Below are positions 1 to 64,000 of a stretch of 64,000 nucleotides of DNA, piece by piece. Each line of letters opens with the position of its first letter. Positions within the stretch are counted from its first letter, which is position 1. Under the pieces are notes generated by a model that worked only from the letters and a program-made list of their open reading frames with translations, made no database searches and had not been told where the DNA came from. The translations under genes and the position numbers were made by a program. The stretch comes from Thermomicrobiales bacterium (GTDB lineage Bacteria; Chloroflexota; Chloroflexia; Thermomicrobiales; UBA6265), in the NCBI GenBank assembly GCA_019637585.1, contig JAHBVL010000002.1, forward strand, positions 1-64,000. The letters are read 5' to 3'.

Positions 1-301
1 GGTGATCGTCGACCTGGAGGCAGTAGGTCAGATCGATCCCCAGCTCGGTGAACAGCTCCCGGTATGGCCCGAAGTCACTGCCGACAGCGCCGACCAGCCA
101 GGATGAGGAACCGAGCAGCGCCAGACTGTAGGAGACATTCCCGGCGATGCCGCCCCGTTGCCGCTTCAGCGAATCGACGAGAAAACTGAGCGAGATGACG
201 TGGGTCTTTTCGGGAATGATGTGATCACCGAACGAGCCACCGAAGGACATGATGTAGTCATAGGCGATCGAGCCGCTCACAGCTACTTCAGGTTGCGCCA
301 C
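1..301 (-). CDS. PfkB-family carbohydrate/nucleoside kinase, N-terminal part
   Basis: This is the first 100 codons of a sugar or nucleoside kinase of the ribokinase/PfkB fold; the rest lies beyond the window edge. The start chosen is GTG at 301, preceded by an AAGGAAT ribosome site about 7 bases upstream. The visible protein begins with a beta strand and the substrate-binding segment SGSIAYDYIMSF, then RGGIAGNVSYSLALLGSS, the conserved glycine/asparagine region of the family, then VGAVGSDFG. The ATP-binding and catalytic GxGD region would be in the missing C-terminal part, so the substrate cannot be assigned; adenosine kinase-like sugar kinases are the closest match by motif. It lies downstream of ileS with a terminator-like hairpin between them. 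A possible extended -10 (TGGTATGAT) lies about 65 bases upstream of the start. Confidence 0.85.
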   Translation of the reverse strand, partial: MAQPEVAVSGSIAYDYIMSFGGSFGDHIIPEKTHVISLSFLVDSLKRQRGGIAGNVSYSLALLGSSSWLVGAVGSDFGPYRELFTELGIDLTYCLQVDDH

Positions 302-327
302 CGGGAATTCCTTTGTACCAGACGGTC

Positions 328-353
328 AAAACCACCGCGCGGCTGCGCAGTGG
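328..353 (-). terminator. Intrinsic terminator after ileS
   Basis: On the minus strand a 9-bp stem (CCACTGCGC with GCGCGGTGG, one G-U pair) closes a 4-base loop and is followed by TTTTG. It lies after the ileS stop and before the PfkB start. A possible extended -10 for the kinase sits upstream of it, so an attenuator role is also conceivable. Confidence 0.6.
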
Positions 354-423
354 TCGAGCAAACTGGATCATACCACGCGGCCCATTGTGCTTCGCAAATA
401 GTACGTGCGCCGAGCGCTCCGAT

Positions 424-3400
424 TCACACACGCTTCAGCCGGATTCTGACGTGGTGATTGCCGACTTCGATCTGGTCGACGAACGACCCGTCGGCGTCGA
501 TCGCGCCGCCCGGACCTTCGACGCTTGCCGGCTCGACCTGATCGGAAGCGCCGGTGATCGCGGTCCCTGCGATCGCTTCGGCCAGCGTTTCGTTCTGGAC
601 GTAGTCAGTCGCTGACTCGATCGCCGCATGAATCTCCGGATCGGCGAGATAGCCGATGGAGATGCGGTCCTCGATCTGATATCCGGCCGACCGTCGGGCG
701 TCCTGCACACCGCGGACGAAATCGCGAACGAGTCCTTCCGAGATCAGCTCAGGCGTCAGCGATGTATCGAGAACCAGGGTGCTGTTGGCCCCCTCCGCCG
801 CGGCGAAGCCGGGCCGCTTGCGCATGTCGACCAGGATCTCGCCCGGTTGAAGAGCGATCTCCTCCCCGGATTCCAGCGTCAGGCGGACGGCTTCCCCGGC
901 ACTGGCCGTAGCGGCAACAGCCGCCGCGTCGGCCTGGTTCAGGGCGGCGCGGATGCCATTGACCAGCTTGCCGTACTTGGGACCTAGGACGCTCAGGTTT
1001 GGCCGGACCTCCCAGGAGACGACCTCGCCAAGCTCGGTCAGCGGTTCGAGGGCTTTGACATTGAGCTCGTCGAGAACGAGGTCCTGCAGCCTGGTTGCGG
1101 CGTCGAAGAAGGCGCTGTCTCTGGCGTAGAGACGAATGCGGGGCAGCGGCTGCCGGACTTTGACATTGGCTTCGGACCGGGCAGACCGGCCCAGCGCAAC
1201 GACTTCCAGAACGGCATCCATGTCCCGCGAGAGGGCTTCGTCGATCGCTGCGGGGTCGGCGTTCGGATAGTCAGTCAAATGGATGGAGAGAGGAGCTTCT
1301 GAATCGACCGACCGAACCAGGTTCTGGTACATCGCTTCGGTCAGAAATGGCATGAACGGCGCCAACAAGCGAGCAAGGGTCGTCAGCACCTCGTGGAGGG
1401 TGTGATAGGCGGCCAGCTTGTCGTCATCGGCATCCGATTTCCAGAAGCGTCTCCGGTTGCGGCGGATGTACCAGTTGGACAGTTCCTCGACCACGAACCG
1501 CTCGAGTGCCTGCGCAGCGGCGTCGGGTTCGTACCGTTCCAGTTCGGTGCGGACCGTCGTGGTCACCTGGTGCAGGCGAGAGATGATCCAGCGGTCGAGC
1601 AATGCGCGTGAGGCGAGCTCTGGCGCGGTGCTGCCATACGGGTCAAAACCGTCGATGCGGGCATAGGTGACGAAAAAGGCGTAGGAGTTCCAGAGCGGCA
1701 GCACGAAGCGGCGCCGAACCTCGTCCAGGGCCCCAAAACCGAAGTTGAGGTTGTGGCTGGGATTGACCGATGTATAGAGCCAGCGCATCACATCGACGCC
1801 GGCGACATCGGCCGCGTCGTCGAACCAGATGGCGTTCCCCTTGCTCTTGTGCATTTCCTCGCCCTTCTCATCGCGCATCAGCGCATAGGAGAAGACGTTG
1901 AGGAATGCCGGCCGGTCGGTGAGCGCGGTGCTCTGGGCGATCACGGAGTAGAACCAGTTGCGGAACTGTCCTGGGAAACTCTCACTGATCAGGTCGGCCG
2001 GATACCACTTTTCCCAGTATTCGCGGTCTGATCGATAGTTCAGGGTCGAGAACGCGACGATGCCGGCGTCGAGCCAAGGATTGCCGACGTCCTTCACCCG
2101 GGAGACGGTTTCGCCGCAGGAGGAGCAGGCGATTTTCACATTGTCGACCCACGGGCGATGGGGCGAATGTCCGTCGAATGCGTCCCACCCCTCGACTGCC
2201 CGCTCTTTCAGCTCGGTTTCGCTGCCGATCACGTCGAACGACCCGCATGACTGGCATTCGTAGATCGGCAGCGCCAGACCCCAGTAGCGCTTCTTGGAGA
2301 TCATCCAGTCGTCCATGTGAGCCAGCCAGTCGAGCTCCCGTTCCTTGCCGAAAGAGGGGAACCAGTTGGTTTCGCGGGTCACCCGCATCATTGGCTCGCG
2401 GAGCTTGTCCATCGAGATGAACCACTCGTCGACCAGCCGGAAGACCAGATCGGTGCCGCATCGCCAGCAGACCGGATAGCGATGGGAGTACTGCTCGCCC
2501 CGGTAGAGGAAGTCGCGCTCTTGCAGGTTGCGCATGATTGGCGTGGCGACTTCGTGGACATACGATCCGCTCAGCCATTCGAACCCCTCGACGTAGACGC
2601 CGAACTCATTGATCGGCGCCACGACATCGAGATCGTTCTCTTTGGAGAGCGCGAAGTCCTCCTTGCCGCAACCGGGAGCGATATGGACGATGCCGGTTCC
2701 CTCAGTGGCTCCCACGTCTTTCCATGGAATGACCCGGTGCCGGACGCCGGCATTGGCCGGGAGGTCGTCGAACGGTCCCGTGTAGACCCAGTCGAGCAAC
2801 TCGCTGCCGGTTTTGGTTGCCACGACCTCGTGCTCGCCCCGGATGGCGTTGGGAATGGCGTCCTGGGCCAGCCAGAACGTTTTCTCGCCCTGCTTGACGG
2901 CGGCGTAGGTCAGCTCGGGGTGGACCGCGGCGGCGACGTTCGCCGCCAGTGTCCAGGGAGTGGTGGTCCAGACCAGCAGGTGCTCGCCGGGACGGTCGAC
3001 CAGGGGCAGCGCCGCGAAAACGGAGAGGTGGGTGCGTTGCTGGTATCCCTCGGTGACGATTTCATGCTCGGAGATGCCGGTGCCGCAGCGCGGACACCAG
3101 GGCATGACGTCGTGTCCCTTGTAGACCCATCCCCGCTCATGGCATGTCTTCAGAAAGTGCCAGATGGTGTAGTTGTTCTCGTCCGACATGGTGAAGTAGG
3201 AGTTGTCCCAGTCCATCCAGTAGCCGAGACGAATCGATTGATCGGTGATCCGCTGCGAGTACTTCCAGACTCGCTCCTTGCATCGATTGACGAACTCGCC
3301 GATGCCGTACGACTCGATATCCCGTTTGCTCTTGAGACCAAGCTCCTTTTCGACCTCGACCTCAACCCAGAGTCCCTGGCAGTCGAAACCGTTCTGGAAG

Positions 3401-3648
3401 CGCTGATCCTTGCCCAGCATGGCGTGATAGCGCTGGAAGAGGTCCTTGTAGGTGCGTCCCCAGCCGTGATGCACGCCCATCGGGTTATTGGCGGTGATGG
3501 GACCGTCGATGAAGGAGAAGGTCTCCTCGGCGCCGCGGTTGCGGGTGAGGTACTTCTCGATGATCCCTTCCTGCTGCCACCAGTCGAGGAGCGAGCGTTC
3601 AAGCTCGGGAAAGTCCGTCTTCGTCGAAACCTCTTGCAGCGGAGACAT
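424..3648 (-). CDS. ileS: Isoleucyl-tRNA synthetase
   Basis: Class I aminoacyl-tRNA synthetase charging tRNA-Ile, cytoplasmic, 1074 residues. The start is ATG at 3648; an upstream extension of the frame runs into the T-box terminator and is not credible. The HIGH-type signature appears as GVHHGWG at about residues 58-64. The signature-two region is EEMHKSKGN at about residue 600, so the canonical KMSKS is altered to EMHKS, a variant typical of one IleRS clade. Between them lies the CP1 editing insertion with the zinc-type motif MPWCPRCGTGISEHE. The C-terminal part holds the anticodon-binding helical domain and a DUF5915-like extension. Expression is expected to respond to uncharged tRNA-Ile through the T-box leader directly upstream. 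The length is normal for the family. Confidence 0.97.
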   Translation of the reverse strand: MSPLQEVSTKTDFPELERSLLDWWQQEGIIEKYLTRNRGAEETFSFIDGPITANNPMGVHHGWGRTYKDLFQRYHAMLGKDQRFQNGFDCQGLWVEVEVEKELGLKSKRDIESYGIGEFVNRCKERVWKYSQRITDQSIRLGYWMDWDNSYFTMSDENNYTIWHFLKTCHERGWVYKGHDVMPWCPRCGTGISEHEIVTEGYQQRTHLSVFAALPLVDRPGEHLLVWTTTPWTLAANVAAAVHPELTYAAVKQGEKTFWLAQDAIPNAIRGEHEVVATKTGSELLDWVYTGPFDDLPANAGVRHRVIPWKDVGATEGTGIVHIAPGCGKEDFALSKENDLDVVAPINEFGVYVEGFEWLSGSYVHEVATPIMRNLQERDFLYRGEQYSHRYPVCWRCGTDLVFRLVDEWFISMDKLREPMMRVTRETNWFPSFGKERELDWLAHMDDWMISKKRYWGLALPIYECQSCGSFDVIGSETELKERAVEGWDAFDGHSPHRPWVDNVKIACSSCGETVSRVKDVGNPWLDAGIVAFSTLNYRSDREYWEKWYPADLISESFPGQFRNWFYSVIAQSTALTDRPAFLNVFSYALMRDEKGEEMHKSKGNAIWFDDAADVAGVDVMRWLYTSVNPSHNLNFGFGALDEVRRRFVLPLWNSYAFFVTYARIDGFDPYGSTAPELASRALLDRWIISRLHQVTTTVRTELERYEPDAAAQALERFVVEELSNWYIRRNRRRFWKSDADDDKLAAYHTLHEVLTTLARLLAPFMPFLTEAMYQNLVRSVDSEAPLSIHLTDYPNADPAAIDEALSRDMDAVLEVVALGRSARSEANVKVRQPLPRIRLYARDSAFFDAATRLQDLVLDELNVKALEPLTELGEVVSWEVRPNLSVLGPKYGKLVNGIRAALNQADAAAVAATASAGEAVRLTLESGEEIALQPGEILVDMRKRPGFAAAEGANSTLVLDTSLTPELISEGLVRDFVRGVQDARRSAGYQIEDRISIGYLADPEIHAAIESATDYVQNETLAEAIAGTAITGASDQVEPASVEGPGGAIDADGSFVDQIEVGNHHVRIRLKRV

Positions 3649-3682
3649 CCGATTCCCTTTCGCCGTGCCACGTCTGAACAAC

Positions 3683-3935
3683 AAAAAACGCCCGTCCTCA
3701 CAAGAGGACGAGCGAAGCCCGCGGTACCACCTCAATTGGCGCACTCTTACGCAAAAGCGCGCCCAACTCTGGCTGCCGCGCTAACGGGCGGCTCCCGGTT
3801 CCGACTACTGTGCGATGTGCAGTTCGAAGAACGGCTCCGGAAGGATCATTCGCAATGCCTTTGTCCTGCCTTGCACCTGGTGCAGGATCGCTGCTGCTCT
3901 GCGCTTGCGAACGCTGTTTCCATCTCAGCCATTGC
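3683..3935 (-). promoter_or_regulatory. T-box riboswitch leader of ileS (Ile)
   Basis: The minus strand carries the T-box core GGTGGTACCGCGGGC (3717-3731). It is followed by a 10-bp terminator stem (3690-3699 with 3704-3713) and a run of six T (3683-3688). Upstream is an 8-10 bp distal stem I helix (GTTCGCAA pairing with TTGCGAAT). An ATC triplet at 3846-3844 sits directly before TTCC, which can pair with an upstream GGAA. ATC is an isoleucine codon, so it is the likely specifier. The class is expected to be transcription-attenuating: uncharged tRNA-Ile stabilises the antiterminator. The core and terminator are certain; the specifier assignment is inferred from the same geometry in the pheS leader. 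Confidence 0.93.
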
Positions 3936-3965
3936 CGAGTTATCGACCCGCGAGATTACCACGCG

Positions 3966-4046
3966 GGGCGGGGGGACGGCTAGACGGGGAGACGGGGAGA
4001 CGGGGAGACGGCTAGACGGGGAGACGGGAAGACGGCGAGGCGGCGG
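3966..4046. repeat. G-rich octamer tandem array
   Basis: An imperfect tandem array of an 8-base unit (GGGGAGAC and variants such as GGCTAGAC and GGGAAGAC) fills the gap between the ileS leader and the end of the GDPD-like gene. It has four or more runs of three to six G on the plus strand and could form a G-quadruplex. Frames across it translate to low-complexity Arg/Leu/Pro/Val/Ser repeats, which are not taken as genes. Confidence 0.85.
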
Positions 4047-4064
4047 TGATTCATCTACGTAGAA

Positions 4065-4081
4065 TCCGGCCCCGTGCCGGA
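4065..4081 (-). terminator. Hairpin after the PAP2/GDPD pair
   Basis: A 6-bp stem (TCCGGC with GCCGGA) and 5-base loop lie 9 bases after the GDPD-like stop on the minus strand. There is no T tract, so this is a weak terminator candidate only. Confidence 0.35.
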
Positions 4082-4089
4082 GGCGGTTC

Positions 4090-4863
4090 CTATTTGGCCA
4101 GGCGGGCATAGCCCTTTTCGGCCAGGACCGTCATGACACGGTCGGGGCGGTTGGAGATGATGCCGTCGACGCCTGAGTTCAGGACGCGGCGAATGTCGCC
4201 TGGTTCGTCGACCGTCCAGACGTTGACGCGCAGTCCCGCCAGATGGCAGACCGTAACGATCAGCTTGGTGCACATCATGTGATAGATCATCACCTCGCTG
4301 GAGCCGCACCATTTCGCTTGCAGGGGAAGGGTGAGTGCTTGTGCCGCGGAGAGGATGGCGCCTCCGACGCGTTGGGCGGGGCGGCCCGGCAGCTTCGTGA
4401 TCGAGTGTCCTCGGGAGAGTCCCACCTTCATCGATGGATAGGTTCGCTTCAGCTCACGCAGGGTTCGGGCGAAAACGCCACAGGCCGACATCCTGCGGCC
4501 CTGGGGCGACGATCCAATCGCCCGAATCAGGGCGCCCGAGAAATGCCGTCCCTTGATGTCGAGGAGAAGTGGAAAGTCGTCGCTGCTCATTTCCACGGCT
4601 TCGTCCAGCGTCAGCACGCCGGAGAGCACGACCTTGAGCTGGTCGAGGGTGAGCTCGCGCGTTTCCCGCGTCGCTCCGTCGACGATGAGCGAGGCGTCGT
4701 GCGTGAGGATCAGGATTTCATCGAGCGCAATGAGGATATCGACCTCGATGCGGTCGACCCCCAGCTCCATCGCCTTGCGCAGCGATGCCGCGCTGTTGTG
4801 AGGAAAGAAGCCACCCGCTCCCGCATGCCCGATGACTTCGATCGGTCGCCCGTGTGGCCGCAT
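4090..4863 (-). CDS. Glycerophosphodiester phosphodiesterase-like protein
   Basis: A 257-residue TIM-barrel protein of the GDPD family, which hydrolyses glycerophosphodiesters to glycerol-3-phosphate and an alcohol. ATG at 4863 shares one base with the TGA of the PAP2 gene (TGATG), so translation is coupled; a longer upstream frame reads through PAP2 and is rejected. The N-terminal motif reads GHAGAGGFFPHNSAAS, where the family usually has HRG...PENT: the Arg and the Glu are replaced. The metal-ligand strand IEVDI and the catalytic-type THDASL are intact, and NVWTVDEPGDIRRVL and GVDGIISNRPD near the C terminus are typical. A strand that normally ends in Glu-x-Lys reads LLLDIKG. Phosphodiesterase activity is plausible, but the substrate is unknown. 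Confidence 0.8.
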   Translation of the reverse strand: MRPHGRPIEVIGHAGAGGFFPHNSAASLRKAMELGVDRIEVDILIALDEILILTHDASLIVDGATRETRELTLDQLKVVLSGVLTLDEAVEMSSDDFPLLLDIKGRHFSGALIRAIGSSPQGRRMSACGVFARTLRELKRTYPSMKVGLSRGHSITKLPGRPAQRVGGAILSAAQALTLPLQAKWCGSSEVMIYHMMCTKLIVTVCHLAGLRVNVWTVDEPGDIRRVLNSGVDGIISNRPDRVMTVLAEKGYARLAK

Positions 4864-5498
4864 CAGACTGTCCGCTTGCGTCGCATTCGCTGGTAGATGC
4901 TGGTCAGCACCACCAGATAGCTGGTGCCGAGGAGATAGGAAGCGACGACATCGCTGAACCAGTGATGACCGAGATAGATGCGACTCGGTCCGACCAGCGC
5001 AATCATGCTGGCCAGGCCACCAACAATGGCTTTGCGCAGGAGGCCGATCTTGATGTGGCAATGCGCCAGGTAGGCGAGGAAGCCGTACACCCCGGTATAG
5101 ATGATGACGTGTCCGCTGGGGAAGCTCGATCCTGAAATGCGCGCTTCGGAAACGCGGAAACCGTCGTTGGTCGGCCGGGGGCGCTTCATGATCCGTTTGA
5201 CCAGTCCCGAAATGCCGCCGGTGCCCCAGCCAGCCAGCTGAAAAATGGCTTCGAGCGGTTTTCCGGCCGCCAGCATCGCCAGCGGCAGCGCCCAGGGGAT
5301 GATCCGGCTCTGCGGCGGAAACCCGGGCCAGGAAACGGTGTGCATCACCTTGTCGAAGGTCGGGTCCTCGATGGTCTGTAGCTTCCGTGTGATGCGGGCA
5401 TCGAGCTCACTCGTTTTGCCACTTCTGACGCGAGTGGCCAGAACGCCAAAGGTGGTGAGTGCTCCGCCGAGATATGCGGCTTTTGCCAGTTTGCTCAT
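4863..5498 (-). CDS. PAP2-superfamily membrane phosphatase
   Basis: A 211-residue integral membrane acid phosphatase of the PAP2 superfamily, likely acting on a phospholipid or undecaprenyl-type pyrophosphate at the membrane surface. All three signature parts are visible: KRIMKRPRP (KX6RP), SFPSGH (PSGH), and SRIYLGHHWFSDV (SRX5HX3D, with catalytic His and Asp). Several hydrophobic helices separate them. ATG at 5498 is preferred because it starts directly before the first hydrophobic segment; an ATG 27 bases further upstream is possible. It is the first gene of a two-gene unit with the GDPD-like protein, suggesting lipid head-group or glycerophosphate turnover. Confidence 0.88.
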   Translation of the reverse strand: MSKLAKAAYLGGALTTFGVLATRVRSGKTSELDARITRKLQTIEDPTFDKVMHTVSWPGFPPQSRIIPWALPLAMLAAGKPLEAIFQLAGWGTGGISGLVKRIMKRPRPTNDGFRVSEARISGSSFPSGHVIIYTGVYGFLAYLAHCHIKIGLLRKAIVGGLASMIALVGPSRIYLGHHWFSDVVASYLLGTSYLVVLTSIYQRMRRKRTV

Positions 5499-5700
5499 GC
5501 AGCGTTGCGCTCCCAAAACATCCACGTTGTGGCGGTGGTCACAGAAACTGAGCCCACTGCCATAGCCAGTCGAGGATGATACACGGCGTTCTGATCATCG
5601 AAACGGAGAGCTGAGGCGATACACTTATGGACGATGGATCGGGCGCTCGCCGGGCGCTCCGAAAGCCACTCGGGCCGACTACGCGGAATGTGCGTTCCCA

Positions 5701-6528
5701 ATGCAGGCATCGATCGAGATACGCCATAACACCGACGGCCAGACGCCGCTTCAGCGGTATCTGGCGCCGATCGCGGCCGCGATCGCCGTAGGCGTCTTCC
5801 TGGCGATTCCAATGCCTCTCTCGCAAAAAGCGCATGCGTTCCTGCACGGCATCTGTGCGCAGCGCCCGAGTCACACACTGGCGTTTGGCGACGGACTTCT
5901 CCCCTTCGATGCCCGTATGACCGGGATCTACACCGGTTTTCTGGCGGCCATGATCGTCCTGATCGCCACTGGCCGGCACCGCCACGCCGGGTTGCCATCG
6001 ATCGGCGCTGGGTTGGTTCTTCTGGCGATGGTGGGAACCATGGCCGTCGACGGATTCAACTCTCTCTTCACCGATGCTGGTTTGGCGACGCCCTACGCGC
6101 CGGACAACCGGCTGCGGGTGCTCACCGGCGCCGCGGCAGGAATCGGGCTGGCCACGATTCTGACGATGCTGATGGGGATGACCCTCTGGCGGCGTCCGCA
6201 GGTACGGAAGCGAGTTGTATCGCGCTGGTGGGAGCCGATGGCGCTGTTCGTCGCGACGCTGCCGCTGATCGCGCTTCTGGCAACCGGCTGGAGTCCGCTT
6301 CTCGCGCCGCTGACGCTGGTGTTGGTGGCTTCAGCTGTGCTGGCCTTCTCGGGGCTGGCCATGGTCACCGCTTTGCTGCTGACCAACAAGGAAAACCGGT
6401 TCGAGCGAGCCGGTGAGGTACAGGGATACGCGGTGATTGGCGGCATGCTCGGCATCGCGGCTATCGGGATCCTCGCGGCGGGCCGGTTTGCGTTCGAAGC
6501 CTGGACAAATGCGCCGCCGCTGACCTGA
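5701..6528 (+). CDS. DUF2085 membrane protein
   Basis: A 275-residue protein with about seven hydrophobic segments. Its N-terminal half carries the DUF2085 signature: a His/Cys motif (FLHGICAQRPSHT, about residues 48-60) followed by LLPFDARMTGIYTGF. Function is not established for the family. The C-terminal half, with three or four more membrane helices, is less recognisable. It is divergent from the PAP2 gene across about 200 bases, and an NERD-like membrane protein follows after about 95 bases. No clear ribosome site precedes the ATG, so the exact start is uncertain. Confidence 0.75.
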   Translation: MQASIEIRHNTDGQTPLQRYLAPIAAAIAVGVFLAIPMPLSQKAHAFLHGICAQRPSHTLAFGDGLLPFDARMTGIYTGFLAAMIVLIATGRHRHAGLPSIGAGLVLLAMVGTMAVDGFNSLFTDAGLATPYAPDNRLRVLTGAAAGIGLATILTMLMGMTLWRRPQVRKRVVSRWWEPMALFVATLPLIALLATGWSPLLAPLTLVLVASAVLAFSGLAMVTALLLTNKENRFERAGEVQGYAVIGGMLGIAAIGILAAGRFAFEAWTNAPPLT

Positions 6529-6623
6529 GCTTCCGGGTTCCTGTGATAGACTCGCAGCGGTCTTCCGACTGAGGCAAACCCCTTGCCCGGCTTATCGTCT
6601 TCCGCGAACGGTCTCCTGAATTC

Positions 6624-7400
6624 ATGCGCATCATTCGAGACAAGGATTACGTCGCCGAACGCCAGAAGCGGGCGAAACTCTCCGCGATTTTCGGTTTCCT
6701 TGCCCTGGCCGGCACATTTCCCGTTGCCTTTCTCATGCAGGGAAATTCCGCGGTCGTCGCGGCCACATATATCCTGCTGCTCGGTGGTTTCGTGCTCTTC
6801 AACCGGGGGATGCGAGGGGTCAGCACCTGGAGTCACAACGCGCGCCACGCCCGGCAGGACATGGCGCTCGACGCACACCTCGACTCTCTCTCGGAGCGCC
6901 ACACGCTGATCCACTATGCCGGGCTCGAGGGTGGCATGGTCGATCACGTCATGGTCGTTCCGGGTGGTGTGGTTGTGCTCACGACAACCGACTTTCCGGG
7001 AGAGGCGAAGTGCGTCAACGACCGGTGGCAGCGAGGTGGGCCGATGCTGTCGCGGATGTTCTCCTTCAGCGGACCGCAGCTGGGGAACCCGTCGGTCGCG
7101 GCCGACAAGGAATTCGCCATCGTCGAGCGCACGCTGGAAGGCGCCGGTCATGATGTCGATATCTATACGGCGATTGTGTTCACTGCCAGCACCGCCGACC
7201 TGGAGGTCGACGGCTGCAGTCATCCGGTCATGCCGGTCGACGAGCTTTCGGCGTTCATCCGCGATATCGAGGCTGATCCTGAGTTCTCCGCGAGCGAACG
7301 GGACGAAGTCATCCAGTTGCTTGGTCACACCGGCGAGGTGGAGACGGTGGTCAAGACCAGCACCCGCCGGCCGGTCAAAGTGAAAAAGCGAGCCGCTTGA
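6624..7400 (+). CDS. Membrane-anchored NERD-like domain protein
   Basis: A 258-residue protein with two hydrophobic helices (about residues 20-58) followed by a NERD (nuclease-related) domain at about 75-190. The segment MVDHVMVVPGGVVVLTTTDFPGEAKC aligns with the NERD core, in which a conserved Asp is followed by a strand ending in Glu-x-Lys. Here the Asp is present, but the Glu-x-Lys position reads Thr-Thr-Thr, so nuclease activity is doubtful. The C-terminal tail is basic (PVKVKKRAA). Its TGA overlaps the ATG of holB by one base. An extended -10 (TGATAGACT) lies about 70 bases upstream. Confidence 0.65.
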   Translation: MRIIRDKDYVAERQKRAKLSAIFGFLALAGTFPVAFLMQGNSAVVAATYILLLGGFVLFNRGMRGVSTWSHNARHARQDMALDAHLDSLSERHTLIHYAGLEGGMVDHVMVVPGGVVVLTTTDFPGEAKCVNDRWQRGGPMLSRMFSFSGPQLGNPSVAADKEFAIVERTLEGAGHDVDIYTAIVFTASTADLEVDGCSHPVMPVDELSAFIRDIEADPEFSASERDEVIQLLGHTGEVETVVKTSTRRPVKVKKRAA

Positions 7401-8419
7401 TGACTGGCCGCAGCTGGCCCATGTGCGGGCATCAGCGCGTGACGGCCCTCCTGTCCGGCGAGATTCGAGACCGGCGTGTCCGCCACGCATATCTCATCTC
7501 CGGCCCGCCCATGATTGGCAAAACGACGCTGGCGAATGCCTTCGCCGCGGCGTTGATCTGTGGTGAGTCGGAAGCTGATGGTGCAGCGTGCGGCGAGTGT
7601 GAGGATTGCCGCCGGGCCGCGCGAGGCACGCACCCTGATATCCAGCGCTTCTCGCTCGAAACGCAGCGGCAACAGTCGAAGGATCGCGCCAGCAGTGATT
7701 CCCTGACGGTTGATACCGTCAGGGAGATCGCCTCGGTTTCGGCGCTGAGAGCCTATTCCTCCCGCTTTCGGGTGATCATCCTGGAAGACGCCGATGCGCT
7801 GACAGACGTGGCCCAGGAAGCGCTGCTCAAGACGCTGGAGGAACCGCCTCCCCAGCTGGTGTTGCTGCTGGTGGCGAGTCGTGCTGATTCGCTGCTGCCC
7901 ACGATCAGGTCCCGGTGTGAGCTGATAGCGCTCAGCCCTGTCCCAATGGTCGTGCTGGCTGAGTGCCTGATTGGCGCGGGTCTATCTGGTGATGACGCGG
8001 CGAAGCTTGCCGAGATCTCGCTGGGCCGGCCGGGTTGGGCGTTTCGCGCAATCGAAGACAACACGCTGATTCAGGAGCGTGCCGACGCCCAGGACCGAAT
8101 CAGCGAGTGGGTGGAAGCGACGCCGTTCGACCGGATCGTGCGGGCATTCGAGCTGGCCAACGACTTCTCCCGCTCGCGGGAATCGGTTTTTTCCGAGCTT
8201 GGATCGGCCGCCGAATACTGGCGAACAGTTATGATGAACGCAGCGAATGCTGCCGGCGGTGGCGCCGATACGGCGACGCTCGGCGAGAGTTATCGCGCGC
8301 TGCTCTCTGTAGCGCAGTGTGTCAATGATCTGGAACGAAATGTTCGGCCTCGGCTGGCGCTCGAGGCAATGGTGATGCAATGGCCAGCAACTTCTCCGGC
8401 GGCGGTCTCGCCCCGGTAG
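7400..8419 (+). CDS. holB: DNA polymerase III delta-prime subunit
   Basis: The clamp-loader stator subunit of the replicative polymerase, 339 residues, AAA+ fold. The P-loop is GPPMIGKTT (about residues 36-44). A four-cysteine zinc module follows, ending CGECEDCRR. The strand EDADALTDVAQEALLKTLEEPP corresponds to Walker B and sensor elements, and SRC (in TIRSRCEL) is the arginine-finger motif of the family. ATG at 7400 overlaps the previous stop (TGATG); a TTG one codon earlier also exists. Its 3' end overlaps the PSP1 gene by 40 bases, a holB-ricT order like that in Firmicutes. Confidence 0.93.
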   Translation: MTGRSWPMCGHQRVTALLSGEIRDRRVRHAYLISGPPMIGKTTLANAFAAALICGESEADGAACGECEDCRRAARGTHPDIQRFSLETQRQQSKDRASSDSLTVDTVREIASVSALRAYSSRFRVIILEDADALTDVAQEALLKTLEEPPPQLVLLLVASRADSLLPTIRSRCELIALSPVPMVVLAECLIGAGLSGDDAAKLAEISLGRPGWAFRAIEDNTLIQERADAQDRISEWVEATPFDRIVRAFELANDFSRSRESVFSELGSAAEYWRTVMMNAANAAGGGADTATLGESYRALLSVAQCVNDLERNVRPRLALEAMVMQWPATSPAAVSPR

Positions 8420-9582
8420 ACAGCTCAGTCCCGGTGCAATTCCCCCGGGACCTCGACGAAATGCGATCCCTCGCCCGGGAGCGATTCAAGGAACGAATCG
8501 CCCACGGCGGGTTGGGTAGTGGATGCGAATGCCACGACAGTCCCGTCGCGACCGCCGAACAGACCGGCGGCGACGATCTGATGCCCTGTGTGGCCGGGGT
8601 GCGGTTCATCGACTCCGGTCAGGTCTACTACTACGACGCCGGACCGGCCCAGGTCGCGCTCAACGACTGGGTCGTCGTCGAGACATCGCGAGGCAAGGAA
8701 GCGGCGAAAGTCGTTATCGCGCCAACAAATGTGGCCATGAGTCAGATCAACGGCGAGCTCAAGCCGATCGAACGGGTCATGACTGCGGATGACGTGGCCA
8801 CCATGGAGCGGATGCGACGCGAGTCGGCCAATGCGGTACGTGTGTTCAATGCCCGCATACGGCACCACCACCTGCCGATGAAGCCCATCAGCGCCGAGTA
8901 CAGTTTCGACGGTTCATCAGTGATTCTGAATTACTCCTCGTCGGATCGCGTCGACTACCGAGACCTGGCCAGGGATCTGGCGGCCCAGCTCAAGTGCCGG
9001 GTCGAGCTCCGGCAAGTCGGCCCGCGTGACGAGGCCCGGCTGCTCGGCGGCGTGGGGCGGTGTGGCCGGACACTGTGCTGTTCGACCTGGCTGCCGATGT
9101 TCCCCGAAGTGAACATGGGGATGGCCAAAGTGCAGGACTTGTCCCTCAATCCGGGCAAGGTTTCCGGCGTTTGCGGCCGGCTTCTCTGCTGCCTGTCATA
9201 CGAGAACGAGCAGTACCGCCAGATGAAGGCGATCATGCCCAAGCTCGGACAGGACGTTCAGACACCGCGCGGCGACGGAACGGTTATCTCCCTCCAGATT
9301 CTGAAGGATCTGGTCACGATCCGGCTCGCAGATGAAGGAGTCGACGCCCAGTTCACCGCGGCGGAGCTTGGATTCGAAGCGCCCGGTATGAAGCGGCCCA
9401 AAGTGGTTGCTGTGGCAACGGAGCCAGAAACACCCGCCGAGACCACGGTATTGCCCGACGCCGGGGAGGTGGTTGACGCTGCGGCGGACGAGGAAGCTGC
9501 TGGCGAAGGCGAACAGCCGTCAGGCAACCGGAAGCGTCGCCGCCGCCGGCGTGGGCGCGGTGGACCCAAGAAGACCGAGTAA
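8380..9582 (+). CDS. ricT: PSP1/RicT (YaaT)-family regulator
   Basis: A 400-residue protein with the PSP1 C-terminal domain. In Bacillus this protein (RicT/YaaT) works with RicA and RicF in an Fe-S complex that supports RNase Y-dependent mRNA maturation. The conserved cysteine clusters are visible: GGVGRCGRTLCCSTWL and VSGVCGRLLCCLSYE (about residues 220-270). An unusual N-terminal 60 residues contain Cys-Glu-Cys-His and may add metal ligands. The C terminus ends in a strongly basic run (KRRRRRRGRGG, about 385-395), probably for nucleic-acid contact. The gene starts inside the end of holB, which implies coupled translation. Confidence 0.9.
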   Translation: MASNFSGGGLAPVDSSVPVQFPRDLDEMRSLARERFKERIAHGGLGSGCECHDSPVATAEQTGGDDLMPCVAGVRFIDSGQVYYYDAGPAQVALNDWVVVETSRGKEAAKVVIAPTNVAMSQINGELKPIERVMTADDVATMERMRRESANAVRVFNARIRHHHLPMKPISAEYSFDGSSVILNYSSSDRVDYRDLARDLAAQLKCRVELRQVGPRDEARLLGGVGRCGRTLCCSTWLPMFPEVNMGMAKVQDLSLNPGKVSGVCGRLLCCLSYENEQYRQMKAIMPKLGQDVQTPRGDGTVISLQILKDLVTIRLADEGVDAQFTAAELGFEAPGMKRPKVVAVATEPETPAETTVLPDAGEVVDAAADEEAAGEGEQPSGNRKRRRRRRGRGGPKKTE

Positions 9583-9651
9583 ATTTTCCCGGAACCCCGG
9601 ATACTATCGAGTAAAGGTCATCATACGGTCAGATTTGACCAGGGGGATGGA

Positions 9652-11934
9652 ATGAACGTCGTTGGAGTTTCGCAAAAGCGTCAGGATTCTCCCCGAAAGC
9701 TCACCGGCATCGAGAAGTTTGCCGGCGATCTGCGCTTTCCGGGCATGCTCTTTGCCAGACCGGTGGGCAGCCCGTCCTCACATGCACAGATCGACAGTAT
9801 CGATGCGTCCGCTGCGCTCGAGATTCCGGGTGTCGTTGCCGTCCTGACCGCGGACGACCTGCCGATCGCCCGGGATGCCAACGGCAACCCCTACAAAACA
9901 CCGATCGCGCAGGGAGAAGCGCTCTGGGCCGGTCAGATCGTGGCGCTGGTGCTGGCCGAGACGGAAGCGGCTGCCGAGGATGGCGCGCTTGCCGTGGTGG
10001 TGAATGACTCCCCATTGCCAGTGGTCACTTCCCTCAGCCAGGCGATGGACTTCAGCGCTCCTCCGGTGCGAGCCCATGGCACCGCCGGTGGAGACGACGA
10101 AGCGTCGATGCACAACGCGGACGCCGCGGCCAAGGACGAGTCGGAGAAGGAAACGCTGCCCCCGAATGCCACGGGGTCGACGCATTTCAAGCGAGGTGAT
10201 GTTGCCGCCGGTTTCGCGGCAGCCGACGAAATCGTGGAACTGGCGATCTACTCCGACACGGTGCACCAAGGGTATCTGGAGCCTCAGGCCTGTGTGGTGA
10301 ACATCGGGCCACTCGGCGATCTCGAGGTTTACACCAGCACGCAGGCGTCGTTCTACTGCCGGACCCGGGTTGCTGAGACCGTCGGTTATCCGGTCCATAA
10401 GGTGAAAGTGACGCCGATGCCAGTCGGCGGTGGGTTTGGCGGCAAATTCGTGCTGATCGAGCCGATGGTGGCTGCGGCGGCTGTGGCGGTCAACCGGCCG
10501 GTGCACCTCGTCTACACCCGGATGGAGGATTTCGTCGCCGGCAATCCGGCTCCCGAGTGCGAGATCTCGATCAAGCTGGGCGGCAAGAAAGACGGAACCA
10601 TCACCGCGCTCGAAGTGCGGTCGGTGTTCGATAGTGGCGCCATCGGTTCTGCTCCGATGGAGATCGGCATGATTCTCCTCGGCGGCTACTACCGAACAGA
10701 CAACCTCGACATTCGAGGTTATGCCGTGAACACCCACAAAGCGGGTGGAGGCGCGTACCGGGCGCCTGGCGCGCAGCAGGGATCATTCGCGATCGAGTCG
10801 GCTGTCGACGAGCTTTGCGCCAGACTTGGACTCGACCCCGTCGACTTCCGGATCAAGAATTGCGTCATCGAGGGAGACATGCGGCCGAATGGCCGGCCCT
10901 GGCCAGAGATTGGTCTCAAACAGGCGCTGGAAGCGCTCAGAGAGCATCCGGCTTGGGCCAACCGGGCAGAATCCCAGAAGGCAGGCAGGGGAGTCGGTGT
11001 TGCGATCGGTGGATGGCCGGGCGGCGTCGAACCAGCCACCGCGGTCTGCCGTCTCGATGCCGATGGGACATTCACCATCGTGCTCGGCTCATCAGACCTG
11101 ACCGGAGGGAATACCGCGTTCGCCCAGATTGCGGCGGAAGCGCTCGATATTCCGCTGAACAAAGTCGCCGTGACCACGGGCGACACCAGCGCGGCGCCAT
11201 TCGCCGGGGGCACTGGTGGATCGAAGATCACCTACACCGTTGGCCCGGCTGTGCTCAAGGCCGCGGAAGAAGCCAGGCAGCAAGTCCTCTCGATTGCGTC
11301 CGATCATCTGGAGGCGGCGGTCGAAGACCTGGAGATCGCCGATGGGGTCGTGCGGGTGAAGGGCGTGCCAGACGCGTCGATCAGCCTCAAACAGCTGGCT
11401 TCGATGAGCATGCAGGTGGCCGGGAAGTATGAACCTGTCTACGGCAAGGGCTCCACGGCGATCACCGATACGGCGCCGGGATTTGCCGTTCACCTCGTGG
11501 AAGCCCAGGTCGACGGCGATACAGGTGCAGTCGAACTCACGCGGTATGTTGCGGTGCAGGACGTCGGATTCGCCATCAACCCGGCGTTGGTCGATGGCCA
11601 GATTCGCGGCGCGGTGGCCCAGGGTATCGGGTGGGCGCTCTATGAAGGACTGGTCTTCGATGCCGATGGCCAACCGCTGAACCCGACATTCATGGACTAT
11701 GCCCTGCCCAAGGCGGAGTACGTTCCGTATATCGAAACGGTCTTCGTCGAGGTCCCGTCAGTGCATGGCGCTCATGGGTCCAAGGGAGTCGGAGAGCCTC
11801 CCGCGATCCCCGGACCGGCGGCAGTGGCCAACGCGATCAGAAGCGCAACCGGCGCCCGCATCACCAAGCTGCCGATGACGGCATCGGTGGTGCTCGATGC
11901 GCTGGGTGGACCGGTTGCGACGGCGGCGGACTAG
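9652..11934 (+). CDS. Xanthine dehydrogenase-family molybdopterin-binding subunit (orphan)
   Basis: A 760-residue large subunit of the xanthine dehydrogenase/CO dehydrogenase/aldehyde oxidase family, which hydroxylates carbon centres using molybdopterin cytosine dinucleotide. It has the N-terminal a/b hammerhead domain (about residues 15-130) and then an Asp/Glu-rich insertion. The cofactor-binding half follows, with GGGFGGK (about 260), YRAPGAQQG (about 367) and the C-terminal GVGEPPAIPG carrying the catalytic-type Glu. The ribosome site AGGGGGATGG precedes ATG 9652. The Fe-S and FAD partner subunits that normally flank this gene are absent here. The substrate cannot be predicted. A GGTCA-type direct and inverted repeat lies at 9616-9640, just before the ribosome site. 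Confidence 0.9.
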   Translation: MNVVGVSQKRQDSPRKLTGIEKFAGDLRFPGMLFARPVGSPSSHAQIDSIDASAALEIPGVVAVLTADDLPIARDANGNPYKTPIAQGEALWAGQIVALVLAETEAAAEDGALAVVVNDSPLPVVTSLSQAMDFSAPPVRAHGTAGGDDEASMHNADAAAKDESEKETLPPNATGSTHFKRGDVAAGFAAADEIVELAIYSDTVHQGYLEPQACVVNIGPLGDLEVYTSTQASFYCRTRVAETVGYPVHKVKVTPMPVGGGFGGKFVLIEPMVAAAAVAVNRPVHLVYTRMEDFVAGNPAPECEISIKLGGKKDGTITALEVRSVFDSGAIGSAPMEIGMILLGGYYRTDNLDIRGYAVNTHKAGGGAYRAPGAQQGSFAIESAVDELCARLGLDPVDFRIKNCVIEGDMRPNGRPWPEIGLKQALEALREHPAWANRAESQKAGRGVGVAIGGWPGGVEPATAVCRLDADGTFTIVLGSSDLTGGNTAFAQIAAEALDIPLNKVAVTTGDTSAAPFAGGTGGSKITYTVGPAVLKAAEEARQQVLSIASDHLEAAVEDLEIADGVVRVKGVPDASISLKQLASMSMQVAGKYEPVYGKGSTAITDTAPGFAVHLVEAQVDGDTGAVELTRYVAVQDVGFAINPALVDGQIRGAVAQGIGWALYEGLVFDADGQPLNPTFMDYALPKAEYVPYIETVFVEVPSVHGAHGSKGVGEPPAIPGPAAVANAIRSATGARITKLPMTASVVLDALGGPVATAAD

Positions 11935-11937
11935 CCG

Positions 11938-12906
11938 TTGGTCACACGCAACGAGGTCAGTGATTCGACGATCGCCGGCGCGTACGGCGGCGATAGCTGG
12001 GATCAGCGCACCAACACCTTCCGGCGGGATATGCCGCTCTGGTGGGGCGATTGGGGCGTTTCGTCAGAGTGCGGCGCCTTGCGCGCCGTTCTGCTGAAGC
12101 GCCCCGGTCCCGAACTCGATCAGATCGACGACTTCGATGCGATGCAGATGCGGGAACCGCTCGACGGCGATCTGGCCCGTGCCCAGCACGACGATCTCGT
12201 TGCGGCATACCGCGCTCACGGTGTGGCTGTCCATCTCGTCCAGGGTGGACGCCCGGACAAGCCCAACGGCTTTTTCATCCGCGATCTGATGTTGATGACC
12301 CCGGAAGGGGCGATCGTCACCCGACCGGCATCGAACACCCGCGCCGGAGAAGAGCGATTCGTGGCCGAAGCGCTGGCGGCGGCCGGTGTGCCGGTGCTGA
12401 TGTCGGTGCACGGCAGCGGCACGTTCGAAGGCGCCGATGTCTGCTGGATCGACGAGAACCTCTGCTTTGTGGCCGAAGGGTTGCGGACCAATCAGGAGGG
12501 AGCCGATCAGGTCGAGCGGATGCTGCGAGAAATCGGCGTTCGCGATGTGATTCGGGTCGGGTTGCCCTGGGGCGCGATGCACCTGGACGGTCTGCTCAAT
12601 ATTCTCGACCGCGACCTGGCGGTCATCTGGCCGCGACGCACACCTTTTCAGATCGTCGATACGCTGCGCAGGCGGGGATTCCGGTTTGTCGAGATTCCCG
12701 ATGAGGCCGAAGCACAAGCCTGCCTGCCGATGAACTTCGTGGCGCTGGAGCCGGGCAGGATCCTGATGCCTGCTGGCGGCGACAGCGCTCGGGAGCGATA
12801 CGAAGCAGCCGGAGTCGAGTGCCACACCATCGAGATCCGGGAACTGATCAAGGCAGGTGGTGGCATACACTGTATGACCGGCTTCCTCAAACGCGACGCC
12901 GCCTGA
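11938..12906 (+). CDS. Amidinotransferase/DDAH-family hydrolase
   Basis: A 322-residue protein of the guanidino-group-modifying (pentein) fold, which includes arginine deiminase, dimethylarginine dimethylaminohydrolase and amidinotransferases. The conserved elements are NGFFIRDLMLM (substrate-side Asp), EGADV, a histidine in GAMHLDG (about residue 208) and a C-terminal catalytic-type cysteine in GGGIHCMTGF (about residue 313). Enzymes with this layout attack guanidino substrates. The TTG start at 11938 follows the preceding stop by 3 bases; an internal ATG (MPLWWGDW, about residue 32) is an alternative start. Proximity to the orphan molybdopterin subunit suggests one catabolic unit, but the substrate is unknown. 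Confidence 0.85.
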   Translation: MVTRNEVSDSTIAGAYGGDSWDQRTNTFRRDMPLWWGDWGVSSECGALRAVLLKRPGPELDQIDDFDAMQMREPLDGDLARAQHDDLVAAYRAHGVAVHLVQGGRPDKPNGFFIRDLMLMTPEGAIVTRPASNTRAGEERFVAEALAAAGVPVLMSVHGSGTFEGADVCWIDENLCFVAEGLRTNQEGADQVERMLREIGVRDVIRVGLPWGAMHLDGLLNILDRDLAVIWPRRTPFQIVDTLRRRGFRFVEIPDEAEAQACLPMNFVALEPGRILMPAGGDSARERYEAAGVECHTIEIRELIKAGGGIHCMTGFLKRDAA

Positions 12907-12930
12907 CCCGCCGCTCTACCCGTTCCCGCT

Positions 12931-14658
12931 ATGCTCGAACAACTCGTCATTCGCAATTTCGCCATCATCGACGACCTGACGGTAACGTTTGGTCCTGGTT
13001 TCAATGTGCTCACTGGTGAAACCGGCGCGGGCAAGTCGATCCTGATCGACGCGTTGGGCATGGTGCTGGGTGGACGTGCCGACGCCGATGCTGTCCGGAG
13101 CGGCGCACAGCGCGCTACCATCGATGCCGAATTCCATCTGGGCGAGGCGACGATTGCCCGTCTCGCTCCGATTCTGGATGAGCAAGGCATTGATGGTTCG
13201 GACATCCTGCTGCTCACCCGGGAGATCCAGGCGGGTGGCCGCAGCAGCGCCCGGATCAACGGCCGGCCGGTCACGGTCGGGACTCTGGGGCAGGCCGGCG
13301 AAGCGCTTGTCGATATCCACGGTCAGAGCGATCACCTCTCCCTGTTGAAGCCGAAGAAACAGCGCGAGATTCTCGACGCCTATGGCGTGGAACGACGGCT
13401 GATCGACGAGACTGCTTCGGCGGTTCGCGAATGGAAATCGACGCTGGCTCGCCTGGACGACATTCACCGGACCTCACGTGAAACGGCGCAACGGGCCGAT
13501 CTCCTGACCTTCCAGTTGGGCGAAATCGATAGCGTTTCGCTGACTGCCGGAGAGGACGACGCGCTCGACCGGGAGTTCGCCCGGTTGTCGCAGGTCGATC
13601 GGCTGGTTGCCGATGTCAACCAAACGCTGACGCTTCTGGACGCGGAAGATGGCGCCGCCGGCGAACAACAGGGTGCGCTCCCTTCACTGCGGGCCGCCGA
13701 CCGGTCGCTGACGGCGGTCGCCGCCATCGACGCATCTGCGGAGCAGATGGCCACGCAGCTGCGGGAAGCGCAGTTCGCCCTCGACGATGTCGTGCTGGCT
13801 TTGCGCCGGTATCTCGACACGCTGGAGGCTGATCCAGCCCGGCTCGAAATCGTGGCAGACCGGATTGCCAGAATCCGCGATCTGAAGCGGAAGTACGGGG
13901 CGACGATTGCCGACATTCTGGATTTTCGCCAGACGGTGGCGAACGAGCTGGAATCGATCACCGGCGCCGGGTTCGATGAGGAGAGTCTGCGCGCCCGAGC
14001 GAACGAGCAGGAGTCTCTCGTCCGGGAGCTGATCGCAAAACTGCATGAGGCGCGATGCGGGGCCGCGTCGCGTCTGACGGGAGATGTCCAGGGGGTGATC
14101 AGCGATCTTCAACTGGGAAGCGCCAGTTTTGGTATCGACGTCTTGCCCAGAACCGATCTGAGGAGTCCACTGGATCCCGCGGCGATCGACGAAAGCGGCG
14201 CCGATGACATCGAGTTCTCATTTGCTCCCAACGCGGGAGAGCAACCCAAGCCGCTGGCCCGCATTGCGTCGGGCGGTGAAATGGCCCGGGTGATGCTGGC
14301 GCTGAAAACGACGCTGGCCTCCGCCGATTCGATTCCTACCTACGTCTTCGACGAAGTCGATGTGGGGGTGGGAGGACGATCGGGATTCACTGTCGGTGAG
14401 AAGTTGAGCGCACTGGCGCTCGAGCGGCAGATCGTCGTGATTTCCCATCTGCCCCAGGTGGCCGGATTTGCCGACCAGCATTTTCGGATTCGCAAGGTGC
14501 TCGAAGAAGGGAGAACGCACTCGACCATCGAGCAGATCGACGGCGCCGAACGGATCGACGAGCTGGCGGCCATGTTCGACGGCGAACCGCCGTCGGCCGC
14601 CTCGCGGGCCAATGCGGTGGAGATGCTGGAACGGATTCAGGCTTTTCGTGGGCCGTAG
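12931..14658 (+). CDS. recN: DNA repair protein RecN
   Basis: A 575-residue SMC-like ATPase that holds and processes ends at double-strand breaks. The N terminus MLEQLVIRNFAIIDDL is diagnostic, with the P-loop TGETGAGKSILID at about residue 30. A central coiled-coil region (about 150-370) follows. The ABC signature LARIASGGEMARVMLAL (about 445) precedes the Walker B strand VFDEVDVGVGG (about 472) and the His switch VISHLPQVAGFAD. The start is ATG 12931, 24 bases after the amidinotransferase. No LexA-type box was seen just upstream, so SOS control of this copy is not evident. Confidence 0.97.
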   Translation: MLEQLVIRNFAIIDDLTVTFGPGFNVLTGETGAGKSILIDALGMVLGGRADADAVRSGAQRATIDAEFHLGEATIARLAPILDEQGIDGSDILLLTREIQAGGRSSARINGRPVTVGTLGQAGEALVDIHGQSDHLSLLKPKKQREILDAYGVERRLIDETASAVREWKSTLARLDDIHRTSRETAQRADLLTFQLGEIDSVSLTAGEDDALDREFARLSQVDRLVADVNQTLTLLDAEDGAAGEQQGALPSLRAADRSLTAVAAIDASAEQMATQLREAQFALDDVVLALRRYLDTLEADPARLEIVADRIARIRDLKRKYGATIADILDFRQTVANELESITGAGFDEESLRARANEQESLVRELIAKLHEARCGAASRLTGDVQGVISDLQLGSASFGIDVLPRTDLRSPLDPAAIDESGADDIEFSFAPNAGEQPKPLARIASGGEMARVMLALKTTLASADSIPTYVFDEVDVGVGGRSGFTVGEKLSALALERQIVVISHLPQVAGFADQHFRIRKVLEEGRTHSTIEQIDGAERIDELAAMFDGEPPSAASRANAVEMLERIQAFRGP

Positions 14659-14806
14659 ACCGTAGACCGTAGACCGTAGTCCGTAGTCCGAGGTCCGGAG
14701 TCCGAGGTTCGGGAGCAGGTTCTTGGGCGCCCACGACCCATCACCGGTTCGGACCACGGCACCCTGAACGGACTTCTGACTTCGGACTCCGGACTTCGGA
14801 CCCCGT
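14653..14806. repeat. Heptamer repeats and long imperfect inverted repeat
   Basis: After recN there is a run of CCGTAGA/CCGTAGT heptamers (about 14653-14690). A left arm at 14689-14710 then matches, as an inverted copy, a right arm at about 14779-14800. The arms pair over about 22 bp with two G-U wobbles, enclosing about 70 bases. This could form a long RNA hairpin at the end of the recN transcript. The sequence looks like non-coding intergenic repeat material. Confidence 0.7.
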
Positions 14807-14867
14807 ACCCCCGACCCCGCCCGTTTATACTCAAACGCTGAATCTGAATACGTATGGAGCAATACCG

Positions 14868-15167
14868 ATGGTCAATATGAAGATGATCCAGCAGATGCAG
14901 AATCGCATGGCGAAGATTCAGCAGGAGCTGGAGGAGACGATCGTCGAGGGAACGTCAGGTGGGGGAGTGGTGACGGCGCGGGTGACCGGGAGTCGTGAAT
15001 TCTCCGGCCTCAAGATCGATCCCAGCGTGGTGGATGCGGATGATGTCGAGATGCTCGAAGACCTGATCACCGCCGCGATCCAGGACGCCATGACCAAAGC
15101 GACCGATCTCAGCAACGACAAACTTGGCGCGCTGACCGGCGGTATGAAGATTCCCGGGCTGATGTAG
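14868..15167 (+). CDS. YbaB/EbfC-family nucleoid-associated protein
   Basis: A 99-residue small DNA-binding protein of the YbaB/EbfC family, which bridges or marks nucleoid DNA as a homodimer. The N-terminal helix (MIQQMQNRMAKIQQELEE) is followed by the beta region with GSREFSGLKIDPSVV and the C-terminal helix ending GGMKIPGLM, which matches the family end to end. The usual partners dnaX and recR are not adjacent. A TATACT hexamer (14826-14831) about 37 bases upstream is a likely -10. The DUF951 gene follows 17 bases downstream. Confidence 0.92.
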   Translation: MVNMKMIQQMQNRMAKIQQELEETIVEGTSGGGVVTARVTGSREFSGLKIDPSVVDADDVEMLEDLITAAIQDAMTKATDLSNDKLGALTGGMKIPGLM

Positions 15168-15184
15168 CGCCGGCGTCCCCCTCT

Positions 15185-15436
15185 ATGCCGATCAACAAAG
15201 ATGGACCGCTCGAATTCCGGGTGCACGATGTGCTGCGATTGCGTAAACCGCATCCCTGCGGCAGTTTCGAGTGGGAGGTCTACCGGCTCGGCGCCGATAT
15301 CGGCGTCAAATGCCTTGGCTGCCAGCGCCGGGTGATGCTGCCGCGCAAGGAACTCGAACGGCGGATGAAGGTATTCGTCTCGCGGCCCGACGTGGTTGCC
15401 GAGGGGTCCGTTGCGGAAGCTGGTGAAGGGGAGTAG
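15185..15436 (+). CDS. DUF951 small protein
   Basis: An 83-residue protein of the DUF951 family, matched by VLRLRKPHPCGSFEWEVYR and RLGADIGVKCLGCQRRVMLPR. Three cysteines (CGSFE and CLGC) may bind a metal. Family function is not established; members are often found near ychF or ParB-type genes in Firmicutes. It probably shares a transcript with the YbaB gene. The C-terminal 20 residues are acidic and variable. Confidence 0.88.
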   Translation: MPINKDGPLEFRVHDVLRLRKPHPCGSFEWEVYRLGADIGVKCLGCQRRVMLPRKELERRMKVFVSRPDVVAEGSVAEAGEGE

Positions 15437-15489
15437 TGCGATTTGGCGGGAAATCCCTCGCCCCGGCCCATGTCGTTCCGACCACTCCC

Positions 15490-15560
15490 CTCGCCATTCC
15501 ACTCCCCTGTTTTTGTCATTCCGACCCCCCTCATTTCGCCATTCCGCCCCCCTCATTTCG
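15490..15560. repeat. Short tandem repeat of CATTCC-(A/G)C-CCCCC unit
   Basis: Three imperfect copies of a 21-23 base unit, each beginning CATTCC and ending with a pyrimidine-rich CTCATTTCG-like tail, run into the inverted-repeat element that follows. No open frame here resembles a gene. Confidence 0.65.
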
Positions 15561-15667
15561 TCATTCCGACCGAAGCGGAGGAATCTCTCGTTCGGGTCTG
15601 GCCACGCTGCAGATAGGCGACCCGGCCTACGTCAACGAGAGGTCCCTCGACACTGCTCGGGACGACG
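15560..15667. repeat. MITE-like dispersed element with imperfect terminal inverted repeats
   Basis: A 108-base segment begins GTCATTCCGACCGAAGCGG and ends with an inverted, diverged copy (GTCGTCCCGAGCAGTGTCG on the other strand). Both arms continue to CTCTCGTT. This resembles a widespread non-coding repeat family of bacterial intergenic regions, but that identification is from memory of the motif and is not proven here. Confidence 0.6.
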
Positions 15668-15688
15668 ATACGATGTGGGCGGAATGTC

Positions 15689-15733
15689 CCTCACCCCCGG
15701 CCCCTCTCCCGCGGTCGGGAGAGGGGGGCGGGC
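15689..15733. repeat. C/G-rich hairpin repeat, possible two-way terminator
   Basis: CCCCTCTCCCG (15701-15711) and CGGGAGAGGGG (15716-15726) form a perfect 11-bp stem with a 4-base loop. It lies between convergent genes (the DUF951 gene on plus and pyrB on minus), so it could end transcription from both sides. It also matches a repeat type common in GC-rich genomes. Confidence 0.65.
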
Positions 15734-15780
15734 CCGTCGTTTCGTAGCGTCGCCATCTATGGCGCTTTCCCACCGATCGT

Positions 15781-16704
15781 TCAGCTCCAGTCTCCGGTGA
15801 GGAGGAGCTGCAAGAGCGCCATGCGGACGTAGACGCCGTTGTGGGCCTGCCGGAAGTAGGCGGCTCGCGGGTCGGCGTCGACGTCGGTGGTGATTTCACC
15901 GACTCTTGGCAGCGGGTGCATGAGGATCGATTTCGGTTTCATCGCGTCCATCACCGAGGCGTCGATGAGGTAGATGCCGCTCGACCGCTGATATTCCTCT
16001 TCGGTGGCGAATCGTTCACGCTGGATGCGCGTTTGATAGACGACGTCGGCTCCCGCAACCGCTGACTTCAAATCAGGCGTATCGGTGTAGGGAATACCAG
16101 CGGTATCGAGCATCTGCCGGACATCGTCGCCCATCGGCACCGCTGGTGGAGAAACGAAAACGAGCCGGCAACCAGTCGTCCGGGTGAGCAATTTGGCCAG
16201 CGACCGGGCCGTCCTGCCGAAGCGGAGATCGCCAACCAGCGCAATGGTCAGGTCGTCGATCCGCCCCAGCTCGTGCCGGATCGTGTAGAGATCAAGAAGC
16301 GCCTGGGTTGGATGTTCGCCTGGACCGTCGCCAGCGTTGATCACCGGCACATCCGAAACCAGCGCAGCCCGGTTGGCCGCACCCTGTTCGTGATGCCGAA
16401 TGACGATCGCGTCGGCATAGCCATTGATGATCTTGATCGTGTCTTCGACCGTTTCCCCTTTGATCGCGGAAGAGAACTCGCGGGCGTTTTCTGTCGAAAT
16501 GACACTTCCCCCGAGGCGCAGCATCGCCGATTCGAAGCTGAGGCGGGTGCGGGTGGATGGTTCATAGAACACCGTGGCCAGCACTTTGGATGGAACGCGC
16601 AGCGTTTCTGGCGCGCCCTGGCGCATCACGTCGGCCCGCTCGAAGACGAGCTCCAGATCGTTCCGATCGAACTGTTCAACTTCAACGATATGCCGCCGTG
16701 CCAC
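15781..16704 (-). CDS. pyrB: Aspartate carbamoyltransferase catalytic subunit
   Basis: Catalyses carbamoyl phosphate plus aspartate to N-carbamoyl-aspartate, the committed step of pyrimidine synthesis; 307 residues, normal length. The carbamoyl-phosphate motif STRTR lies in YEPSTRTRLSFESAM (about residues 48-62). HPTQALLDLYTI (about 131) and HPLPRVGEI (about 263) carry the other active-site residues. No pyrI regulatory subunit or pyrC is adjacent, so the gene stands alone. It is divergent from the MBL-fold gene, and a TATACT hexamer lies in the shared spacer at 16731-16736 on the minus strand. Confidence 0.96.
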   Translation of the reverse strand: MARRHIVEVEQFDRNDLELVFERADVMRQGAPETLRVPSKVLATVFYEPSTRTRLSFESAMLRLGGSVISTENAREFSSAIKGETVEDTIKIINGYADAIVIRHHEQGAANRAALVSDVPVINAGDGPGEHPTQALLDLYTIRHELGRIDDLTIALVGDLRFGRTARSLAKLLTRTTGCRLVFVSPPAVPMGDDVRQMLDTAGIPYTDTPDLKSAVAGADVVYQTRIQRERFATEEEYQRSSGIYLIDASVMDAMKPKSILMHPLPRVGEITTDVDADPRAAYFRQAHNGVYVRMALLQLLLTGDWS

Positions 16705-16775
16705 GCAAGCCCTCCTTCGAACCGAGGGACAGTATAGTGACGGCCGGTGAACGTGACACAGTGTCGGAGTGGGCT

Positions 16776-17711
16776 ATGCCAGTGGTGATGTTTTCGGAGG
16801 TGGCGGGATGCGTTCCCGGCGGGGTCAACGTCGGAATCATCCTGGGCGGTGACGGTTCGGTGGCGGTGATCGACACCGGTCTCAACGAGTCCAACGCGAA
16901 GAAAACGCTCAAGACGATTGCCGCGGAACTCAACCGCCCGGTGACGCGGATTCTCACCACCCATGCCCATGCCGACCACTTTGGCGGGAACGCGACGGTG
17001 GTCAAGCGCACCGGCGCCGACGTGTGGGCGCCGCCGGTCGACGAAGCGGTGCTGCGCTACCCGATTCTGCAGCCCTCCCTCCTCTTCGCCGGCGCCGATC
17101 CGCCGCCCGATCTGCGGGGCGGGTTTCTGCTGGCCGATGCCAGTCCGGTCGATCACGTGATCACCGAGTCGCGCATCGAGTTCGAAGGGGTGGCCATCGA
17201 CGTGGTGCCGCTGTATGGCCATTCGCCGGGTCAGATCGGTTTTCTGGTGGACGGCATCTTCTTCTGCGCGGATGTCGTGCTGCCGGAAAGCGTGCTGGCC
17301 AAGTACCGGATTCCGTATCTCTACTCGGTGCGCGATCATCTTCAGGCGCTTGATCGAGCTGAAACGATCGAGCACCGGCAAGTGGTGCCGGGCCACGGGG
17401 CGCCGTCCGAGAACATTCTGCCTGCAGTGGCGCTGAATCGGGCTCTGGTGCTCGACGTCCTGGAGAAGGTGCCAGAACTCTGCCGCGAACCAAAGACGGC
17501 GGAGAGCGTCTTTCATGCGGTTCTGGAGGCATTTGATGCGCCGATCACCGATGCCCCGGTGTATTACCTGCTTCACCCGACGATTCATGCGTTTCTCTCC
17601 GAGCTTGCGACGCGTGGAGAGGTCGTGGGGGAAGTGGTCGATCGCAGGATGGTCTGGAGAAGGGCTAAGGGGGCAAGGGAAGCAGGGCAGCCGGTTGAAA
17701 CCGGTGGCTAA
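16776..17711 (+). CDS. Metallo-beta-lactamase-fold hydrolase
   Basis: A 311-residue protein with the MBL metal motif THAHADHFGGN (HxHxDH, about residues 66-76) and later metal ligands in a GHSPGQ segment and FFCADVVLPE. A third His lies in VPGHGAPSEN. Such proteins hydrolyse thioesters, lactones, phosphodiesters or related substrates, and no specific reaction can be assigned. The C-terminal 110 residues form a helical domain, as in SoxH/glyoxalase-like MBL proteins. ATG 16776 is taken as start; GTG at 16761 in the same frame is an alternative. A longer upstream frame would overlap pyrB and is rejected. Confidence 0.85.
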   Translation: MPVVMFSEVAGCVPGGVNVGIILGGDGSVAVIDTGLNESNAKKTLKTIAAELNRPVTRILTTHAHADHFGGNATVVKRTGADVWAPPVDEAVLRYPILQPSLLFAGADPPPDLRGGFLLADASPVDHVITESRIEFEGVAIDVVPLYGHSPGQIGFLVDGIFFCADVVLPESVLAKYRIPYLYSVRDHLQALDRAETIEHRQVVPGHGAPSENILPAVALNRALVLDVLEKVPELCREPKTAESVFHAVLEAFDAPITDAPVYYLLHPTIHAFLSELATRGEVVGEVVDRRMVWRRAKGAREAGQPVETGG

Positions 17712-17874
17712 GACACCTCATTTCCGGTGAGGTAGACCGTTGTCTTCCCCGATCAGCTTGGCCGGATGAATCAGTGTTCCACCCAAGGCGACGGTAATCG
17801 ACGACCGGAGAGCATCATGACGCGAACGAGGGGTGCTAGCCGTTCGGCTTCAGCCATCGGTCTCCGAAGCGGCC

Positions 17875-19218
17875 TCAGCGCTGATCGCCGGACCCCCACG
17901 GAACTCCTGACCGGGCGTCGTCAACAACCATCGCCGTGATCTGATTGCCGAGCCGGACGCTGTAGTTGGTGCCCCGGTCTTCGGGATAGATCTGGCTCGT
18001 GTTGGCCAGGTAGAGGTTGGGGATGGGGGTGCGGTGTCCGGGCAGGCGTTCGCTGTAGTTGAGGGTGATGATCGGTTGAGCGGCACGTTCCCGGAACACC
18101 CAGCTGTTCGTGATCCAGGACGCGTCGAACGCCGGGTTGATCCGGTTGAGGTAGGTGGTGTACTCGGCGATCAGCTCGTCGGCGTCTTTGGTGAAGTAGG
18201 GGTGATCGGTTTCCAGGTACTTGCTCAGATAGACGTAATGGCGGCCGCCATAGTGCTCCGGCCCGACAAAATTCGTATGCTCGATCACCGCCGTGAAGGG
18301 AAGGGATGGATCGGCGATGTTCATCCAGTAGGTCGAGCTAAGTGGCCGGTCCATCTCCAGCAAGGCCACAACCGCGGCCTCGTAGGTCAGGCTGGTGATC
18401 TTGGCCCGGTAGGCGTCGGACAGCTCCGGCGCGAGTCTGGCGAAGATCGGCGACGGGGTGGTCACGATCAGCCGGTCGACCTGCACATCAGCGTTGCCGT
18501 CGCCGAATGACAGGGTCAAGCCGCCAGCCGCGTTCGACCTGATCTCTTCCGGTCCCAGTCCGGTATGAATCGTTGCGCCCGCTGTGCGGGCCGCTGACGC
18601 CAGGGCATCGGTCACCGAGCCAAAGCTGCCCATCGGATAGCCGAGTTTCTCGCCTTCCAGCGGAGACCGGCGCGAGGTCGTTCTGAGCCAGATCTTGCCC
18701 CAGAACCAGACCATCGCGATATCACCTGCATACCGGCCGAATTTGGCGTCGAGCTGGGCGCCGAAGGTCGCCTTGTAGGCGCGTTCGCCCATCGCTCGCG
18801 TGAGCCATGCTTCCGCGGTGACCGATTCGAACTTCTTCCAGTCCCGAACCCGTTGGAGATAGGCGGTGACCAGACCGATGCGCACCCGGTCGTGAAAGGG
18901 AACGACATCGAGTTTCAGAAGATCGAGCGCGCCGTTCAGGGGCTGAATGCGACCATCGGCGAAGTAGCCGACGTCCGATGGCAACCACTGCAGCTCGTCG
19001 CCGAGGCCGAGCTCGTGAATGAGGGCGGTGATGTCGGTGTCGCTCTGAAAGAGGTGATGGTAGAAGTACTCGAGCCGCCCGTGGGCGACGGGAAAGGAAA
19101 CCGCCTGCCCCCCGAGGTGATTCGAGCGCTCCCAGAGGGTCACCTGTTCGCCCGCCTGCGCCAGTCTGTAGGCGGCGGTCAGCCCGGCGACTCCTCCTCC
19201 AATCACGCCTACGTGCAT
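17875..19218 (-). CDS. FAD-dependent amine oxidase/protoporphyrinogen oxidase-like protein
   Basis: A 447-residue flavoprotein. The N terminus MHVGVIGGGVAGLTAAYRL is the dinucleotide-binding GxGxxG fold, followed by LWERSNHLGGQA. The C terminus (NLYLANTSQIYPEDRGTNYS) closes the FAD site. The middle contains a substrate domain with MGSFGSVTDALASAARTAGA, as in UDP-galactopyranose mutase and phytoene/protoporphyrinogen oxidase relatives. The reaction is unknown; polyprenyl or sugar-nucleotide substrates are possible. ATG 19218 is chosen because the Rossmann strand starts there; a start 51 bases upstream would add an unrelated tail. It lies downstream of hppA beyond a terminator. Confidence 0.8.
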   Translation of the reverse strand: MHVGVIGGGVAGLTAAYRLAQAGEQVTLWERSNHLGGQAVSFPVAHGRLEYFYHHLFQSDTDITALIHELGLGDELQWLPSDVGYFADGRIQPLNGALDLLKLDVVPFHDRVRIGLVTAYLQRVRDWKKFESVTAEAWLTRAMGERAYKATFGAQLDAKFGRYAGDIAMVWFWGKIWLRTTSRRSPLEGEKLGYPMGSFGSVTDALASAARTAGATIHTGLGPEEIRSNAAGGLTLSFGDGNADVQVDRLIVTTPSPIFARLAPELSDAYRAKITSLTYEAAVVALLEMDRPLSSTYWMNIADPSLPFTAVIEHTNFVGPEHYGGRHYVYLSKYLETDHPYFTKDADELIAEYTTYLNRINPAFDASWITNSWVFRERAAQPIITLNYSERLPGHRTPIPNLYLANTSQIYPEDRGTNYSVRLGNQITAMVVDDARSGVPWGSGDQR

Positions 19219-19260
19219 AGTCTCGTGTCCTGCCCGTTGTTGCGATGCTGTTGACGCCGA

Positions 19261-19281
19261 GGGGCGCACGCCGTGCGCCCC
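19261..19281. repeat. Perfect palindromic GC hairpin
   Basis: GGGGCGCACG and CGTGCGCCCC form a palindrome with a single central base, 43 bases upstream of the FAD oxidoreductase. The motif resembles intergenic palindromes dispersed in other GC-rich genomes. It could also act in the leader of the oxidoreductase gene. Confidence 0.6.
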
Positions 19282-19304
19282 TACGGAAATGCCCGGAATG
19301 CAGA

Positions 19305-19335
19305 CCGGGCAGCGACGAGATTCATCGCTGCCCGG
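19305..19335 (-). terminator. Terminator hairpin of hppA
   Basis: A perfect 11-bp stem (CCGGGCAGCGA with TCGCTGCCCGG) with a 9-base loop lies 24 bases after the hppA stop. There is no T tract, as is common in GC-rich genomes. Confidence 0.7.
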
Positions 19336-19358
19336 TCGAGTGTACGCAGTCTGCTCTC

Positions 19359-21524
19359 CTAGATGAAGAGCGGCGCCAGCACCAGCGTGATCGTGGCGAA
19401 GAGCTTGATCAACACATGGAGCGACGGACCAGCGGTGTCCTTGAACGGGTCGCCGACGGTGTCGCCGACCACGGCGGCGGCATGCGCCTCAGAACCCTTG
19501 CCCAGGATGTTGCCCGCTTCATCCTTCAACTTGCCAGCTTCGATGTACTTCTTGGCATTGTCCCAGGCGCCGCCACCATTGTTCAGGAAGAGCGCCATCA
19601 GGACACCGGCGATCGTGCCGATCATCAGAAGACCAGCCGCGGCCTGCCAGCCGAGCAGCACACCGACGACGATGGGACCAGCCACGGCCAGAAGACCAGG
19701 CAGCACCATCTCACGCAGCGCGCTGCGGACTGAAATGTCGACGCACTTCGCGTAGTCCGGCTTGGACGTTCCCGCCATGATGCCCGGATCTTCGCGGAAC
19801 TGGCGCCGGACCTCTTCGATCATGTCGCCGGCGGCGTTGCCGACCGCGCGGATCGCCAGTGAGGTGAAGAGGAAGACGATCATGGCGCCGATCAGACCAC
19901 CGACGAAGACCTTCGGCTCAGCCACGTTGACCACGCGCTCGACTTCGTTGCCCACGCCCTTGAAGCGGTTGACTTCTTCCAGGAAGGCGGAGAAGAGGAG
20001 GAACGCGGCGAGAGCGGCGGTGCCGACGGCGTAACCCTTGGTCAGCGCCTTGGTGGTGTTGCCGGCCGAGTCGAGCGCGTCGGTGACGTCCCGGATCGCT
20101 TCGGGCTGATTGGTCATCTCGACGATACCACCGGCGTTGTCGGCGATCGGGCCGAAGGTGTCCATGGCCAGGATGTAAGCCGCGGCCATGAGCATGCCCA
20201 TCGTCGCCACAGCGGTGCCGAAGATACCGGCCGAAACGGCGGCGTCAGTGGGGAAGTCGACCGATTTGCCGATACTGTAGGAAGAGAGCAGCGCTCCGGC
20301 GATGACGACGGCCGGCAGGCCGGTCGTCTCCATGCCCACCGACAATCCGGAGATCATGTTGGTGGCCACACCCCTGCGCGACTGGTCGGCGATTTCGCGG
20401 ACCGGCCGGTACTCACCCGCGGTGTAGTACTGCGTGATGTAGAGGAAGGCGATCGACGTGGCGATACCGATCACGCCACAGAGCGCGAACTGCCACTGCC
20501 CATACGGCAGAACGCCGTAGGTGACGATGAAGAGACCGACAACCGAGAGAGCGGAGACGATGAAGAAGCCCTTGTTCAGCTCTTTCATCGGATTGGTGAT
20601 GGCGACCGACGGGCGAATCGACAAGACGCCGATCAGCGAGCCGATCACGCCGACGGCGCCGATCAGGAGCGGGAAGAAGATCCACGCCAGGGAGTCGTCC
20701 GCATCAGCACCACCCGATGCCTTGTACAGCGCCACACCAAGAACCATCGCCCCGATGAACTCAGCGGCAGAGGATTCGAAGAGGTCGGCGCCACGGCCGG
20801 CGCAGTCGCCGACGTTGTCGCCAACCAGGTCAGCGATGACCGCCGGGTTGCGCGGGTCGTCTTCCGGGATGCCCGCTTCGACCTTACCCACCAGGTCGGC
20901 GCCGACATCCGCAGCTTTGGTGTAGATACCACCGCCGAGCTGAGCGAAGAGGGCGACGAAACTGGCGCCAAAGGCGAACCCGACGATCCAGTAGGGCGTT
21001 TCGGCAGCGGTCGGCAGCGCGCCCTCAGCGAACTGATAGACGATGCCGTAGATCGCGCCGACACCGATCAGCGACAGCGCCACGACCAGGAAGCCGGAAA
21101 CCGCGCCGCCGCGCAGGGCGACGGTCAGCGCTTCGCCGAGGTTCTTCTGGGCGCCGGCGGCCGTGCGGACATTCGACTTGACGGCAACATACATGCCGAT
21201 GAAGCCGGAAACGCCCGAGAGAAAAGCGCCCAGCAGGAACGCGCCGGCGGTGACGATGGCGCGATCGGTCTGGTGCTCGTTCTCGACAAGGTAGACGATC
21301 GCGCCGAGCACGAACATCACCACGATCGCCAGCATGGCGATCGTCTGGTACTGGCGGCGCATGTAGGCCATGGCGCCTTCGAAAATCAGATCAGAGACAC
21401 CGCGCATCTCCGGAGTACCGGTATCACGGCTCATGACATCCCGGGCGAGATAGGCGGCAAAGAGAACCGCAATCCCTCCGATGATGAACACGGGCAGCAA
21501 GTACGAACCTACGTTGTCCAACAC
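19359..21524 (-). CDS. hppA: Membrane-bound proton-pumping pyrophosphatase
   Basis: Couples hydrolysis of pyrophosphate to H+ (possibly Na+) transport; 721 residues with about 16 membrane helices. The catalytic block DVGADLVGKVEAGIPEDDPR is at about residues 200-220, followed by DNVGDCAGRGADLFES. The second acidic block lies near GPIADNAGGIVEM, and the last near the C terminus in GDTVGDPFKDTAGPS. The determinant GNTTKALTKG (about 490) has Lys where K+-dependent enzymes have Ala, so a K+-independent H+ pump is inferred. GTG 21524 directly abuts the ribosome site GAGGAGGAGG; TTG 21521 gives better spacing and may be the true start. A pseudoknot begins the transcript (see 21650-21694). Confidence 0.96.
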   Translation of the reverse strand: MLDNVGSYLLPVFIIGGIAVLFAAYLARDVMSRDTGTPEMRGVSDLIFEGAMAYMRRQYQTIAMLAIVVMFVLGAIVYLVENEHQTDRAIVTAGAFLLGAFLSGVSGFIGMYVAVKSNVRTAAGAQKNLGEALTVALRGGAVSGFLVVALSLIGVGAIYGIVYQFAEGALPTAAETPYWIVGFAFGASFVALFAQLGGGIYTKAADVGADLVGKVEAGIPEDDPRNPAVIADLVGDNVGDCAGRGADLFESSAAEFIGAMVLGVALYKASGGADADDSLAWIFFPLLIGAVGVIGSLIGVLSIRPSVAITNPMKELNKGFFIVSALSVVGLFIVTYGVLPYGQWQFALCGVIGIATSIAFLYITQYYTAGEYRPVREIADQSRRGVATNMISGLSVGMETTGLPAVVIAGALLSSYSIGKSVDFPTDAAVSAGIFGTAVATMGMLMAAAYILAMDTFGPIADNAGGIVEMTNQPEAIRDVTDALDSAGNTTKALTKGYAVGTAALAAFLLFSAFLEEVNRFKGVGNEVERVVNVAEPKVFVGGLIGAMIVFLFTSLAIRAVGNAAGDMIEEVRRQFREDPGIMAGTSKPDYAKCVDISVRSALREMVLPGLLAVAGPIVVGVLLGWQAAAGLLMIGTIAGVLMALFLNNGGGAWDNAKKYIEAGKLKDEAGNILGKGSEAHAAAVVGDTVGDPFKDTAGPSLHVLIKLFATITLVLAPLFI

Positions 21525-21649
21525 CCTCCTCCTCGGTTACCCCGGCCGCACCAAAAGGTTTGGCCCACTTCCTGAGACCTGCGCGGGCCGCATCGTTGCG
21601 CCCTGGTCGCTATTGACGACTACGCGAATGGAAAACTGAGCGTCAGGCG

Positions 21650-21694
21650 TTGCTCACACACAAGCGCGTGGTGAGCAATCTACCCGCCACGCGC
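21650..21694 (-). ncRNA. H-type pseudoknot at the 5' end of the hppA mRNA
   Basis: On the minus strand, stem 1 is GCGCGTGG (21694-21687) with CCACGCGC (21671-21664), 8 bp. Stem 2 is TTGCTCA (21678-21672) with TGAGCAA (21656-21650), 7 bp. The order S1-L1-S2-S1'-L3-S2' has loops of 8 and 7 bases and no base between the stems, so coaxial stacking is possible. It starts about 2-3 bases after the predicted transcription start. It matches no riboswitch consensus known to me. Function is unknown; ligand sensing, mRNA stability or protein binding are all open. Confidence 0.7.
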
Positions 21695-21702
21695 GACTTG
21701 GA

Positions 21703-21711
21703 ATTCTACCA
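21703..21711 (-). promoter_or_regulatory. hppA extended -10 promoter
   Basis: TGG-TAGAAT on the minus strand forms an extended -10 element. The same TGGTAGAATT string occurs before gyrA. No clear -35 is seen, as expected for an extended -10 promoter. Confidence 0.6.
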
Positions 21712-21756
21712 CTAACCCCTGAAGCTGGCTCTTCGCCGTGTTCGCCCATCCAGCGA

Positions 21757-22707
21757 TCAGGACGCGGCAGCCGCGGCCGTTTCGCGCCGGAGGAGCTTGT
21801 TCCACCAGCGCTGGAAATCGCCCAACTCCCACGATACGAGCAGCTGGGCGGCGGTGAATATCGACGAAAAGGTGCCGATCACGATTCCCAGAAGGAGCGC
21901 GAGCACAAAGTTCCTCGTCGATTCACCACCAAAGAGATACAGGGCCAGAAGGGTGAAGATCACGGTCAATGATGTGTTCACCGACCGGACGATGGTTTGG
22001 GCAAGACTGTAATTGACGACACCCTCGAAATCGGGGTCGGTCTGGTTCGCCAGATTCTCCCGGATGCGGTCGAACACCACGATGGTGTCATGGACGGAGA
22101 ACCCGATGACCGTCAGGATCGCGGTGACGAACAGGGCGTCGACCTGCACGTCGAAGAGTTGCCCCAGAATGGCGAAAACGCCGAGCACAAAGAGGACATC
22201 ATGGAGCATGGCCACGATTGCGCAGATGCCATACAGGAAGGGATTCTGCGTGTTTCGGAAGGCGAATGCGATATAGAGCAGGATGCCGACCGATGCCGCC
22301 AGCACGGCAATGATCGCTTTCTGGCTGATCTCGCTGCTGACGGAGGAGCCGACGGTGGAGATCTGGAGTTCTTCGAAGGGACCCATCTCCGCTTCGAGAG
22401 CCGCTTCCAGCCGCTGTTTCTCTTCAGACAGTTGCGGCAGCTCCTCCATACGGATGATGGCGACGTTGTCCGACATGTCGTCAGAGGACGAGAGCTGAAC
22501 CGTGGCTTCGCCGCGCCCTTCGGTGGCCAGCGAAGCGCGGACCTGCTCGGTGGTCACTGGCTGTTCGAATTCGAGCTCCCAGATCGTGCCGCCCGTGAAA
22601 TCGATGCCCAGATTCAGCCGCCAGAACAGCAGCGCCAGGATGCCGGGCATGACCAGCAGGAGGGAGATGACGTACCAGCGGTTTCGATGTGTAGCCAGGT
22701 GAAACAT
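21757..22707 (-). CDS. secF: Protein-export membrane protein SecF
   Basis: A partner of SecD in the auxiliary Sec complex that uses the proton gradient to finish translocation; 316 residues. Six membrane segments are visible. The first periplasmic strand begins LGIDFTGGTIWELEF, the typical SecF motif. The conserved ILTVIGFSVHDTIVVFDRIRENL lies at about residues 195-217. SecF starts 7 bases after the SecD stop, so the two genes are in one operon. The C terminus is short and ends in an alanine run. Confidence 0.96.
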   Translation of the reverse strand: MFHLATHRNRWYVISLLLVMPGILALLFWRLNLGIDFTGGTIWELEFEQPVTTEQVRASLATEGRGEATVQLSSSDDMSDNVAIIRMEELPQLSEEKQRLEAALEAEMGPFEELQISTVGSSVSSEISQKAIIAVLAASVGILLYIAFAFRNTQNPFLYGICAIVAMLHDVLFVLGVFAILGQLFDVQVDALFVTAILTVIGFSVHDTIVVFDRIRENLANQTDPDFEGVVNYSLAQTIVRSVNTSLTVIFTLLALYLFGGESTRNFVLALLLGIVIGTFSSIFTAAQLLVSWELGDFQRWWNKLLRRETAAAAAS

Positions 22708-22714
22708 GCGGTCC

Positions 22715-24241
22715 TCAGTCGGCAGCAGCCGGCGCCGGTTCGACGTTGTGATTCACGCCGTACCACCAGAGATCGTGGACGGGCCGGGCGCCCAGAATGA
22801 CGCGCAGGAAGGTCCGGGTCACGGTGTAGGCGGTGAACATGCTGACGGCCACACCGATGAACAGCGTCAGGGCGAATCCGGTGACGATGCTGGCGCCGCT
22901 GTACTGCCCGAACCAGTAGAGAATCGCGGCGGTGATCATCGAGGCGATGTTCGAGTCGCGAATCGATGGCCAGGCGTGCCGGAATCCGTCTTCGATGGCG
23001 TAGTTGATGGGCCGGCCAAGCCGCAGCTCTTCTTTCAGGCGGGAGAAGATGAGGACGTTCGCGTCCACGGCCATGCCGATCGAGAGAATGAAACCGGCGA
23101 TACCGGCCAGGGTCAGCGTCACCGGGATGATCTTGAAAAGCGCGAGCACCAATAGCGTGTAGATCAAGAGGGCGAGCACCGAGATGATGCCGGGAAGCCG
23201 GTAATAGAAGATCATGAACAGCCCGACGATGCCGAGACCGATCAGACCGGCCATGAGGCTCTTGTCGATCGAATCCTGCCCCAACGTCGGGCCGACGGTG
23301 CGGCTCTGGACGACTTCGAGCGGGACAGCCAGCGAACCGGCTTTGAGCTGGACGACCAGGCTGTCCACCTCGTTGGCCGGAATGCCTTCGATCTGACCCT
23401 CGCTGGAAATCGCGGAGTTGACGCTTGGCGACGAAATGACGATGCCGTCGATGACAATCGACATCGGCCGTCCGATGTTCTGGCTGGTGAACTCGAACAT
23501 CTTGTCGGCAGCGGAGCCGTTGAGCTCGAAGGCGACGACCTGCTCACCCAATGGACCAGTCGCCCGGTAGGCATCTTTGAGATCGCTGCCGCTGATGATC
23601 GTGGTGTAGATCGGTCCGGCGGCAACTGGAGTCTCCGATGCCTCTGGCGTGGCAACCGGGCTGGCCGCTGGACTGGCAACCGGACTCGCTCCCGGGCTGG
23701 CGACAGGTGATCCCGCCACAGGGGTCGCAGCGGTTGCCGTTTCCTGGTCGCCGCCGGGATTCAGGGTCGTCCTGACCCTCGTGCCGGCCGGCAAATACTG
23801 GCCCTGCGGATCGATGATTTCGAGCAGCGCTGTTTCCCGGACTACTTCGACCGCTTCATCCGGATTCTCGACGCCGGGAAGCTCGACGATGATCTGGTTG
23901 TTGCCGCGGGTCTGAACGACCGGCTCGCTGACGCCCAGCGCGTTGACGCGCCGTTCGATTGTGTTTCGGGTGCCTTCCAGGGTGCCGCTATCGACCGACT
24001 GGCCGGCGGGAGGCCGCGCCTCGAGGGTAACCTGGACACCGCCCTGCAAGTCGAGACCCTGCTGAATCGGGTGATCGGCTTTCCACCCGCCAACGTCGAG
24101 TGTGTCGCCGGGGAGCGCCACCCAACCGGCGGCGGCTGTGAGCAGAAGTATCAGCAGAAGTGACACCCAGGGAGGGATTCGCAACGACGGTGTTCCTGTC
24201 GTTCGACCGGTCCCGTTCCGGGAGTCCGATCCTGATAACAT
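22715..24241 (-). CDS. secD: Protein-export membrane protein SecD
   Basis: A 508-residue SecD with an N-terminal helix (about residues 28-45), the P1 domain beginning QQGLDLQGGVQVTLEARPP, and a six-helix region. The membrane region includes IGMAVDANVLIFSRLKEELR. Between about residues 180 and 210 lies a low-complexity Ala/Ser/Pro/Val linker (repeats of SPVA/SPGA) not common in SecD, probably a flexible insertion in the P1 head. A consensus promoter lies 30 bases upstream. No ribosome site precedes ATG 24241, so the true start may be downstream, for example the TTG at the codon before RIPPW. Confidence 0.95.
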   Translation of the reverse strand: MLSGSDSRNGTGRTTGTPSLRIPPWVSLLLILLLTAAAGWVALPGDTLDVGGWKADHPIQQGLDLQGGVQVTLEARPPAGQSVDSGTLEGTRNTIERRVNALGVSEPVVQTRGNNQIIVELPGVENPDEAVEVVRETALLEIIDPQGQYLPAGTRVRTTLNPGGDQETATAATPVAGSPVASPGASPVASPAASPVATPEASETPVAAGPIYTTIISGSDLKDAYRATGPLGEQVVAFELNGSAADKMFEFTSQNIGRPMSIVIDGIVISSPSVNSAISSEGQIEGIPANEVDSLVVQLKAGSLAVPLEVVQSRTVGPTLGQDSIDKSLMAGLIGLGIVGLFMIFYYRLPGIISVLALLIYTLLVLALFKIIPVTLTLAGIAGFILSIGMAVDANVLIFSRLKEELRLGRPINYAIEDGFRHAWPSIRDSNIASMITAAILYWFGQYSGASIVTGFALTLFIGVAVSMFTAYTVTRTFLRVILGARPVHDLWWYGVNHNVEPAPAAAD

Positions 24242-24270
24242 GCAGAACGACCCAAAAAGGGCCGAGGCGC

Positions 24271-24299
24271 AGTATAGGAGTTGCTCGGAAACGGGTCAA
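24271..24299 (-). promoter_or_regulatory. secDF promoter
   Basis: TTGACC (24299-24294) and TATACT (24276-24271) are separated by 17 bases on the minus strand, a near-consensus sigma-70-type promoter. It lies between the nadD stop and secD, so secDF is transcribed separately from nadD. Confidence 0.85.
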
Positions 24300-24315
24300 T
24301 GACGAGCGTGTACAT

Positions 24316-24960
24316 TCAATCCGTTTCGCCTGTCCCAGCGCGATAGAGACCACGCTCGGCGACATAAGCCTCCACCTCTTCCGGAACTTGATACCAGAAC
24401 GGCTCGCCAGCTGCGGCCCGCCGCCGGATATCGGTCGACGAGATCTCGATCAGCGGCATCGTGAGAAGCCGGAGTCTGCCGCGAAGGGAGGGCGTCCGTT
24501 TGAGGACAGTGTCGAGATCGAAGGTTGCGCCCGGCCGGGGCAGAACGGCGATCGTCGCCCGGGCGGTGATTCTGCGTGGCTGAAACCAGGTGTGAAAGTC
24601 TCGCAGCGAATCTGCCCCGATGATGAAAAAGAGCTCGCTCTCCGGTTCGCTCTCCGCGATGCGTTCGACGAGATCCGCGCTGTAGCTCGGTCCTTCCCCG
24701 CCGAGATCGATCGCGCTGAGGGAGAACGCGTTTCTTCCGGCGATGGCCAGGCCGATCATGGTCGAGCGGTCTTCATCCGACGAGATCGTCTGGTCCGGTT
24801 TGTGGGGTGGTTGTCCGGCCGGCAGAAAGAGCACCTCATCGAGCTCCAGCTGAGCCAGCGCTTCGCTGGCCATGATCAGATGCCCGGTGTGAATGGGATC
24901 GAATGTGCCGCCGAAGAGACCGAGCCGGCGGCGTGACCGGCTGCCGAGATCAACGCCCAT
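24316..24960 (-). CDS. nadD: Nicotinate-nucleotide adenylyltransferase
   Basis: Joins nicotinate mononucleotide and ATP to form deamido-NAD in NAD synthesis; 214 residues. The nucleotidyltransferase motif GGTFDPIHTGHL (about residues 17-28) supplies the HxGH catalytic histidines. ISSTDIRRRAAAGE (about 170-185) is the SSTxxR signature. The short N-terminal extension (MGVDLGSRSRRR) before the strand is unusual but small. It is divergent from the PHP protein gene. The neighbours usually seen with nadD (obgE, rsfS) are absent. Confidence 0.95.
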   Translation of the reverse strand: MGVDLGSRSRRRLGLFGGTFDPIHTGHLIMASEALAQLELDEVLFLPAGQPPHKPDQTISSDEDRSTMIGLAIAGRNAFSLSAIDLGGEGPSYSADLVERIAESEPESELFFIIGADSLRDFHTWFQPRRITARATIAVLPRPGATFDLDTVLKRTPSLRGRLRLLTMPLIEISSTDIRRRAAAGEPFWYQVPEEVEAYVAERGLYRAGTGETD

Positions 24961-25019
24961 GACGGACTCCCGCCGGCATTCGCCGAATCGAGCCAGGAAG
25001 CGATTGGTATAGTTTCGGT

Positions 25020-25031
25020 GTACCTAGGTAC
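25020..25031. promoter_or_regulatory. 12-bp palindrome in the nadD-PHP spacer
   Basis: GTACCTAGGTAC is a perfect palindrome, followed two bases later by another GTAC. It lies between a possible extended -10 (TGGTATAGT, 25006-25014) and the GTG start at 25069, so it would be at or after the start of transcription. An operator is possible; no regulator is known. Confidence 0.4.
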
Positions 25032-25068
25032 GTGTACATAGAGGTGCGCTGAAAGGCTCCTGAACAGC

Positions 25069-25905
25069 GTGTTCGACTACCACGTTCATACCGAGTTCTC
25101 TGTCGACTGCAAAACGCCGATGCGCGACAACTGCGCTGCAGCGCTCGCCGCCGGCATCACCGAAATCGCGTTGACCGATCATATCGATCTGCGCCCGTCC
25201 GACCCAGGCTATGGCTATTATCGGGCCGAGGCCTATTTCGAGTCGCTGGCCAGCGTTCGCCGGACATTTGCCGGAGAACCGCTGACCATTCTGGCCGGTG
25301 CGGAGGTCGACTATCACGCCGACACCGAGCCTGCGGTGCGCGAGTTCGTCGAACGGTATGGCCGGGAGTACGACTTCGTGATCGGTTCGGTGCACTATGC
25401 GTCCGATGGCGAGCTGATCTATCCCAGCACCTTTGCCCGGAGTACGCCAGACCAGGTTTTTGCCGATCACTTTCGTCAGCTCATCCGGTCGATCGAAACG
25501 GGCTGGTTCGACACCATCGGCCACATGGATATTCCAAAGCGCTATCTGCCGACGAAGCAGCGCGAGTACGACCCCGCTCGCTATCGCGAGCAGCTCTTCC
25601 CCGTTTTCGATGCATTGATCGCCGGTGGTGTGGCATTCGAGATCAACACGTCGGGTGTCCGCCAGGCTCCGAAAGCGAGCATGCCGGGACCGGCAATCGT
25701 TCGCTGGTACGTCGAGGCAGGCGGAACCCGGATCACCACCGGTACCGACTCGCATACCGCGAAAACGGTGGGAGCGAGCGTGCGGGAAACGCTGGAGATG
25801 CTGCGTCTCTGTGGGATGGAGTCGGTGCTGTCGTTCCGGGGCCGGGAAGGAACGCCGGTACCGATCGACGATCTGCTCTCCGTCGCTCCCGGCCATGGAT
25901 CGTGA
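25069..25905 (+). CDS. PHP-family phosphatase (histidinol-phosphatase-like)
   Basis: A 278-residue protein of the polymerase and histidinol phosphatase (PHP) family, a metal-dependent phosphoesterase. Metal motifs in order: DYHVHTEFSVD (HxH, residue 3 on), LTDHID (about 43), GAEVDYH (about 84), FVIGSVHYAS (about 105), GHMDIPKRY (about 154) and TGTDSHT (about 226). The length and motif set match HisJ-type histidinol-phosphate phosphatase, but no his genes adjoin it, so a general phosphoesterase role is possible. The start is GTG 25069. A membrane protein gene follows 8 bases after the stop. Confidence 0.85.
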   Translation: MFDYHVHTEFSVDCKTPMRDNCAAALAAGITEIALTDHIDLRPSDPGYGYYRAEAYFESLASVRRTFAGEPLTILAGAEVDYHADTEPAVREFVERYGREYDFVIGSVHYASDGELIYPSTFARSTPDQVFADHFRQLIRSIETGWFDTIGHMDIPKRYLPTKQREYDPARYREQLFPVFDALIAGGVAFEINTSGVRQAPKASMPGPAIVRWYVEAGGTRITTGTDSHTAKTVGASVRETLEMLRLCGMESVLSFRGREGTPVPIDDLLSVAPGHGS

Positions 25906-25913
25906 GCTGACCG

Positions 25914-26855
25914 ATGCGCTCTCCTTCCAGCCGGCATCTCCCTGAGTGGGATGACGACTGGCAACCTCCCAGATGGAACACGCCGAACCGGGGTCCCGGA
26001 CCGCACCGCACCCGGAAAACGGCTCCCGGTCAACAAGCCACGGCGTCGCGTCCTCGCGCCACATTCGCTGACCGGCCGCGAGAGATACCGCAGGATTTGC
26101 TGCAGCTGGCGGCTGCGCCATTCATCACCGCGCTGCTGGCCGCTGTGCTCTGGCTCCTGACGCCATTGCCGGGCGCGGGTCCATCCCCGGCGCCGCTGTT
26201 CATCATCGCGCTGGTTCAGATCGGCGCGATTTTCGTGACCAGGGACGACCGGCCAGCCCCACTTCACCTGCCATGGCTCACCCATCTGGCGGCGACGGTC
26301 GGGCTGCTGCCGTTGCTGGCTATTCAGGTCAGTCTGCTACGGGAGCCGTATGTGGCATTGAGCGAGGGATCGGCCTGGCCGGTTCTGGTGGCGACGGTTG
26401 TGGCTCTCGGATTTGCCATCGTCCTGGCGCTGGCCACGGCGGTCCGGTTCTGGCGGCAGCCGGATCAGGCGTCGCTCGTCTTTTTGCCGGCGGCGCTGCT
26501 GATTCCGGCGGCGATCGGGCAACGAGCCGAAATCACGATCTCACGCGCGTTGGCCATTCTGGCGATCGCCATGTTCCTCGGCGCGGTGGCGACGGTGATC
26601 GCGGCCCCGATGTCGCTGGTGTGGCGATTGGTCATGCCGCCGCTCATGCTCGGCGCCGAGATCATCCTGCTCTGGATCGCCGGATATGGTCCGGTCTTCC
26701 ATGAAACGAGCGGCAGCATCGTCCGGGTGCTCTATCTGTTGTTGCTCTTCGCCGCGATCGTGCTGGTCATCGTGGTGCCGTTGGTGTCGATCAGGTTGCG
26801 GAGGTCATCCGCGAGCCTGCCGCCACCCCCTGCGCCAGGTGTGTTTCGGCCGTAG
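25914..26855 (+). CDS. Multi-pass membrane protein of unknown function
   Basis: Not recognised. A 313-residue protein with a 58-residue Pro/Arg-rich, probably cytoplasmic, N terminus followed by about seven to eight hydrophobic helices (from about residue 62 to 295). It ends in a short Ser/Pro-rich tail. No catalytic motif was seen. It lies 8 bases after the PHP phosphatase gene and is followed by a strong hairpin, so the two genes probably form a transcript of their own. Confidence 0.6.
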   Translation: MRSPSSRHLPEWDDDWQPPRWNTPNRGPGPHRTRKTAPGQQATASRPRATFADRPREIPQDLLQLAAAPFITALLAAVLWLLTPLPGAGPSPAPLFIIALVQIGAIFVTRDDRPAPLHLPWLTHLAATVGLLPLLAIQVSLLREPYVALSEGSAWPVLVATVVALGFAIVLALATAVRFWRQPDQASLVFLPAALLIPAAIGQRAEITISRALAILAIAMFLGAVATVIAAPMSLVWRLVMPPLMLGAEIILLWIAGYGPVFHETSGSIVRVLYLLLLFAAIVLVIVVPLVSIRLRRSSASLPPPPAPGVFRP

Positions 26856-26869
26856 GGCGGTCGTGAGGC

Positions 26870-26899
26870 GAAGACGCGGCAATTCTTTGCCGCGTCTTC
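26870..26899. terminator. Bidirectional terminator between convergent genes
   Basis: GAAGACGCGGCAA and TTGCCGCGTCTTC form a perfect 13-bp stem with a 4-base loop (TTCT). It lies between the plus-strand membrane protein (ends 26855) and gyrA (ends 26909 on minus), and so can serve both. Confidence 0.85.
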
Positions 26900-26908
26900 T
26901 TCGACCTA

Positions 26909-29386
26909 TCAGGCTTCGGTTCCATTGTCGGGCAGAAGATCGCGCGGATCGGGTTCCTCTGACTTTGGTTCGACAGCGGTGACCGACACGACCGATTCGG
27001 TTTCCTTGAGCCGCATCAGGGTCACCCCCTGGGTTGCCCGGCCGATACGGGATATCTGGGTTGCGGGAAGGCGGATAATCTGCCCCGCGGAGCTGATCAT
27101 CACGACGGCGTGCTCGTCTCCCACCATCGCCGCGGCCACGACATGACCGGTGCGGTCGGTCAGCTTCATGGCAGTCACGCCCTTGCCACCGCGACCCTGA
27201 CGCGGGAACTGCTCAGTGGCGGTTCGCTTGCCAAGTCCCTTGGAAGCGACGACCAGCAGATCGCAGTCGCCGGTGACGACTTCCGACGCAATGACCCGGT
27301 CGCCTTCCGTGAGGCGAATACCGCGAACGCCGGCGGCCGGGCGGCCCATCGGGCGGACATCGCTCTCGTGGAAGTGGATAGCCTGTCCCTTCTCGGTGAC
27401 CAGAATGACGGCGTTCTCGCCGGAGCTCATCCGAACCCAGGCCAGCTCGTCGTTCGTGTCGAGCGTGATGGCGATCATGCCATTGGAGCGGACCGCCTGG
27501 AATTGCCGCAGCTCGACCCGCTTCACCGTTCCCTGCCGGGTGGTGAAGAAGAGATAGCCGCCTTGTTTGAAGTCCCTGACCGTCAGCAGCGTGGTCACCT
27601 GCTCGTCGGGCTGCATATTCACCACGTTGATGATCGGCAGCCCCTTGGCGGTGCGGCCGGCGTCCGGAATCTCATGAATCTTGACCTGGTAGACCTTGCC
27701 CTGATTGGTGAAGACAAGCAGGCTGTCCATCGTGTTGGCCGAGATGATGTGCTGGACGCCATCCTCCTCGCGCATCTTCACGCCGGTGACGCCCTTGCCG
27801 CCCCGATGCTGGGTTCGGTAGACCTCGTTGGACATCCGCTTCACGTAACCGCGATGGGTCACGGTGACCAGGACATCGACCTCCGGAATGAGGTCTTCGG
27901 CGCTGATGTCGGACGAGACATCGTGGATCTTGGTGCGGCGCTCGTCGCCATATTTGTCCCGAATGTCGACCAGATCCTGGCGGATGACTTCGAGAATCAG
28001 CTTGGGATCGGCGAGAAGCGCTTCCAGGCGGGCGATCTCGGCCATGACTTCGTTGTACTCGTCTTCGATCTTCTGCCGTTCCAGCGCGGCCAGGCGAGCC
28101 AGGCGCATATCCAGAATGGCGTTTGCCTGGATTTCGCTGAACTCGAAGCGGGCGATCAGGTTGTTGCGGGCGTCCTCAGTCGAGTTCGACGCCCGGATGA
28201 GGGCAATGATCTCGTCGATGTGGTCGAGCGCTCGTTTGAGACCTTCGAGGATGTGGGCCCGGCGCTTGGCGCGATCGAGCTCGAACTGCGTCCGCCGCGT
28301 GATGACGTTCTGACGGTGTCCGAGATACTCGGTCAGAGCACGGCGCAGGGAGAGGATGCGCGGTTGCGATCCGCCGTCGACCAGCGCCAGCATATTGACG
28401 CCGAACGACTGCTGGAGCGCCGTGTGCTTGAAGAGGCTGTTCAGCACCTTCATCGGCTGCGCGTCCCGCTTGAGCTCGATGATCATCCGCATGCCATTGC
28501 GGTCTGACTCGTCGCGGAGATCGCTGATGCCGTCGAGTTTGCCCTCTTTGACCAGCTCGGCGATCCGCTCCAGGAGGACCGCTTTGTTGACCTGGTAGGG
28601 GAGCTCCGTGACCACAATCTGGAACCGGTTGCCACGCGCGGATTCTTCGATGAACGCTTTGGCCCGAATGACGACGCGTCCCCGCCCGGTGGCGTAGGCG
28701 GCCTTGATGCCTTCGGTTCCCAGAATCGTCCCGCCGGTCGGAAAGTCCGGTCCTGGCACGAATTTCATCAGGTCGTCGACCGTCGCCTCGGGGTTGTCGA
28801 TCAGGTGGGTGATGGCGTCGCACAGTTCGCCAAGATTGTGGGGCGGAATGTTGGTGGCCATGCCGACGGCGATGCCGGTGCTGCCATTGAGCAGCAGATT
28901 CGGCAGCCGGGCGGGAAGAACCATCGGTTCCTCCATCGACGAGTCGTAGTTCGGCTGGAAATCGACGGTGTTCTTGTCGATGTCCAGAAGGAGCTCGTCG
29001 GCGATGGCGGTGAGCTTGGCTTCGGTGTAGCGCATGGCGGCAGCGCCGTCGCCATCGACAGAGCCGAAGTTGCCCTGACCGTCGACGAGCGGATAGCGCA
29101 GGTTGAAGTCCTGGGCCATGCGGACCAGCGTGTCGTAGATGGCGCTGTCGCCGTGCGGGTGATAGTTCTTCATCACCTCGCCGACGATACCGGCGCTCTT
29201 GCGAAATCGCGTGTTGGAACGCAGTCCCATTTCCCACATCGCGAAGAGCACGCGACGATGGACCGGTTTCAGACCGTCTCGGGCATCAGGAAGCGCGCGC
29301 TGGACGATAACGCTCATCGCATAGTCGAGATACGATTGCCGCATCTCTGTTTCGATACTGGCGAGTTGCACGTTTCCGATGTCCAC
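26909..29386 (-). CDS. gyrA: DNA gyrase subunit A
   Basis: The breakage-reunion subunit of gyrase; 825 residues, typical length. It begins with the winged-helix region [20 protein letters not shown]. The quinolone region reads [15 protein letters not shown], so the serine and acidic positions linked to quinolone sensitivity are wild type. The catalytic tyrosine is in AMRYTEAKL (about residue 120). The six-bladed C-terminal domain begins near residue 500. Its GyrA box reads [10 protein letters not shown], supporting DNA wrapping and negative supercoiling. gyrB is not adjacent. The promoter carries TGGTAGAATT, and the leader has a stem-loop at its start. Confidence 0.98.
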
Positions 29387-29400
29387 TCAGAAGCTCCTAC

Positions 29401-29445
29401 GGGGTTTGCACAATATTGTCCGCAAGCAGACCCCTAATTCTACCA
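29401..29445 (-). promoter_or_regulatory. gyrA extended -10 promoter and 5' stem-loop leader
   Basis: TGG-TAGAAT (29445-29437) on the minus strand is the likely promoter. Transcription would start near 29430, directly at a hairpin: GGGGT (29434-29430) with ACCCC (29405-29401), then TTGC with GCAA, and an apical loop containing the palindrome ACAATATTGT (29410-29419). The ribosome site follows shortly after. Confidence 0.55.
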
Positions 29446-29510
29446 CGAAAAGCGATCCGATATTGCCATAATCACCGCGTACGTACGTTCGAATTCACGA
29501 GTATGACGAC

Positions 29511-29540
29511 GAACGGCCGCCGGATATCCAGCGGCCGTTC
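29511..29540 (-). terminator. Terminator hairpin after the SPFH gene
   Basis: GAACGGCCGC and GCGGCCGTTC form a perfect 10-bp stem with a 10-base loop, 27 bases after the SPFH stop. No T tract. It marks the end of the long minus-strand run. Confidence 0.7.
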
Positions 29541-29566
29541 TCGAGAGTCGAATGAATAGGTTCAGG

Positions 29567-30598
29567 TTAGCTCAGTGGCTGTCCGCATTCAGCGCAGAAT
29601 TTGGCCGTTCCGGCGCTCACCGCGCCGCACTTGGCGCAGGTCTTTGACTGGGCCGAACCACATTCCGGGCAGAAATTCGCGCCGGCGGGCAGCGGTTTCC
29701 CGCAATTGACACAGGGAGCTCCCACGGGCGCGGCCGGCGCTGCCTGTGGCTGACTGGCCTGCGACAGCGCGCCGGCCATCGCCTGGCCCATGGCCGCCCC
29801 GGCGCCCAATCCCACGCCGATTCCCGCTGCCCCACCGCCCGACGGGTTCTGCGCGGCGTCGCGCATGGCCTGGGCTGTTTGAAACTGGGTGTAGGTCTGC
29901 ATGTCGCCGATCGCGGCCATGCCCGACCGCTCGTCGATGCGCTTCTGTACATCCTCCGGAGGGGTGATGGCCTCGATCTGGAAGGAGACCAGCCGCAAGC
30001 CCAGCCGTTGAAAGTCATCGGCCAGCGCCAACCGGGCGGCGTTCGACAGATCCATGGTCATGCCCGGGATGTCGAGCAGCGATGCGTGCGACTTGCCGAG
30101 CAGGTCATTGAACTCATTGAGAATGATGCTGCGCAGGAAGTCGTCGATCGCCGAGGTGCTGAAACCGCCGGATGTGCCGACGATGTGGGTGACGAACATC
30201 TGGGGGTTTTCGACCTGCATCGAGTAGGTGCCGAAAGCCCGCAACCTGACCATGCCCAGATCGGAATCGCGGAAGGTCAACGGCTGCGTGGTCCCCCATT
30301 TGAGCCCGATGAACTCACGCATCGCCACGAAATAGACTTCGGCGGTGAATGGCGAGGTGCCGCCGAAGGGAATGCCGATCAATCCCGTCAGAAGCGGGAT
30401 GTTGTTGGTCGACAGCGTGTGCCGCCCGGCATCGAAGGTATCGAGCGCTTTGCCGTCTCGAACGAACACCGCTGCCTGGCTCTCGCGAACGACGAGCTGT
30501 GAACCGAGGACAAACTCACCGGAACCACGCTCCGGTACGCGATGAACGATCTGATCCGGTTGTTCGTTCGGCCATTGAATGAGGTCGATTATCGCCAT
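29567..30598 (-). CDS. SPFH-domain protein with C-terminal zinc ribbons (YdjI-like)
   Basis: A 343-residue protein. Residues about 25-215 form an SPFH/Band 7-like domain (virion-core/YdjI type), followed by a Gly/Ala/Gln-rich linker (about 245-290). Two zinc ribbons follow: CVNCGKPLPAGANFCPECG and CAKCGAVSAGTAKFCAECG. In Bacillus the YdjI SPFH protein works beside the PspA homologue YdjF, and this gene sits 36 bases after a PspA homologue. It is likely a membrane-domain scaffold in an envelope-stress module. There is no signal peptide or obvious membrane helix, so membrane contact is presumably through the SPFH domain. Confidence 0.88.
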   Translation of the reverse strand: MAIIDLIQWPNEQPDQIVHRVPERGSGEFVLGSQLVVRESQAAVFVRDGKALDTFDAGRHTLSTNNIPLLTGLIGIPFGGTSPFTAEVYFVAMREFIGLKWGTTQPLTFRDSDLGMVRLRAFGTYSMQVENPQMFVTHIVGTSGGFSTSAIDDFLRSIILNEFNDLLGKSHASLLDIPGMTMDLSNAARLALADDFQRLGLRLVSFQIEAITPPEDVQKRIDERSGMAAIGDMQTYTQFQTAQAMRDAAQNPSGGGAAGIGVGLGAGAAMGQAMAGALSQASQPQAAPAAPVGAPCVNCGKPLPAGANFCPECGSAQSKTCAKCGAVSAGTAKFCAECGQPLS

Positions 30599-30634
30599 CG
30601 ATCGCTTCCTTGCTCTCTTGCGCCTGCAGCGACT

Positions 30635-31297
30635 CTAGTTGCCAGGACCCAGGCTCTTCAGGGCGGCCAGTTCGGCTTCGATCGCGTCGTCGGCGTCGAG
30701 CTCGGCGAACTGCTGATCGAATGAGGTGTCATCGAGCTCGAGAAGCGCCGCGGCCTCCGCCTCATCCTGGCGAATCTTGCGCTCCATGCGCTCCAGATCC
30801 GCGGTTGGATCGAATGGTGAGAACGAGGAGATCTGATCGGTCAGCTGGCGCTGGGCACGGGCTCGTTTCTGGCGGGCCAGGAGCGAATCGCGCTGGCTCA
30901 ATGTCGCCTGGTACTTCGATTCGAGCTGACCGAGCTGCTGCTTGAGCCGGCCGACCGCGTGCCGCTGAACTTCCAGCTGCTCGGCATAGAGTCCGGCATT
31001 CTCGCTGCTGTCCCGCTTGCGGCGGAGTGCTTCGCGGGCCAGATCGTCTTTGCCCGCGGCGACCGCTCGCTCGGCTTTTTCGCCCCAGGCGGTGGTCAGC
31101 TTCTCCGCTTCGGCGAAGTCACCTTCGAGCAGCTTCTCCTGAGCGACCATGGTGGCCACCTGGCCGCGCGCATCGTCGATGCTGGAAGCCATGTCGCGCA
31201 GAATCTGGTCGATCATGATCTCGGGATCTTCGGCGCGGTCGAGGAGGTCGTTGATGTTTGCACGAATGATCCGGGAGACCCGGTCGGTAATGCCCAT
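30635..31297 (-). CDS. PspA/IM30-family phage-shock protein
   Basis: A 220-residue, almost wholly alpha-helical protein of the PspA/IM30/ESCRT-III superfamily, which polymerises on stressed membranes. The N terminus MGITDRVSRIIRANINDLLDRAEDPE is the amphipathic membrane-binding helix 0/1 typical of the family. Coiled coil covers about residues 25-190, with LRRKRDSSENAGLYAEQLEVQ in the hairpin region. The C-terminal acidic helix ends with DDAIEAELAALKSL. It is translated within the zinc ribbon-coil-PspA-SPFH unit; no PspF- or LiaRS-type regulator gene is nearby. Confidence 0.93.
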   Translation of the reverse strand: MGITDRVSRIIRANINDLLDRAEDPEIMIDQILRDMASSIDDARGQVATMVAQEKLLEGDFAEAEKLTTAWGEKAERAVAAGKDDLAREALRRKRDSSENAGLYAEQLEVQRHAVGRLKQQLGQLESKYQATLSQRDSLLARQKRARAQRQLTDQISSFSPFDPTADLERMERKIRQDEAEAAALLELDDTSFDQQFAELDADDAIEAELAALKSLGPGN

Positions 31298-31320
31298 TGC
31301 TGAATCCTTTCGTTTTCCGG

Positions 31321-32280
31321 TTATTTGGCCGGTTTTCCATAGACCGACAAATCGTCGGGATGGACCCGTTTCCCCGACAAGTATCGTTCATCGGTTCCGG
31401 AAAGAAGGCGAAATGCCACGCTTTCACCCTCCCCGGTATAGAAGGTCACCCATGCGCTGGCCTTCAGCGGTTTCTCGCCGGCCCGCTCGGTCGTTCCGGA
31501 TCCAGGCATGTTCCACGCGACGCTACCCAGCGAGTCGGAGCTGCCTGGTTGTTCGTCGAGCAGCGCGATGATCTGTTCATCCCGGTCGGCGATTGCCAGC
31601 CACCGGTCGGGCTTCTCGTCGATGTGAAAGAACCGGACGCGCCCTGATTCGTCATGGACTTCCACGATCGCGTCCACGAGGAAGTCCTCGTCGAACCAGC
31701 CGATGGCGTCTCCCAGCGCGATCGCGATCGGTGCGGGCGCTGGTTCTTTCGCCGCGTCGTCCATTGGTGTGAAGAGGGAACGCACCGGAGCGGGCGCGGC
31801 TGTCTCGATCACGGCGCCGCGGGCGGAGAGGGAATCAACGAGACCACGAACCAGCGTATCCGCGGAGCTGAGCGTGGCGCCGAGGTCGTTGCTGTTCGTG
31901 ATCGCCGCTTCGATACCGGCCAGCTGCCGGTCGAGCTGGTCGACTTTGAGCCCCAGTCCCTTGTCGAAGAGGAAGAGCTGATGGAGCACCCGGTCGTCAA
32001 CGGGGGTGTCGGTGAAGATGCCGCCATATCCGTAGCTCTGGGTTCGAACCAGATTCGCGGCGTGGTTGAGCGACCGGACGAGCTGCTCGACGGCGCTGGC
32101 GTCGGAATAGCGCTGGCTGGCGACCAGCGAAGCACCGCCTCGTTCCACGCGCTGGGCCAGCGCCTCGAGTTGGCTGGCGATCGATTCGCGCAAGCGTCGG
32201 TCTGAGTCGCGGCGGCTTTCCAGATCTCGATAGCCGGAATAGCCTGGAAGCCTGTCCAGGAAGTCGGTGATGCGATCCAT
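31321..32280 (-). CDS. Helical protein of the PspA/SPFH unit, possible DUF4178 domain
   Basis: Not firmly recognised. A 319-residue soluble protein. Residues about 1-155 are helical, with two stretches that could form an antiparallel coil (RRLRESIASQLEALAQRVER and VDQLDRQLAGIEAAITNS). Residues about 185-315 are beta-rich, with ALGDAIGWFDEDFLVDAIVEV and VRFFHIDEKPDRWLAI. That arrangement recalls DUF4178 domains, which occur in PspA/SPFH gene neighbourhoods, but this match is tentative. It lies between the zinc-ribbon membrane protein (30 bases) and PspA (23 bases), so it is probably a working part of the same complex. Confidence 0.6.
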   Translation of the reverse strand: MDRITDFLDRLPGYSGYRDLESRRDSDRRLRESIASQLEALAQRVERGGASLVASQRYSDASAVEQLVRSLNHAANLVRTQSYGYGGIFTDTPVDDRVLHQLFLFDKGLGLKVDQLDRQLAGIEAAITNSNDLGATLSSADTLVRGLVDSLSARGAVIETAAPAPVRSLFTPMDDAAKEPAPAPIAIALGDAIGWFDEDFLVDAIVEVHDESGRVRFFHIDEKPDRWLAIADRDEQIIALLDEQPGSSDSLGSVAWNMPGSGTTERAGEKPLKASAWVTFYTGEGESVAFRLLSGTDERYLSGKRVHPDDLSVYGKPAK

Positions 32281-32310
32281 TGGTTTCCCTCCGTTTGTCC
32301 TGCTGCCGGC

Positions 32311-32835
32311 TCAGCTGAGGAAGATCTCGGCTCCGCAGTAGGGGCAGCGAATCAGACCCTTGCCGGCCAGCTCCAGTTTGCCGCCGCAGTTCGGGCAGGT
32401 GCCTTTCGACTGGAGCTCGGAAGCCTCGACCGAATAGAGCATGCCCGATTTCCAGTCGACGTAGCCACTGAAGATCCCTTTGCCGACGAGGTCATAGATG
32501 TCGTTCTGCACCTGATCGCGAGTCGAATCCAGGTCGAGCACCAGCTGATTGATCGAAACCTGGCCCTGCGTTTGCACGGCATTCAGCAGCTGTCGCTGTT
32601 TGTCGATGCGAGCGATCGTTTTCTCCTCCCGCAGTCCGTGGATGAGAAAGTAGACGCCGCCGCCGACCATGGGCAGCACGATCACCCCCAGCGCCAGAAC
32701 GATGCCGAAAATCGCGGCGGCGGTGTCGAGTTTGTCGTCGTTGAGACCGGAGATCAGCCAGCTGAGGATCGCCAGACCGAGGATGGTTCCGCCGGCGATC
32801 AGGAGCAATCCAACCAGTTTTCCGGATGATTTCAT
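32311..32835 (-). CDS. Membrane protein with winged-helix-like region and C-terminal zinc ribbon
   Basis: A 174-residue protein with two membrane helices (about residues 8-28 and 40-66). A helical region follows with a winged-helix-like stretch (QRQLLNAVQTQGQVSINQLVLD...VQNDIYDLVGKGIFSGYVDW). The C-terminal zinc ribbon is CPNCGGKLELAGKGLIRCPYCG. Membrane helices plus zinc ribbon recall YdjG-type partners of PspA. ATG 32835 overlaps the end of the GT4 gene by 4 bases. It is probably the first dedicated gene of the PspA/SPFH module, perhaps its membrane sensor. Confidence 0.7.
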   Translation of the reverse strand: MKSSGKLVGLLLIAGGTILGLAILSWLISGLNDDKLDTAAAIFGIVLALGVIVLPMVGGGVYFLIHGLREEKTIARIDKQRQLLNAVQTQGQVSINQLVLDLDSTRDQVQNDIYDLVGKGIFSGYVDWKSGMLYSVEASELQSKGTCPNCGGKLELAGKGLIRCPYCGAEIFLS

Positions 32836-34034
32836 CGATTCCGCTCCGCGTCCCGGTGTTTGAACATAAGGGAGGCGTCGAGCCAGCCCAGCGAGTCGTC
32901 AGTCAGTGTGTGGCCATCGCGCACGGCCCGCAGCACTCTCAGGGTCATCTGGGCCGTTCTCTCCCAGGTGAAGATCCTGGCCCGGTTGCGGCCCCGTTCG
33001 ATCAACGCCTGCTTGCGGTTGCTGTCGCCCAGCACCTGTTCGATGGTCGCCGCCATCGCGACCGGGTCATCCGGCGGCACGAGCTCCGCGGCTCCGCCGC
33101 TGGTTTCGGGCAGCGCGCCAGTGGATGCGGCCACAACCGGCGTCCCGCACGCCATGGCTTCGAGCACGGGCATGCCGAAACCTTCGTACCACGATGGAAG
33201 AATAAACAATTCGGCCGCGGACAAAAGGCCGGGCAGCAGTTCCCCGGGGATGTACCCCAGAAAGTGGATGTGACCGGCGCGTGGCGATTGCGCGGCGCGT
33301 TTCCGCAGATCGTTCGCAGCGGAGCCATCCTGGCCGGCGATAACCAGATCGAACTCTCCAAGTGGATCGCTCACCTGCTCGAATGCGTCGATCAGGCCAT
33401 CGAAGTTTTTCCGTTGATGGAGGGTGCCAATGGCGAGCAGAAACGGTCGCTCGAGCTGGAAGTGTTGCCTGACCGCCGCGATGGCATCCGGATCGGATGG
33501 CCGGAACCGGCGATCGACGCCATGCGGCACGACGAAGATGCGCCCGGCGTCCAAGCCGTAGTGCTCGATCAGATCGTCGCGTGTGACGCGCGAAACGGCG
33601 ATGATCGCTTCCGCCGCTCTGACATTCCAGCGAGTCGACGCGTCGAGCTCGGTTCGTTCCAGACGGGAGAAAACCTGCGGGGTTGTGCGGAACGCGACGT
33701 CGTGGATGGTCACGACCGCTTTGGGATGGCGAGGGGGAATGACATGGGCCGGCACGAAAAGCAGATCGGGCGGCGCGGCGGCCATCTCCCCCGCCAGGCG
33801 GGCATGCGTCCAGAGTCTGGGCAGGGGGATGAGGCGATAGTCGGGTCCGGTCGGCAACGTCTCGGGAATCGTTTCGGCGTTGAGATAGACCCGCAGCTCT
33901 CCCGGTTCGGTGAGCTCGGCCAGCTGCCTCAGGAGTTCGAGCGAATAGGTTTCCGTGCCGGTCAGGGACGCGACGGCAGCGCGGCTGCCGTCGAACCCGA
34001 TGACGCGTTGCGCCGCGACCTCAGGAGAGCTCAC
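32832..34034 (-). CDS. Family 4 glycosyltransferase
   Basis: A 400-residue GT-B glycosyltransferase that would move a sugar from a nucleotide donor to a lipid or glycan acceptor. The N-terminal half has the acceptor-side Rossmann domain with the VVTIHDVAF segment. The donor-side domain has [19 protein letters not shown] (about 195-215) and the EX7E motif in [18 protein letters not shown] (about 290-307). The GTG start at 34034 lies inside the last codons of fabZ (14-base overlap). Donor and acceptor are unknown. Its place between fabZ and the PspA unit suggests envelope glycolipid work. Confidence 0.9.
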
Positions 34035-34488
34035 TCATCAATGGCCCGATGGCGAACATGAAGTCTCCCTTGCAGGCGACTTCTCCATCGACAGTCGCCA
34101 CACCCGAGCCGGTGCCGATGTTGCGGCGGATTTGGCCAAGCTCGACCTCGAGCCGCAGGGTGTCGCCCGGACGGACCTGCTTTTTGAAGCGGACATTGTC
34201 GATGCCGGCAAAAAAAGCGAGGCGCCCCTTGAATTCTTCGAGCTGCCCGAGGGCAATACCGCCGACCTGGGCCAGCGCTTCGACGATCAAGACACCGGGC
34301 ATGACGGCATATTGGGGAAAGTGCCCCTGGAAGAAGGGTTCGTTGATGGTGACGTTCTTGATACCCACCGCCTTCTTGCCCGATTCGAGCTCGATGATCC
34401 TGTCGACAAGGAGGAAGGGGTAGCGGTGGGGGATGATCGCCTGAATTTCTTCAGCGGTCAGCGTGACGGCGTTTGTCCCATCGGTCAT
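34021..34488 (-). CDS. fabZ: 3-hydroxyacyl-ACP dehydratase FabZ
   Basis: Dehydrates beta-hydroxyacyl-ACP in type II fatty acid synthesis; 155 residues, hot-dog fold. The active-site histidine is in [23 protein letters not shown] (about residues 51-73), with the catalytic Glu in IVEAL. The N-terminal [14 protein letters not shown] is also diagnostic. It is isolated from other fab genes. It lies 42 bases after purA and overlaps the glycosyltransferase gene. Confidence 0.96.
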
Positions 34489-34530
34489 GCTTCACTCTCC
34501 ATTCACTGCGTCGCCAACGATCTGTCGATC

Positions 34531-35793
34531 CTACTGCAAGTGGATCAGCTGCTCGCGCGCCGGACCAACACCCATCATGCTCACTTCGACGCCAGTCGCG
34601 TCTCCGATCGACCGCACATAGGCGAGAGCGCCGGCGGGCAAGTCAGCCTGCCGCCGGGCGCCGGTGATGTCCTGCAGCCATCCGGTCGTGGTCTGGTACT
34701 CCGCGACGACTGCGGCGTAGTCATCCAGGTTCGCCGGGACATACCCAAGCGGCTGTCCATTCCACTGGTAGCTGGTGGCAACGGAGATCTCGGGAAAGAC
34801 GTCGAAAACATCGGTCAACGTCAGGGCGATCTCCGAAACGCCATTCAACCGGCAGGCCGATCGTGCGGCCACGGCGTCGAACCAGCCAGTGCGGCGCGGC
34901 CGGCCGGTGGTGGTGCCATATTCGCGGCCCCGTTTCCGGATCAGCTCGCCGGTGTCGTCGTGCAGCTCAGTGGGCATGGGCCCCGACCCGACGCGGGTGC
35001 TGTAGGCCTTGAACACACCGATGACGCGATCGACCTGCATCGGCGCAATGCCGGCTCCCTGACAGGCTCCCGCCGCTGAGGGAGAGGAGGAGGTGACATA
35101 GGGGTAGGTTCCATAGTCGATATCGAGCATGACGCCCTGCGCGCACTCGACCAGCACCCGTTTGCCGGCGTCCAGGGTGTCCTGCACCCGTTGCTCGGCG
35201 GCACAGATCGACGGACCGAGCTTGTCCGCGGCCGCCGACAGCGATTCGAGCATGGCATCGATGTCAGTTTCGGCCGATTCGAGATACTGACCGTGCATCC
35301 GCAGCTGGTGCTCGATGGTCTGCCGCATGGCGCCAGCATCGAGAAGATCGCCGACGCGCAACCCTCGCCGGGAGACTTTGTCGGCATAGGCCGGACCAAT
35401 GCCCCGCAGGGTCGTGCCGATGGAGCGCTCCTCGCGAAGCGTCTCTTCGTAGCGATCGATAGCCATGTGGAAGGGGAGCACGACGTGCGCCCGGTCGGAA
35501 ATCAGGAGATTGCGGGTGTCGACGCCACGCTGTTCCAGACCCGTCAACTCATTGGCCAGACCGATCGGATCGATGACGACTCCCGCGCCGATCACGCATA
35601 TGCAGTCGGGATTGAGGATTCCGGAAGGCACCAGGTGCATTTTGAAGACGCCATCCGGCGTTTCGACCGTGTGGCCGGCATTGCTGCCGCCATTCGCTCG
35701 CACCACCATGGCCGCGGTTGGAGCGAGAGCGTCGGTGATCTTGCCCTTCCCCTCGTCTCCCCACTGTCCTCCCAGAATGATCGCCGCCGGCAT
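34531..35793 (-). CDS. purA: Adenylosuccinate synthetase
   Basis: Joins IMP and aspartate using GTP on the route to AMP; 420 residues, normal length. The P-loop-like GGQWGDEGKGKITD follows the start at ATG 35793; an earlier in-frame ATG adds a 21-residue tail and is not used. Other signatures are GGSNAGHTV, GIGPAYADKVSRRGLRVGDL and TTTGRPRRTGWFDAV. It follows hspR by about 90 bases and may be on the same transcript. Confidence 0.96.
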   Translation of the reverse strand: MPAAIILGGQWGDEGKGKITDALAPTAAMVVRANGGSNAGHTVETPDGVFKMHLVPSGILNPDCICVIGAGVVIDPIGLANELTGLEQRGVDTRNLLISDRAHVVLPFHMAIDRYEETLREERSIGTTLRGIGPAYADKVSRRGLRVGDLLDAGAMRQTIEHQLRMHGQYLESAETDIDAMLESLSAAADKLGPSICAAEQRVQDTLDAGKRVLVECAQGVMLDIDYGTYPYVTSSSPSAAGACQGAGIAPMQVDRVIGVFKAYSTRVGSGPMPTELHDDTGELIRKRGREYGTTTGRPRRTGWFDAVAARSACRLNGVSEIALTLTDVFDVFPEISVATSYQWNGQPLGYVPANLDDYAAVVAEYQTTTGWLQDITGARRQADLPAGALAYVRSIGDATGVEVSMMGVGPAREQLIHLQ

Positions 35794-35882
35794 AGTGGTT
35801 CTCTCGATCACTTTCTCTCGATTGGCGCAGGCGGAATGTCGCCAGAAATCGCACAATGCTGATTTCGGCTCTCCCGCCCGAG

Positions 35883-36209
35883 CTACTGGTTGCGCGCGTT
35901 GTCGAGCTCTTCGAGCAAATGCAACATCCGCTCGCGCATGTTGAGAATGACCTCCGCTCCGGGGAGGTTCACGCCCAGATCGCCGATCAGCCGCTCGATG
36001 AGCTGAATCCGTTCGATCGCGGCCTCATTGTACAGGCGTGCCTGCTCGTCAGAAATGGCCGGCGCAACCAGCCCGGCCCGCTCCAGGTACTGGACGCGCC
36101 GCACGGATACCCCCGCACGGGCCGCGACCACCTCGATGCGCAGACCGGTGGTCTGCATTGAAATCGATTCGCGCCGATCGTGTTGACTGGAGCGGCCTGG
36201 CATGGTCAT
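35883..36209 (-). CDS. hspR: MerR-type heat-shock repressor HspR-like
   Basis: A 108-residue MerR-family regulator. The winged-helix DNA-binding region is LRIEVVAARAGVSVRRVQYLERAGLVAP (about residues 23-50), followed by a helical C terminus with NMRERMLHLLEEL. HspR represses dnaK/clpB-type operons through HAIR boxes in Actinobacteria. The ATG shares one base with the dnaJ stop (TGATG), so it is co-translated with its likely partner. No HAIR inverted repeat was found upstream of this run. Further start choices at residues 3 and 18 exist. Confidence 0.85.
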   Translation of the reverse strand: MTMPGRSSQHDRRESISMQTTGLRIEVVAARAGVSVRRVQYLERAGLVAPAISDEQARLYNEAAIERIQLIERLIGDLGVNLPGAEVILNMRERMLHLLEELDNARNQ

Positions 36210-37282
36210 CAGGCCCCCTCCCGGAGTTTTCTCAGCTGTTCGACGAGCGACTTCTCCTGGCTGGAGAGAGACGCCGGCACGGTGATGTTCACCCTGGCCA
36301 GCAGGTCGCCCCGTTCCGCCGGCTTCTTGAGCTGCGGCATACCCTGGCCCTTCAGCCGGAAGCTTTTTCCGGACTGGGTTCCTTCAGGGATGCGCAACGC
36401 CACCTGGCCGGTGGGTGTCGATACGAGCACTTCGCCGCCCAGCAGTGCCGTGTCGTACGGAACGTCGATTGTGGTGCGCAGGTTGTTCCCTTCACGCTCG
36501 AACCGTGAATCGGGGTGGACCGTGACGTTCAGGTAGACATCACCGGCCGGACCGCTATTGAGCCCGGCGCTTCCCTGTCCGGCGACGCGAATCTTGCTGC
36601 CGGTTGCGACGCCGGGCGGAATCGTCACTTCGATCGAGCGATTGCGCGGCACATACCCGGTTCCATCGCAGGTAGGACAGGTCGAGTTGCGGATCAGGCC
36701 GGTGCCGTCGCAGGTGGGACAGATCTCCTGCGACTGAATGTCGAATCGTCTCGTCGTGCCCCGAAATGCTTCCTGAAATGAGACGTCGACGGCTGCTTCG
36801 AGGTCCTGGCCGCGGCGTGGCCGGGTGTCCGGCGCGCCGAAGGTGGACGATGACCGGCCCGACCGGCGTCCGCCAAAGAGGGTGTCGAAAAAGGAGGAGT
36901 AGCCGCTGGCTTCCTCACCGAAGTCGAACGTGGTGGTGCGTCCTCCGCCGGTCGAACCCGAAAACCACTCGCCGAAATCTGCCGTTGACGACGACTGGCG
37001 TTGCCGGCTTCCGGCCGGTTCGTCGCCGGTGAAACCGGCTTCTTTGTATCGCCGCCAATCCTCGCCATAGCGATCGTAGAGCTTCCGTTTTTCGGCGTCG
37101 GAGAGAACTTCGTACGCTTCGTTGACCTCTTTGAAGCGCTCTTCAGCTCCGGCGTCGCCGGGATTGATGTCCGGGTGATGCTTGCGGGCAAGCTTGCGGA
37201 ACGCGCCTCGCAGCGCCTTGTCATCGGCGGTTCGCTCGACACCGAGAATCTTGTAATAGTCTTTGAATTCAACCTTGGCCAA
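36209..37282 (-). CDS. DnaJ/CbpA-type co-chaperone with a single zinc module
   Basis: A 357-residue J-domain co-chaperone for DnaK. The J domain occupies residues 4-70 with HPD in KHHPDINPG. A Gly/Phe/Ser-rich linker (about 75-150) follows, then the C-terminal substrate domains. Between them are only two CxxCxGxG motifs (CPTCDGTG, twice, about 188-215), where classical DnaJ has four. This leaves a single zinc site and places it between DnaJ and the zinc-free CbpA. It starts 6 bases after the DUF4126 stop and is coupled to hspR. Confidence 0.93.
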   Translation of the reverse strand: MAKVEFKDYYKILGVERTADDKALRGAFRKLARKHHPDINPGDAGAEERFKEVNEAYEVLSDAEKRKLYDRYGEDWRRYKEAGFTGDEPAGSRQRQSSSTADFGEWFSGSTGGGRTTTFDFGEEASGYSSFFDTLFGGRRSGRSSSTFGAPDTRPRRGQDLEAAVDVSFQEAFRGTTRRFDIQSQEICPTCDGTGLIRNSTCPTCDGTGYVPRNRSIEVTIPPGVATGSKIRVAGQGSAGLNSGPAGDVYLNVTVHPDSRFEREGNNLRTTIDVPYDTALLGGEVLVSTPTGQVALRIPEGTQSGKSFRLKGQGMPQLKKPAERGDLLARVNITVPASLSSQEKSLVEQLRKLREGA

Positions 37283-37288
37283 TGGTGG

Positions 37289-37912
37289 TTACTCGTCTGG
37301 ATTGATGGCGGCAACGGATGAGATGGCATCAGACTGCGGCGCTGTCCGCGTCTGGGCGCCTCCCAGGAAAGAGTTTGGCAGACTCCGGTTGGCCCATGCC
37401 AGCAGAAAGCCCGCTCCACCCGCCACGATTGCTCCTGCCCACGGAAAAACGAGAGCGAGGCCGGTTACGACGATCGCACAGGTGTCTTCGAGCAGACTGA
37501 TGAGGGGATTGGCAGTGCCGCCGGAACGGGTCGTGATTCTGAGCCGGTTGACCGCTTTCCAGGCGTGGACGCCACCCGCCACGAAAAGACCGATCAGCAT
37601 GGCGATGACCTCGTCGATCTCGCCCTTGCCGCTGGTGACGGCCATCACCAGAAACATCCCGGCGGCTGGCCGGAGCGCGGTGTTGACCAGATCGTTGATG
37701 TGGTCGAGGCGGGAGACCTTGTCGATGACCAGATCGATCGTCAGCAAGACGAGCAGGATCACGATTCCCGCTGTCGACGATACGACATCGAACGGTTTGC
37801 TCAGGTTGATCGAGGATGAAGCGCGGTCGGCCAGCGCCAGACCAAGGAGCGGGATGTAGGCGTTCAGACCTGCGCAGGCCGCCAGCAATATGCCTGTCAG
37901 CGTGTTGGTCAA
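37289..37912 (-). CDS. DUF4126 membrane protein
   Basis: A 207-residue integral membrane protein with about five helices, matched to DUF4126 by ILLAACAGLNAYIPLLGLAL at the N terminus. Function is unknown. TTG 37912 is chosen because the predicted promoter (-10 at 37972-37967) would start transcription near 37960, which rules out the ATG at 37966. AGAGGA lies about 10 bases before the TTG. It heads the run dnaJ-hspR-purA-fabZ-GT4-PspA module. Confidence 0.7.
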   Translation of the reverse strand: MTNTLTGILLAACAGLNAYIPLLGLALADRASSSINLSKPFDVVSSTAGIVILLVLLTIDLVIDKVSRLDHINDLVNTALRPAAGMFLVMAVTSGKGEIDEVIAMLIGLFVAGGVHAWKAVNRLRITTRSGGTANPLISLLEDTCAIVVTGLALVFPWAGAIVAGGAGFLLAWANRSLPNSFLGGAQTRTAPQSDAISSVAAINPDE

Positions 37913-37939
37913 GGCCGGACAATCCTCTGATGAACCGGG

Positions 37940-37963
37940 AAAAACCGCCCAATTGATGGGCGG
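37940..37963 (-). terminator. Intrinsic terminator of lexA
   Basis: CCGCCCA and TGGGCGG form a 7-bp stem with a 5-base loop, followed by TTTTT on the minus strand. It lies 73 bases after the lexA stop. Confidence 0.85.
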
Positions 37964-37966
37964 CAA

Positions 37967-37975
37967 AGTATAGCA
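37967..37975 (-). promoter_or_regulatory. Extended -10 promoter of the DUF4126-dnaJ-hspR run
   Basis: TGC-TATACT on the minus strand is an extended -10 element 4 bases before the lexA terminator stem. The predicted start falls inside the terminator hairpin, so new transcripts would escape termination. Confidence 0.55.
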
Positions 37976-38035
37976 TCGGGGGCTGGAACGTCCGGCTGAA
38001 TCGCGATGACTGCCGCGAGCCGAACCACGTCAGAT

Positions 38036-38674
38036 CTAGGAATACGACCGGACGACCGTAACCAGCTTGCCCTGGATTTCGATGTTCTCCGGATCGGTGT
38101 AGATCGGAGACATCGTGACATTGGCGGGCTGCAAACGGACCTTTTCGCCTTCGTGGAAGAACTTCTTGAGGGTCGTTTCCTTTTCGTCCCGCAGCCAGAC
38201 CGCCACGGTTTCGCCGTTTTCGCACGTTTCCTGGTGGCGGAGCACGACCACGTCACCGTCGTTGATCAGGCAGTCGATCATCGAGGTGCCCTTCACCCGC
38301 AGCGCAAAGAGATTGCGGCCGCCATCGGGAACCATGTCGGTGCTGAGCTCGATCGTTTCCATGGCGTCGCCGGTAGCCAGATCATCGGGAACGGGAATCG
38401 GCTGACCGGCGGCGATCTGGCCGATGACCGGGAGGGTGACGACATTGCGACGGCCCGGCGTGCGCCCAACCAGCTCGATACCGCGGGAGATGTTGCGGTT
38501 GCGGCGGATCAGACTGTGCGCTTCGAGCACTTTGAGGTTGTAATCGACAACACTGGTGGAGGAGATGCCCAACTCACCTTGAATATCCCGGATGGTGGGT
38601 GGATAGTCATTCTCATCGAGGAATGTCTCGATAAAGTCGAGGATGGCTCGTTGACGCCGAGACAAGTCCTTCAT
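38036..38674 (-). CDS. lexA: SOS repressor LexA
   Basis: The repressor of the SOS regulon; 212 residues. The N-terminal winged helix includes YPPTIRDIQGELGISSTSVV (about 23-42). The self-cleavage site Ala-Gly is in QIAAGQPIPV (about 86-90). The serine nucleophile lies in KGTSMID (about 130) and the lysine general base in the segment VWLRDEKETTLKKF. A perfect CGAAC-N4-GTTCG box sits in its own promoter, so it is autoregulated. The terminator follows at 37940-37963. Confidence 0.97.
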   Translation of the reverse strand: MKDLSRRQRAILDFIETFLDENDYPPTIRDIQGELGISSTSVVDYNLKVLEAHSLIRRNRNISRGIELVGRTPGRRNVVTLPVIGQIAAGQPIPVPDDLATGDAMETIELSTDMVPDGGRNLFALRVKGTSMIDCLINDGDVVVLRHQETCENGETVAVWLRDEKETTLKKFFHEGEKVRLQPANVTMSPIYTDPENIEIQGKLVTVVRSYS

Positions 38675-38724
38675 GTCGATACTCCTGCATGCCGCGTGCG
38701 GGTCAGAACATACGTATTACTCGA

Positions 38725-38754
38725 AGTATAGGAGCGAACAAGTGTTCGTGTCAA
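38725..38754 (-). promoter_or_regulatory. lexA promoter with internal LexA box
   Basis: TTGACA (38754-38749) and TATACT (38730-38725) are separated by 18 bases on the minus strand. The spacer contains CGAACAAGTGTTCG (plus-strand reading, 38735-38748), a perfect Cheo-type LexA operator. The divergent mutS2 starts 11 bases beyond the box, so both genes may be under SOS control. Confidence 0.9.
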
Positions 38755-38758
38755 GTCT

Positions 38759-41185
38759 GTGACAATCGAGACACAACCATCGCAGCTCGCCAACCGGTTG
38801 AATCAGTCACTTACGAAACTGGAGTATCAGTCGGTTGTCGCCCAGCTGGCCCGGCGTTGCCACTATTCGGTCGCTGTGGAGATGGCCGAACGGATCGAGC
38901 CCGAGATGAGCTACTGGGCGGCTGCCGATGTGATGGCGATCACCGACGAAGCGGTGGCGATCACGATCGATCATCCAGGGATGTCGGTGGGAGGTGCGCG
39001 CGACATCCGGGCATTGCTCGACCGGGCCGAAAAGGGCGGACGGTTGCAGGCCCAGGAGCTGCAGGACGTCGCTGATACGGTGGCCGCCGCCCGGATTGTT
39101 CGCCAGCAGATTCTGGGAACCGCTTCGGCGGGATCGCGCTTCCCCCGGCTTGTCGACTGGGCGACGGGTCTGGCGCTCATGCCTCACTTCGAAGACGCGG
39201 TCCGGCGAAGCATCGGTCCGGCCGGAGAGATTCTGGATACCGCGTCGGAAAAACTGGCGAGAGTGCGACGCGAGGTGCGTATCACGCATCAACGGCTGAT
39301 CGATCGGCTCAATCGCCTGGTATCGGGTGGATCGCTGGCTACGGCGCTGCAGGACAACCTCTTCACCACGCGCGACGGCCGCTACGTCATCCCCGTTCGA
39401 TCGGACGCCCGGGCCCAGGTGCCGGGAATCGTCCACGACTCGTCAGCGAGCGGACAGACCCTTTTCGTCGAACCGATGGACGTCGTCGACATGAACAACC
39501 GGTGGCGGGAAGCGCAGATCGAGGAACGCCACGAGATCGAGCGGATTCTCGGCGAGCTGAGCGCGATCGTCGGCAGCCAGGCCGAAGCGCTCGATCAAAC
39601 GGTGCAGGCGCTGGCCCAGATCGACCTGGCGCTGGCCAAATCTCGCCTCGCCGTCGACTGGCGGTGTACGCGTCCCGCGCTGATCGAGCCAATCGAGTCG
39701 AGCGACGCGCCGGTCAATGGGGGCGTCGCCCGTTTCCACTTCCGCAAGGCGCGACATCCGCTGCTCGATCCGCAGAGCGTCGTGCCGATCGATGTCGAGG
39801 CGGGAGAATCGTTTCGCATCCTGCTGATCACCGGACCGAACACCGGCGGCAAAACGGTCGCGTTGAAAACGGTCGGTCTTCTGACCATGATGGCCCAGAG
39901 TGGACTCTACGTTCCGGCCGCGGACGGAGCCCGGACGTCGGTGTTCGGGCAGTTGTTCGTCGATATCGGCGACGATCAGAGCATCGCCCAGAGTCTGTCG
40001 ACCTTTTCCAGCCACATCACCAATGTTATTGGCATGCTGCAACAAGTCGATGCCACGAGTCTGGTGCTGATCGACGAGCTGGGCACCGGCACCGATCCCC
40101 AGGAAGGATCAGCGCTGGCCAGAGCGGTGGTGGCCGAGCTGGTCGAAAAGGGCGCGATTGTGGTGGCGACGACCCACTTCTCCGAAGTCAAAACATACGC
40201 CTACGAACGACCGGAAATCGAAAACGCCAGCGTGGAATTCGATGTCGAAACGCTGAGTCCGACCTACCGGCTGATGATGGGCATTCCGGGGCAGTCGAAT
40301 GCGCTGGCGATCGCCGGCCGGTTGGGGATGCCGAGGCAGGTGCTCGACCATGCGACAACCTTTCTCAATCCGGATGCGGTGAAGGTCGATGCATTGCTGG
40401 CCGACATTCAGCGTAAGGGACTCGATGCCGAACGAGCGCTGGCAGACGCGGATCGCCTGAAGGACGAAGCCGCCACGCTGGTTGCCGCCAGACAGAGTGA
40501 ACTCGACGAAGCGCGCCAGCTCCGGTTCCAGGCGTACGAGGAAGCCCGATCCGAAGCCGAAGTCATGCTGGCCGAGGGCCGGAGGTCGCTGCGCCGCTTG
40601 CAGCGCGCGGTGGCTCAGCCGCAAGCCGCGCCGGCTCCAGCTGATCCCAAACCCGATGCCGAGGTTGCGGAGATCGCGGCAGCGGTCTCCGCGGTGCGGG
40701 AGGTCGCCAGACAGTCGAAAACTGCCGAACCGGCAACTCCGAGACTCCGGGAGGGAGACCGGGTGCGCATCCGCTCACTCGATACCGAGGGGAGTCTGGT
40801 CCGGCTCGGTCCAGGAGAAGCGGCTGTGCAGCTCGGCACGATGCGGATTACCCGGCCACTTGACGACATCGTGCGCATCGGCGGCGCGCCGAAAGAGGCG
40901 GCAGCCCGCGTTCAGGTGCGGAGCTCAGGGGGTGGTTTCGTGCCGATCGAGCTCGATCTGCGAGGCTATCGCTATGCCGACATCGAACCGGAGCTCGACC
41001 GGTATCTCGATGCCGCGGTGCGGGCGTCGTTGCCATTCGTCCGGATCATTCACGGTCGCGGCACCGGCGCACTGCGCAAGGGGGTGGGGGAGTATCTCCG
41101 CTCCAGCCCGGTCGTGGATCGGTTCAACGCCGGGAAAGAAAACGAGGGAGGGGACGGCGTCACCGTCGTCCACCTCCGCGATTGA
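38759..41185 (+). CDS. mutS2: Endonuclease MutS2
   Basis: A MutS-related ATPase with an Smr nuclease domain, linked to suppression of homologous recombination and to ribosome-collision rescue; 808 residues. The P-loop is TGPNTGGKTVALKT (about residue 362), and Walker B is LVLIDELGTGTDPQEGSAL (about 440). A long coiled coil runs from about 540 to 620. The C-terminal Smr domain begins ELDLRGYRYADIEPEL (about 730) and has HGRGTGALRKGV. There is no MutS mismatch-recognition domain. The GTG start has no ribosome site and lies only 10 bases after the LexA box, so the transcript may be leaderless or nearly so. Confidence 0.95.
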   Translation: MTIETQPSQLANRLNQSLTKLEYQSVVAQLARRCHYSVAVEMAERIEPEMSYWAAADVMAITDEAVAITIDHPGMSVGGARDIRALLDRAEKGGRLQAQELQDVADTVAAARIVRQQILGTASAGSRFPRLVDWATGLALMPHFEDAVRRSIGPAGEILDTASEKLARVRREVRITHQRLIDRLNRLVSGGSLATALQDNLFTTRDGRYVIPVRSDARAQVPGIVHDSSASGQTLFVEPMDVVDMNNRWREAQIEERHEIERILGELSAIVGSQAEALDQTVQALAQIDLALAKSRLAVDWRCTRPALIEPIESSDAPVNGGVARFHFRKARHPLLDPQSVVPIDVEAGESFRILLITGPNTGGKTVALKTVGLLTMMAQSGLYVPAADGARTSVFGQLFVDIGDDQSIAQSLSTFSSHITNVIGMLQQVDATSLVLIDELGTGTDPQEGSALARAVVAELVEKGAIVVATTHFSEVKTYAYERPEIENASVEFDVETLSPTYRLMMGIPGQSNALAIAGRLGMPRQVLDHATTFLNPDAVKVDALLADIQRKGLDAERALADADRLKDEAATLVAARQSELDEARQLRFQAYEEARSEAEVMLAEGRRSLRRLQRAVAQPQAAPAPADPKPDAEVAEIAAAVSAVREVARQSKTAEPATPRLREGDRVRIRSLDTEGSLVRLGPGEAAVQLGTMRITRPLDDIVRIGGAPKEAAARVQVRSSGGGFVPIELDLRGYRYADIEPELDRYLDAAVRASLPFVRIIHGRGTGALRKGVGEYLRSSPVVDRFNAGKENEGGDGVTVVHLRD

Positions 41186-41190
41186 CGTGA

Positions 41191-44100
41191 CTAAGCGGAA
41201 ATCGGCAACCGGGTGATGGCGTCGCGATGAGCTTCGATGGCGTCCATCACGCTGTCCAGAGCCTGTGACCAGGGAATCTCCAGGTCGGGCAGCCGGATGC
41301 GGATCGATTGCGGCGTGAATTTCACCGCCGGGCCGAGCAGAGCGTGGATTTTCTGCCGTTCGAGGTGCGACGTATCCACCGGCCGGACCACGATCTCCCG
41401 CTCGCGCTCGACCACGCTTTCGATACCGAGCTCTTCGCACCGGATGCGCAGGGAAATCAGCGAGAAGAGGCGCTCGACCTCTTCGGGTGGTTCTCCAAAG
41501 CGATCGGTCAGCTCGTCCCGCATGGCGTTGATCTGACGGTGACTGGTGAGCGCGGAAATGCCCCTGTAGGTGTTCAGCCGCAACTCGACGTCCTGGATGT
41601 AGCCTGCCGGAATCAGTGCCGTGAGCGGCAGGTCGAGCGTGACCGGCGTCGGGTCGGATATGGGGTGACCAGCTTTGATCTCCTCCACCGCCTGGGACAG
41701 AAGGCGAAGGTAGAGTTCGTATCCGACTTCGGCGATGTGCCCGCTCTGCTCCGCGCCCAGAATGTTGCCAGCCCCCCGGATTTCCATGTCGCGCATGGCC
41801 AGTTTGAGACCGGCGCCCAGCTCCGTCGCCTCCTGAATCGCCTCGAGTCTCGCTTCAGCTTCGACGGTCAGCGGTTTGCCAGGTTTGACGAGGAGATAGG
41901 CGTACGCCCGGTTGGCGCCGCGGCCGACGCGACCCCGCAACTGGTAAAGCTGGGTCAGACCGAGGGTGTCGGAGTTGTCGATGATGATCGTGTTGGCGTT
42001 GGGAATGTCGACGCCCGATTCGATGATCGTCGTGCAGACGAGCACGTCGAAGCGCTCGTTGATGAAATCGATCATGATCTGTTCGAGGACATCTTCTTCC
42101 ATCTGGCCATGACCGATGCCAATGCGGGCTTCCGGGATGAGCTGTTGCAGGTGGGCGGCCAGACGGCCGATCGACGCCACCCGGTTGTGGACGACGAAAA
42201 TCTGGCCACCCCGATCAATCTCCCGGAGGACTACTTCACGGATCAGGGCATCGTCCGACGCCGTCACGAATGTGCGAATTGGCAACCGCGCCTGCGGCGG
42301 TGTGTCGATGATGCTGATATCCCGGATCCCGGCCAGCGCCGTGTGCAGGGTGCGGGGAATCGGCGTGGCGCTCATGGTGATGACATCGACTTCGGTGCGC
42401 AGCTGTTTGAGGAATTCCTTCTGCCGGACGCCAAAGCGCTGCTCTTCGTCGATCACGGCCAGACCGAGGTCGCTGAACTGGACATCCGGCTGCACCAGCC
42501 GGTGGGTACCGATGATGATGTCGATCGATCCATCCTTGAGTCCCGCCAGAATCTCGCGCTGCTCTTTCGGCGAGCGGAGGCGAGAGAGCATCTCGACCTT
42601 GACCGGGAATCCGGCCAAACGTTGCGAGAAGGTGGTCAGGTGCTGCAAGGCGAGCACCGTCGTCGGAACGAGCACCGCGACCTGTTTGCCGGCGTTGACC
42701 GCTTTGAACGCGGCCCGGATGGCCACCTCGGTTTTGCCGAATCCGACGTCGCCGCAGATCAGGCGATCCATTGGCCGCCATGACTCCATATCGTCGCGAA
42801 CCGACACGACCGCTTTGAGCTGATCGGGTGTTTCGGTGTAGGGAAAGGACTCGGCCAGATCGAGGTCCCATTGGGTGTCGGCGGCGAACTGGTAGCCGGT
42901 GACGGTTTCCCGGCTGGCGTAGAGGTTCAGCAGCTCGAACGCCATTTCGCGAACCGCTTTTCTGACCCGCTGCCGGGTTCGGGTCCACTCACCCGATCCC
43001 AACCGGTTCAGCTCTGGTGAAAGCCCTCCGGCGGAGTAGCGATTGACCCGGTGCGACTGGTCGACGGGGACGTAGAGTTTGTCCCCCTTGGCGAACTCCA
43101 GCAGGAGATACTCCCGCTCGACGCCAGATATCTCCACGCGGGTCAATCCCGTGAATCGGGCCACGCCATGATCGATGTGGACGACATACTCGCCCGGGTT
43201 GAGGGTCGGTTGGTCTGCCGTCCACCGTTCGCGCGAGCGTTCCGGACCACGCCGGACCCGCTTGCGAAAACCGAAGATCTCCATGTCGCTGAGCAGGAGG
43301 GTGCGGGTCGATTCCTCGAGCCAGCCCCCGTCGAGATCGGTCTGCAGAACCTCTGTGGATCCTGCGGGGAGCTCGACGACAGGTCCACTCGATCTGGTCA
43401 GCCGCCGCGGCAGAATGCCGGCATCTTCGAGCGAATGGGTGATCCGCTCGGCTTGATCCGACCCGACGGTCACGCGCCAGCCATCGCCGAGAGCAGCGCC
43501 GATCGCCGCGTGAAGGTCGCTCAGGCGTCCGGCGAACACCGGCGCCGATTTGAATGAGTCGAACGACAGGGCGACGCTTTCGGAACCCCACGCTGAGGGG
43601 CCGCCGAAGATCGTCTGGCGGGTTCGCAGCGACTGCTTGACCGATCGCCAGGATGCCATTGCCGGCGCCAGACCGGCCGGCAGCTCGCCGCTCTGTACGG
43701 CCGCGCCAAGCGCCTCGGCTGCGTGCGACTGTCGCTGCCGGGCGGCGAGCTCGACGGCATCGGGATCGTCGATGACGATCAGCGCGTCCCGGTCGAGGTG
43801 CGTCAGAAGGGTCGCGTCCGTGCCATCCAGAGAGGGAGCGAAGAGTTCGAGCGAGTGTGGCAGCGATCCCGCCGCTGCCCGGGCCAGCGTTCCTTCGAAT
43901 TCGGTGCGGACCTCGTCGCGAAGTGAGGTGAGGTCGAGCTGTTGCACGGCATCGACCGCCGCCTGGAGCTCCCAGACATTGAATTCGGTCGCCGGCAGGA
44001 GAACGGCATCCTCGACGCGCTCGAAGGAGCGCTGGTTGGATGCGTTGAATTTCCGGATCGAGTCGATCTCATCGCCAAAGAGCTCGATACGCAGGGGATC

Positions 44101-44682
44101 GCGGGAACCGGGGCCAAAGATATCGATGATGCCGCCGCGTCGCGCCACCTGACCCGACGCCGTGACCAGCGGTTCCGGTTCGTAGCCGGCGCTTGTGGCC
44201 CATTCCATGATCTGGCGTTCGCCCAACCGCCGGCCATGGGTGATCTGCAAGGTTCGCTCGGCCAGGAGTTTGGGCCGAATGACGAAGTGAGTCAGTCCGG
44301 CGATCGAAGTGGTGACGATCCGGGGTTTGGGCGAGGTCGCGCCAGCCAGGGCGGCGAGAATGGCGACTCGCTGGCTGCTCAGGTCGTGGTCGCGGGGCAT
44401 GCGGTCCCAGGGAACGCCCTCTGGCGCCGGCCAGTGCCGCGAGATCACCGGGTCCGGCAAAAAATCGCGCATCGCCGCCGCCAGATCGAGACTGCGATCC
44501 TCCTTGCTGGAGAGAATCAGCACCGTTCGGTCTGTGGCCGATGCCAGTGCCGCGTAGATCGCCGGTTTGGCGGCGGAAGGAAGATCGAGCAGCTGTGCCG
44601 ATTCGTTCGCCTCGATCTGCTCGGTCAGGCGAGCGAGAGAGGGAGCCTGCTGGAGAACGGGCAGAAGATGGGCGAGTTTCAC
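41191..44682 (-). CDS. mfd: Transcription-repair coupling factor Mfd
   Basis: Displaces stalled RNA polymerase and recruits UvrA; 1163 residues. It has UvrB-like N-terminal modules. The RNA polymerase interaction domain (about 500-560) is visible in NPGEYVVHIDHGVARFTGL. The RecG-like motor has P-loop GDVGFGKTEVAIRA (about 645), DEEQRFG and QLRGRVGRG, and a C-terminal TRCF domain follows. GTG 44682 is chosen for its GGAG site 7 bases upstream; a longer upstream frame has no such site. It ends only 5 bases from the convergent mutS2 stop. Confidence 0.96.
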   Translation of the reverse strand: MKLAHLLPVLQQAPSLARLTEQIEANESAQLLDLPSAAKPAIYAALASATDRTVLILSSKEDRSLDLAAAMRDFLPDPVISRHWPAPEGVPWDRMPRDHDLSSQRVAILAALAGATSPKPRIVTTSIAGLTHFVIRPKLLAERTLQITHGRRLGERQIMEWATSAGYEPEPLVTASGQVARRGGIIDIFGPGSRDPLRIELFGDEIDSIRKFNASNQRSFERVEDAVLLPATEFNVWELQAAVDAVQQLDLTSLRDEVRTEFEGTLARAAAGSLPHSLELFAPSLDGTDATLLTHLDRDALIVIDDPDAVELAARQRQSHAAEALGAAVQSGELPAGLAPAMASWRSVKQSLRTRQTIFGGPSAWGSESVALSFDSFKSAPVFAGRLSDLHAAIGAALGDGWRVTVGSDQAERITHSLEDAGILPRRLTRSSGPVVELPAGSTEVLQTDLDGGWLEESTRTLLLSDMEIFGFRKRVRRGPERSRERWTADQPTLNPGEYVVHIDHGVARFTGLTRVEISGVEREYLLLEFAKGDKLYVPVDQSHRVNRYSAGGLSPELNRLGSGEWTRTRQRVRKAVREMAFELLNLYASRETVTGYQFAADTQWDLDLAESFPYTETPDQLKAVVSVRDDMESWRPMDRLICGDVGFGKTEVAIRAAFKAVNAGKQVAVLVPTTVLALQHLTTFSQRLAGFPVKVEMLSRLRSPKEQREILAGLKDGSIDIIIGTHRLVQPDVQFSDLGLAVIDEEQRFGVRQKEFLKQLRTEVDVITMSATPIPRTLHTALAGIRDISIIDTPPQARLPIRTFVTASDDALIREVVLREIDRGGQIFVVHNRVASIGRLAAHLQQLIPEARIGIGHGQMEEDVLEQIMIDFINERFDVLVCTTIIESGVDIPNANTIIIDNSDTLGLTQLYQLRGRVGRGANRAYAYLLVKPGKPLTVEAEARLEAIQEATELGAGLKLAMRDMEIRGAGNILGAEQSGHIAEVGYELYLRLLSQAVEEIKAGHPISDPTPVTLDLPLTALIPAGYIQDVELRLNTYRGISALTSHRQINAMRDELTDRFGEPPEEVERLFSLISLRIRCEELGIESVVEREREIVVRPVDTSHLERQKIHALLGPAVKFTPQSIRIRLPDLEIPWSQALDSVMDAIEAHRDAITRLPISA

Positions 44683-44841
44683 AAACGAACTCCAGTCGCA
44701 GAGACAAGCAGTGACGCGCGATCCGGCAGAATAGCCGTCGCGTTTCGGGCCAGGAACCATACCATAATGCGTCGCACACCCGGCTCGATTTCGGGTATGT
44801 TTCTCCGCACTCTATGAAAGAACGTGGCAGGAGAGGCAGGC

Positions 44842-45435
44842 GTGAGACGCATTCCCGGCGGCGGTCCGGCATTGCTCTTTGCCGGATGCTTGCTGGCGGG
44901 ATTGGCGGGCATGCTCTGGTTGCTCGTCGAGCTCGACGCTCGCTCGAGACCCGAGATCGTCGTGACCATCTCGGAGAATCCGAACACGATTCACGTTGCC
45001 ATCGAAAACGGCGTCGAATCGCCGGGTGTCTACGAACTGCCTGCTGGATCGCGGCTGGCCGATCTGATCGAGGCGGCCGGCGGAGCGGACGGAACCGCCG
45101 ATCTCGCGTCGGCGAATCTGGCGCAGCGGCTGAACGACGAATCGCTGATCCATCTCCCGCCGCTGGTCGATCTGGCAGCGTCGACCGAGGATGAATCGGC
45201 AAATCCCCAGCAGCCGATCGGGTTCGCCTATGCCGATCCCCGCCTCAATCTGAACACCGCGACCGTTGAAGCATTGGACGGCTTGCCGGGCATTGGACCC
45301 GTGCTGGCGGAAGCGATCATCGCCGAACGAGAGCGTCTCGGCGGTTTCCAGTCGGTCGACGATCTGGTCGGCATCGACGGCATATCGCAACGGATGGTCG
45401 ATGCGTTTCGCGATCTGGTCACTGTCGAGCCATGA
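44842..45435 (+). CDS. comEA: Competence DNA-binding protein ComEA
   Basis: A membrane-anchored receptor that binds incoming double-stranded DNA; 197 residues. One N-terminal helix (about residues 9-30) is followed by an SLBB domain (GVYELPAGSRLADLIEAAGGA). A C-terminal double helix-hairpin-helix follows: LNLNTATVEALDGLPGIGPVLAEAII and FQSVDDLVGIDGISQRMVDAF. GTG 44842 is preferred because AGGAGAGG precedes it; GTG 44824 in the same frame is possible. The stop overlaps comEC by 4 bases. No pilin genes were seen in the window. Confidence 0.92.
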   Translation: MRRIPGGGPALLFAGCLLAGLAGMLWLLVELDARSRPEIVVTISENPNTIHVAIENGVESPGVYELPAGSRLADLIEAAGGADGTADLASANLAQRLNDESLIHLPPLVDLAASTEDESANPQQPIGFAYADPRLNLNTATVEALDGLPGIGPVLAEAIIAERERLGGFQSVDDLVGIDGISQRMVDAFRDLVTVEP

Positions 45436-46868
45436 CCGGCATCTTGCTCGGATTGTCATTTCTGGGCGGCATGGTTTTCGGCGTTGCGGCCGTCGTGGTG
45501 GTCGCGGTCGTCGCCGTGCTTCAGGCAACCAGAAGGGGTCGGGCGCCGGTCATGGCGATCGTGGCTGTGGTTCTCTGCCTGGCGGGCTGGATTCGGGCCC
45601 CTGGGGAGACTGTTGTCCCTGCGGTCAGCGCTGGGGAGGCGTCGCTGGTCGGTGCGGTCACATCCCAACCAGCCGCGACGCGTCTCGGTCAGAGTTTTGT
45701 GCTCACCAGCTCCGAGGGCGTCGGTGAAGCGGCGATCATAGCGTGCGTGGTCAGCCGGAACACGGACGTCGTTCACCAGGGCGCCCGCGTTCGCGTGCAG
45801 GGGAGATTGTCGCCGCTGGAGGATCTTCCTGAAAACCGGCGGGCGGCGTTGAGGGCCAGAGGGTGCCAGGCGCTTATCGACGCCGATCGGGTGATCGTCA
45901 TTCGACGAGCTTCGGGCGTTGCCGGCGTACTGAGCGGCATCAGAGAGGAGATTTCCGGGTTCTTCCAGCAGACGGCGCCTGGCAATCCGGGAGCGTTGAT
46001 GACCGGTCTCCTGATCGGTGACGACAGTGCGTTGAGCTACGAAGCCGAGGAAGCCTTTATCGTCACCGGGACAACCCATATCACGGCGGTTTCCGGCGCC
46101 AATTTCGCCATTCTCGTGACGTTGGCCTCGATGCTGGCCGGCAGCAGTGGGGTGCGCCGTCGCTGGTCATGGATTCTGGGATTGTCATTGGGGATCTGGT
46201 TCTATGCGCTGCTGGTGGGACTGCCGCCCTCCGCAGTCCGGGCCGCGATCATGGCCACGCTGGCGCTGTTCGCTGCCCGGGCGGGACGCATCCCGGATTT
46301 CCTGACGCTCCTGGTGGTCACAGCGGCGGCGCAGGTGGCGATCCGCCCAGGAGACTTGACCACACTCTCGTTTCAGCTCTCGGTCGCTGCCACGCTGGCA
46401 TTGATTCTCGTCTTCTCCGGATGGCAACCCTCGTTCGCGCGGACAATGCTGGGCGTGATCGTCTGCGCGACCGCGGCGCACCTGGCTACCGCACCGATAC
46501 TGGCGTATCACCTGGGGGAGATTCCCGTCGCGTCGATTCCGGCCAACGCCATGATCGTGCCGCTCGTGGCATTTGCGTTCTACTTCGCAGCCATGTCAGG
46601 GGTGATGTCGCTTTTACTCCCGGGGCTCGCCGCGGTGCTGGCCTTTCCCGGTGTGCTGGCATCGTCGGCAATCGTTGGAATTGTCAGCTGGGTTTCGTCC
46701 TCAACCGGCAAGGGGATCACGATCGGGCGGCTGCCGGATCCGCTGCTGTTCCTCCTGGCGATTGGTTGTTGGGGAGGGATCGCCATGTCGAGCCGGGACT
46801 GCCGGGTGGCGTTCGATCACTATCTGACGTCGATTCGGAAGTGGGTGGGCCGGTTGCGGTCGTCGTGA
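45432..46868 (+). CDS. comEC: DNA-uptake channel ComEC, lacking the C-terminal MBL domain
   Basis: The putative channel for single-stranded DNA entry during transformation; 478 residues. An N-terminal OB-like DUF4131 region (about residues 60-160) is followed by the Competence membrane domain with HITAVSGANFAIL (about 216) and about nine helices. Typical ComEC proteins (700-800 residues) continue into a metallo-beta-lactamase domain. Here the protein stops after the membrane domain with a short basic tail. No separate MBL gene follows. It is translationally coupled to comEA (ATGA overlap). Confidence 0.92.
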   Translation: MTGILLGLSFLGGMVFGVAAVVVVAVVAVLQATRRGRAPVMAIVAVVLCLAGWIRAPGETVVPAVSAGEASLVGAVTSQPAATRLGQSFVLTSSEGVGEAAIIACVVSRNTDVVHQGARVRVQGRLSPLEDLPENRRAALRARGCQALIDADRVIVIRRASGVAGVLSGIREEISGFFQQTAPGNPGALMTGLLIGDDSALSYEAEEAFIVTGTTHITAVSGANFAILVTLASMLAGSSGVRRRWSWILGLSLGIWFYALLVGLPPSAVRAAIMATLALFAARAGRIPDFLTLLVVTAAAQVAIRPGDLTTLSFQLSVAATLALILVFSGWQPSFARTMLGVIVCATAAHLATAPILAYHLGEIPVASIPANAMIVPLVAFAFYFAAMSGVMSLLLPGLAAVLAFPGVLASSAIVGIVSWVSSSTGKGITIGRLPDPLLFLLAIGCWGGIAMSSRDCRVAFDHYLTSIRKWVGRLRSS

Positions 46869-46961
46869 AACGTATCCATGTGACCACCGCCGGCATGGGG
46901 CCGGGTTCCGCGGTGGAACAGCGGTACAGGGTCGGGTGGTATGTCGGACCAGAGCGCCTAC

Positions 46962-46991
46962 TTGCCGAATTGGTCCCTCTCGCGGTAGATT
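46962..46991 (+). promoter_or_regulatory. Likely tRNA-Glu promoter
   Basis: TTGCCG (46962-46967) and TAGATT (46986-46991) are separated by 18 bases and lie just upstream of the tRNA. Confidence 0.5.
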
Positions 46992-47003
46992 TCACCGGCT
47001 TGG

Positions 47004-47077
47004 GCCCCCATAGTCTAGTGGACCAGGACGTCACCCTTTCAAGGTGAAGATCGCGGGTTCGAATCCCGCTGGGGGTA
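47004..47077 (+). tRNA. tRNA-Glu (anticodon TTC)
   Basis: A complete cloverleaf of 74 bases. The acceptor stem is GCCCCCA with TGGGGGT, the D stem is GTCT/GGAC, the anticodon stem TCACC/GGTGA encloses CTTTCAA, and the T arm is GCGGG-TTCGAAT-CCCGC. The anticodon TTC reads GAA/GAG. The first acceptor pair is G1-U72 instead of the usual G-C. CCA is not encoded (the sequence continues CCT). A 6-bp hairpin at 47085-47099 follows. Confidence 0.95.
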
Positions 47078-47212
47078 CCTCTGATCGCCGGGCACCGGCG
47101 CAGCATATTCCCTCCTGGCTTTCTCGCTCACCGAATACGTCTCCGCCTGGTTCGCCATAATTGCCGCATACCGGGGTGTTTCCGGTTGCGCAGAATTCGA
47201 TGGGAGGTTCCG

Positions 47213-48187
47213 ATGGACATCGTCATGCCGGTGGCGGGTTTGGGGACACGCCTCCGCCCCCAGACGTGGAGCAAACCGAAACCACTCGTCCCGGTGGCCG
47301 GCAAACCGATGCTTGCCCATGTGCTCGATCGCGTTCTGGCCCTCGAACCGGAACGGCTCGTCTTCATCACCGGCTATCTCGGCGACCAGATCGAGCAATG
47401 GGTGACGCAGAACTACGACATTCCGTCCCTGTTTGTCGAGCAAACTGAAATGCGCGGGCAAACCGACGCGATCATCCGCATCCGTGAATCGGTGCGGGAC
47501 GATGCGCTGATTCTCTTCCCGGACGCCCTCTTCGAGGCCGATTTTTCCGGGATCGGCGCCAGCGACGCCGATGTGATCATGTACACGAAAGTGGTCGAGG
47601 ATCCTTCGGCGTACGGGATTGCGGTCGTCGAGGATGACCGCATCGTCAAGCTGGTGGAAAAACCGCAGGTCTTCGTTTCGGCGCTGGCCGTGATCGGCAT
47701 CTACTACTTCCGCTCGATGCCCGACCTCTACGACGCGATCGACGAACAGTTCGAGCGGGGACTTTCCCTCAAGAACGAATATTTCATCGCCGATGCCATC
47801 CAGCTGATGATCGAGCGCGGCAAGAAGGTCGTCTCCAGCGAGATTCCGGAATGGCGGGACTGCGGCAACGATGAGACCCTGCTCGACACGAACCGCTACC
47901 TCCTGGAGACGCTTCAAGTGCCGACGCCCCGGTCCGACAGCGTGATCATCCAGCCATCGTTTGTGAGCGATCTGGCGGTGGTGGAGCGGTCGGTGATCGG
48001 ACCGCACGCCAGTATCGGACCGCGAGCCCACATCCGGGATTCGATCGTCAACGACTCGATCGTCGATGAAGATGCGTTCATCGATGGCGCCAACATTTCC
48101 AGCTCCGTGGTCGGCCGCGGGGCGCAGGTACGTGGCCGGCCGGCGGCCATCAACGTCAGCGATATGAGCAAGGTGGCGCTTTCGTGA
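47213..48187 (+). CDS. Sugar nucleotidyltransferase (NDP-sugar pyrophosphorylase)
   Basis: A 324-residue enzyme that would join a sugar-1-phosphate to an NTP. The N terminus MDIVMPVAGLGTRLRPQTWSK and KPLVPVAGKPML form the pyrophosphorylase signature, with GxGTRL and the catalytic Lys. Residues about 240-310 carry hexapeptide-type left-handed beta-helix repeats (SVIGPHASIGPRAHIRDSIV). This layout resembles RmlA2/GlmU-type proteins, but sugar and base cannot be told apart by eye. ATG 47213 has GGGAGG 6 bases upstream. The stop overlaps prmA by 4 bases. Confidence 0.88.
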   Translation: MDIVMPVAGLGTRLRPQTWSKPKPLVPVAGKPMLAHVLDRVLALEPERLVFITGYLGDQIEQWVTQNYDIPSLFVEQTEMRGQTDAIIRIRESVRDDALILFPDALFEADFSGIGASDADVIMYTKVVEDPSAYGIAVVEDDRIVKLVEKPQVFVSALAVIGIYYFRSMPDLYDAIDEQFERGLSLKNEYFIADAIQLMIERGKKVVSSEIPEWRDCGNDETLLDTNRYLLETLQVPTPRSDSVIIQPSFVSDLAVVERSVIGPHASIGPRAHIRDSIVNDSIVDEDAFIDGANISSSVVGRGAQVRGRPAAINVSDMSKVALS

Positions 48188-49113
48188 CAGATCATGAAGC
48201 TGCTGAGGAATGGCTCGAGCTCTCGGTCGAAGCCGACTACGAAGCGGTCGAATCGGTTGTGGAGCTTTTCTCCCGGCATGGCTACCAGGGGGGTGTTTCG
48301 ATCGAGGAACCTTTCACCCAGGATCCCGATGGCGACAACCTGAAGGTCGACATCACGCGGCCGTTTGCGGTCAGCACGTTCGTGTCTGCGGCGTCGTTCG
48401 ACGCTGCCCTGAAAGAGGAGATCGAGCAAGCGCTCTGGTTCCTCGGTTCGATGCGGCCGGTTGGGTCACTGCGCGTCACCTCTCATCGGGAAACCGATTG
48501 GGAAGAGGCGTGGAAGAAGCACTTTTCGCCGGTGAGGGCCAGCGACCGGTTTGTGATCAGACCGCCGTGGCATGAGGTCGAGGCAACCCCTGGTGATCTG
48601 GTCATCACGCTCGATCCGGGAATGGCGTTTGGCACGGGCACCCATCCAACGACGCGTCTCTGCCTGCAGCTTCTGGAATCGATGCCGGTGGCAGGCAAGC
48701 GGGTGCTCGACGCCGGCACCGGGACTGGTGTGCTGGCGCTGGGCGCCGTGTTGCTCGGCGCCGACGCGGTGACGGCGGTCGATATCGACCAGGTGGCCGT
48801 GCGACAGTCGGGCGAAAATGTGGCGCTCAATGGGCTCGAGGGCAGGATCTCGATCCGCGAGGATGACCTTTCGTCGCCGCCGGAGGATGGTCCGTTCGAA
48901 CTCGTCATCGCCAATATCATCTCCCGGATTCTGATCGAGATTCACCCGGCGCTGCTGGCGGCGATGGCGGACGACGCCACCCTCCTGCTCAGCGGCATCA
49001 TCGAAGACAAGGAGCAGGGTGTGATCGACTGCTACGCGGCAGCCGGTCTGACCCGGCTCGATCGCCTGCAGATGGGCGACTGGATTGCCCACATTTGGAA
49101 GAGACAGATCTAA
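48184..49113 (+). CDS. prmA: Ribosomal protein L11 methyltransferase
   Basis: S-adenosylmethionine-dependent methyltransferase of ribosomal protein L11; 309 residues. It has the N-terminal substrate domain (about 1-95, ending WKKHFSPV), then LDPGMAFGTGTHPTTRLCL and the SAM-binding motif I VLDAGTGTGVLALGAVLLGA. The motif IV position is VIANIISRIL. A GTG start overlaps the previous gene by 4 bases. A terminator-like hairpin follows. Confidence 0.94.
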   Translation: MTDHEAAEEWLELSVEADYEAVESVVELFSRHGYQGGVSIEEPFTQDPDGDNLKVDITRPFAVSTFVSAASFDAALKEEIEQALWFLGSMRPVGSLRVTSHRETDWEEAWKKHFSPVRASDRFVIRPPWHEVEATPGDLVITLDPGMAFGTGTHPTTRLCLQLLESMPVAGKRVLDAGTGTGVLALGAVLLGADAVTAVDIDQVAVRQSGENVALNGLEGRISIREDDLSSPPEDGPFELVIANIISRILIEIHPALLAAMADDATLLLSGIIEDKEQGVIDCYAAAGLTRLDRLQMGDWIAHIWKRQI

Positions 49114-49171
49114 CCCGACATAACTGTGTCGGCGGAACCCATGGTAAACTCGCCCGGTTGCGCTCACCGAG

Positions 49172-49200
49172 CGCGCTGCCGGGAACCCGGCGCGTCTTTT
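49172..49200 (+). terminator. Intrinsic terminator after prmA
   Basis: CGCGC-TG-CCGGG pairs with CCCGGCGCG through a 2-base bulge and a 2-base loop, followed by TCTTTT. It ends about 20 bases before the DUF512 start. A TAAACT hexamer at 49145-49150 lies before it, so it might instead lie in a leader for DUF512. Confidence 0.65.
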
Positions 49201-49220
49201 CCATTCCGGAGCAATCAGTT

Positions 49221-50648
49221 TTGGCCCCGAAAGTCAGCCATCTGTCACATCGCCGCGTCGATCTCGAACCGGAGGCTACCGGACTGGTCGAAGCCGTCGC
49301 CAAAGACTCTCTCGGCTGGGAGCTGGGAATTCAGCCAGGCGACCGCATTCTCAGCCTGAACGACCGTCCAGTGGTCGATGTGCTCGACTTCCAGTTCCAC
49401 GTGCACTCGGAGGAGGTCCGGCTGGAAGTCGAACGGGGTGGGGCGATCGAGCGCTTCAACCTCGACCTCGATGGCGACGAGTACTGGGGGATCACCTTCG
49501 CCGATCCCACCTTCGATGGCGTGCGGATCTGTGAAAATGGCTGCCCATTCTGTTTCATCAAGCAGATTCCCAAGGGAATGCGCCGCTCGCTCTACGTCAT
49601 GGATGACGACTATCGGTACTCCATGCTCTATGGCGCGTTCGTGACCCTGACCAATTTGAGCGAGGAAGACTGGGAGCGGATCGAGGGCGAACGACTGGGG
49701 CCGTTGCACGTCTCGGTGCATGCCACCAATCCGGAGCTGCGCGCCCTGCTGGTCGGCAATCCGATAGGCGCCGAGATTCTCACCCATCTGGGGAGGTTGG
49801 AGCGGGCCGGTATCGAGTTTCATGCGCAGCTGGTGCTCTGCCCCGGGGTCAATGATGGCCCGGAGCTCGATCGCAGTCTGAGCGATCTCCAGCAGTTCTC
49901 GAATCTGGCGTCGATCGCCGGCGTTCCCGTCGGACTGACCAGGTTCGGGCAGGAGCGACAGAGCAAACAGCTGCGCCTTTCCCGGAAATGCATGCAGACG
50001 CTGCCGGGCAATCAGATCCAGGTTCGCCGCTACAACGCCGGCGAAGCGGCGGCCGTTGTCGAGCACGCTTCCCTCTGGCAGCAGCGATTCCGCAAGGAAC
50101 GGGGGGAGACGTTTTTCTACCTCGGCGACGAGTTCTATCTGATGACCGGGCGAGAGGTGCCGGCCGGGGCGATGTACGACGGTTTTCCGCAGATCGAGGA
50201 TGGTATCGGCATCACGCGTCACCTGCTCGATGATGTGGACCGGCTGGTCCGTCGTTCGCGGCGAGGAGAATTGCAGGGCGCACGCGGGGTCGTGGCCTGC
50301 GGCACGCTTATCGGTCCTACCATGGATCGGGTCGTTGGCCGGTTGAACCAGGAATGCGGGACGGCACTCCGTCTCCACATTATCGACAATGAATTCTTCG
50401 GTGCGGAGATCAATGTCTCCGGACTATTGACGGGCGCCGACGTGTCGGGCCAGCTGACCGGGAAAACGCATGGCGACCCGGTCTACATCTCCAGCAGGAC
50501 CATTTCCGACCGTACCCACACCATGCTCGACGACATGACCATGAAGGAATTGAGCGAGCGGTTGCAAACGCCCGTTGTGCCAGCGCTGACGTTCAGCGAC
50601 GTGGCTCGCGACATGCGTTCCCGTCTGGCCAATCTTCCGGCTGCCTAA
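49221..50648 (+). CDS. DUF512/PDZ radical SAM-related protein
   Basis: A 475-residue protein of the DUF512 family. The N terminus is a PDZ domain (AVAKDSLGWELGIQPGDRILSLN). The middle has the cysteine motif CENGCPFCFIKQIPKGMR, a radical-SAM-like iron-sulfur site, followed by YRYSMLYGAFVTLTNL. The C-terminal DUF512 part includes the VACGTLIGPTM and GTALRLHIIDNEFFGAEINVSGLLTG segments. Members often sit near der. Function is unknown. TTG 49221 is chosen because GGAG precedes it and upstream sequence contains the terminator hairpin. Confidence 0.85.
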   Translation: MAPKVSHLSHRRVDLEPEATGLVEAVAKDSLGWELGIQPGDRILSLNDRPVVDVLDFQFHVHSEEVRLEVERGGAIERFNLDLDGDEYWGITFADPTFDGVRICENGCPFCFIKQIPKGMRRSLYVMDDDYRYSMLYGAFVTLTNLSEEDWERIEGERLGPLHVSVHATNPELRALLVGNPIGAEILTHLGRLERAGIEFHAQLVLCPGVNDGPELDRSLSDLQQFSNLASIAGVPVGLTRFGQERQSKQLRLSRKCMQTLPGNQIQVRRYNAGEAAAVVEHASLWQQRFRKERGETFFYLGDEFYLMTGREVPAGAMYDGFPQIEDGIGITRHLLDDVDRLVRRSRRGELQGARGVVACGTLIGPTMDRVVGRLNQECGTALRLHIIDNEFFGAEINVSGLLTGADVSGQLTGKTHGDPVYISSRTISDRTHTMLDDMTMKELSERLQTPVVPALTFSDVARDMRSRLANLPAA

Positions 50649-51511
50649 TCGATTTCCGCGTCAGGTTTCCTGCGAGTTGCCAGGGCCACGATGGTGGCGC
50701 CCGCTCCGGCGAGCAACGCCATTCCCGTTTTGGGCAGGCGGTGCCTGCTGACTTTGTTCGGCCGGCCCGGGGGCGGGTTGTAGGAGCGCATGTGCCACCA
50801 GAGGCGCGGCGTATCGCGCATCGCCTTGAAGATGACTTTGGGGTTGCCTCCGGTCGATGCGCCAGCCGTGCGGGGAAAGTGCCGAACGCCAACCTGTTGC
50901 ACGCGGACTCCCTGGCGACGCGCTTTGGCCATGATCTCCGTGTTGATCAGCGCGCCATTCGACGTCAGCTGGATCGAGCGGAGCATGTCGCCATCGAAGA
51001 TCTTGAATGCGCAATCGATGTCGCGCATATGCACGCCAAAGAGCATGCGAATCGAGACATTGAAGGTTTCGGCGAAAACGCGCCGGTGGAGATGATCGCT
51101 TCGTTCCATGCGGAACCCGGCAACGATCTCGTGGGTGTCGATGAAGGGTACGAGCCGGGCAATGTCTTCAATGGCAAACTGGCGGTCAGCATCCATGAAC
51201 ATGACGAGATCGCCAGTCGTGGCCGCGAATCCGGAGCGCAGCGCACCGCCATACCCCTGGTTCTGAACCAGATCGACGAGCTTGACCTCCGAGTGCTCTT
51301 CCGAGAGTTCTCTGGCGATCGTGGCAGTCTGGTCGCGCGATCCATCGTTGACCACGACGATCTCGAAGTCAGTGAAGTAGCCGGGCAGCGTCTGGAGTGC
51401 GTCGGTGACGACGGAGCGGAGATTCAGTTCCTCGTTGTAGGCCGGCAGCACCAGCGACAGGCGCTGCGAAACCGGCGGCGCCGTGGCCGACCCAGACGAT
51501 GATGACGACAA
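50645..51511 (-). CDS. Family 2 glycosyltransferase (dolichol-phosphate mannose synthase-like)
   Basis: A 288-residue GT-A enzyme that likely transfers a sugar to a polyprenyl phosphate. Motifs: LVLPAYNEELNLRSVV (about residues 20-35), VVNDGSRDQT (about 53), the metal-site MDADRQF (DAD, about 107) and MRDIDCAFKIFD (about 160). One C-terminal hydrophobic segment (about 263-280) may anchor it. It begins 21 bases after the VanW stop, so it belongs to the FhaA-FhaB-VanW run. Confidence 0.9.
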   Translation of the reverse strand: MSSSSSGSATAPPVSQRLSLVLPAYNEELNLRSVVTDALQTLPGYFTDFEIVVVNDGSRDQTATIARELSEEHSEVKLVDLVQNQGYGGALRSGFAATTGDLVMFMDADRQFAIEDIARLVPFIDTHEIVAGFRMERSDHLHRRVFAETFNVSIRMLFGVHMRDIDCAFKIFDGDMLRSIQLTSNGALINTEIMAKARRQGVRVQQVGVRHFPRTAGASTGGNPKVIFKAMRDTPRLWWHMRSYNPPPGRPNKVSRHRLPKTGMALLAGAGATIVALATRRKPDAEID

Positions 51512-51532
51512 ACCAGCTCCCGATCCAGATTA

Positions 51533-53437
51533 TCAGGCAGCGCCCGGGGAGAGACCCTGCATATCGGGACTGACTGTCCAGACATTGCTGCGCGGATAGA
51601 AGAGACTGTCGAACGTGTCGCTGCGAACAACGTCGCCGTTGCGTCCGTAGACAGTGCGGTAGACGAGGACTTCGAGGCCGGTTCCTGCCCATTCGGTCTG
51701 CTTGATCGTGCCGTAGGGGAGCTCGTCATCGACCATCTCGATAGGGTCGGTCGCCGGAATCGGCGCGCCCACATCCGGTCCACCAATGTCGACGTTGTAT
51801 CCAAGATCGGGTCCATAGATCACGACAACAGCGATGGGACCGTCGGTGTACGCCTCCACGAGCAACCAGGAATCACTGGGATTCATGAATCTGAGATCGA
51901 TGCCGCCAAAAGGATCACCTTCCGGCTGGAAGATAGCGGCGTCCATGCCGACCGGCCATCCGTCCAACTCGTAGAAGCCGAGGCGATAGCGATGGGCGTG
52001 CCATTCGGTGAATTCGAGCCCGGCATAGAGCGCTGCGCGGAAAACGGTCGTCGAAACCTGGCAGATGCCGCCGCCAATGTCCCGGCCGATTCGCTCGCCC
52101 GCGATCACCTGCGATTCGACAAATCCCAACCCGGTGGTGATTTCGCCCACCGCGTGGTTGAACGAGAACTCACCATGTGGCCGCACCAGCGTGCCGTTGA
52201 GCACGGTGGCGCCGACCCGGATGTTGGTAGCGCGAGAATCCTCGGAGCCATCGAAGTTGGAGCTGCCGCGCCCAAGTTGGGTCGTGATGCCAAGAGACGC
52301 GAGATTGGAGCCGTTGACCTCTGGTTCGAGCACCTGTACCGGCATCTGAATCGACCGATGATCGGTCGACACCGACTCCACCACGCTCTTGGCCAGCGAC
52401 TGCGGCAGCAGACGGGCGCCTTCTTCACCGGGCGCGGTCGCCTTCAAACCGCCATCGTTGTTCCAGGCGACTTTGGCATTGACCGGATCGCGGTTGATCG
52501 ACCCGGAGAAAACCTCGTCGATCCACTGGGCCAGGCCCTGCTCGTCGAACACGACGGTGACGGCATCAGGACCGCTTGCACCGTCGGCAATGTCGACGCT
52601 GAGGAACGCCCCGAACTCCGAGGGCCGGATATCCCACTTCTTTCCGTCGTGCGACACCGACACCGATTGCGAGAGCATCTGGTCGAGCTGCGTCTTGGCC
52701 GGGCCAAAATCAGAGGCGAAGACCGAGGGTTGCTGATCGATGATCGGCAACGTCGTGTTCGGACCGCTCACGGATTTGACGCTGTCGAGCAGGATCCCCT
52801 GCAGCTTCGCCACATCGACGATTTTGCCGTGGGATTCGGGTGTGATGTTGACCGCACCATCGACGACCGCCAGTTCGGCGTCGACGGGATTGATGTGCAG
52901 TTCTTTCGTGACGCCGTCGGCCCAGGCGATGAGCTCATCGCTGGAGAGCTCGATGGTGAGGGGAATCTCGTTGTCCTGACGAACGGCCGAGAGCACCGAT
53001 CCGACCCGGGTGCTGCTGGACGACTCGCGTCCCACGGCGAACGCGGCGTCGAGCGCTTTCTGCACGTTGACGTGGACTCCCAGCTCGGCGAATGTGGGCG
53101 CCCAGTGCCGGTCGAGGGCATCGAAGTAGGCGCGTTCGTTTTCGATCGCCAGCGCCTGCGCCGTGATCGCTTCTTCAGCTTCCGCCCGGGTCATGCCGCT
53201 GACATCGACGCCACCGACGGTGACGCCGGGATAGATCTTGCTCTCGTAGGTGCGATCGAAGACGAGAAGAGCGGCCGCGGCGGCGATGCACAGGATTGCC
53301 GCGCCAAGAATGACGCGCGTGGCGATGCGAATCCAGCGGCTTTGCTGTCGCAGATCGTCTTCGAGGGGTTGGGCGCCCGGCAGAGAGGGTGTGAGAACCG
53401 CGTTCGCCGGGAGTTTGTCAGCCAGTTGCTCGGCCAA
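51533..53437 (-). CDS. VanW-family protein with peptidoglycan-binding repeats
   Basis: A 634-residue envelope protein. A helix at about residues 38-62 anchors it. Two PG-binding-4-type domains follow (the first begins YPGVTVGGVDVSGMTRAEAEEAI). The VanW domain (about 395-560) includes GEFSFNHAVGEITTGLGF and GGGICQVSTTVFRAALYAGLE. The C-terminal 60 residues (LEVLVYRTVYGRNG...) look like a G5-type module. The role in cell-wall biology is not defined; despite its name the family is not a proven vancomycin resistance factor. It is downstream of FHA proteins that often regulate cell-wall synthesis. Confidence 0.92.
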   Translation of the reverse strand: MAEQLADKLPANAVLTPSLPGAQPLEDDLRQQSRWIRIATRVILGAAILCIAAAAALLVFDRTYESKIYPGVTVGGVDVSGMTRAEAEEAITAQALAIENERAYFDALDRHWAPTFAELGVHVNVQKALDAAFAVGRESSSSTRVGSVLSAVRQDNEIPLTIELSSDELIAWADGVTKELHINPVDAELAVVDGAVNITPESHGKIVDVAKLQGILLDSVKSVSGPNTTLPIIDQQPSVFASDFGPAKTQLDQMLSQSVSVSHDGKKWDIRPSEFGAFLSVDIADGASGPDAVTVVFDEQGLAQWIDEVFSGSINRDPVNAKVAWNNDGGLKATAPGEEGARLLPQSLAKSVVESVSTDHRSIQMPVQVLEPEVNGSNLASLGITTQLGRGSSNFDGSEDSRATNIRVGATVLNGTLVRPHGEFSFNHAVGEITTGLGFVESQVIAGERIGRDIGGGICQVSTTVFRAALYAGLEFTEWHAHRYRLGFYELDGWPVGMDAAIFQPEGDPFGGIDLRFMNPSDSWLLVEAYTDGPIAVVVIYGPDLGYNVDIGGPDVGAPIPATDPIEMVDDELPYGTIKQTEWAGTGLEVLVYRTVYGRNGDVVRSDTFDSLFYPRSNVWTVSPDMQGLSPGAA

Positions 53438-53521
53438 AGTCGGTGTCCTTGCGTCGATTGAAGGGCGGATGCAATGCGGAGCACGATCGCCCGGGCGGCT
53501 GGAGAGTCAGCCGGTTAGATG

Positions 53522-53977
53522 CTAGCACAAGAAGCGCATCTGAACGCGGCCAAACTGGAGCAAATCGCCGTCCTGAAGCGGGTTTCTTCCCTCAACGGGA
53601 CGTCCCCTGGCCCAGGTGCCGTTCATGCTCGCGAAATCCTCGACATACCATTGTTCATTCTCGGCGAAGACCGCCGCGTGGACGGACGAGACCGAGCCGT
53701 CGTCGACCGCGATATCGCACTCACCTGCGCGGCCGATGGTGACCCGCCCTTCGACCGGCAGACTCGACCCAGCGACAAGCTTCGAGGCTCCACCATCGAC
53801 CACGATCAACCAGGCGAGCGGCGCCGGTGGGCGCATCTGCTCGGGCTGGTCCCTGGTGCCGGTATCGATCTCCCGGATCATGATCCTCGCCATCTGGAAG
53901 AGGAACAGGAGGAGAAGCCCGGCAAAGGCGAATCTGAGCGCGTCGTAGAGGAGCTCGCCGCTGTCGATGGCGCTCAT
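53522..53977 (-). CDS. FhaB-like membrane-anchored FHA protein
   Basis: A 151-residue protein with one N-terminal helix (about residues 12-32) and a C-terminal FHA domain (about 70-150). The FHA domain binds phosphothreonine: GRVTIGRAGECDI, SSVHAAV and DFASMNGTWARG are its conserved parts. This matches FhaB/FipA, which reads PknA/PknB phosphorylation in Actinobacteria and related phyla. No Ser/Thr kinase gene is in the window. It starts 33 bases after the FhaA-like stop. Confidence 0.88.
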   Translation of the reverse strand: MSAIDSGELLYDALRFAFAGLLLLFLFQMARIMIREIDTGTRDQPEQMRPPAPLAWLIVVDGGASKLVAGSSLPVEGRVTIGRAGECDIAVDDGSVSSVHAAVFAENEQWYVEDFASMNGTWARGRPVEGRNPLQDGDLLQFGRVQMRFLC

Positions 53978-54010
53978 GTGCTGCTATACGCTCGAGTAGG
54001 CGCCAGCGGA

Positions 54011-54766
54011 TTAGCGCAGGTCATGGCCGATCCTGGTTTCCACGACGCCGAATGTGATGAGATCGCCGGGATAGACCGCGGTCCAGCCGAGAATCTGGCG
54101 GCCATTGACGAAAGTGCCGTTGGTGCTGCGAAGATCGGCGATCCGCAACTGGCTGCCGTTCAGTTCGATCACGGCGTGATGGCGTGAGACATTGGCGCCA
54201 TCGATCACCCAGTCGTTGTCCAGCGAACGCCCGACAGACGTTTCGGCCTTGTGGATGTAGTGGGCCAGACCGGTGAGTGGACCGGCAATGACCTCGATGA
54301 CAAACGACGGTGCGGATTGCCGGGGCGGTTGCACCCAGAATGCTTCCGTTTGCCCGACCGCCTGGCCCGGCTGGGGCGCCGCGATGCGGGTTTCTTTCAT
54401 CGACGAGGCGATCGATATCGAGCGTGGCCGGACCGTTTCAGAAGCGGCCAGCTCGACCTCGACCCGGCCGGCGGTGACGAAACCGAGCCGGTCGGCTTCA
54501 TCGTCCAGCCACGATTCGAGATGCCCTGCAATCGCTTCCTCATTTCCCGCGAAGCTGGCGAAGTCATCGGGATGCATCGACACGACGAATGCATTGGGAA
54601 CGATCGCGCCCCGCACCGATGCCATTTGCCGTTCGCTCATCTCTCGAGAGAGTTTGCGCGCGATCTCGGAGGGCTGGATGGATGGTTTGAACACCCGATC
54701 GACGCTGCCCTCGATGGCGCGTTCCAGTGTCTCTTCCAACCGGTTGAAGGGGCGAAACCGTTTCAT
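54011..54766 (-). CDS. FhaA-like protein (DUF3662 plus FHA domain)
   Basis: A 251-residue protein. Residues about 1-120 are the DUF3662 domain (NRLEETLERAIEGSVDRVFK, PSEIARKLSREM, and ANEAFVVSMHPDDFA-like strand). A linker follows, then an FHA domain (about 160-250) with SVGRSLDNDWVI, VSRHHAVIEL and RSTNGTFVNGRQI. FhaA in Actinobacteria links kinase signalling to cell-wall enzymes. It is the first gene of a four-gene unit ending with GT2, divergent from rpe. Confidence 0.92.
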   Translation of the reverse strand: MKRFRPFNRLEETLERAIEGSVDRVFKPSIQPSEIARKLSREMSERQMASVRGAIVPNAFVVSMHPDDFASFAGNEEAIAGHLESWLDDEADRLGFVTAGRVEVELAASETVRPRSISIASSMKETRIAAPQPGQAVGQTEAFWVQPPRQSAPSFVIEVIAGPLTGLAHYIHKAETSVGRSLDNDWVIDGANVSRHHAVIELNGSQLRIADLRSTNGTFVNGRQILGWTAVYPGDLITFGVVETRIGHDLR

Positions 54767-54891
54767 CGAGGGATCCAGCAGAGATGACGGCAGGTCTTGC
54801 CGCTGATTCTTGCGCCGAACACGGCGTTGGGCCAGAGTATAGTCAACGGTGCGACGCGGATTGCCGCGCGGTCACACATGTGGTGCATCAG

Positions 54892-55551
54892 ATGGTATTG
54901 ATCGGACCTTCGATCCTCACAGCGGATCTTCTGCATCTGGGCGATGCCCTGACCGAAGCCGAAAACGCCGGCATCGACTATGTCCATGTCGACGTGATGG
55001 ATGGTCACTACGTGCCGAACATCACCTTCGGACCGGTCATGGTCAGCACGGTGCGGCGGGGAACGCAACTGCCCGTCGATGTGCATTTGATGATCGATGC
55101 ACCGGAGCGGTTCATCGACGAATTCGCGCAAGCGGGATCGGACGCGATCACGGTCCACCTGGAAGCGGTCACGCACGTGCACGCCGTGCTCAGCCAGATC
55201 AGGGGGCATGGCATCCGCGCCGGGATCGCGATCAATCCCACGACCTCGTTGACCTTGCTCGACGACGTGCTTCCCTTTTGCGACCAGGTGCTGATCATGA
55301 GCGTGAACCCGGGATTCGGCGGTCAGTCGTTCATCCCCACGGCGCTGGGCCGGATCGAACGATTACGCGACGCAATCGCGTCGCGCGATCTTCGATGCGA
55401 TATCCAGGTCGATGGCGGGATCAAAGCGAGCAATATCGGCAAGGTGGTGTCGGCTGGCGCCACGATGATCGTTGCCGGTTCTGCTGTCTTCTCGGATGAT
55501 GTTTCAGTGGCGGATGCCGTGCAAGCGCTGCGGCAGGGCGTAGAGGGTTAG
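54892..55551 (+). CDS. rpe: Ribulose-phosphate 3-epimerase
   Basis: Interconverts ribulose-5-phosphate and xylulose-5-phosphate; 219 residues, TIM barrel. Signatures: IGPSILTADLLHLG, HVDVMDGHYVPNITFGP (catalytic Asp and metal His), MSVNPGFGGQSFIPTAL and VDGGIKASNIGKVVSAGA. ATG 54892 is used because a TATAGT hexamer at 54837-54842 puts the transcript start near 54849; GTG 54880 is possible. It is followed 11 bases later by a PP2C-like gene, the rpe-PP2C neighbourhood seen near PrkC-type kinases. Confidence 0.95.
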   Translation: MVLIGPSILTADLLHLGDALTEAENAGIDYVHVDVMDGHYVPNITFGPVMVSTVRRGTQLPVDVHLMIDAPERFIDEFAQAGSDAITVHLEAVTHVHAVLSQIRGHGIRAGIAINPTTSLTLLDDVLPFCDQVLIMSVNPGFGGQSFIPTALGRIERLRDAIASRDLRCDIQVDGGIKASNIGKVVSAGATMIVAGSAVFSDDVSVADAVQALRQGVEG

Positions 55552-55562
55552 GTGCAGGAACG

Positions 55563-56411
55563 ATGTCGGTGTCGCAGGCTCCGGTAGGCGCAGAAAAACC
55601 GTTGTCAGTCGAAGTCCAGGGGGTGGGGGGCAGTTCCGCCGGCGCGACGCCCGGTACCCTGCTGGTGGAGGAGATGACGACTGGCGAGAACCCGGAGATT
55701 CTGGCGGTACTGGCGACGTCGTACCAATCCCCTCCCAGCCAGCAGCAGGAACAGATGGCGATCGACGCCGTGCGCAGCGCGGTGACCTCGGGTTCGGGAC
55801 AGCACCTCTCTGAGGTGATGCGAAGGAGCTTCCGCGATGCGAACCGGGCGATTTTCAATGCTGCCGGTCACGATGAGGGCGAAGGCGTGGCCATGCTCGC
55901 GCTGGCCACGCGAGGCAAGTACGCCACGCTGGCGTTGGTCGGTCCCGATCGAGGGTATCTGGCCCGGGCGGGCCGGTTGAACCAGGTGACCCGGGATCAG
56001 CGTGTGGTCGTTGCCCGGTCGCGACGCAAGCAGGATACGGAGACAGCCAGCGCGTCGGCGACTTCGACGAGATTGCTGGGCGAAACGGACCGGCTCGATT
56101 CGAAGAGCCCGGCCATTTTCGAGATCGTGCTCCTGCCCGAAGATCGCCTGGCATTGCTCAGCCGGGATCTGGTCGATCTGGTTGGAGAAAGCGCGCTGCT
56201 GTCGGGTCTGCAATCGGGTCTGCCGGCGCTGGTGGCGTCGGCGGGGTCGGGGAGCGCGGCGATGGCTGCGGTGCTGTCGGTTTTGCCGGCGAGAGAAGCA
56301 CTGCCCGTCTATCAGACGGCTGCTGGTCAGCAGCGACCGATCTGGATGATTGTCATTCCCGTGGTGCTCCTGCTGGTCGTTTTCGCGCTGGCCGCCTATT
56401 TCCTGCTGTGA
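55563..56411 (+). CDS. Degenerate PP2C-like protein with C-terminal membrane helix
   Basis: A 282-residue protein. Residues about 45-235 follow the PPM/PP2C fold, but key residues are gone. The VGDSR position is VGPDR (126-130), the SDGL position is SRDLVDLV (200-207), and the early DGMGG metal motif is absent (ILAVLATSYQSP at 46-57). LTRDH appears as VTRDQ (142-146). Without these Asp ligands the two-metal centre cannot form, so it is probably a pseudophosphatase. A hydrophobic C-terminal helix (about 261-282) anchors it in the membrane. It is co-directional with rpe and overlaps the amidohydrolase start by 4 bases. Confidence 0.72.
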   Translation: MSVSQAPVGAEKPLSVEVQGVGGSSAGATPGTLLVEEMTTGENPEILAVLATSYQSPPSQQQEQMAIDAVRSAVTSGSGQHLSEVMRRSFRDANRAIFNAAGHDEGEGVAMLALATRGKYATLALVGPDRGYLARAGRLNQVTRDQRVVVARSRRKQDTETASASATSTRLLGETDRLDSKSPAIFEIVLLPEDRLALLSRDLVDLVGESALLSGLQSGLPALVASAGSGSAAMAAVLSVLPAREALPVYQTAAGQQRPIWMIVIPVVLLLVVFALAAYFLL

Positions 56412-57295
56412 GCGAGCTGAGCGATACGGTCGTCATCGACGCCCACACGCACGTCTTTCCGCCTGAGGTCGGTGAGAATCGCGACGCGTTCCGGCATCGC
56501 GACGCGTGGTTTGCCGATCTGTACGCCAATCCCAAAGCGCGTTTGTCGACCGCCGAAGAGCTCCTGGAAAGTATGGACGCGGCCGGGATCGACCGTTCGC
56601 TGCTTTGCGGGTTCCCCTGGCGGGATGCGGGGCTCTGTTCGTTGCACAACGACTACATGCGGGAGGCAGCGCGTCGCTATCCCGACCGTCTGGCCTGGTT
56701 GGGGATCCTCTCGCCCGGTTTTGGTCCCGGGCTGGAGGCGGCAGCGGTCGATCTCTTCGACGCCGGCGCCTCGGGGATCGGCGAGCTGAACGCGGACGCA
56801 CAGGGTTTCGACTTGGTCGACGGCTCCGATCTCGAGGCGGCATTCCGGGTCTGCGTCGAGAGTGACAAACCGGTGATGCTGCATGCATCCGAGCCGGTCG
56901 GCCATGACTACCCCGGCAAGGGGACGGCCACGCCGGAGAAACTGATGCGGTTCGCCGCCCGCAATCCGGACCTCCGTATCGTCTTGGCTCATTGGGGTGG
57001 AGGACTACCCTTCTACGAGTTGATGCCGGAAGTTAGAGAGACGCTGAGAAACGTGGTCTACGATTCCGCGGCGTCGACCTATCTCTATGACTTCGATGTC
57101 TTTCGCCGTGTGATCGACATCGTCGGCGAAGAACGCGTGCTCTTCGCTTCGGACTTTCCGATTCTTCGGCAGGACCGCTTTGCCCAGCGCGTGGCGTCAC
57201 TCGACTGGCGTTCCCGGGATGAGCGAGCGAAGGTTCTCTCGGTCAATGCATCCCGGGTGTATGGGATCAGCTTGGAAGGAATGGAGTCGCTGTGA
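56408..57295 (+). CDS. Amidohydrolase-2 family protein
   Basis: A 295-residue TIM-barrel amidohydrolase of the Amidohydro_2 family. Metal and catalytic motifs: DAHTHVFPP (HxH, about residue 11), a His in MLHASEPVGHDYPG (about 158), LAHWGGGLPFYEL (about 193) and FASDFPILR (Asp, about 251). Family members include decarboxylases and lactonases; the reaction is not predictable. The GTG start overlaps the PP2C-like stop by 4 bases and the stop overlaps ruvA by 4 bases, so the genes are tightly coupled. Confidence 0.85.
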   Translation: MSELSDTVVIDAHTHVFPPEVGENRDAFRHRDAWFADLYANPKARLSTAEELLESMDAAGIDRSLLCGFPWRDAGLCSLHNDYMREAARRYPDRLAWLGILSPGFGPGLEAAAVDLFDAGASGIGELNADAQGFDLVDGSDLEAAFRVCVESDKPVMLHASEPVGHDYPGKGTATPEKLMRFAARNPDLRIVLAHWGGGLPFYELMPEVRETLRNVVYDSAASTYLYDFDVFRRVIDIVGEERVLFASDFPILRQDRFAQRVASLDWRSRDERAKVLSVNASRVYGISLEGMESL

Positions 57296-57873
57296 TTGCA
57301 GGACTGCGCGGCGTCGTCGCCGGAACGAGCAGCGACTCCGTGCTGCTCGATGTCAACGGAGTGATCTACCGGATTGGCGCCACAACCAGCACGCTCGCGG
57401 AGCTGGCCGGTGTGGATGGGCCAGTCTATCTGCACACCCACCTGATGGTGCGGGAAGACGCCATGGCCCTGTACGGGTTTCGCTCCCCGGACGAACTGCA
57501 GCTTTTCGAGACCGTCACGACGGTTTCGGGCATCGGTCCCCGGTTGGGTGTGGCGATCCTCTCTCGCTTCACGGTCGATCAGCTTCGAAATGCGATCCAG
57601 GCTGGCGATGCCGATCTGCTGGCCACCGTTCCCGGCGTTGGGAAGAAAACAGCGGCGCGGATGATCGTCGAGCTGCGCGGCAAGCTGCCGTCGGTTATGG
57701 CCGGTGGAGCATCCGGCGTCACGAGCGATGACAACGACGTTCTCGAAGCACTGCGGTCTCTGGGCTACAACGCCGCGGAAGCGTCCGCAGCCATGGCAGC
57801 ATCAGCCGCGAATGCCGGTCCGACGGTCGAAGAGCGGATCGTGGCGGCGCTGCAGTTCCTGTCGTCGAATTAG
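57292..57873 (+). CDS. ruvA: Holliday junction branch-migration protein RuvA
   Basis: Binds Holliday junctions as a tetramer and loads RuvB; 193 residues. The N-terminal OB domain begins MIAGLRGVVAGTSSDSVLLDV. The helix-hairpin-helix motifs are in LFETVTTVSGIGPRLGVAILSR and LLATVPGVGKKTAARMIVELRGK. A flexible linker and the RuvB-binding domain III (VLEALRSLGYNAAEASAAM) follow. The start is GTG 57292. The usual partners ruvB and ruvC are not in the window. Confidence 0.95.
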   Translation: MIAGLRGVVAGTSSDSVLLDVNGVIYRIGATTSTLAELAGVDGPVYLHTHLMVREDAMALYGFRSPDELQLFETVTTVSGIGPRLGVAILSRFTVDQLRNAIQAGDADLLATVPGVGKKTAARMIVELRGKLPSVMAGGASGVTSDDNDVLEALRSLGYNAAEASAAMAASAANAGPTVEERIVAALQFLSSN

Positions 57874-57953
57874 CCCGGATGGTTCAATTGCGGGCGCGGC
57901 ACCTTCTTTATCTCGCGCGCATCCGATGCGTGCCTGGGTTTGCAGCGGTTCCG

Positions 57954-58010
57954 TGTGACCCGCCCGGCCGTGACCGGACCGGGCTCACAGTGCGAAGGTC
58001 CTCCGGACCT
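57954..58010. terminator. Hairpins between convergent ruvA and hisD
   Basis: An imperfect inverted repeat (TGTGACCCG...CCGGGCTCACA, 57954-57989) is followed by a 6-bp stem AGGTCC/GGACCT with a 3-base loop (57996-58010). Both lie between the ruvA stop and the hisD stop. No T tracts. Confidence 0.45.
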
Positions 58011-58039
58011 GCAATCCGGCGCCGTTCTATGGCGTCGCT

Positions 58040-59386
58040 CTATCGCTTCGACTCGAGCCGGTACTCGATCGCGCGGGCGTGACCGCGGAGGCCCTCAGCG
58101 TCGGCGAGCGCGATTGTGGCCGGGCCGAGGCGTTTGACGGCCTGCTCATTGGCCGCTGCCACGTTGATGACTTTCACGAAATCGTTGAGATGAATCGGCG
58201 AGTAGAAACGGGCCGTTCCTCCCGTTGGCATGACGTGGCTTGGCCCCGCCGTGTAGTCGCCGAGGGCTTCTGGACTGTGCTCCCCGACGAAGATGCCGCC
58301 GGCGTGCTTGACCAGGGGTACCGCCGACCAGGGATCACGCAAGAGCAGGCAGAGATGCTCGGGCGCATAGTTGTTGGCCAGCGTCATGGCTGTGGGAATG
58401 TCGCTCGTCTCGATGATCAGACCGTTGTTGAGCAGTGCCGCCTGGGCGATGTCGCCCCGTGGCAGCGTTTCGAGCTGGATGTCGAGTTCGGCGCGAACGG
58501 CGGCTGCCAGTGCAGGTGAGGTCGTGATCAGGATGGCGCTGGCCATTTCATCATGTTCGGCCTGGGCGATCATGTCGGCGGCTGTGATGCGGGGATCGGC
58601 GGAGTCGTCGGCGACGATGAGCGTTTCGGTGGGACCGGGAAGCTGGTCGATCGCCACAACGCCGTAGACCTTCTTCTTGGCCAGAACGACGAAGATATTG
58701 CCCGGTCCCAGGATCTTGTCGACGTGCGGAACCGATTCCGTCCCGTAGGCCATGGCGGCAATAGCCTGGGCGCCGCCGATCTGAAAAACCTTGTCGACAC
58801 CCGCCACCCATGCCGCCGCCAGAATCAACGGCGACACCATGCCCTGGTGCGGTGGGGAAGAGACGACGATCTCGTCGACCCCGGCCACTTTCGCCGGTAC
58901 GGCGGTCATCAGGAGTGACGAGGGGTAGACGGCGGTGCCGCCCGGCGCGTAGACGCCGATGCGTTCGAGGGGCCGGACGATCTGGCCGAGTGCGCCCTCA
59001 TCGCTGAAATCGAACCAGGACGACCGCTTCTGTTTCTCGTGGAATCGGGTGATCTGTTCCGCCGCCGTCTGCAGAGCATCCTGCATGCCGGGGTCGAGCG
59101 AGCGGAATGCGGTTTCCCACTCGGCTTTCGGCACTTCCAGCTGCTCGGGCGCGGCGCCGTCGATCTGGGCGGTCAGGCGCTTGACGGCTTCGTCGCCGCC
59201 AGTCCGCACATCATCCAGAATCCGGTCGACCACCTCGGAAGCGGTCAGATCCTCGCCGAAGATGCGGCGAATACCCCGGCGAGCTCCTTCGGAGAGGGTG
59301 GTTTCCTCGAAGCCGTGGCGGCGGGTGAGTGCCTCGACTGCTTCACCATGGTCAGTGATGACGCGAATGGCGAACGGATCAGACAC
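58040..59386 (-). CDS. hisD: Histidinol dehydrogenase
   Basis: Oxidises histidinol to histidine in two NAD-dependent steps; 448 residues. Signatures: GVYAPGGTAVYPSSLLM (about residue 146), GPGNIFVVLAKK, QAEHDEMASAILIT and the zinc-site AGPSHVMPTGGTARF (about 405). GTG 59386 is preferred since GGGGGAG lies just upstream. This start overlaps the end of pheT by 8 bases, so hisD is translated from the pheST mRNA and should fall under the Phe T-box. No other his gene is nearby. Confidence 0.95.
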   Translation of the reverse strand: MSDPFAIRVITDHGEAVEALTRRHGFEETTLSEGARRGIRRIFGEDLTASEVVDRILDDVRTGGDEAVKRLTAQIDGAAPEQLEVPKAEWETAFRSLDPGMQDALQTAAEQITRFHEKQKRSSWFDFSDEGALGQIVRPLERIGVYAPGGTAVYPSSLLMTAVPAKVAGVDEIVVSSPPHQGMVSPLILAAAWVAGVDKVFQIGGAQAIAAMAYGTESVPHVDKILGPGNIFVVLAKKKVYGVVAIDQLPGPTETLIVADDSADPRITAADMIAQAEHDEMASAILITTSPALAAAVRAELDIQLETLPRGDIAQAALLNNGLIIETSDIPTAMTLANNYAPEHLCLLLRDPWSAVPLVKHAGGIFVGEHSPEALGDYTAGPSHVMPTGGTARFYSPIHLNDFVKVINVAAANEQAVKRLGPATIALADAEGLRGHARAIEYRLESKR

Positions 59387-61823
59387 GGAGCGCTCCCCCA
59401 ACCTGCTGCTTCAGGTTCTTCTCGATTCGCTTGCGGAATTTGACCAGATCGTCGTCGGTGAGAGTGCGATCGGGTGCGATGAAGGTGACCCGGTAGGCCA
59501 GACTCTTCTTCCCTTCGCCGATCTGCTCGCCGCGGAAGATGTCGAAGAGATCGGCGCTGGAGGCGAGTGGCCGGCCGGCGTCGAGCAGGGTGCGTTCGAC
59601 ATCGCCAGCCGGCGTCGCTTCGTCGACGATGATGGCGAAATCCTGCCGAACGGGCAGGTAGCGCTGGACCGGCACGTCACGCCGCCCGGAGGGCAATGAG
59701 GCCAGCACAGCGGTCAGGGAAATCTCGGCCACGGCCACCCGAACGTCGTCGATGCCGAAGGCAGATGCCACATCCGGCAGCAGTTCGCCGAGGATACCCA
59801 GCTTCGTGCCTCCCGAACTGACCGACGCAGTCCGGCCCGGGTGAAGAGCCGGATCGATCGCCGGTTCGAAGGTCAGGTCGGGAATACCGGCGCGCTGCAA
59901 TACGTGTTCGATCATCCCCTTGATGTCGAAGAAATCGAGCTCGCCTCCCCGGCCATAGACCGACAGAGACTCGCGTTCGCCGGCGATGACGAAACCGATC
60001 GCTTCGACTTCAGCCGGGAGTTCGTCAGGTCCATTGGGCACGTAGAGCCGGGCGCACTCGAAGAGTCGCGCCGCCGACGTGTGCTTCAGGTTCGCCCCAA
60101 GTGGCTCCAGCAGCGACGGAATGAGCGATACCCTCAGGAGATTGCGGCCCGATTGCATCGGGTTGATGATCCGCAACATTCGCTCGACCGGCACATCGAC
60201 GATCAACCCGGCCGATCCTCGTTCCCGCCCTCGGAACGCATCGACGTCGGTTTCCGAGTCGGTCACATAGGTCACCGCTTCGAATCCCCCGGCCGCTGCA
60301 GCGGCGTCGCGAACGTGGCGGCGCAGCTGATAGACCGGATCCCGCTTGACAGGCGCCGTTTGGCCCCAGGGGAGGGTGCTGGGCAGGGTGTCGTATCCGA
60401 CGACCCGGGCGACTTCTTCGACGATGTCGTCCGGAATGCTGACGTCCTTGCGCCAGGTTGGAACGGTTACATTCAACTGGGATGAATCGGCGTTCGTTTC
60501 AGCATCGAATCCCAACCGGCCAAGGACATCGATGATCTCGGTCATTGGTATGGAGATGCCCAGCACTTGTTCGAAGCGCGACGTGCGCATGGTCAGGGTC
60601 GTGGGCTGCAGCGGTTCCGGGTAGACATCGGCAAAGGCCGTGACACGGGCGTTCGGGCAGATGAGGAGGAGGAGAGCAATGGCCCGGGCCATCCCTTCGG
60701 CAACGAGATTCGGGTCGACACCCCGTTCGTAGCGAGCGGAAGCGTCGGTGCGCAGCTTCAGCGCCCGAGAGGTATGCCGGACCGATTTCATGTTGAAGTT
60801 GGCGCCCTCGAGGAGCACCTCAGTCGTTGTGTCGGTAACCTCGGAGGAGACGCCACCCATGACGCCGGCCAGCCCAACCGGTTTGCTGGCATCGGCGATG
60901 ACCAGCCGGTCTGGATCGAGCTTCCGCTCGATATGGTCGAGCGTTTCGATCATTTCGCCAGCGCGTGCTGTGCGAACCACGATGCGGCCACCTTCGAGCA
61001 TGTCGCGATCGAACGCATGCAGTGGTTGACCGGTTTCCAGCATGACGTAGTTCGTCACATCGACGACATTGTTGATCGGTCGCACACCGGCGTTCTGCAG
61101 CCGTCTGGCCAGCCACGCTGGTGACGGTCCGACTTCGATCCCTTCGCAGACGGTCGCCGCGTAACGGGGGCACAGATCGGTGTTCTCGATCACGACCAGA
61201 TTCTGGTTGCCGGCGGGAAGCGTTGCGAGATCGGCGCCCGTCGGCACCGTGATCGGAATGTCGTACAGGGCTGAGACTTCGCGCGCGACTCCATGCATGG
61301 AGAAGTTGTGCGCAAGATTGGGCGTGATCTCGAATTCCAGCACGGAATCGCCGAGATACTCCTGCAGGGGCAGACCGATCGGCGCATTGTCATCGAGCAC
61401 CATGATCCCTTCGTGCTCGTCCGAAAGCCCCAGCTCCTTTTCGGAGCAGACCATGCCCTCGGACATCACGCCCCGCATCTTGGTCGGTTTGAGAACCTTT
61501 TTCTGGCCCGAGTCGCTGTGACCATCGATCAGATTGGCCCCGGCGAGGGCCAGGGCAACGGTCTGACCGGCGGCGATGTTCGGTGCGCCGGTCACGACCG
61601 TGAGGTGGTGTTTACCTGCCTCGACATCGGCCAGCACGAGGCGATCGGCGTCGGGGTGCGGACTGACCCCGAGCACCTTCCCGACATAGACGTGATCCCA
61701 GTCGTTGCCGATCTCCTCGATCTTCTCGACTTCGAGCCCGGCCATCGTCAATCGGTGGGCCAGATCTTTCACCGATACATCTGGATCGACGAAATCGTTG
61801 AGCCATTTCAGAGGCACATTCAT
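59379..61823 (-). CDS. pheT: Phenylalanyl-tRNA synthetase beta subunit
   Basis: The beta subunit of the alpha2-beta2 enzyme; 814 residues. It has an N-terminal tRNA-binding EMAP-like domain (about 40-150, VYVGKVLGVSPHPDADRLVLA). The B3/B4 editing domain (about 210-380, with RPINNVVDVTNYVMLETGQPL) and the B5 domain (about 405-475) follow. The catalytic-like core precedes a C-terminal FDX-ACB anticodon domain (about 722-813, RYLPVRQDFAIIVDEATP). It begins 10 bases after the pheS stop. Its stop codon lies inside the start of hisD. Confidence 0.97.
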   Translation of the reverse strand: MNVPLKWLNDFVDPDVSVKDLAHRLTMAGLEVEKIEEIGNDWDHVYVGKVLGVSPHPDADRLVLADVEAGKHHLTVVTGAPNIAAGQTVALALAGANLIDGHSDSGQKKVLKPTKMRGVMSEGMVCSEKELGLSDEHEGIMVLDDNAPIGLPLQEYLGDSVLEFEITPNLAHNFSMHGVAREVSALYDIPITVPTGADLATLPAGNQNLVVIENTDLCPRYAATVCEGIEVGPSPAWLARRLQNAGVRPINNVVDVTNYVMLETGQPLHAFDRDMLEGGRIVVRTARAGEMIETLDHIERKLDPDRLVIADASKPVGLAGVMGGVSSEVTDTTTEVLLEGANFNMKSVRHTSRALKLRTDASARYERGVDPNLVAEGMARAIALLLLICPNARVTAFADVYPEPLQPTTLTMRTSRFEQVLGISIPMTEIIDVLGRLGFDAETNADSSQLNVTVPTWRKDVSIPDDIVEEVARVVGYDTLPSTLPWGQTAPVKRDPVYQLRRHVRDAAAAAGGFEAVTYVTDSETDVDAFRGRERGSAGLIVDVPVERMLRIINPMQSGRNLLRVSLIPSLLEPLGANLKHTSAARLFECARLYVPNGPDELPAEVEAIGFVIAGERESLSVYGRGGELDFFDIKGMIEHVLQRAGIPDLTFEPAIDPALHPGRTASVSSGGTKLGILGELLPDVASAFGIDDVRVAVAEISLTAVLASLPSGRRDVPVQRYLPVRQDFAIIVDEATPAGDVERTLLDAGRPLASSADLFDIFRGEQIGEGKKSLAYRVTFIAPDRTLTDDDLVKFRKRIEKNLKQQVGGALRV

Positions 61824-61833
61824 GGATTCAACC

Positions 61834-62892
61834 TCAGACCGTCAGTGCGGCGAATTCGGAGAGGAAACGGAGATCGTTGCCGGCGAACGCGCGGATATCG
61901 CTGATGCCGTAGCGCATCATCAGCAACCGTTCGATGCCCAGACCAAAAGCGAATCCGGTGTAGACCTCCGGATCGATGCCAACACCGGCCAGCACGCGCG
62001 GATGGACCATGCCAGCGCCGCCCATCTCCAGCCAGCCGCTCTGTTTGCAAACCCGGCAGCCCTTGCCGTTGCAGATCGCGCAGTCGACCGCGAAATCGAC
62101 ACCCGGTTCGACGAAGGGGAAGAAGTCGCAGCGGAAGCGGATTCGTCGCGTCGGTCCAAACAGCTGGCGGGCGAGCTCCTGGAGCACGCCTTTCAGATCG
62201 GACATGCGGATATTGGAATCGACGGCCAATCCTTCGAGCTGATGGAACATCCACTCGTGCGACGCGTCTTGCGCTTCGTAGCGATAGACACGGCCGGGGA
62301 CGATGACGCGAACGGGCGGTTTCGACTCCTCCATGACCCGCGCCTGCATGGGGGAGGTGTGGGTACGAAGAACGATCTCCTCACTGAGCGTGTCCATGAT
62401 GATCGTGTCCCAGACATCGCGGGCGGGGTGATCGGAAGGGATGTTGAGCAAATCGAAGTTGTACCGCCCCGTTTCCACCTCGGGACCGAACACCGTCTGG
62501 AACCCCATCAGCGCGAAGATCTCGCTCAACTCGTCGATCATCAGTGAGACGGGATGGGCATTGCCGGTCTGCGGTTGGCGGCCGGGAAGGGTCACGTCGA
62601 CCGCTTCGCTCACCAATCTGGCGGCGGTGGCGCCCGCTTTCAGCTCGGTTTCGCGGTTCTCGAAGGTGGCGGTCAGCGACTGCTTGACCTGATTCAGAAG
62701 ACGGCCGGCTTCCGGACGGTCGGCGCTATCGAGACCGCCAAGAGCGCGGAACATCAGGGTCAGCGACCCCTTGCTGCCGATGTATTCCCGCTCCCAGGAC
62801 TGGAGGTCTTCCAGACCAGAGACGCCGGTCAATGACCGCTCGGCGGCATCCTTCAGCTCGTTCAGCTGCGATTCGAATTCTGCTCGTTGCAT
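61834..62892 (-). CDS. pheS: Phenylalanyl-tRNA synthetase alpha subunit
   Basis: The catalytic subunit of PheRS; 352 residues. ATG 62892 is used; a longer upstream frame crosses the T-box terminator and is rejected. An N-terminal coiled coil (about 5-85) is followed by class II motifs: HPVSLMIDELSEIFALMGF, motif 2 HEWMFHQLEGLAVDS and motif 3 GFAFGLGIERLLMMRYGI. The cysteines in CAICNGKGCRVCKQSGW are a feature of this subunit in many bacteria. It is under control of the T-box leader upstream. Confidence 0.97.
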   Translation of the reverse strand: MQRAEFESQLNELKDAAERSLTGVSGLEDLQSWEREYIGSKGSLTLMFRALGGLDSADRPEAGRLLNQVKQSLTATFENRETELKAGATAARLVSEAVDVTLPGRQPQTGNAHPVSLMIDELSEIFALMGFQTVFGPEVETGRYNFDLLNIPSDHPARDVWDTIIMDTLSEEIVLRTHTSPMQARVMEESKPPVRVIVPGRVYRYEAQDASHEWMFHQLEGLAVDSNIRMSDLKGVLQELARQLFGPTRRIRFRCDFFPFVEPGVDFAVDCAICNGKGCRVCKQSGWLEMGGAGMVHPRVLAGVGIDPEVYTGFAFGLGIERLLMMRYGISDIRAFAGNDLRFLSEFAALTV

Positions 62893-62919
62893 AACCAGCT
62901 TCCAGACAAAACAGGCAAC

Positions 62920-63180
62920 AAAAAAGCCCCTCTCAGGGACGAGGGGCCTCCACGCGGTACCACCCTGATTCGTCACCGCAACGGGTGACGCACTTTGCTT
63001 CTGTCGCCCGGTAATGAGGGCCAATCATGATGGACTACGCAGCGTTTCGCTTTCACCCATCCACTCGGAAGAGAAATCCCGGTTCGCTCGTCCAGGTCGC
63101 TTTCAGTCGATGACGACCTTCCCTGTGAACTCGCGTTTCCGGCACATGCCTTCGTCGACGCGGTGCCATCTTCAGTTGTG
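62920..63180 (-). promoter_or_regulatory. T-box riboswitch leader of pheS-pheT-hisD (Phe)
   Basis: The T-box core GGTGGTACCGCGTGG (62964-62950) precedes a 7-bp terminator stem (GCCCCTC with GAGGGGC, 62926-62947) and six T (62925-62920). Upstream, AGGTCG pairs with CGACCT in stem I. A TTC triplet near 63075-63073 lies two bases before TTCC, which can pair with an upstream GGAA. TTC is a phenylalanine codon and matches the downstream gene. The core and terminator are certain; the specifier is inferred. Confidence 0.93.
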
Positions 63181-63184
63181 GGCC

Positions 63185-63221
63185 GAGTATAGCAAACGGG
63201 TGCGGACCGGAAACTATACTC
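63185..63221. promoter_or_regulatory. Symmetric divergent promoters for pheS and eno
   Basis: GAGTATAG (63185-63192) and CTATACTC (63214-63221) form a perfect inverted repeat. Read outward they give TATACT -10 hexamers on both strands; the pheS one is an extended -10 (TGC-TATACT). Only 21 bases separate them. Confidence 0.6.
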
Positions 63222-63223
63222 AG

Positions 63224-63249
63224 GCGGGAGGCGGGAGGCGGGAGGCGGA
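63224..63249. repeat. GGCGGGA heptamer repeat
   Basis: Three and a half copies of a 7-base G-rich unit lie at the start of the presumed eno leader. Confidence 0.7.
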
Positions 63250-63274
63250 GTTCCTTGCGGCCGTGCGCCTCGTT

Positions 63275-64000
<726 letters not shown>

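Follow-up and report, generated by a model that had tools for sequence, protein, structure and literature searches.

Initiation of mRNA decay depends on the unpaired nucleotides at the 5' end, with ompA and papA of E. coli and aprE of B. subtilis among the cited cases (reviewed in PMC3997798). For B. subtilis RppH at least two unpaired 5' nucleotides are needed, and three or more are preferred (PMC3997798). The leader described here precedes hppA in a window of 64,000 nucleotides from a Thermomicrobiales bacterium, and it resembles the 5' stem-loops of these three mRNAs in that a stable hairpin lies a few nucleotides from the predicted 5' end and is followed by a long leader and then a Shine-Dalgarno sequence. 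It differs from them in that its arms are conserved as sequence, in an extra GTGTG element, and in that its stabilising effect is one we infer.

Two further kinds of RNA element come close in form. The fluoride riboswitch (crcB motif, RF01734) is a pseudoknot class associated with fluoride-sensitive enzymes. The hppA leader is reminiscent of it, being short, possibly pseudoknotted and placed ahead of a pyrophosphatase gene; however, it gives no match to the covariance model even at an E-value of 5. The compact H-type riboswitches SAM-II and preQ1 share pairing order and loop sizes with the hppA leader, in the window genome only, but the second stem of that leader is unconserved, and neither an Rfam match nor an expression platform was found. 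RNA control of membrane pyrophosphatases seems to be undescribed, and a literature search on hppA together with riboswitches returned nothing relevant.

The hppA locus and its promoter

hppA (19359-21524, minus strand) encodes a membrane-bound proton/sodium pyrophosphatase (Pfam PF03030, 2.7e-252; NCBIfam, where the label is the generic 'sodium-translocating'). Its product contains the motif GNTTKALTKG, which we take, by the A/K rule, to suggest a K+-independent membrane pyrophosphatase. Translation probably starts at the TTG at 21521 rather than at the GTG one codon upstream at 21524; the sequence TTG-GA[CT] (TTGGAC or TTGGAT) is kept in many relatives just 3' of the GAGGAGG Shine-Dalgarno sequence. 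Upstream lie secD and secF, and the secF-hppA gap of 232 bp contains the hairpin region.

The window genome is the sole member of its genus in the genome collection compared. hppA was detected in 25 of the 32 genomes of the family, and leaders of distant hppA genes, which came from a scan of genome contigs, were left out of the comparison. A DNA-level search of 100 relatives with the leader gave no match spanning the region of the two proposed stems, while a 15-mer pattern across S2/S1 with mismatches allowed was discarded after it gave scattered background matches in plenty.

The sequence-only reading had placed an extended -10 promoter, TGG-TAGAAT, at 21703-21711 on the minus strand, and the comparison bears this out. 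The pattern TGNTANNNT, mostly as TGGTAnACT, is shared by 19 of 25 family leaders, 128-212 nt upstream of hppA, and by three of four leaders from outside the family; in L130 the site was identified by eye and counted as TGGTGTACACT. A leader with this pattern usually has no second copy of it in the 450 nt before hppA; the remaining 6/25 family leaders lack the pattern. A simple sigma-70 scan returned no match to a -35 element, as expected of an extended -10 promoter. A dedicated promoter of this type between secF and hppA is thus supported, and it would start the hppA mRNA.

The hairpin at the predicted 5' end

Read on the minus strand from 21694 to 21650, the region runs GCGCGTGG (21694-21687), CGGGTAGA (21686-21679), TTGCTCA (21678-21672), CCACGCGC (21671-21664), TTGTGTG (21663-21657) and TGAGCAA (21656-21650). 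The arms of stem 1 (P1, 8 bp) are GCGCGTGG at 21687-21694, which begins at about +4 of the predicted transcript, and CCACGCGC at 21664-21671. The 5' arm, as CGCGTGG or a near form, is found 7-10 nt past the -10 element in ten leaders from nine genera and two families (L018, which is the window leader, L020, L023, L025, L026, L029, L030, L128 and L130 from the family, and L042 from its sister family). Counted along the predicted transcript, P1 thereby begins near +3 to +5, in agreement with the initial placement of the structure near the transcript start. Its complement follows about 7-21 nt beyond the 5' arm, with variable spacing. Across the ten leaders the P1 arms pair in 97.5% of cells, compared with 25-65% in slid controls, in an alignment that was fitted to stem 1 and so favours it. 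An unfitted helix test was run besides. In this test the best helix that the 12-nt segment after the promoter can form was compared with that in shuffled downstream sequence, across 22 leaders, giving a Fisher p of 5e-4, which is not a strict probability as the leaders are related; two control segments gave p 0.99 and 0.61. Folding stability of the window at +1 exceeded that of other leader windows marginally (p 0.065-0.076), and the full-leader fold showed no extra stability over shuffles (z 0.20).

Two of the eight P1 pairs have changed on both sides, one at the base of the stem (G-C to A-U) and one in L042 (U-A to C-G). The outermost pair occurs as G-C, G-U or A-U, and the other as U-A, U-G or C-G. 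Covariation is thin, because five of the eight pairs never vary among the ten leaders, and a constraint on the sequence itself, acting on DNA or through protein binding, is possible. Since homologues keep it, stem 1 exceeds chance, and its reality at the predicted 5' end of the hppA leader is supported by the comparison.

The loop of P1 is itself structured in most homologues, where a short helix is found at the same place (e.g. AGGC GCTT GCCT). In the window it consists of GGGTA (21681-21685) and TGCTC (21673-21677) around GAT, and P1 with this inner helix has a fold energy of -22.2 kcal/mol, compared with -14.8 kcal/mol for P1 alone. A few nucleotides after P1, the leader alignment reveals a conserved GTGTG (21657-21661 in the window), present in this or a near form (NTGTG) in eight of the ten leaders. 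Several further family leaders carry a variant P1 or none. The closest hppA relative (L019, 85% identity) has kept the promoter but has another leader with a 5-bp hairpin, GCCGG-ACGGAGAA-CCGGC.

The association with hppA, which had been proposed from the window, holds across the 158 genomes of the class. Nine hppA leaders (9/158 genomes) scored 52 bits or more with a covariance model, and the next best hit elsewhere reached 27 bits; the nine are the training sequences of the model, and only the absence of matches elsewhere is independent information. Likewise, in the family genomes the combined pattern of promoter (TGGTAnACT), CGCGTG and CGCG occurs solely upstream of hppA. The stem pattern CGCGTGG-N-CCRCGCG, searched genome-wide, was no more frequent than its control, and the stem by itself is therefore not diagnostic. 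In L029 promoter and P1 are kept, while secF is replaced upstream by a divergent gene, which on our reading of its sequence would encode an ABC-type binding protein. Hence the element belongs to hppA.

What the comparison of leaders shows is thus the promoter, P1, its position relative to that promoter and its restriction to hppA. We propose, with about an even chance of being right, that these form a conserved 5'-terminal stem-loop on the hppA mRNA, which acts as a cap-like mRNA stabiliser. P1 and the short inner helix, predicted to start about 3-5 nt from +1, would fold in vivo into a hairpin that leaves few unpaired nucleotides at the 5' end, and the most likely consequence would be slower 5'-end-dependent decay. 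The exact transcription start is a prediction from the promoter, and a point against the stabiliser is that the predicted 5' tail of 3-5 nt may still admit RppH. A regulator might also bind the same hairpin, because the P1 arms and GTGTG are conserved as sequence. If the stabiliser reading is right, this would be an ordinary, apparently undescribed instance of a conserved hairpin at an mRNA 5' terminus that goes with a single gene, from a Chloroflexota lineage that has received little study.

The same conservation can be read at the level of DNA. CGCGTGG...CCRCGCG together with GTGTG, both a short way past the predicted start, could be an operator to which a regulator binds, the hairpin being incidental. 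The arms are nearly invariant in sequence, and in genus g6 the 5' arm CGCGTG persists next to a less regular 3' arm, both in favour of such a site. However, the spacing between the arms ranges from about 9 to 21 bases, which is unusual for a dimeric operator, and the outermost and the U-A pairs change on both sides, as RNA pairing predicts. We consider the operator unlikely.

A competing helix and the two-state reading

The 3' arm of P1 can also pair with the downstream GTGTG region. In the window this rival helix, P2 (TTGCTCAC-C-ACGC / GTGTGTGAGCAA), has 12 bp with a one-base bulge and is mutually exclusive with P1. A leader that alternates between P1 and P2 could set hppA expression through two states. 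The lowest-energy fold contains P2 for the 80-nt 5' segment and, from 50 C upwards, for a 60-nt segment; P2 has 11 bp in L042 (p 0.002) and 8 bp in L029 (p 0.07), and the combined Fisher p across the ten leaders is 0.003. Against this, the signal rests on two leaders, that of the window and L042; P2 is missing in L023 and L128, and elsewhere it is mostly weak and contains numerous G-U pairs where CGCG stretches face TGTG stretches. Moreover, P1 with its inner helix (-22.2) outscores P2 alone (-15.6), and an expression platform was not seen. We regard such a bistable leader as doubtful, more so than the operator. In L042, where P1 is GCGC-T-GCGG/CCGCGCGC and the rival 11-bp hairpin GTGCCGCGCGC/GTGTGCGGCAT, the bistable pair is clearer than in the window.

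That P1 would exchange with P2, or with a pseudoknot in the window species, as a genuine switch through which hppA responds to an ion, pyrophosphate or temperature, is improbable. Such a regulated hppA switch, if true, would be more interesting than a stabiliser, on evidence that is weak, and P2 is the most interesting lead to emerge from the analysis.

The proposed pseudoknot and weaker readings

The sequence-only reading had centred on an H-type pseudoknot, in which P1 is interleaved with a second perfect stem of 7 bp, TTGCTCA (21672-21678) with TGAGCAA (21650-21656), with loops of 8, 0 and 7 bases. Letters and geometry are exact on the minus strand. The arrangement had been called unlikely by chance; this is true of stem 1, which homologues keep, and not of the 8+7 arrangement itself. 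When the window is shuffled with its dinucleotide composition kept, each strand yields on average 0.175 Watson-Crick H-type arrangements of 8+7 bp with similar loops. One more interleaved 8+7 complementarity is present in the unshuffled sequence at 57326-57362, across the start of a reading frame that resembles ruvA. This one is probably chance and serves as a useful negative control. Thus, the arrangement alone is not decisive, and homologues are needed.

Given P1, and with flexible H-type geometry (L2 up to 3, L3 2-16, G-U allowed), stem 2 of the window has p 0.015 (one as good arises in about 1.5% of shuffles). Among 12 further leaders that carry P1 or a variant form, the same relaxed search found no second stem better than chance (p 0.11 to 1.0), and on the common alignment stem 2 is paired in 49% of cells. 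It is also missing in the leader of L019. Compensatory changes in homologous leaders, by which the structure was to be judged, were accordingly found for stem 1 and are absent for stem 2. Probably the second helix is a chance complementarity found in one genome, or part of a competing fold; its 3' strand, together with 21657-21661, also forms the rival hairpin, and most of its 5' strand is taken up by the inner helix. A pseudoknot that looks perfect in one genome dissolves on comparison into a first stem that is supported and a second that is not shared.

A pseudoknot might nonetheless form in the window species and serve as a ligand-sensing riboswitch for hppA. The perfect interleaved pairing has feasible loops. 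Its stacking sums are -19.2 and -13.0 kcal/mol, and a typical pseudoknot energy penalty is about 9.6, which brings it close to the nested hairpin at -22.2. The lack of conservation of stem 2 and the occupation of its 5' strand by the inner helix speak against it, as does the restriction of the element to hppA, within the genome and across the order. The leader had been said to match no known class, and indeed an Rfam 15 covariance search returned no match at gathering, nor at E-values up to 5. The stretch before the start codon had been suggested to hold an expression platform; the scan of the hppA leader found no terminator, and reading through it revealed no anti-Shine-Dalgarno (CCTCC-type) stretch. 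Predictions of Shine-Dalgarno accessibility gave a mixed picture, whether the first 60 nt were included or left out. Positive evidence for a riboswitch is absent, and we hold the ligand-sensing pseudoknot to be very improbable.

Least probable of all is a terminator of the upstream secDF genes: the hairpin does lie 60-100 bp past secF in the intergenic gap, but it has neither a U-tract nor a terminator-like site (the bases after the stem are TTGTGTGTG), its spacing from the hppA promoter is near-fixed, and it is kept in L029 without an upstream secF. A leader peptide was considered as well, as the GTG within CGCGTGG opens a 15-codon frame in the window; the frame is not conserved among homologues, and the peptide was rejected because the 3' arm is read in another frame in L023/L030 than in the window leader and because the lengths vary.

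Two other genera have leaders of other forms. In genus g6 of the family (L032, L033, L036 and L038) a shared CGCGTGTAACTCAG-like sequence directly follows the promoter, as a distinct conserved 5' element that replaces the GTGG/GTGTG form. In genus g4 (L028, L031 and L034) the promoter takes another, TATGGGATAGTT-like form with no secF match upstream, and L031 and L034 have a hairpin unlike P1 (GGCACGTG/CACGTGCC in L031).
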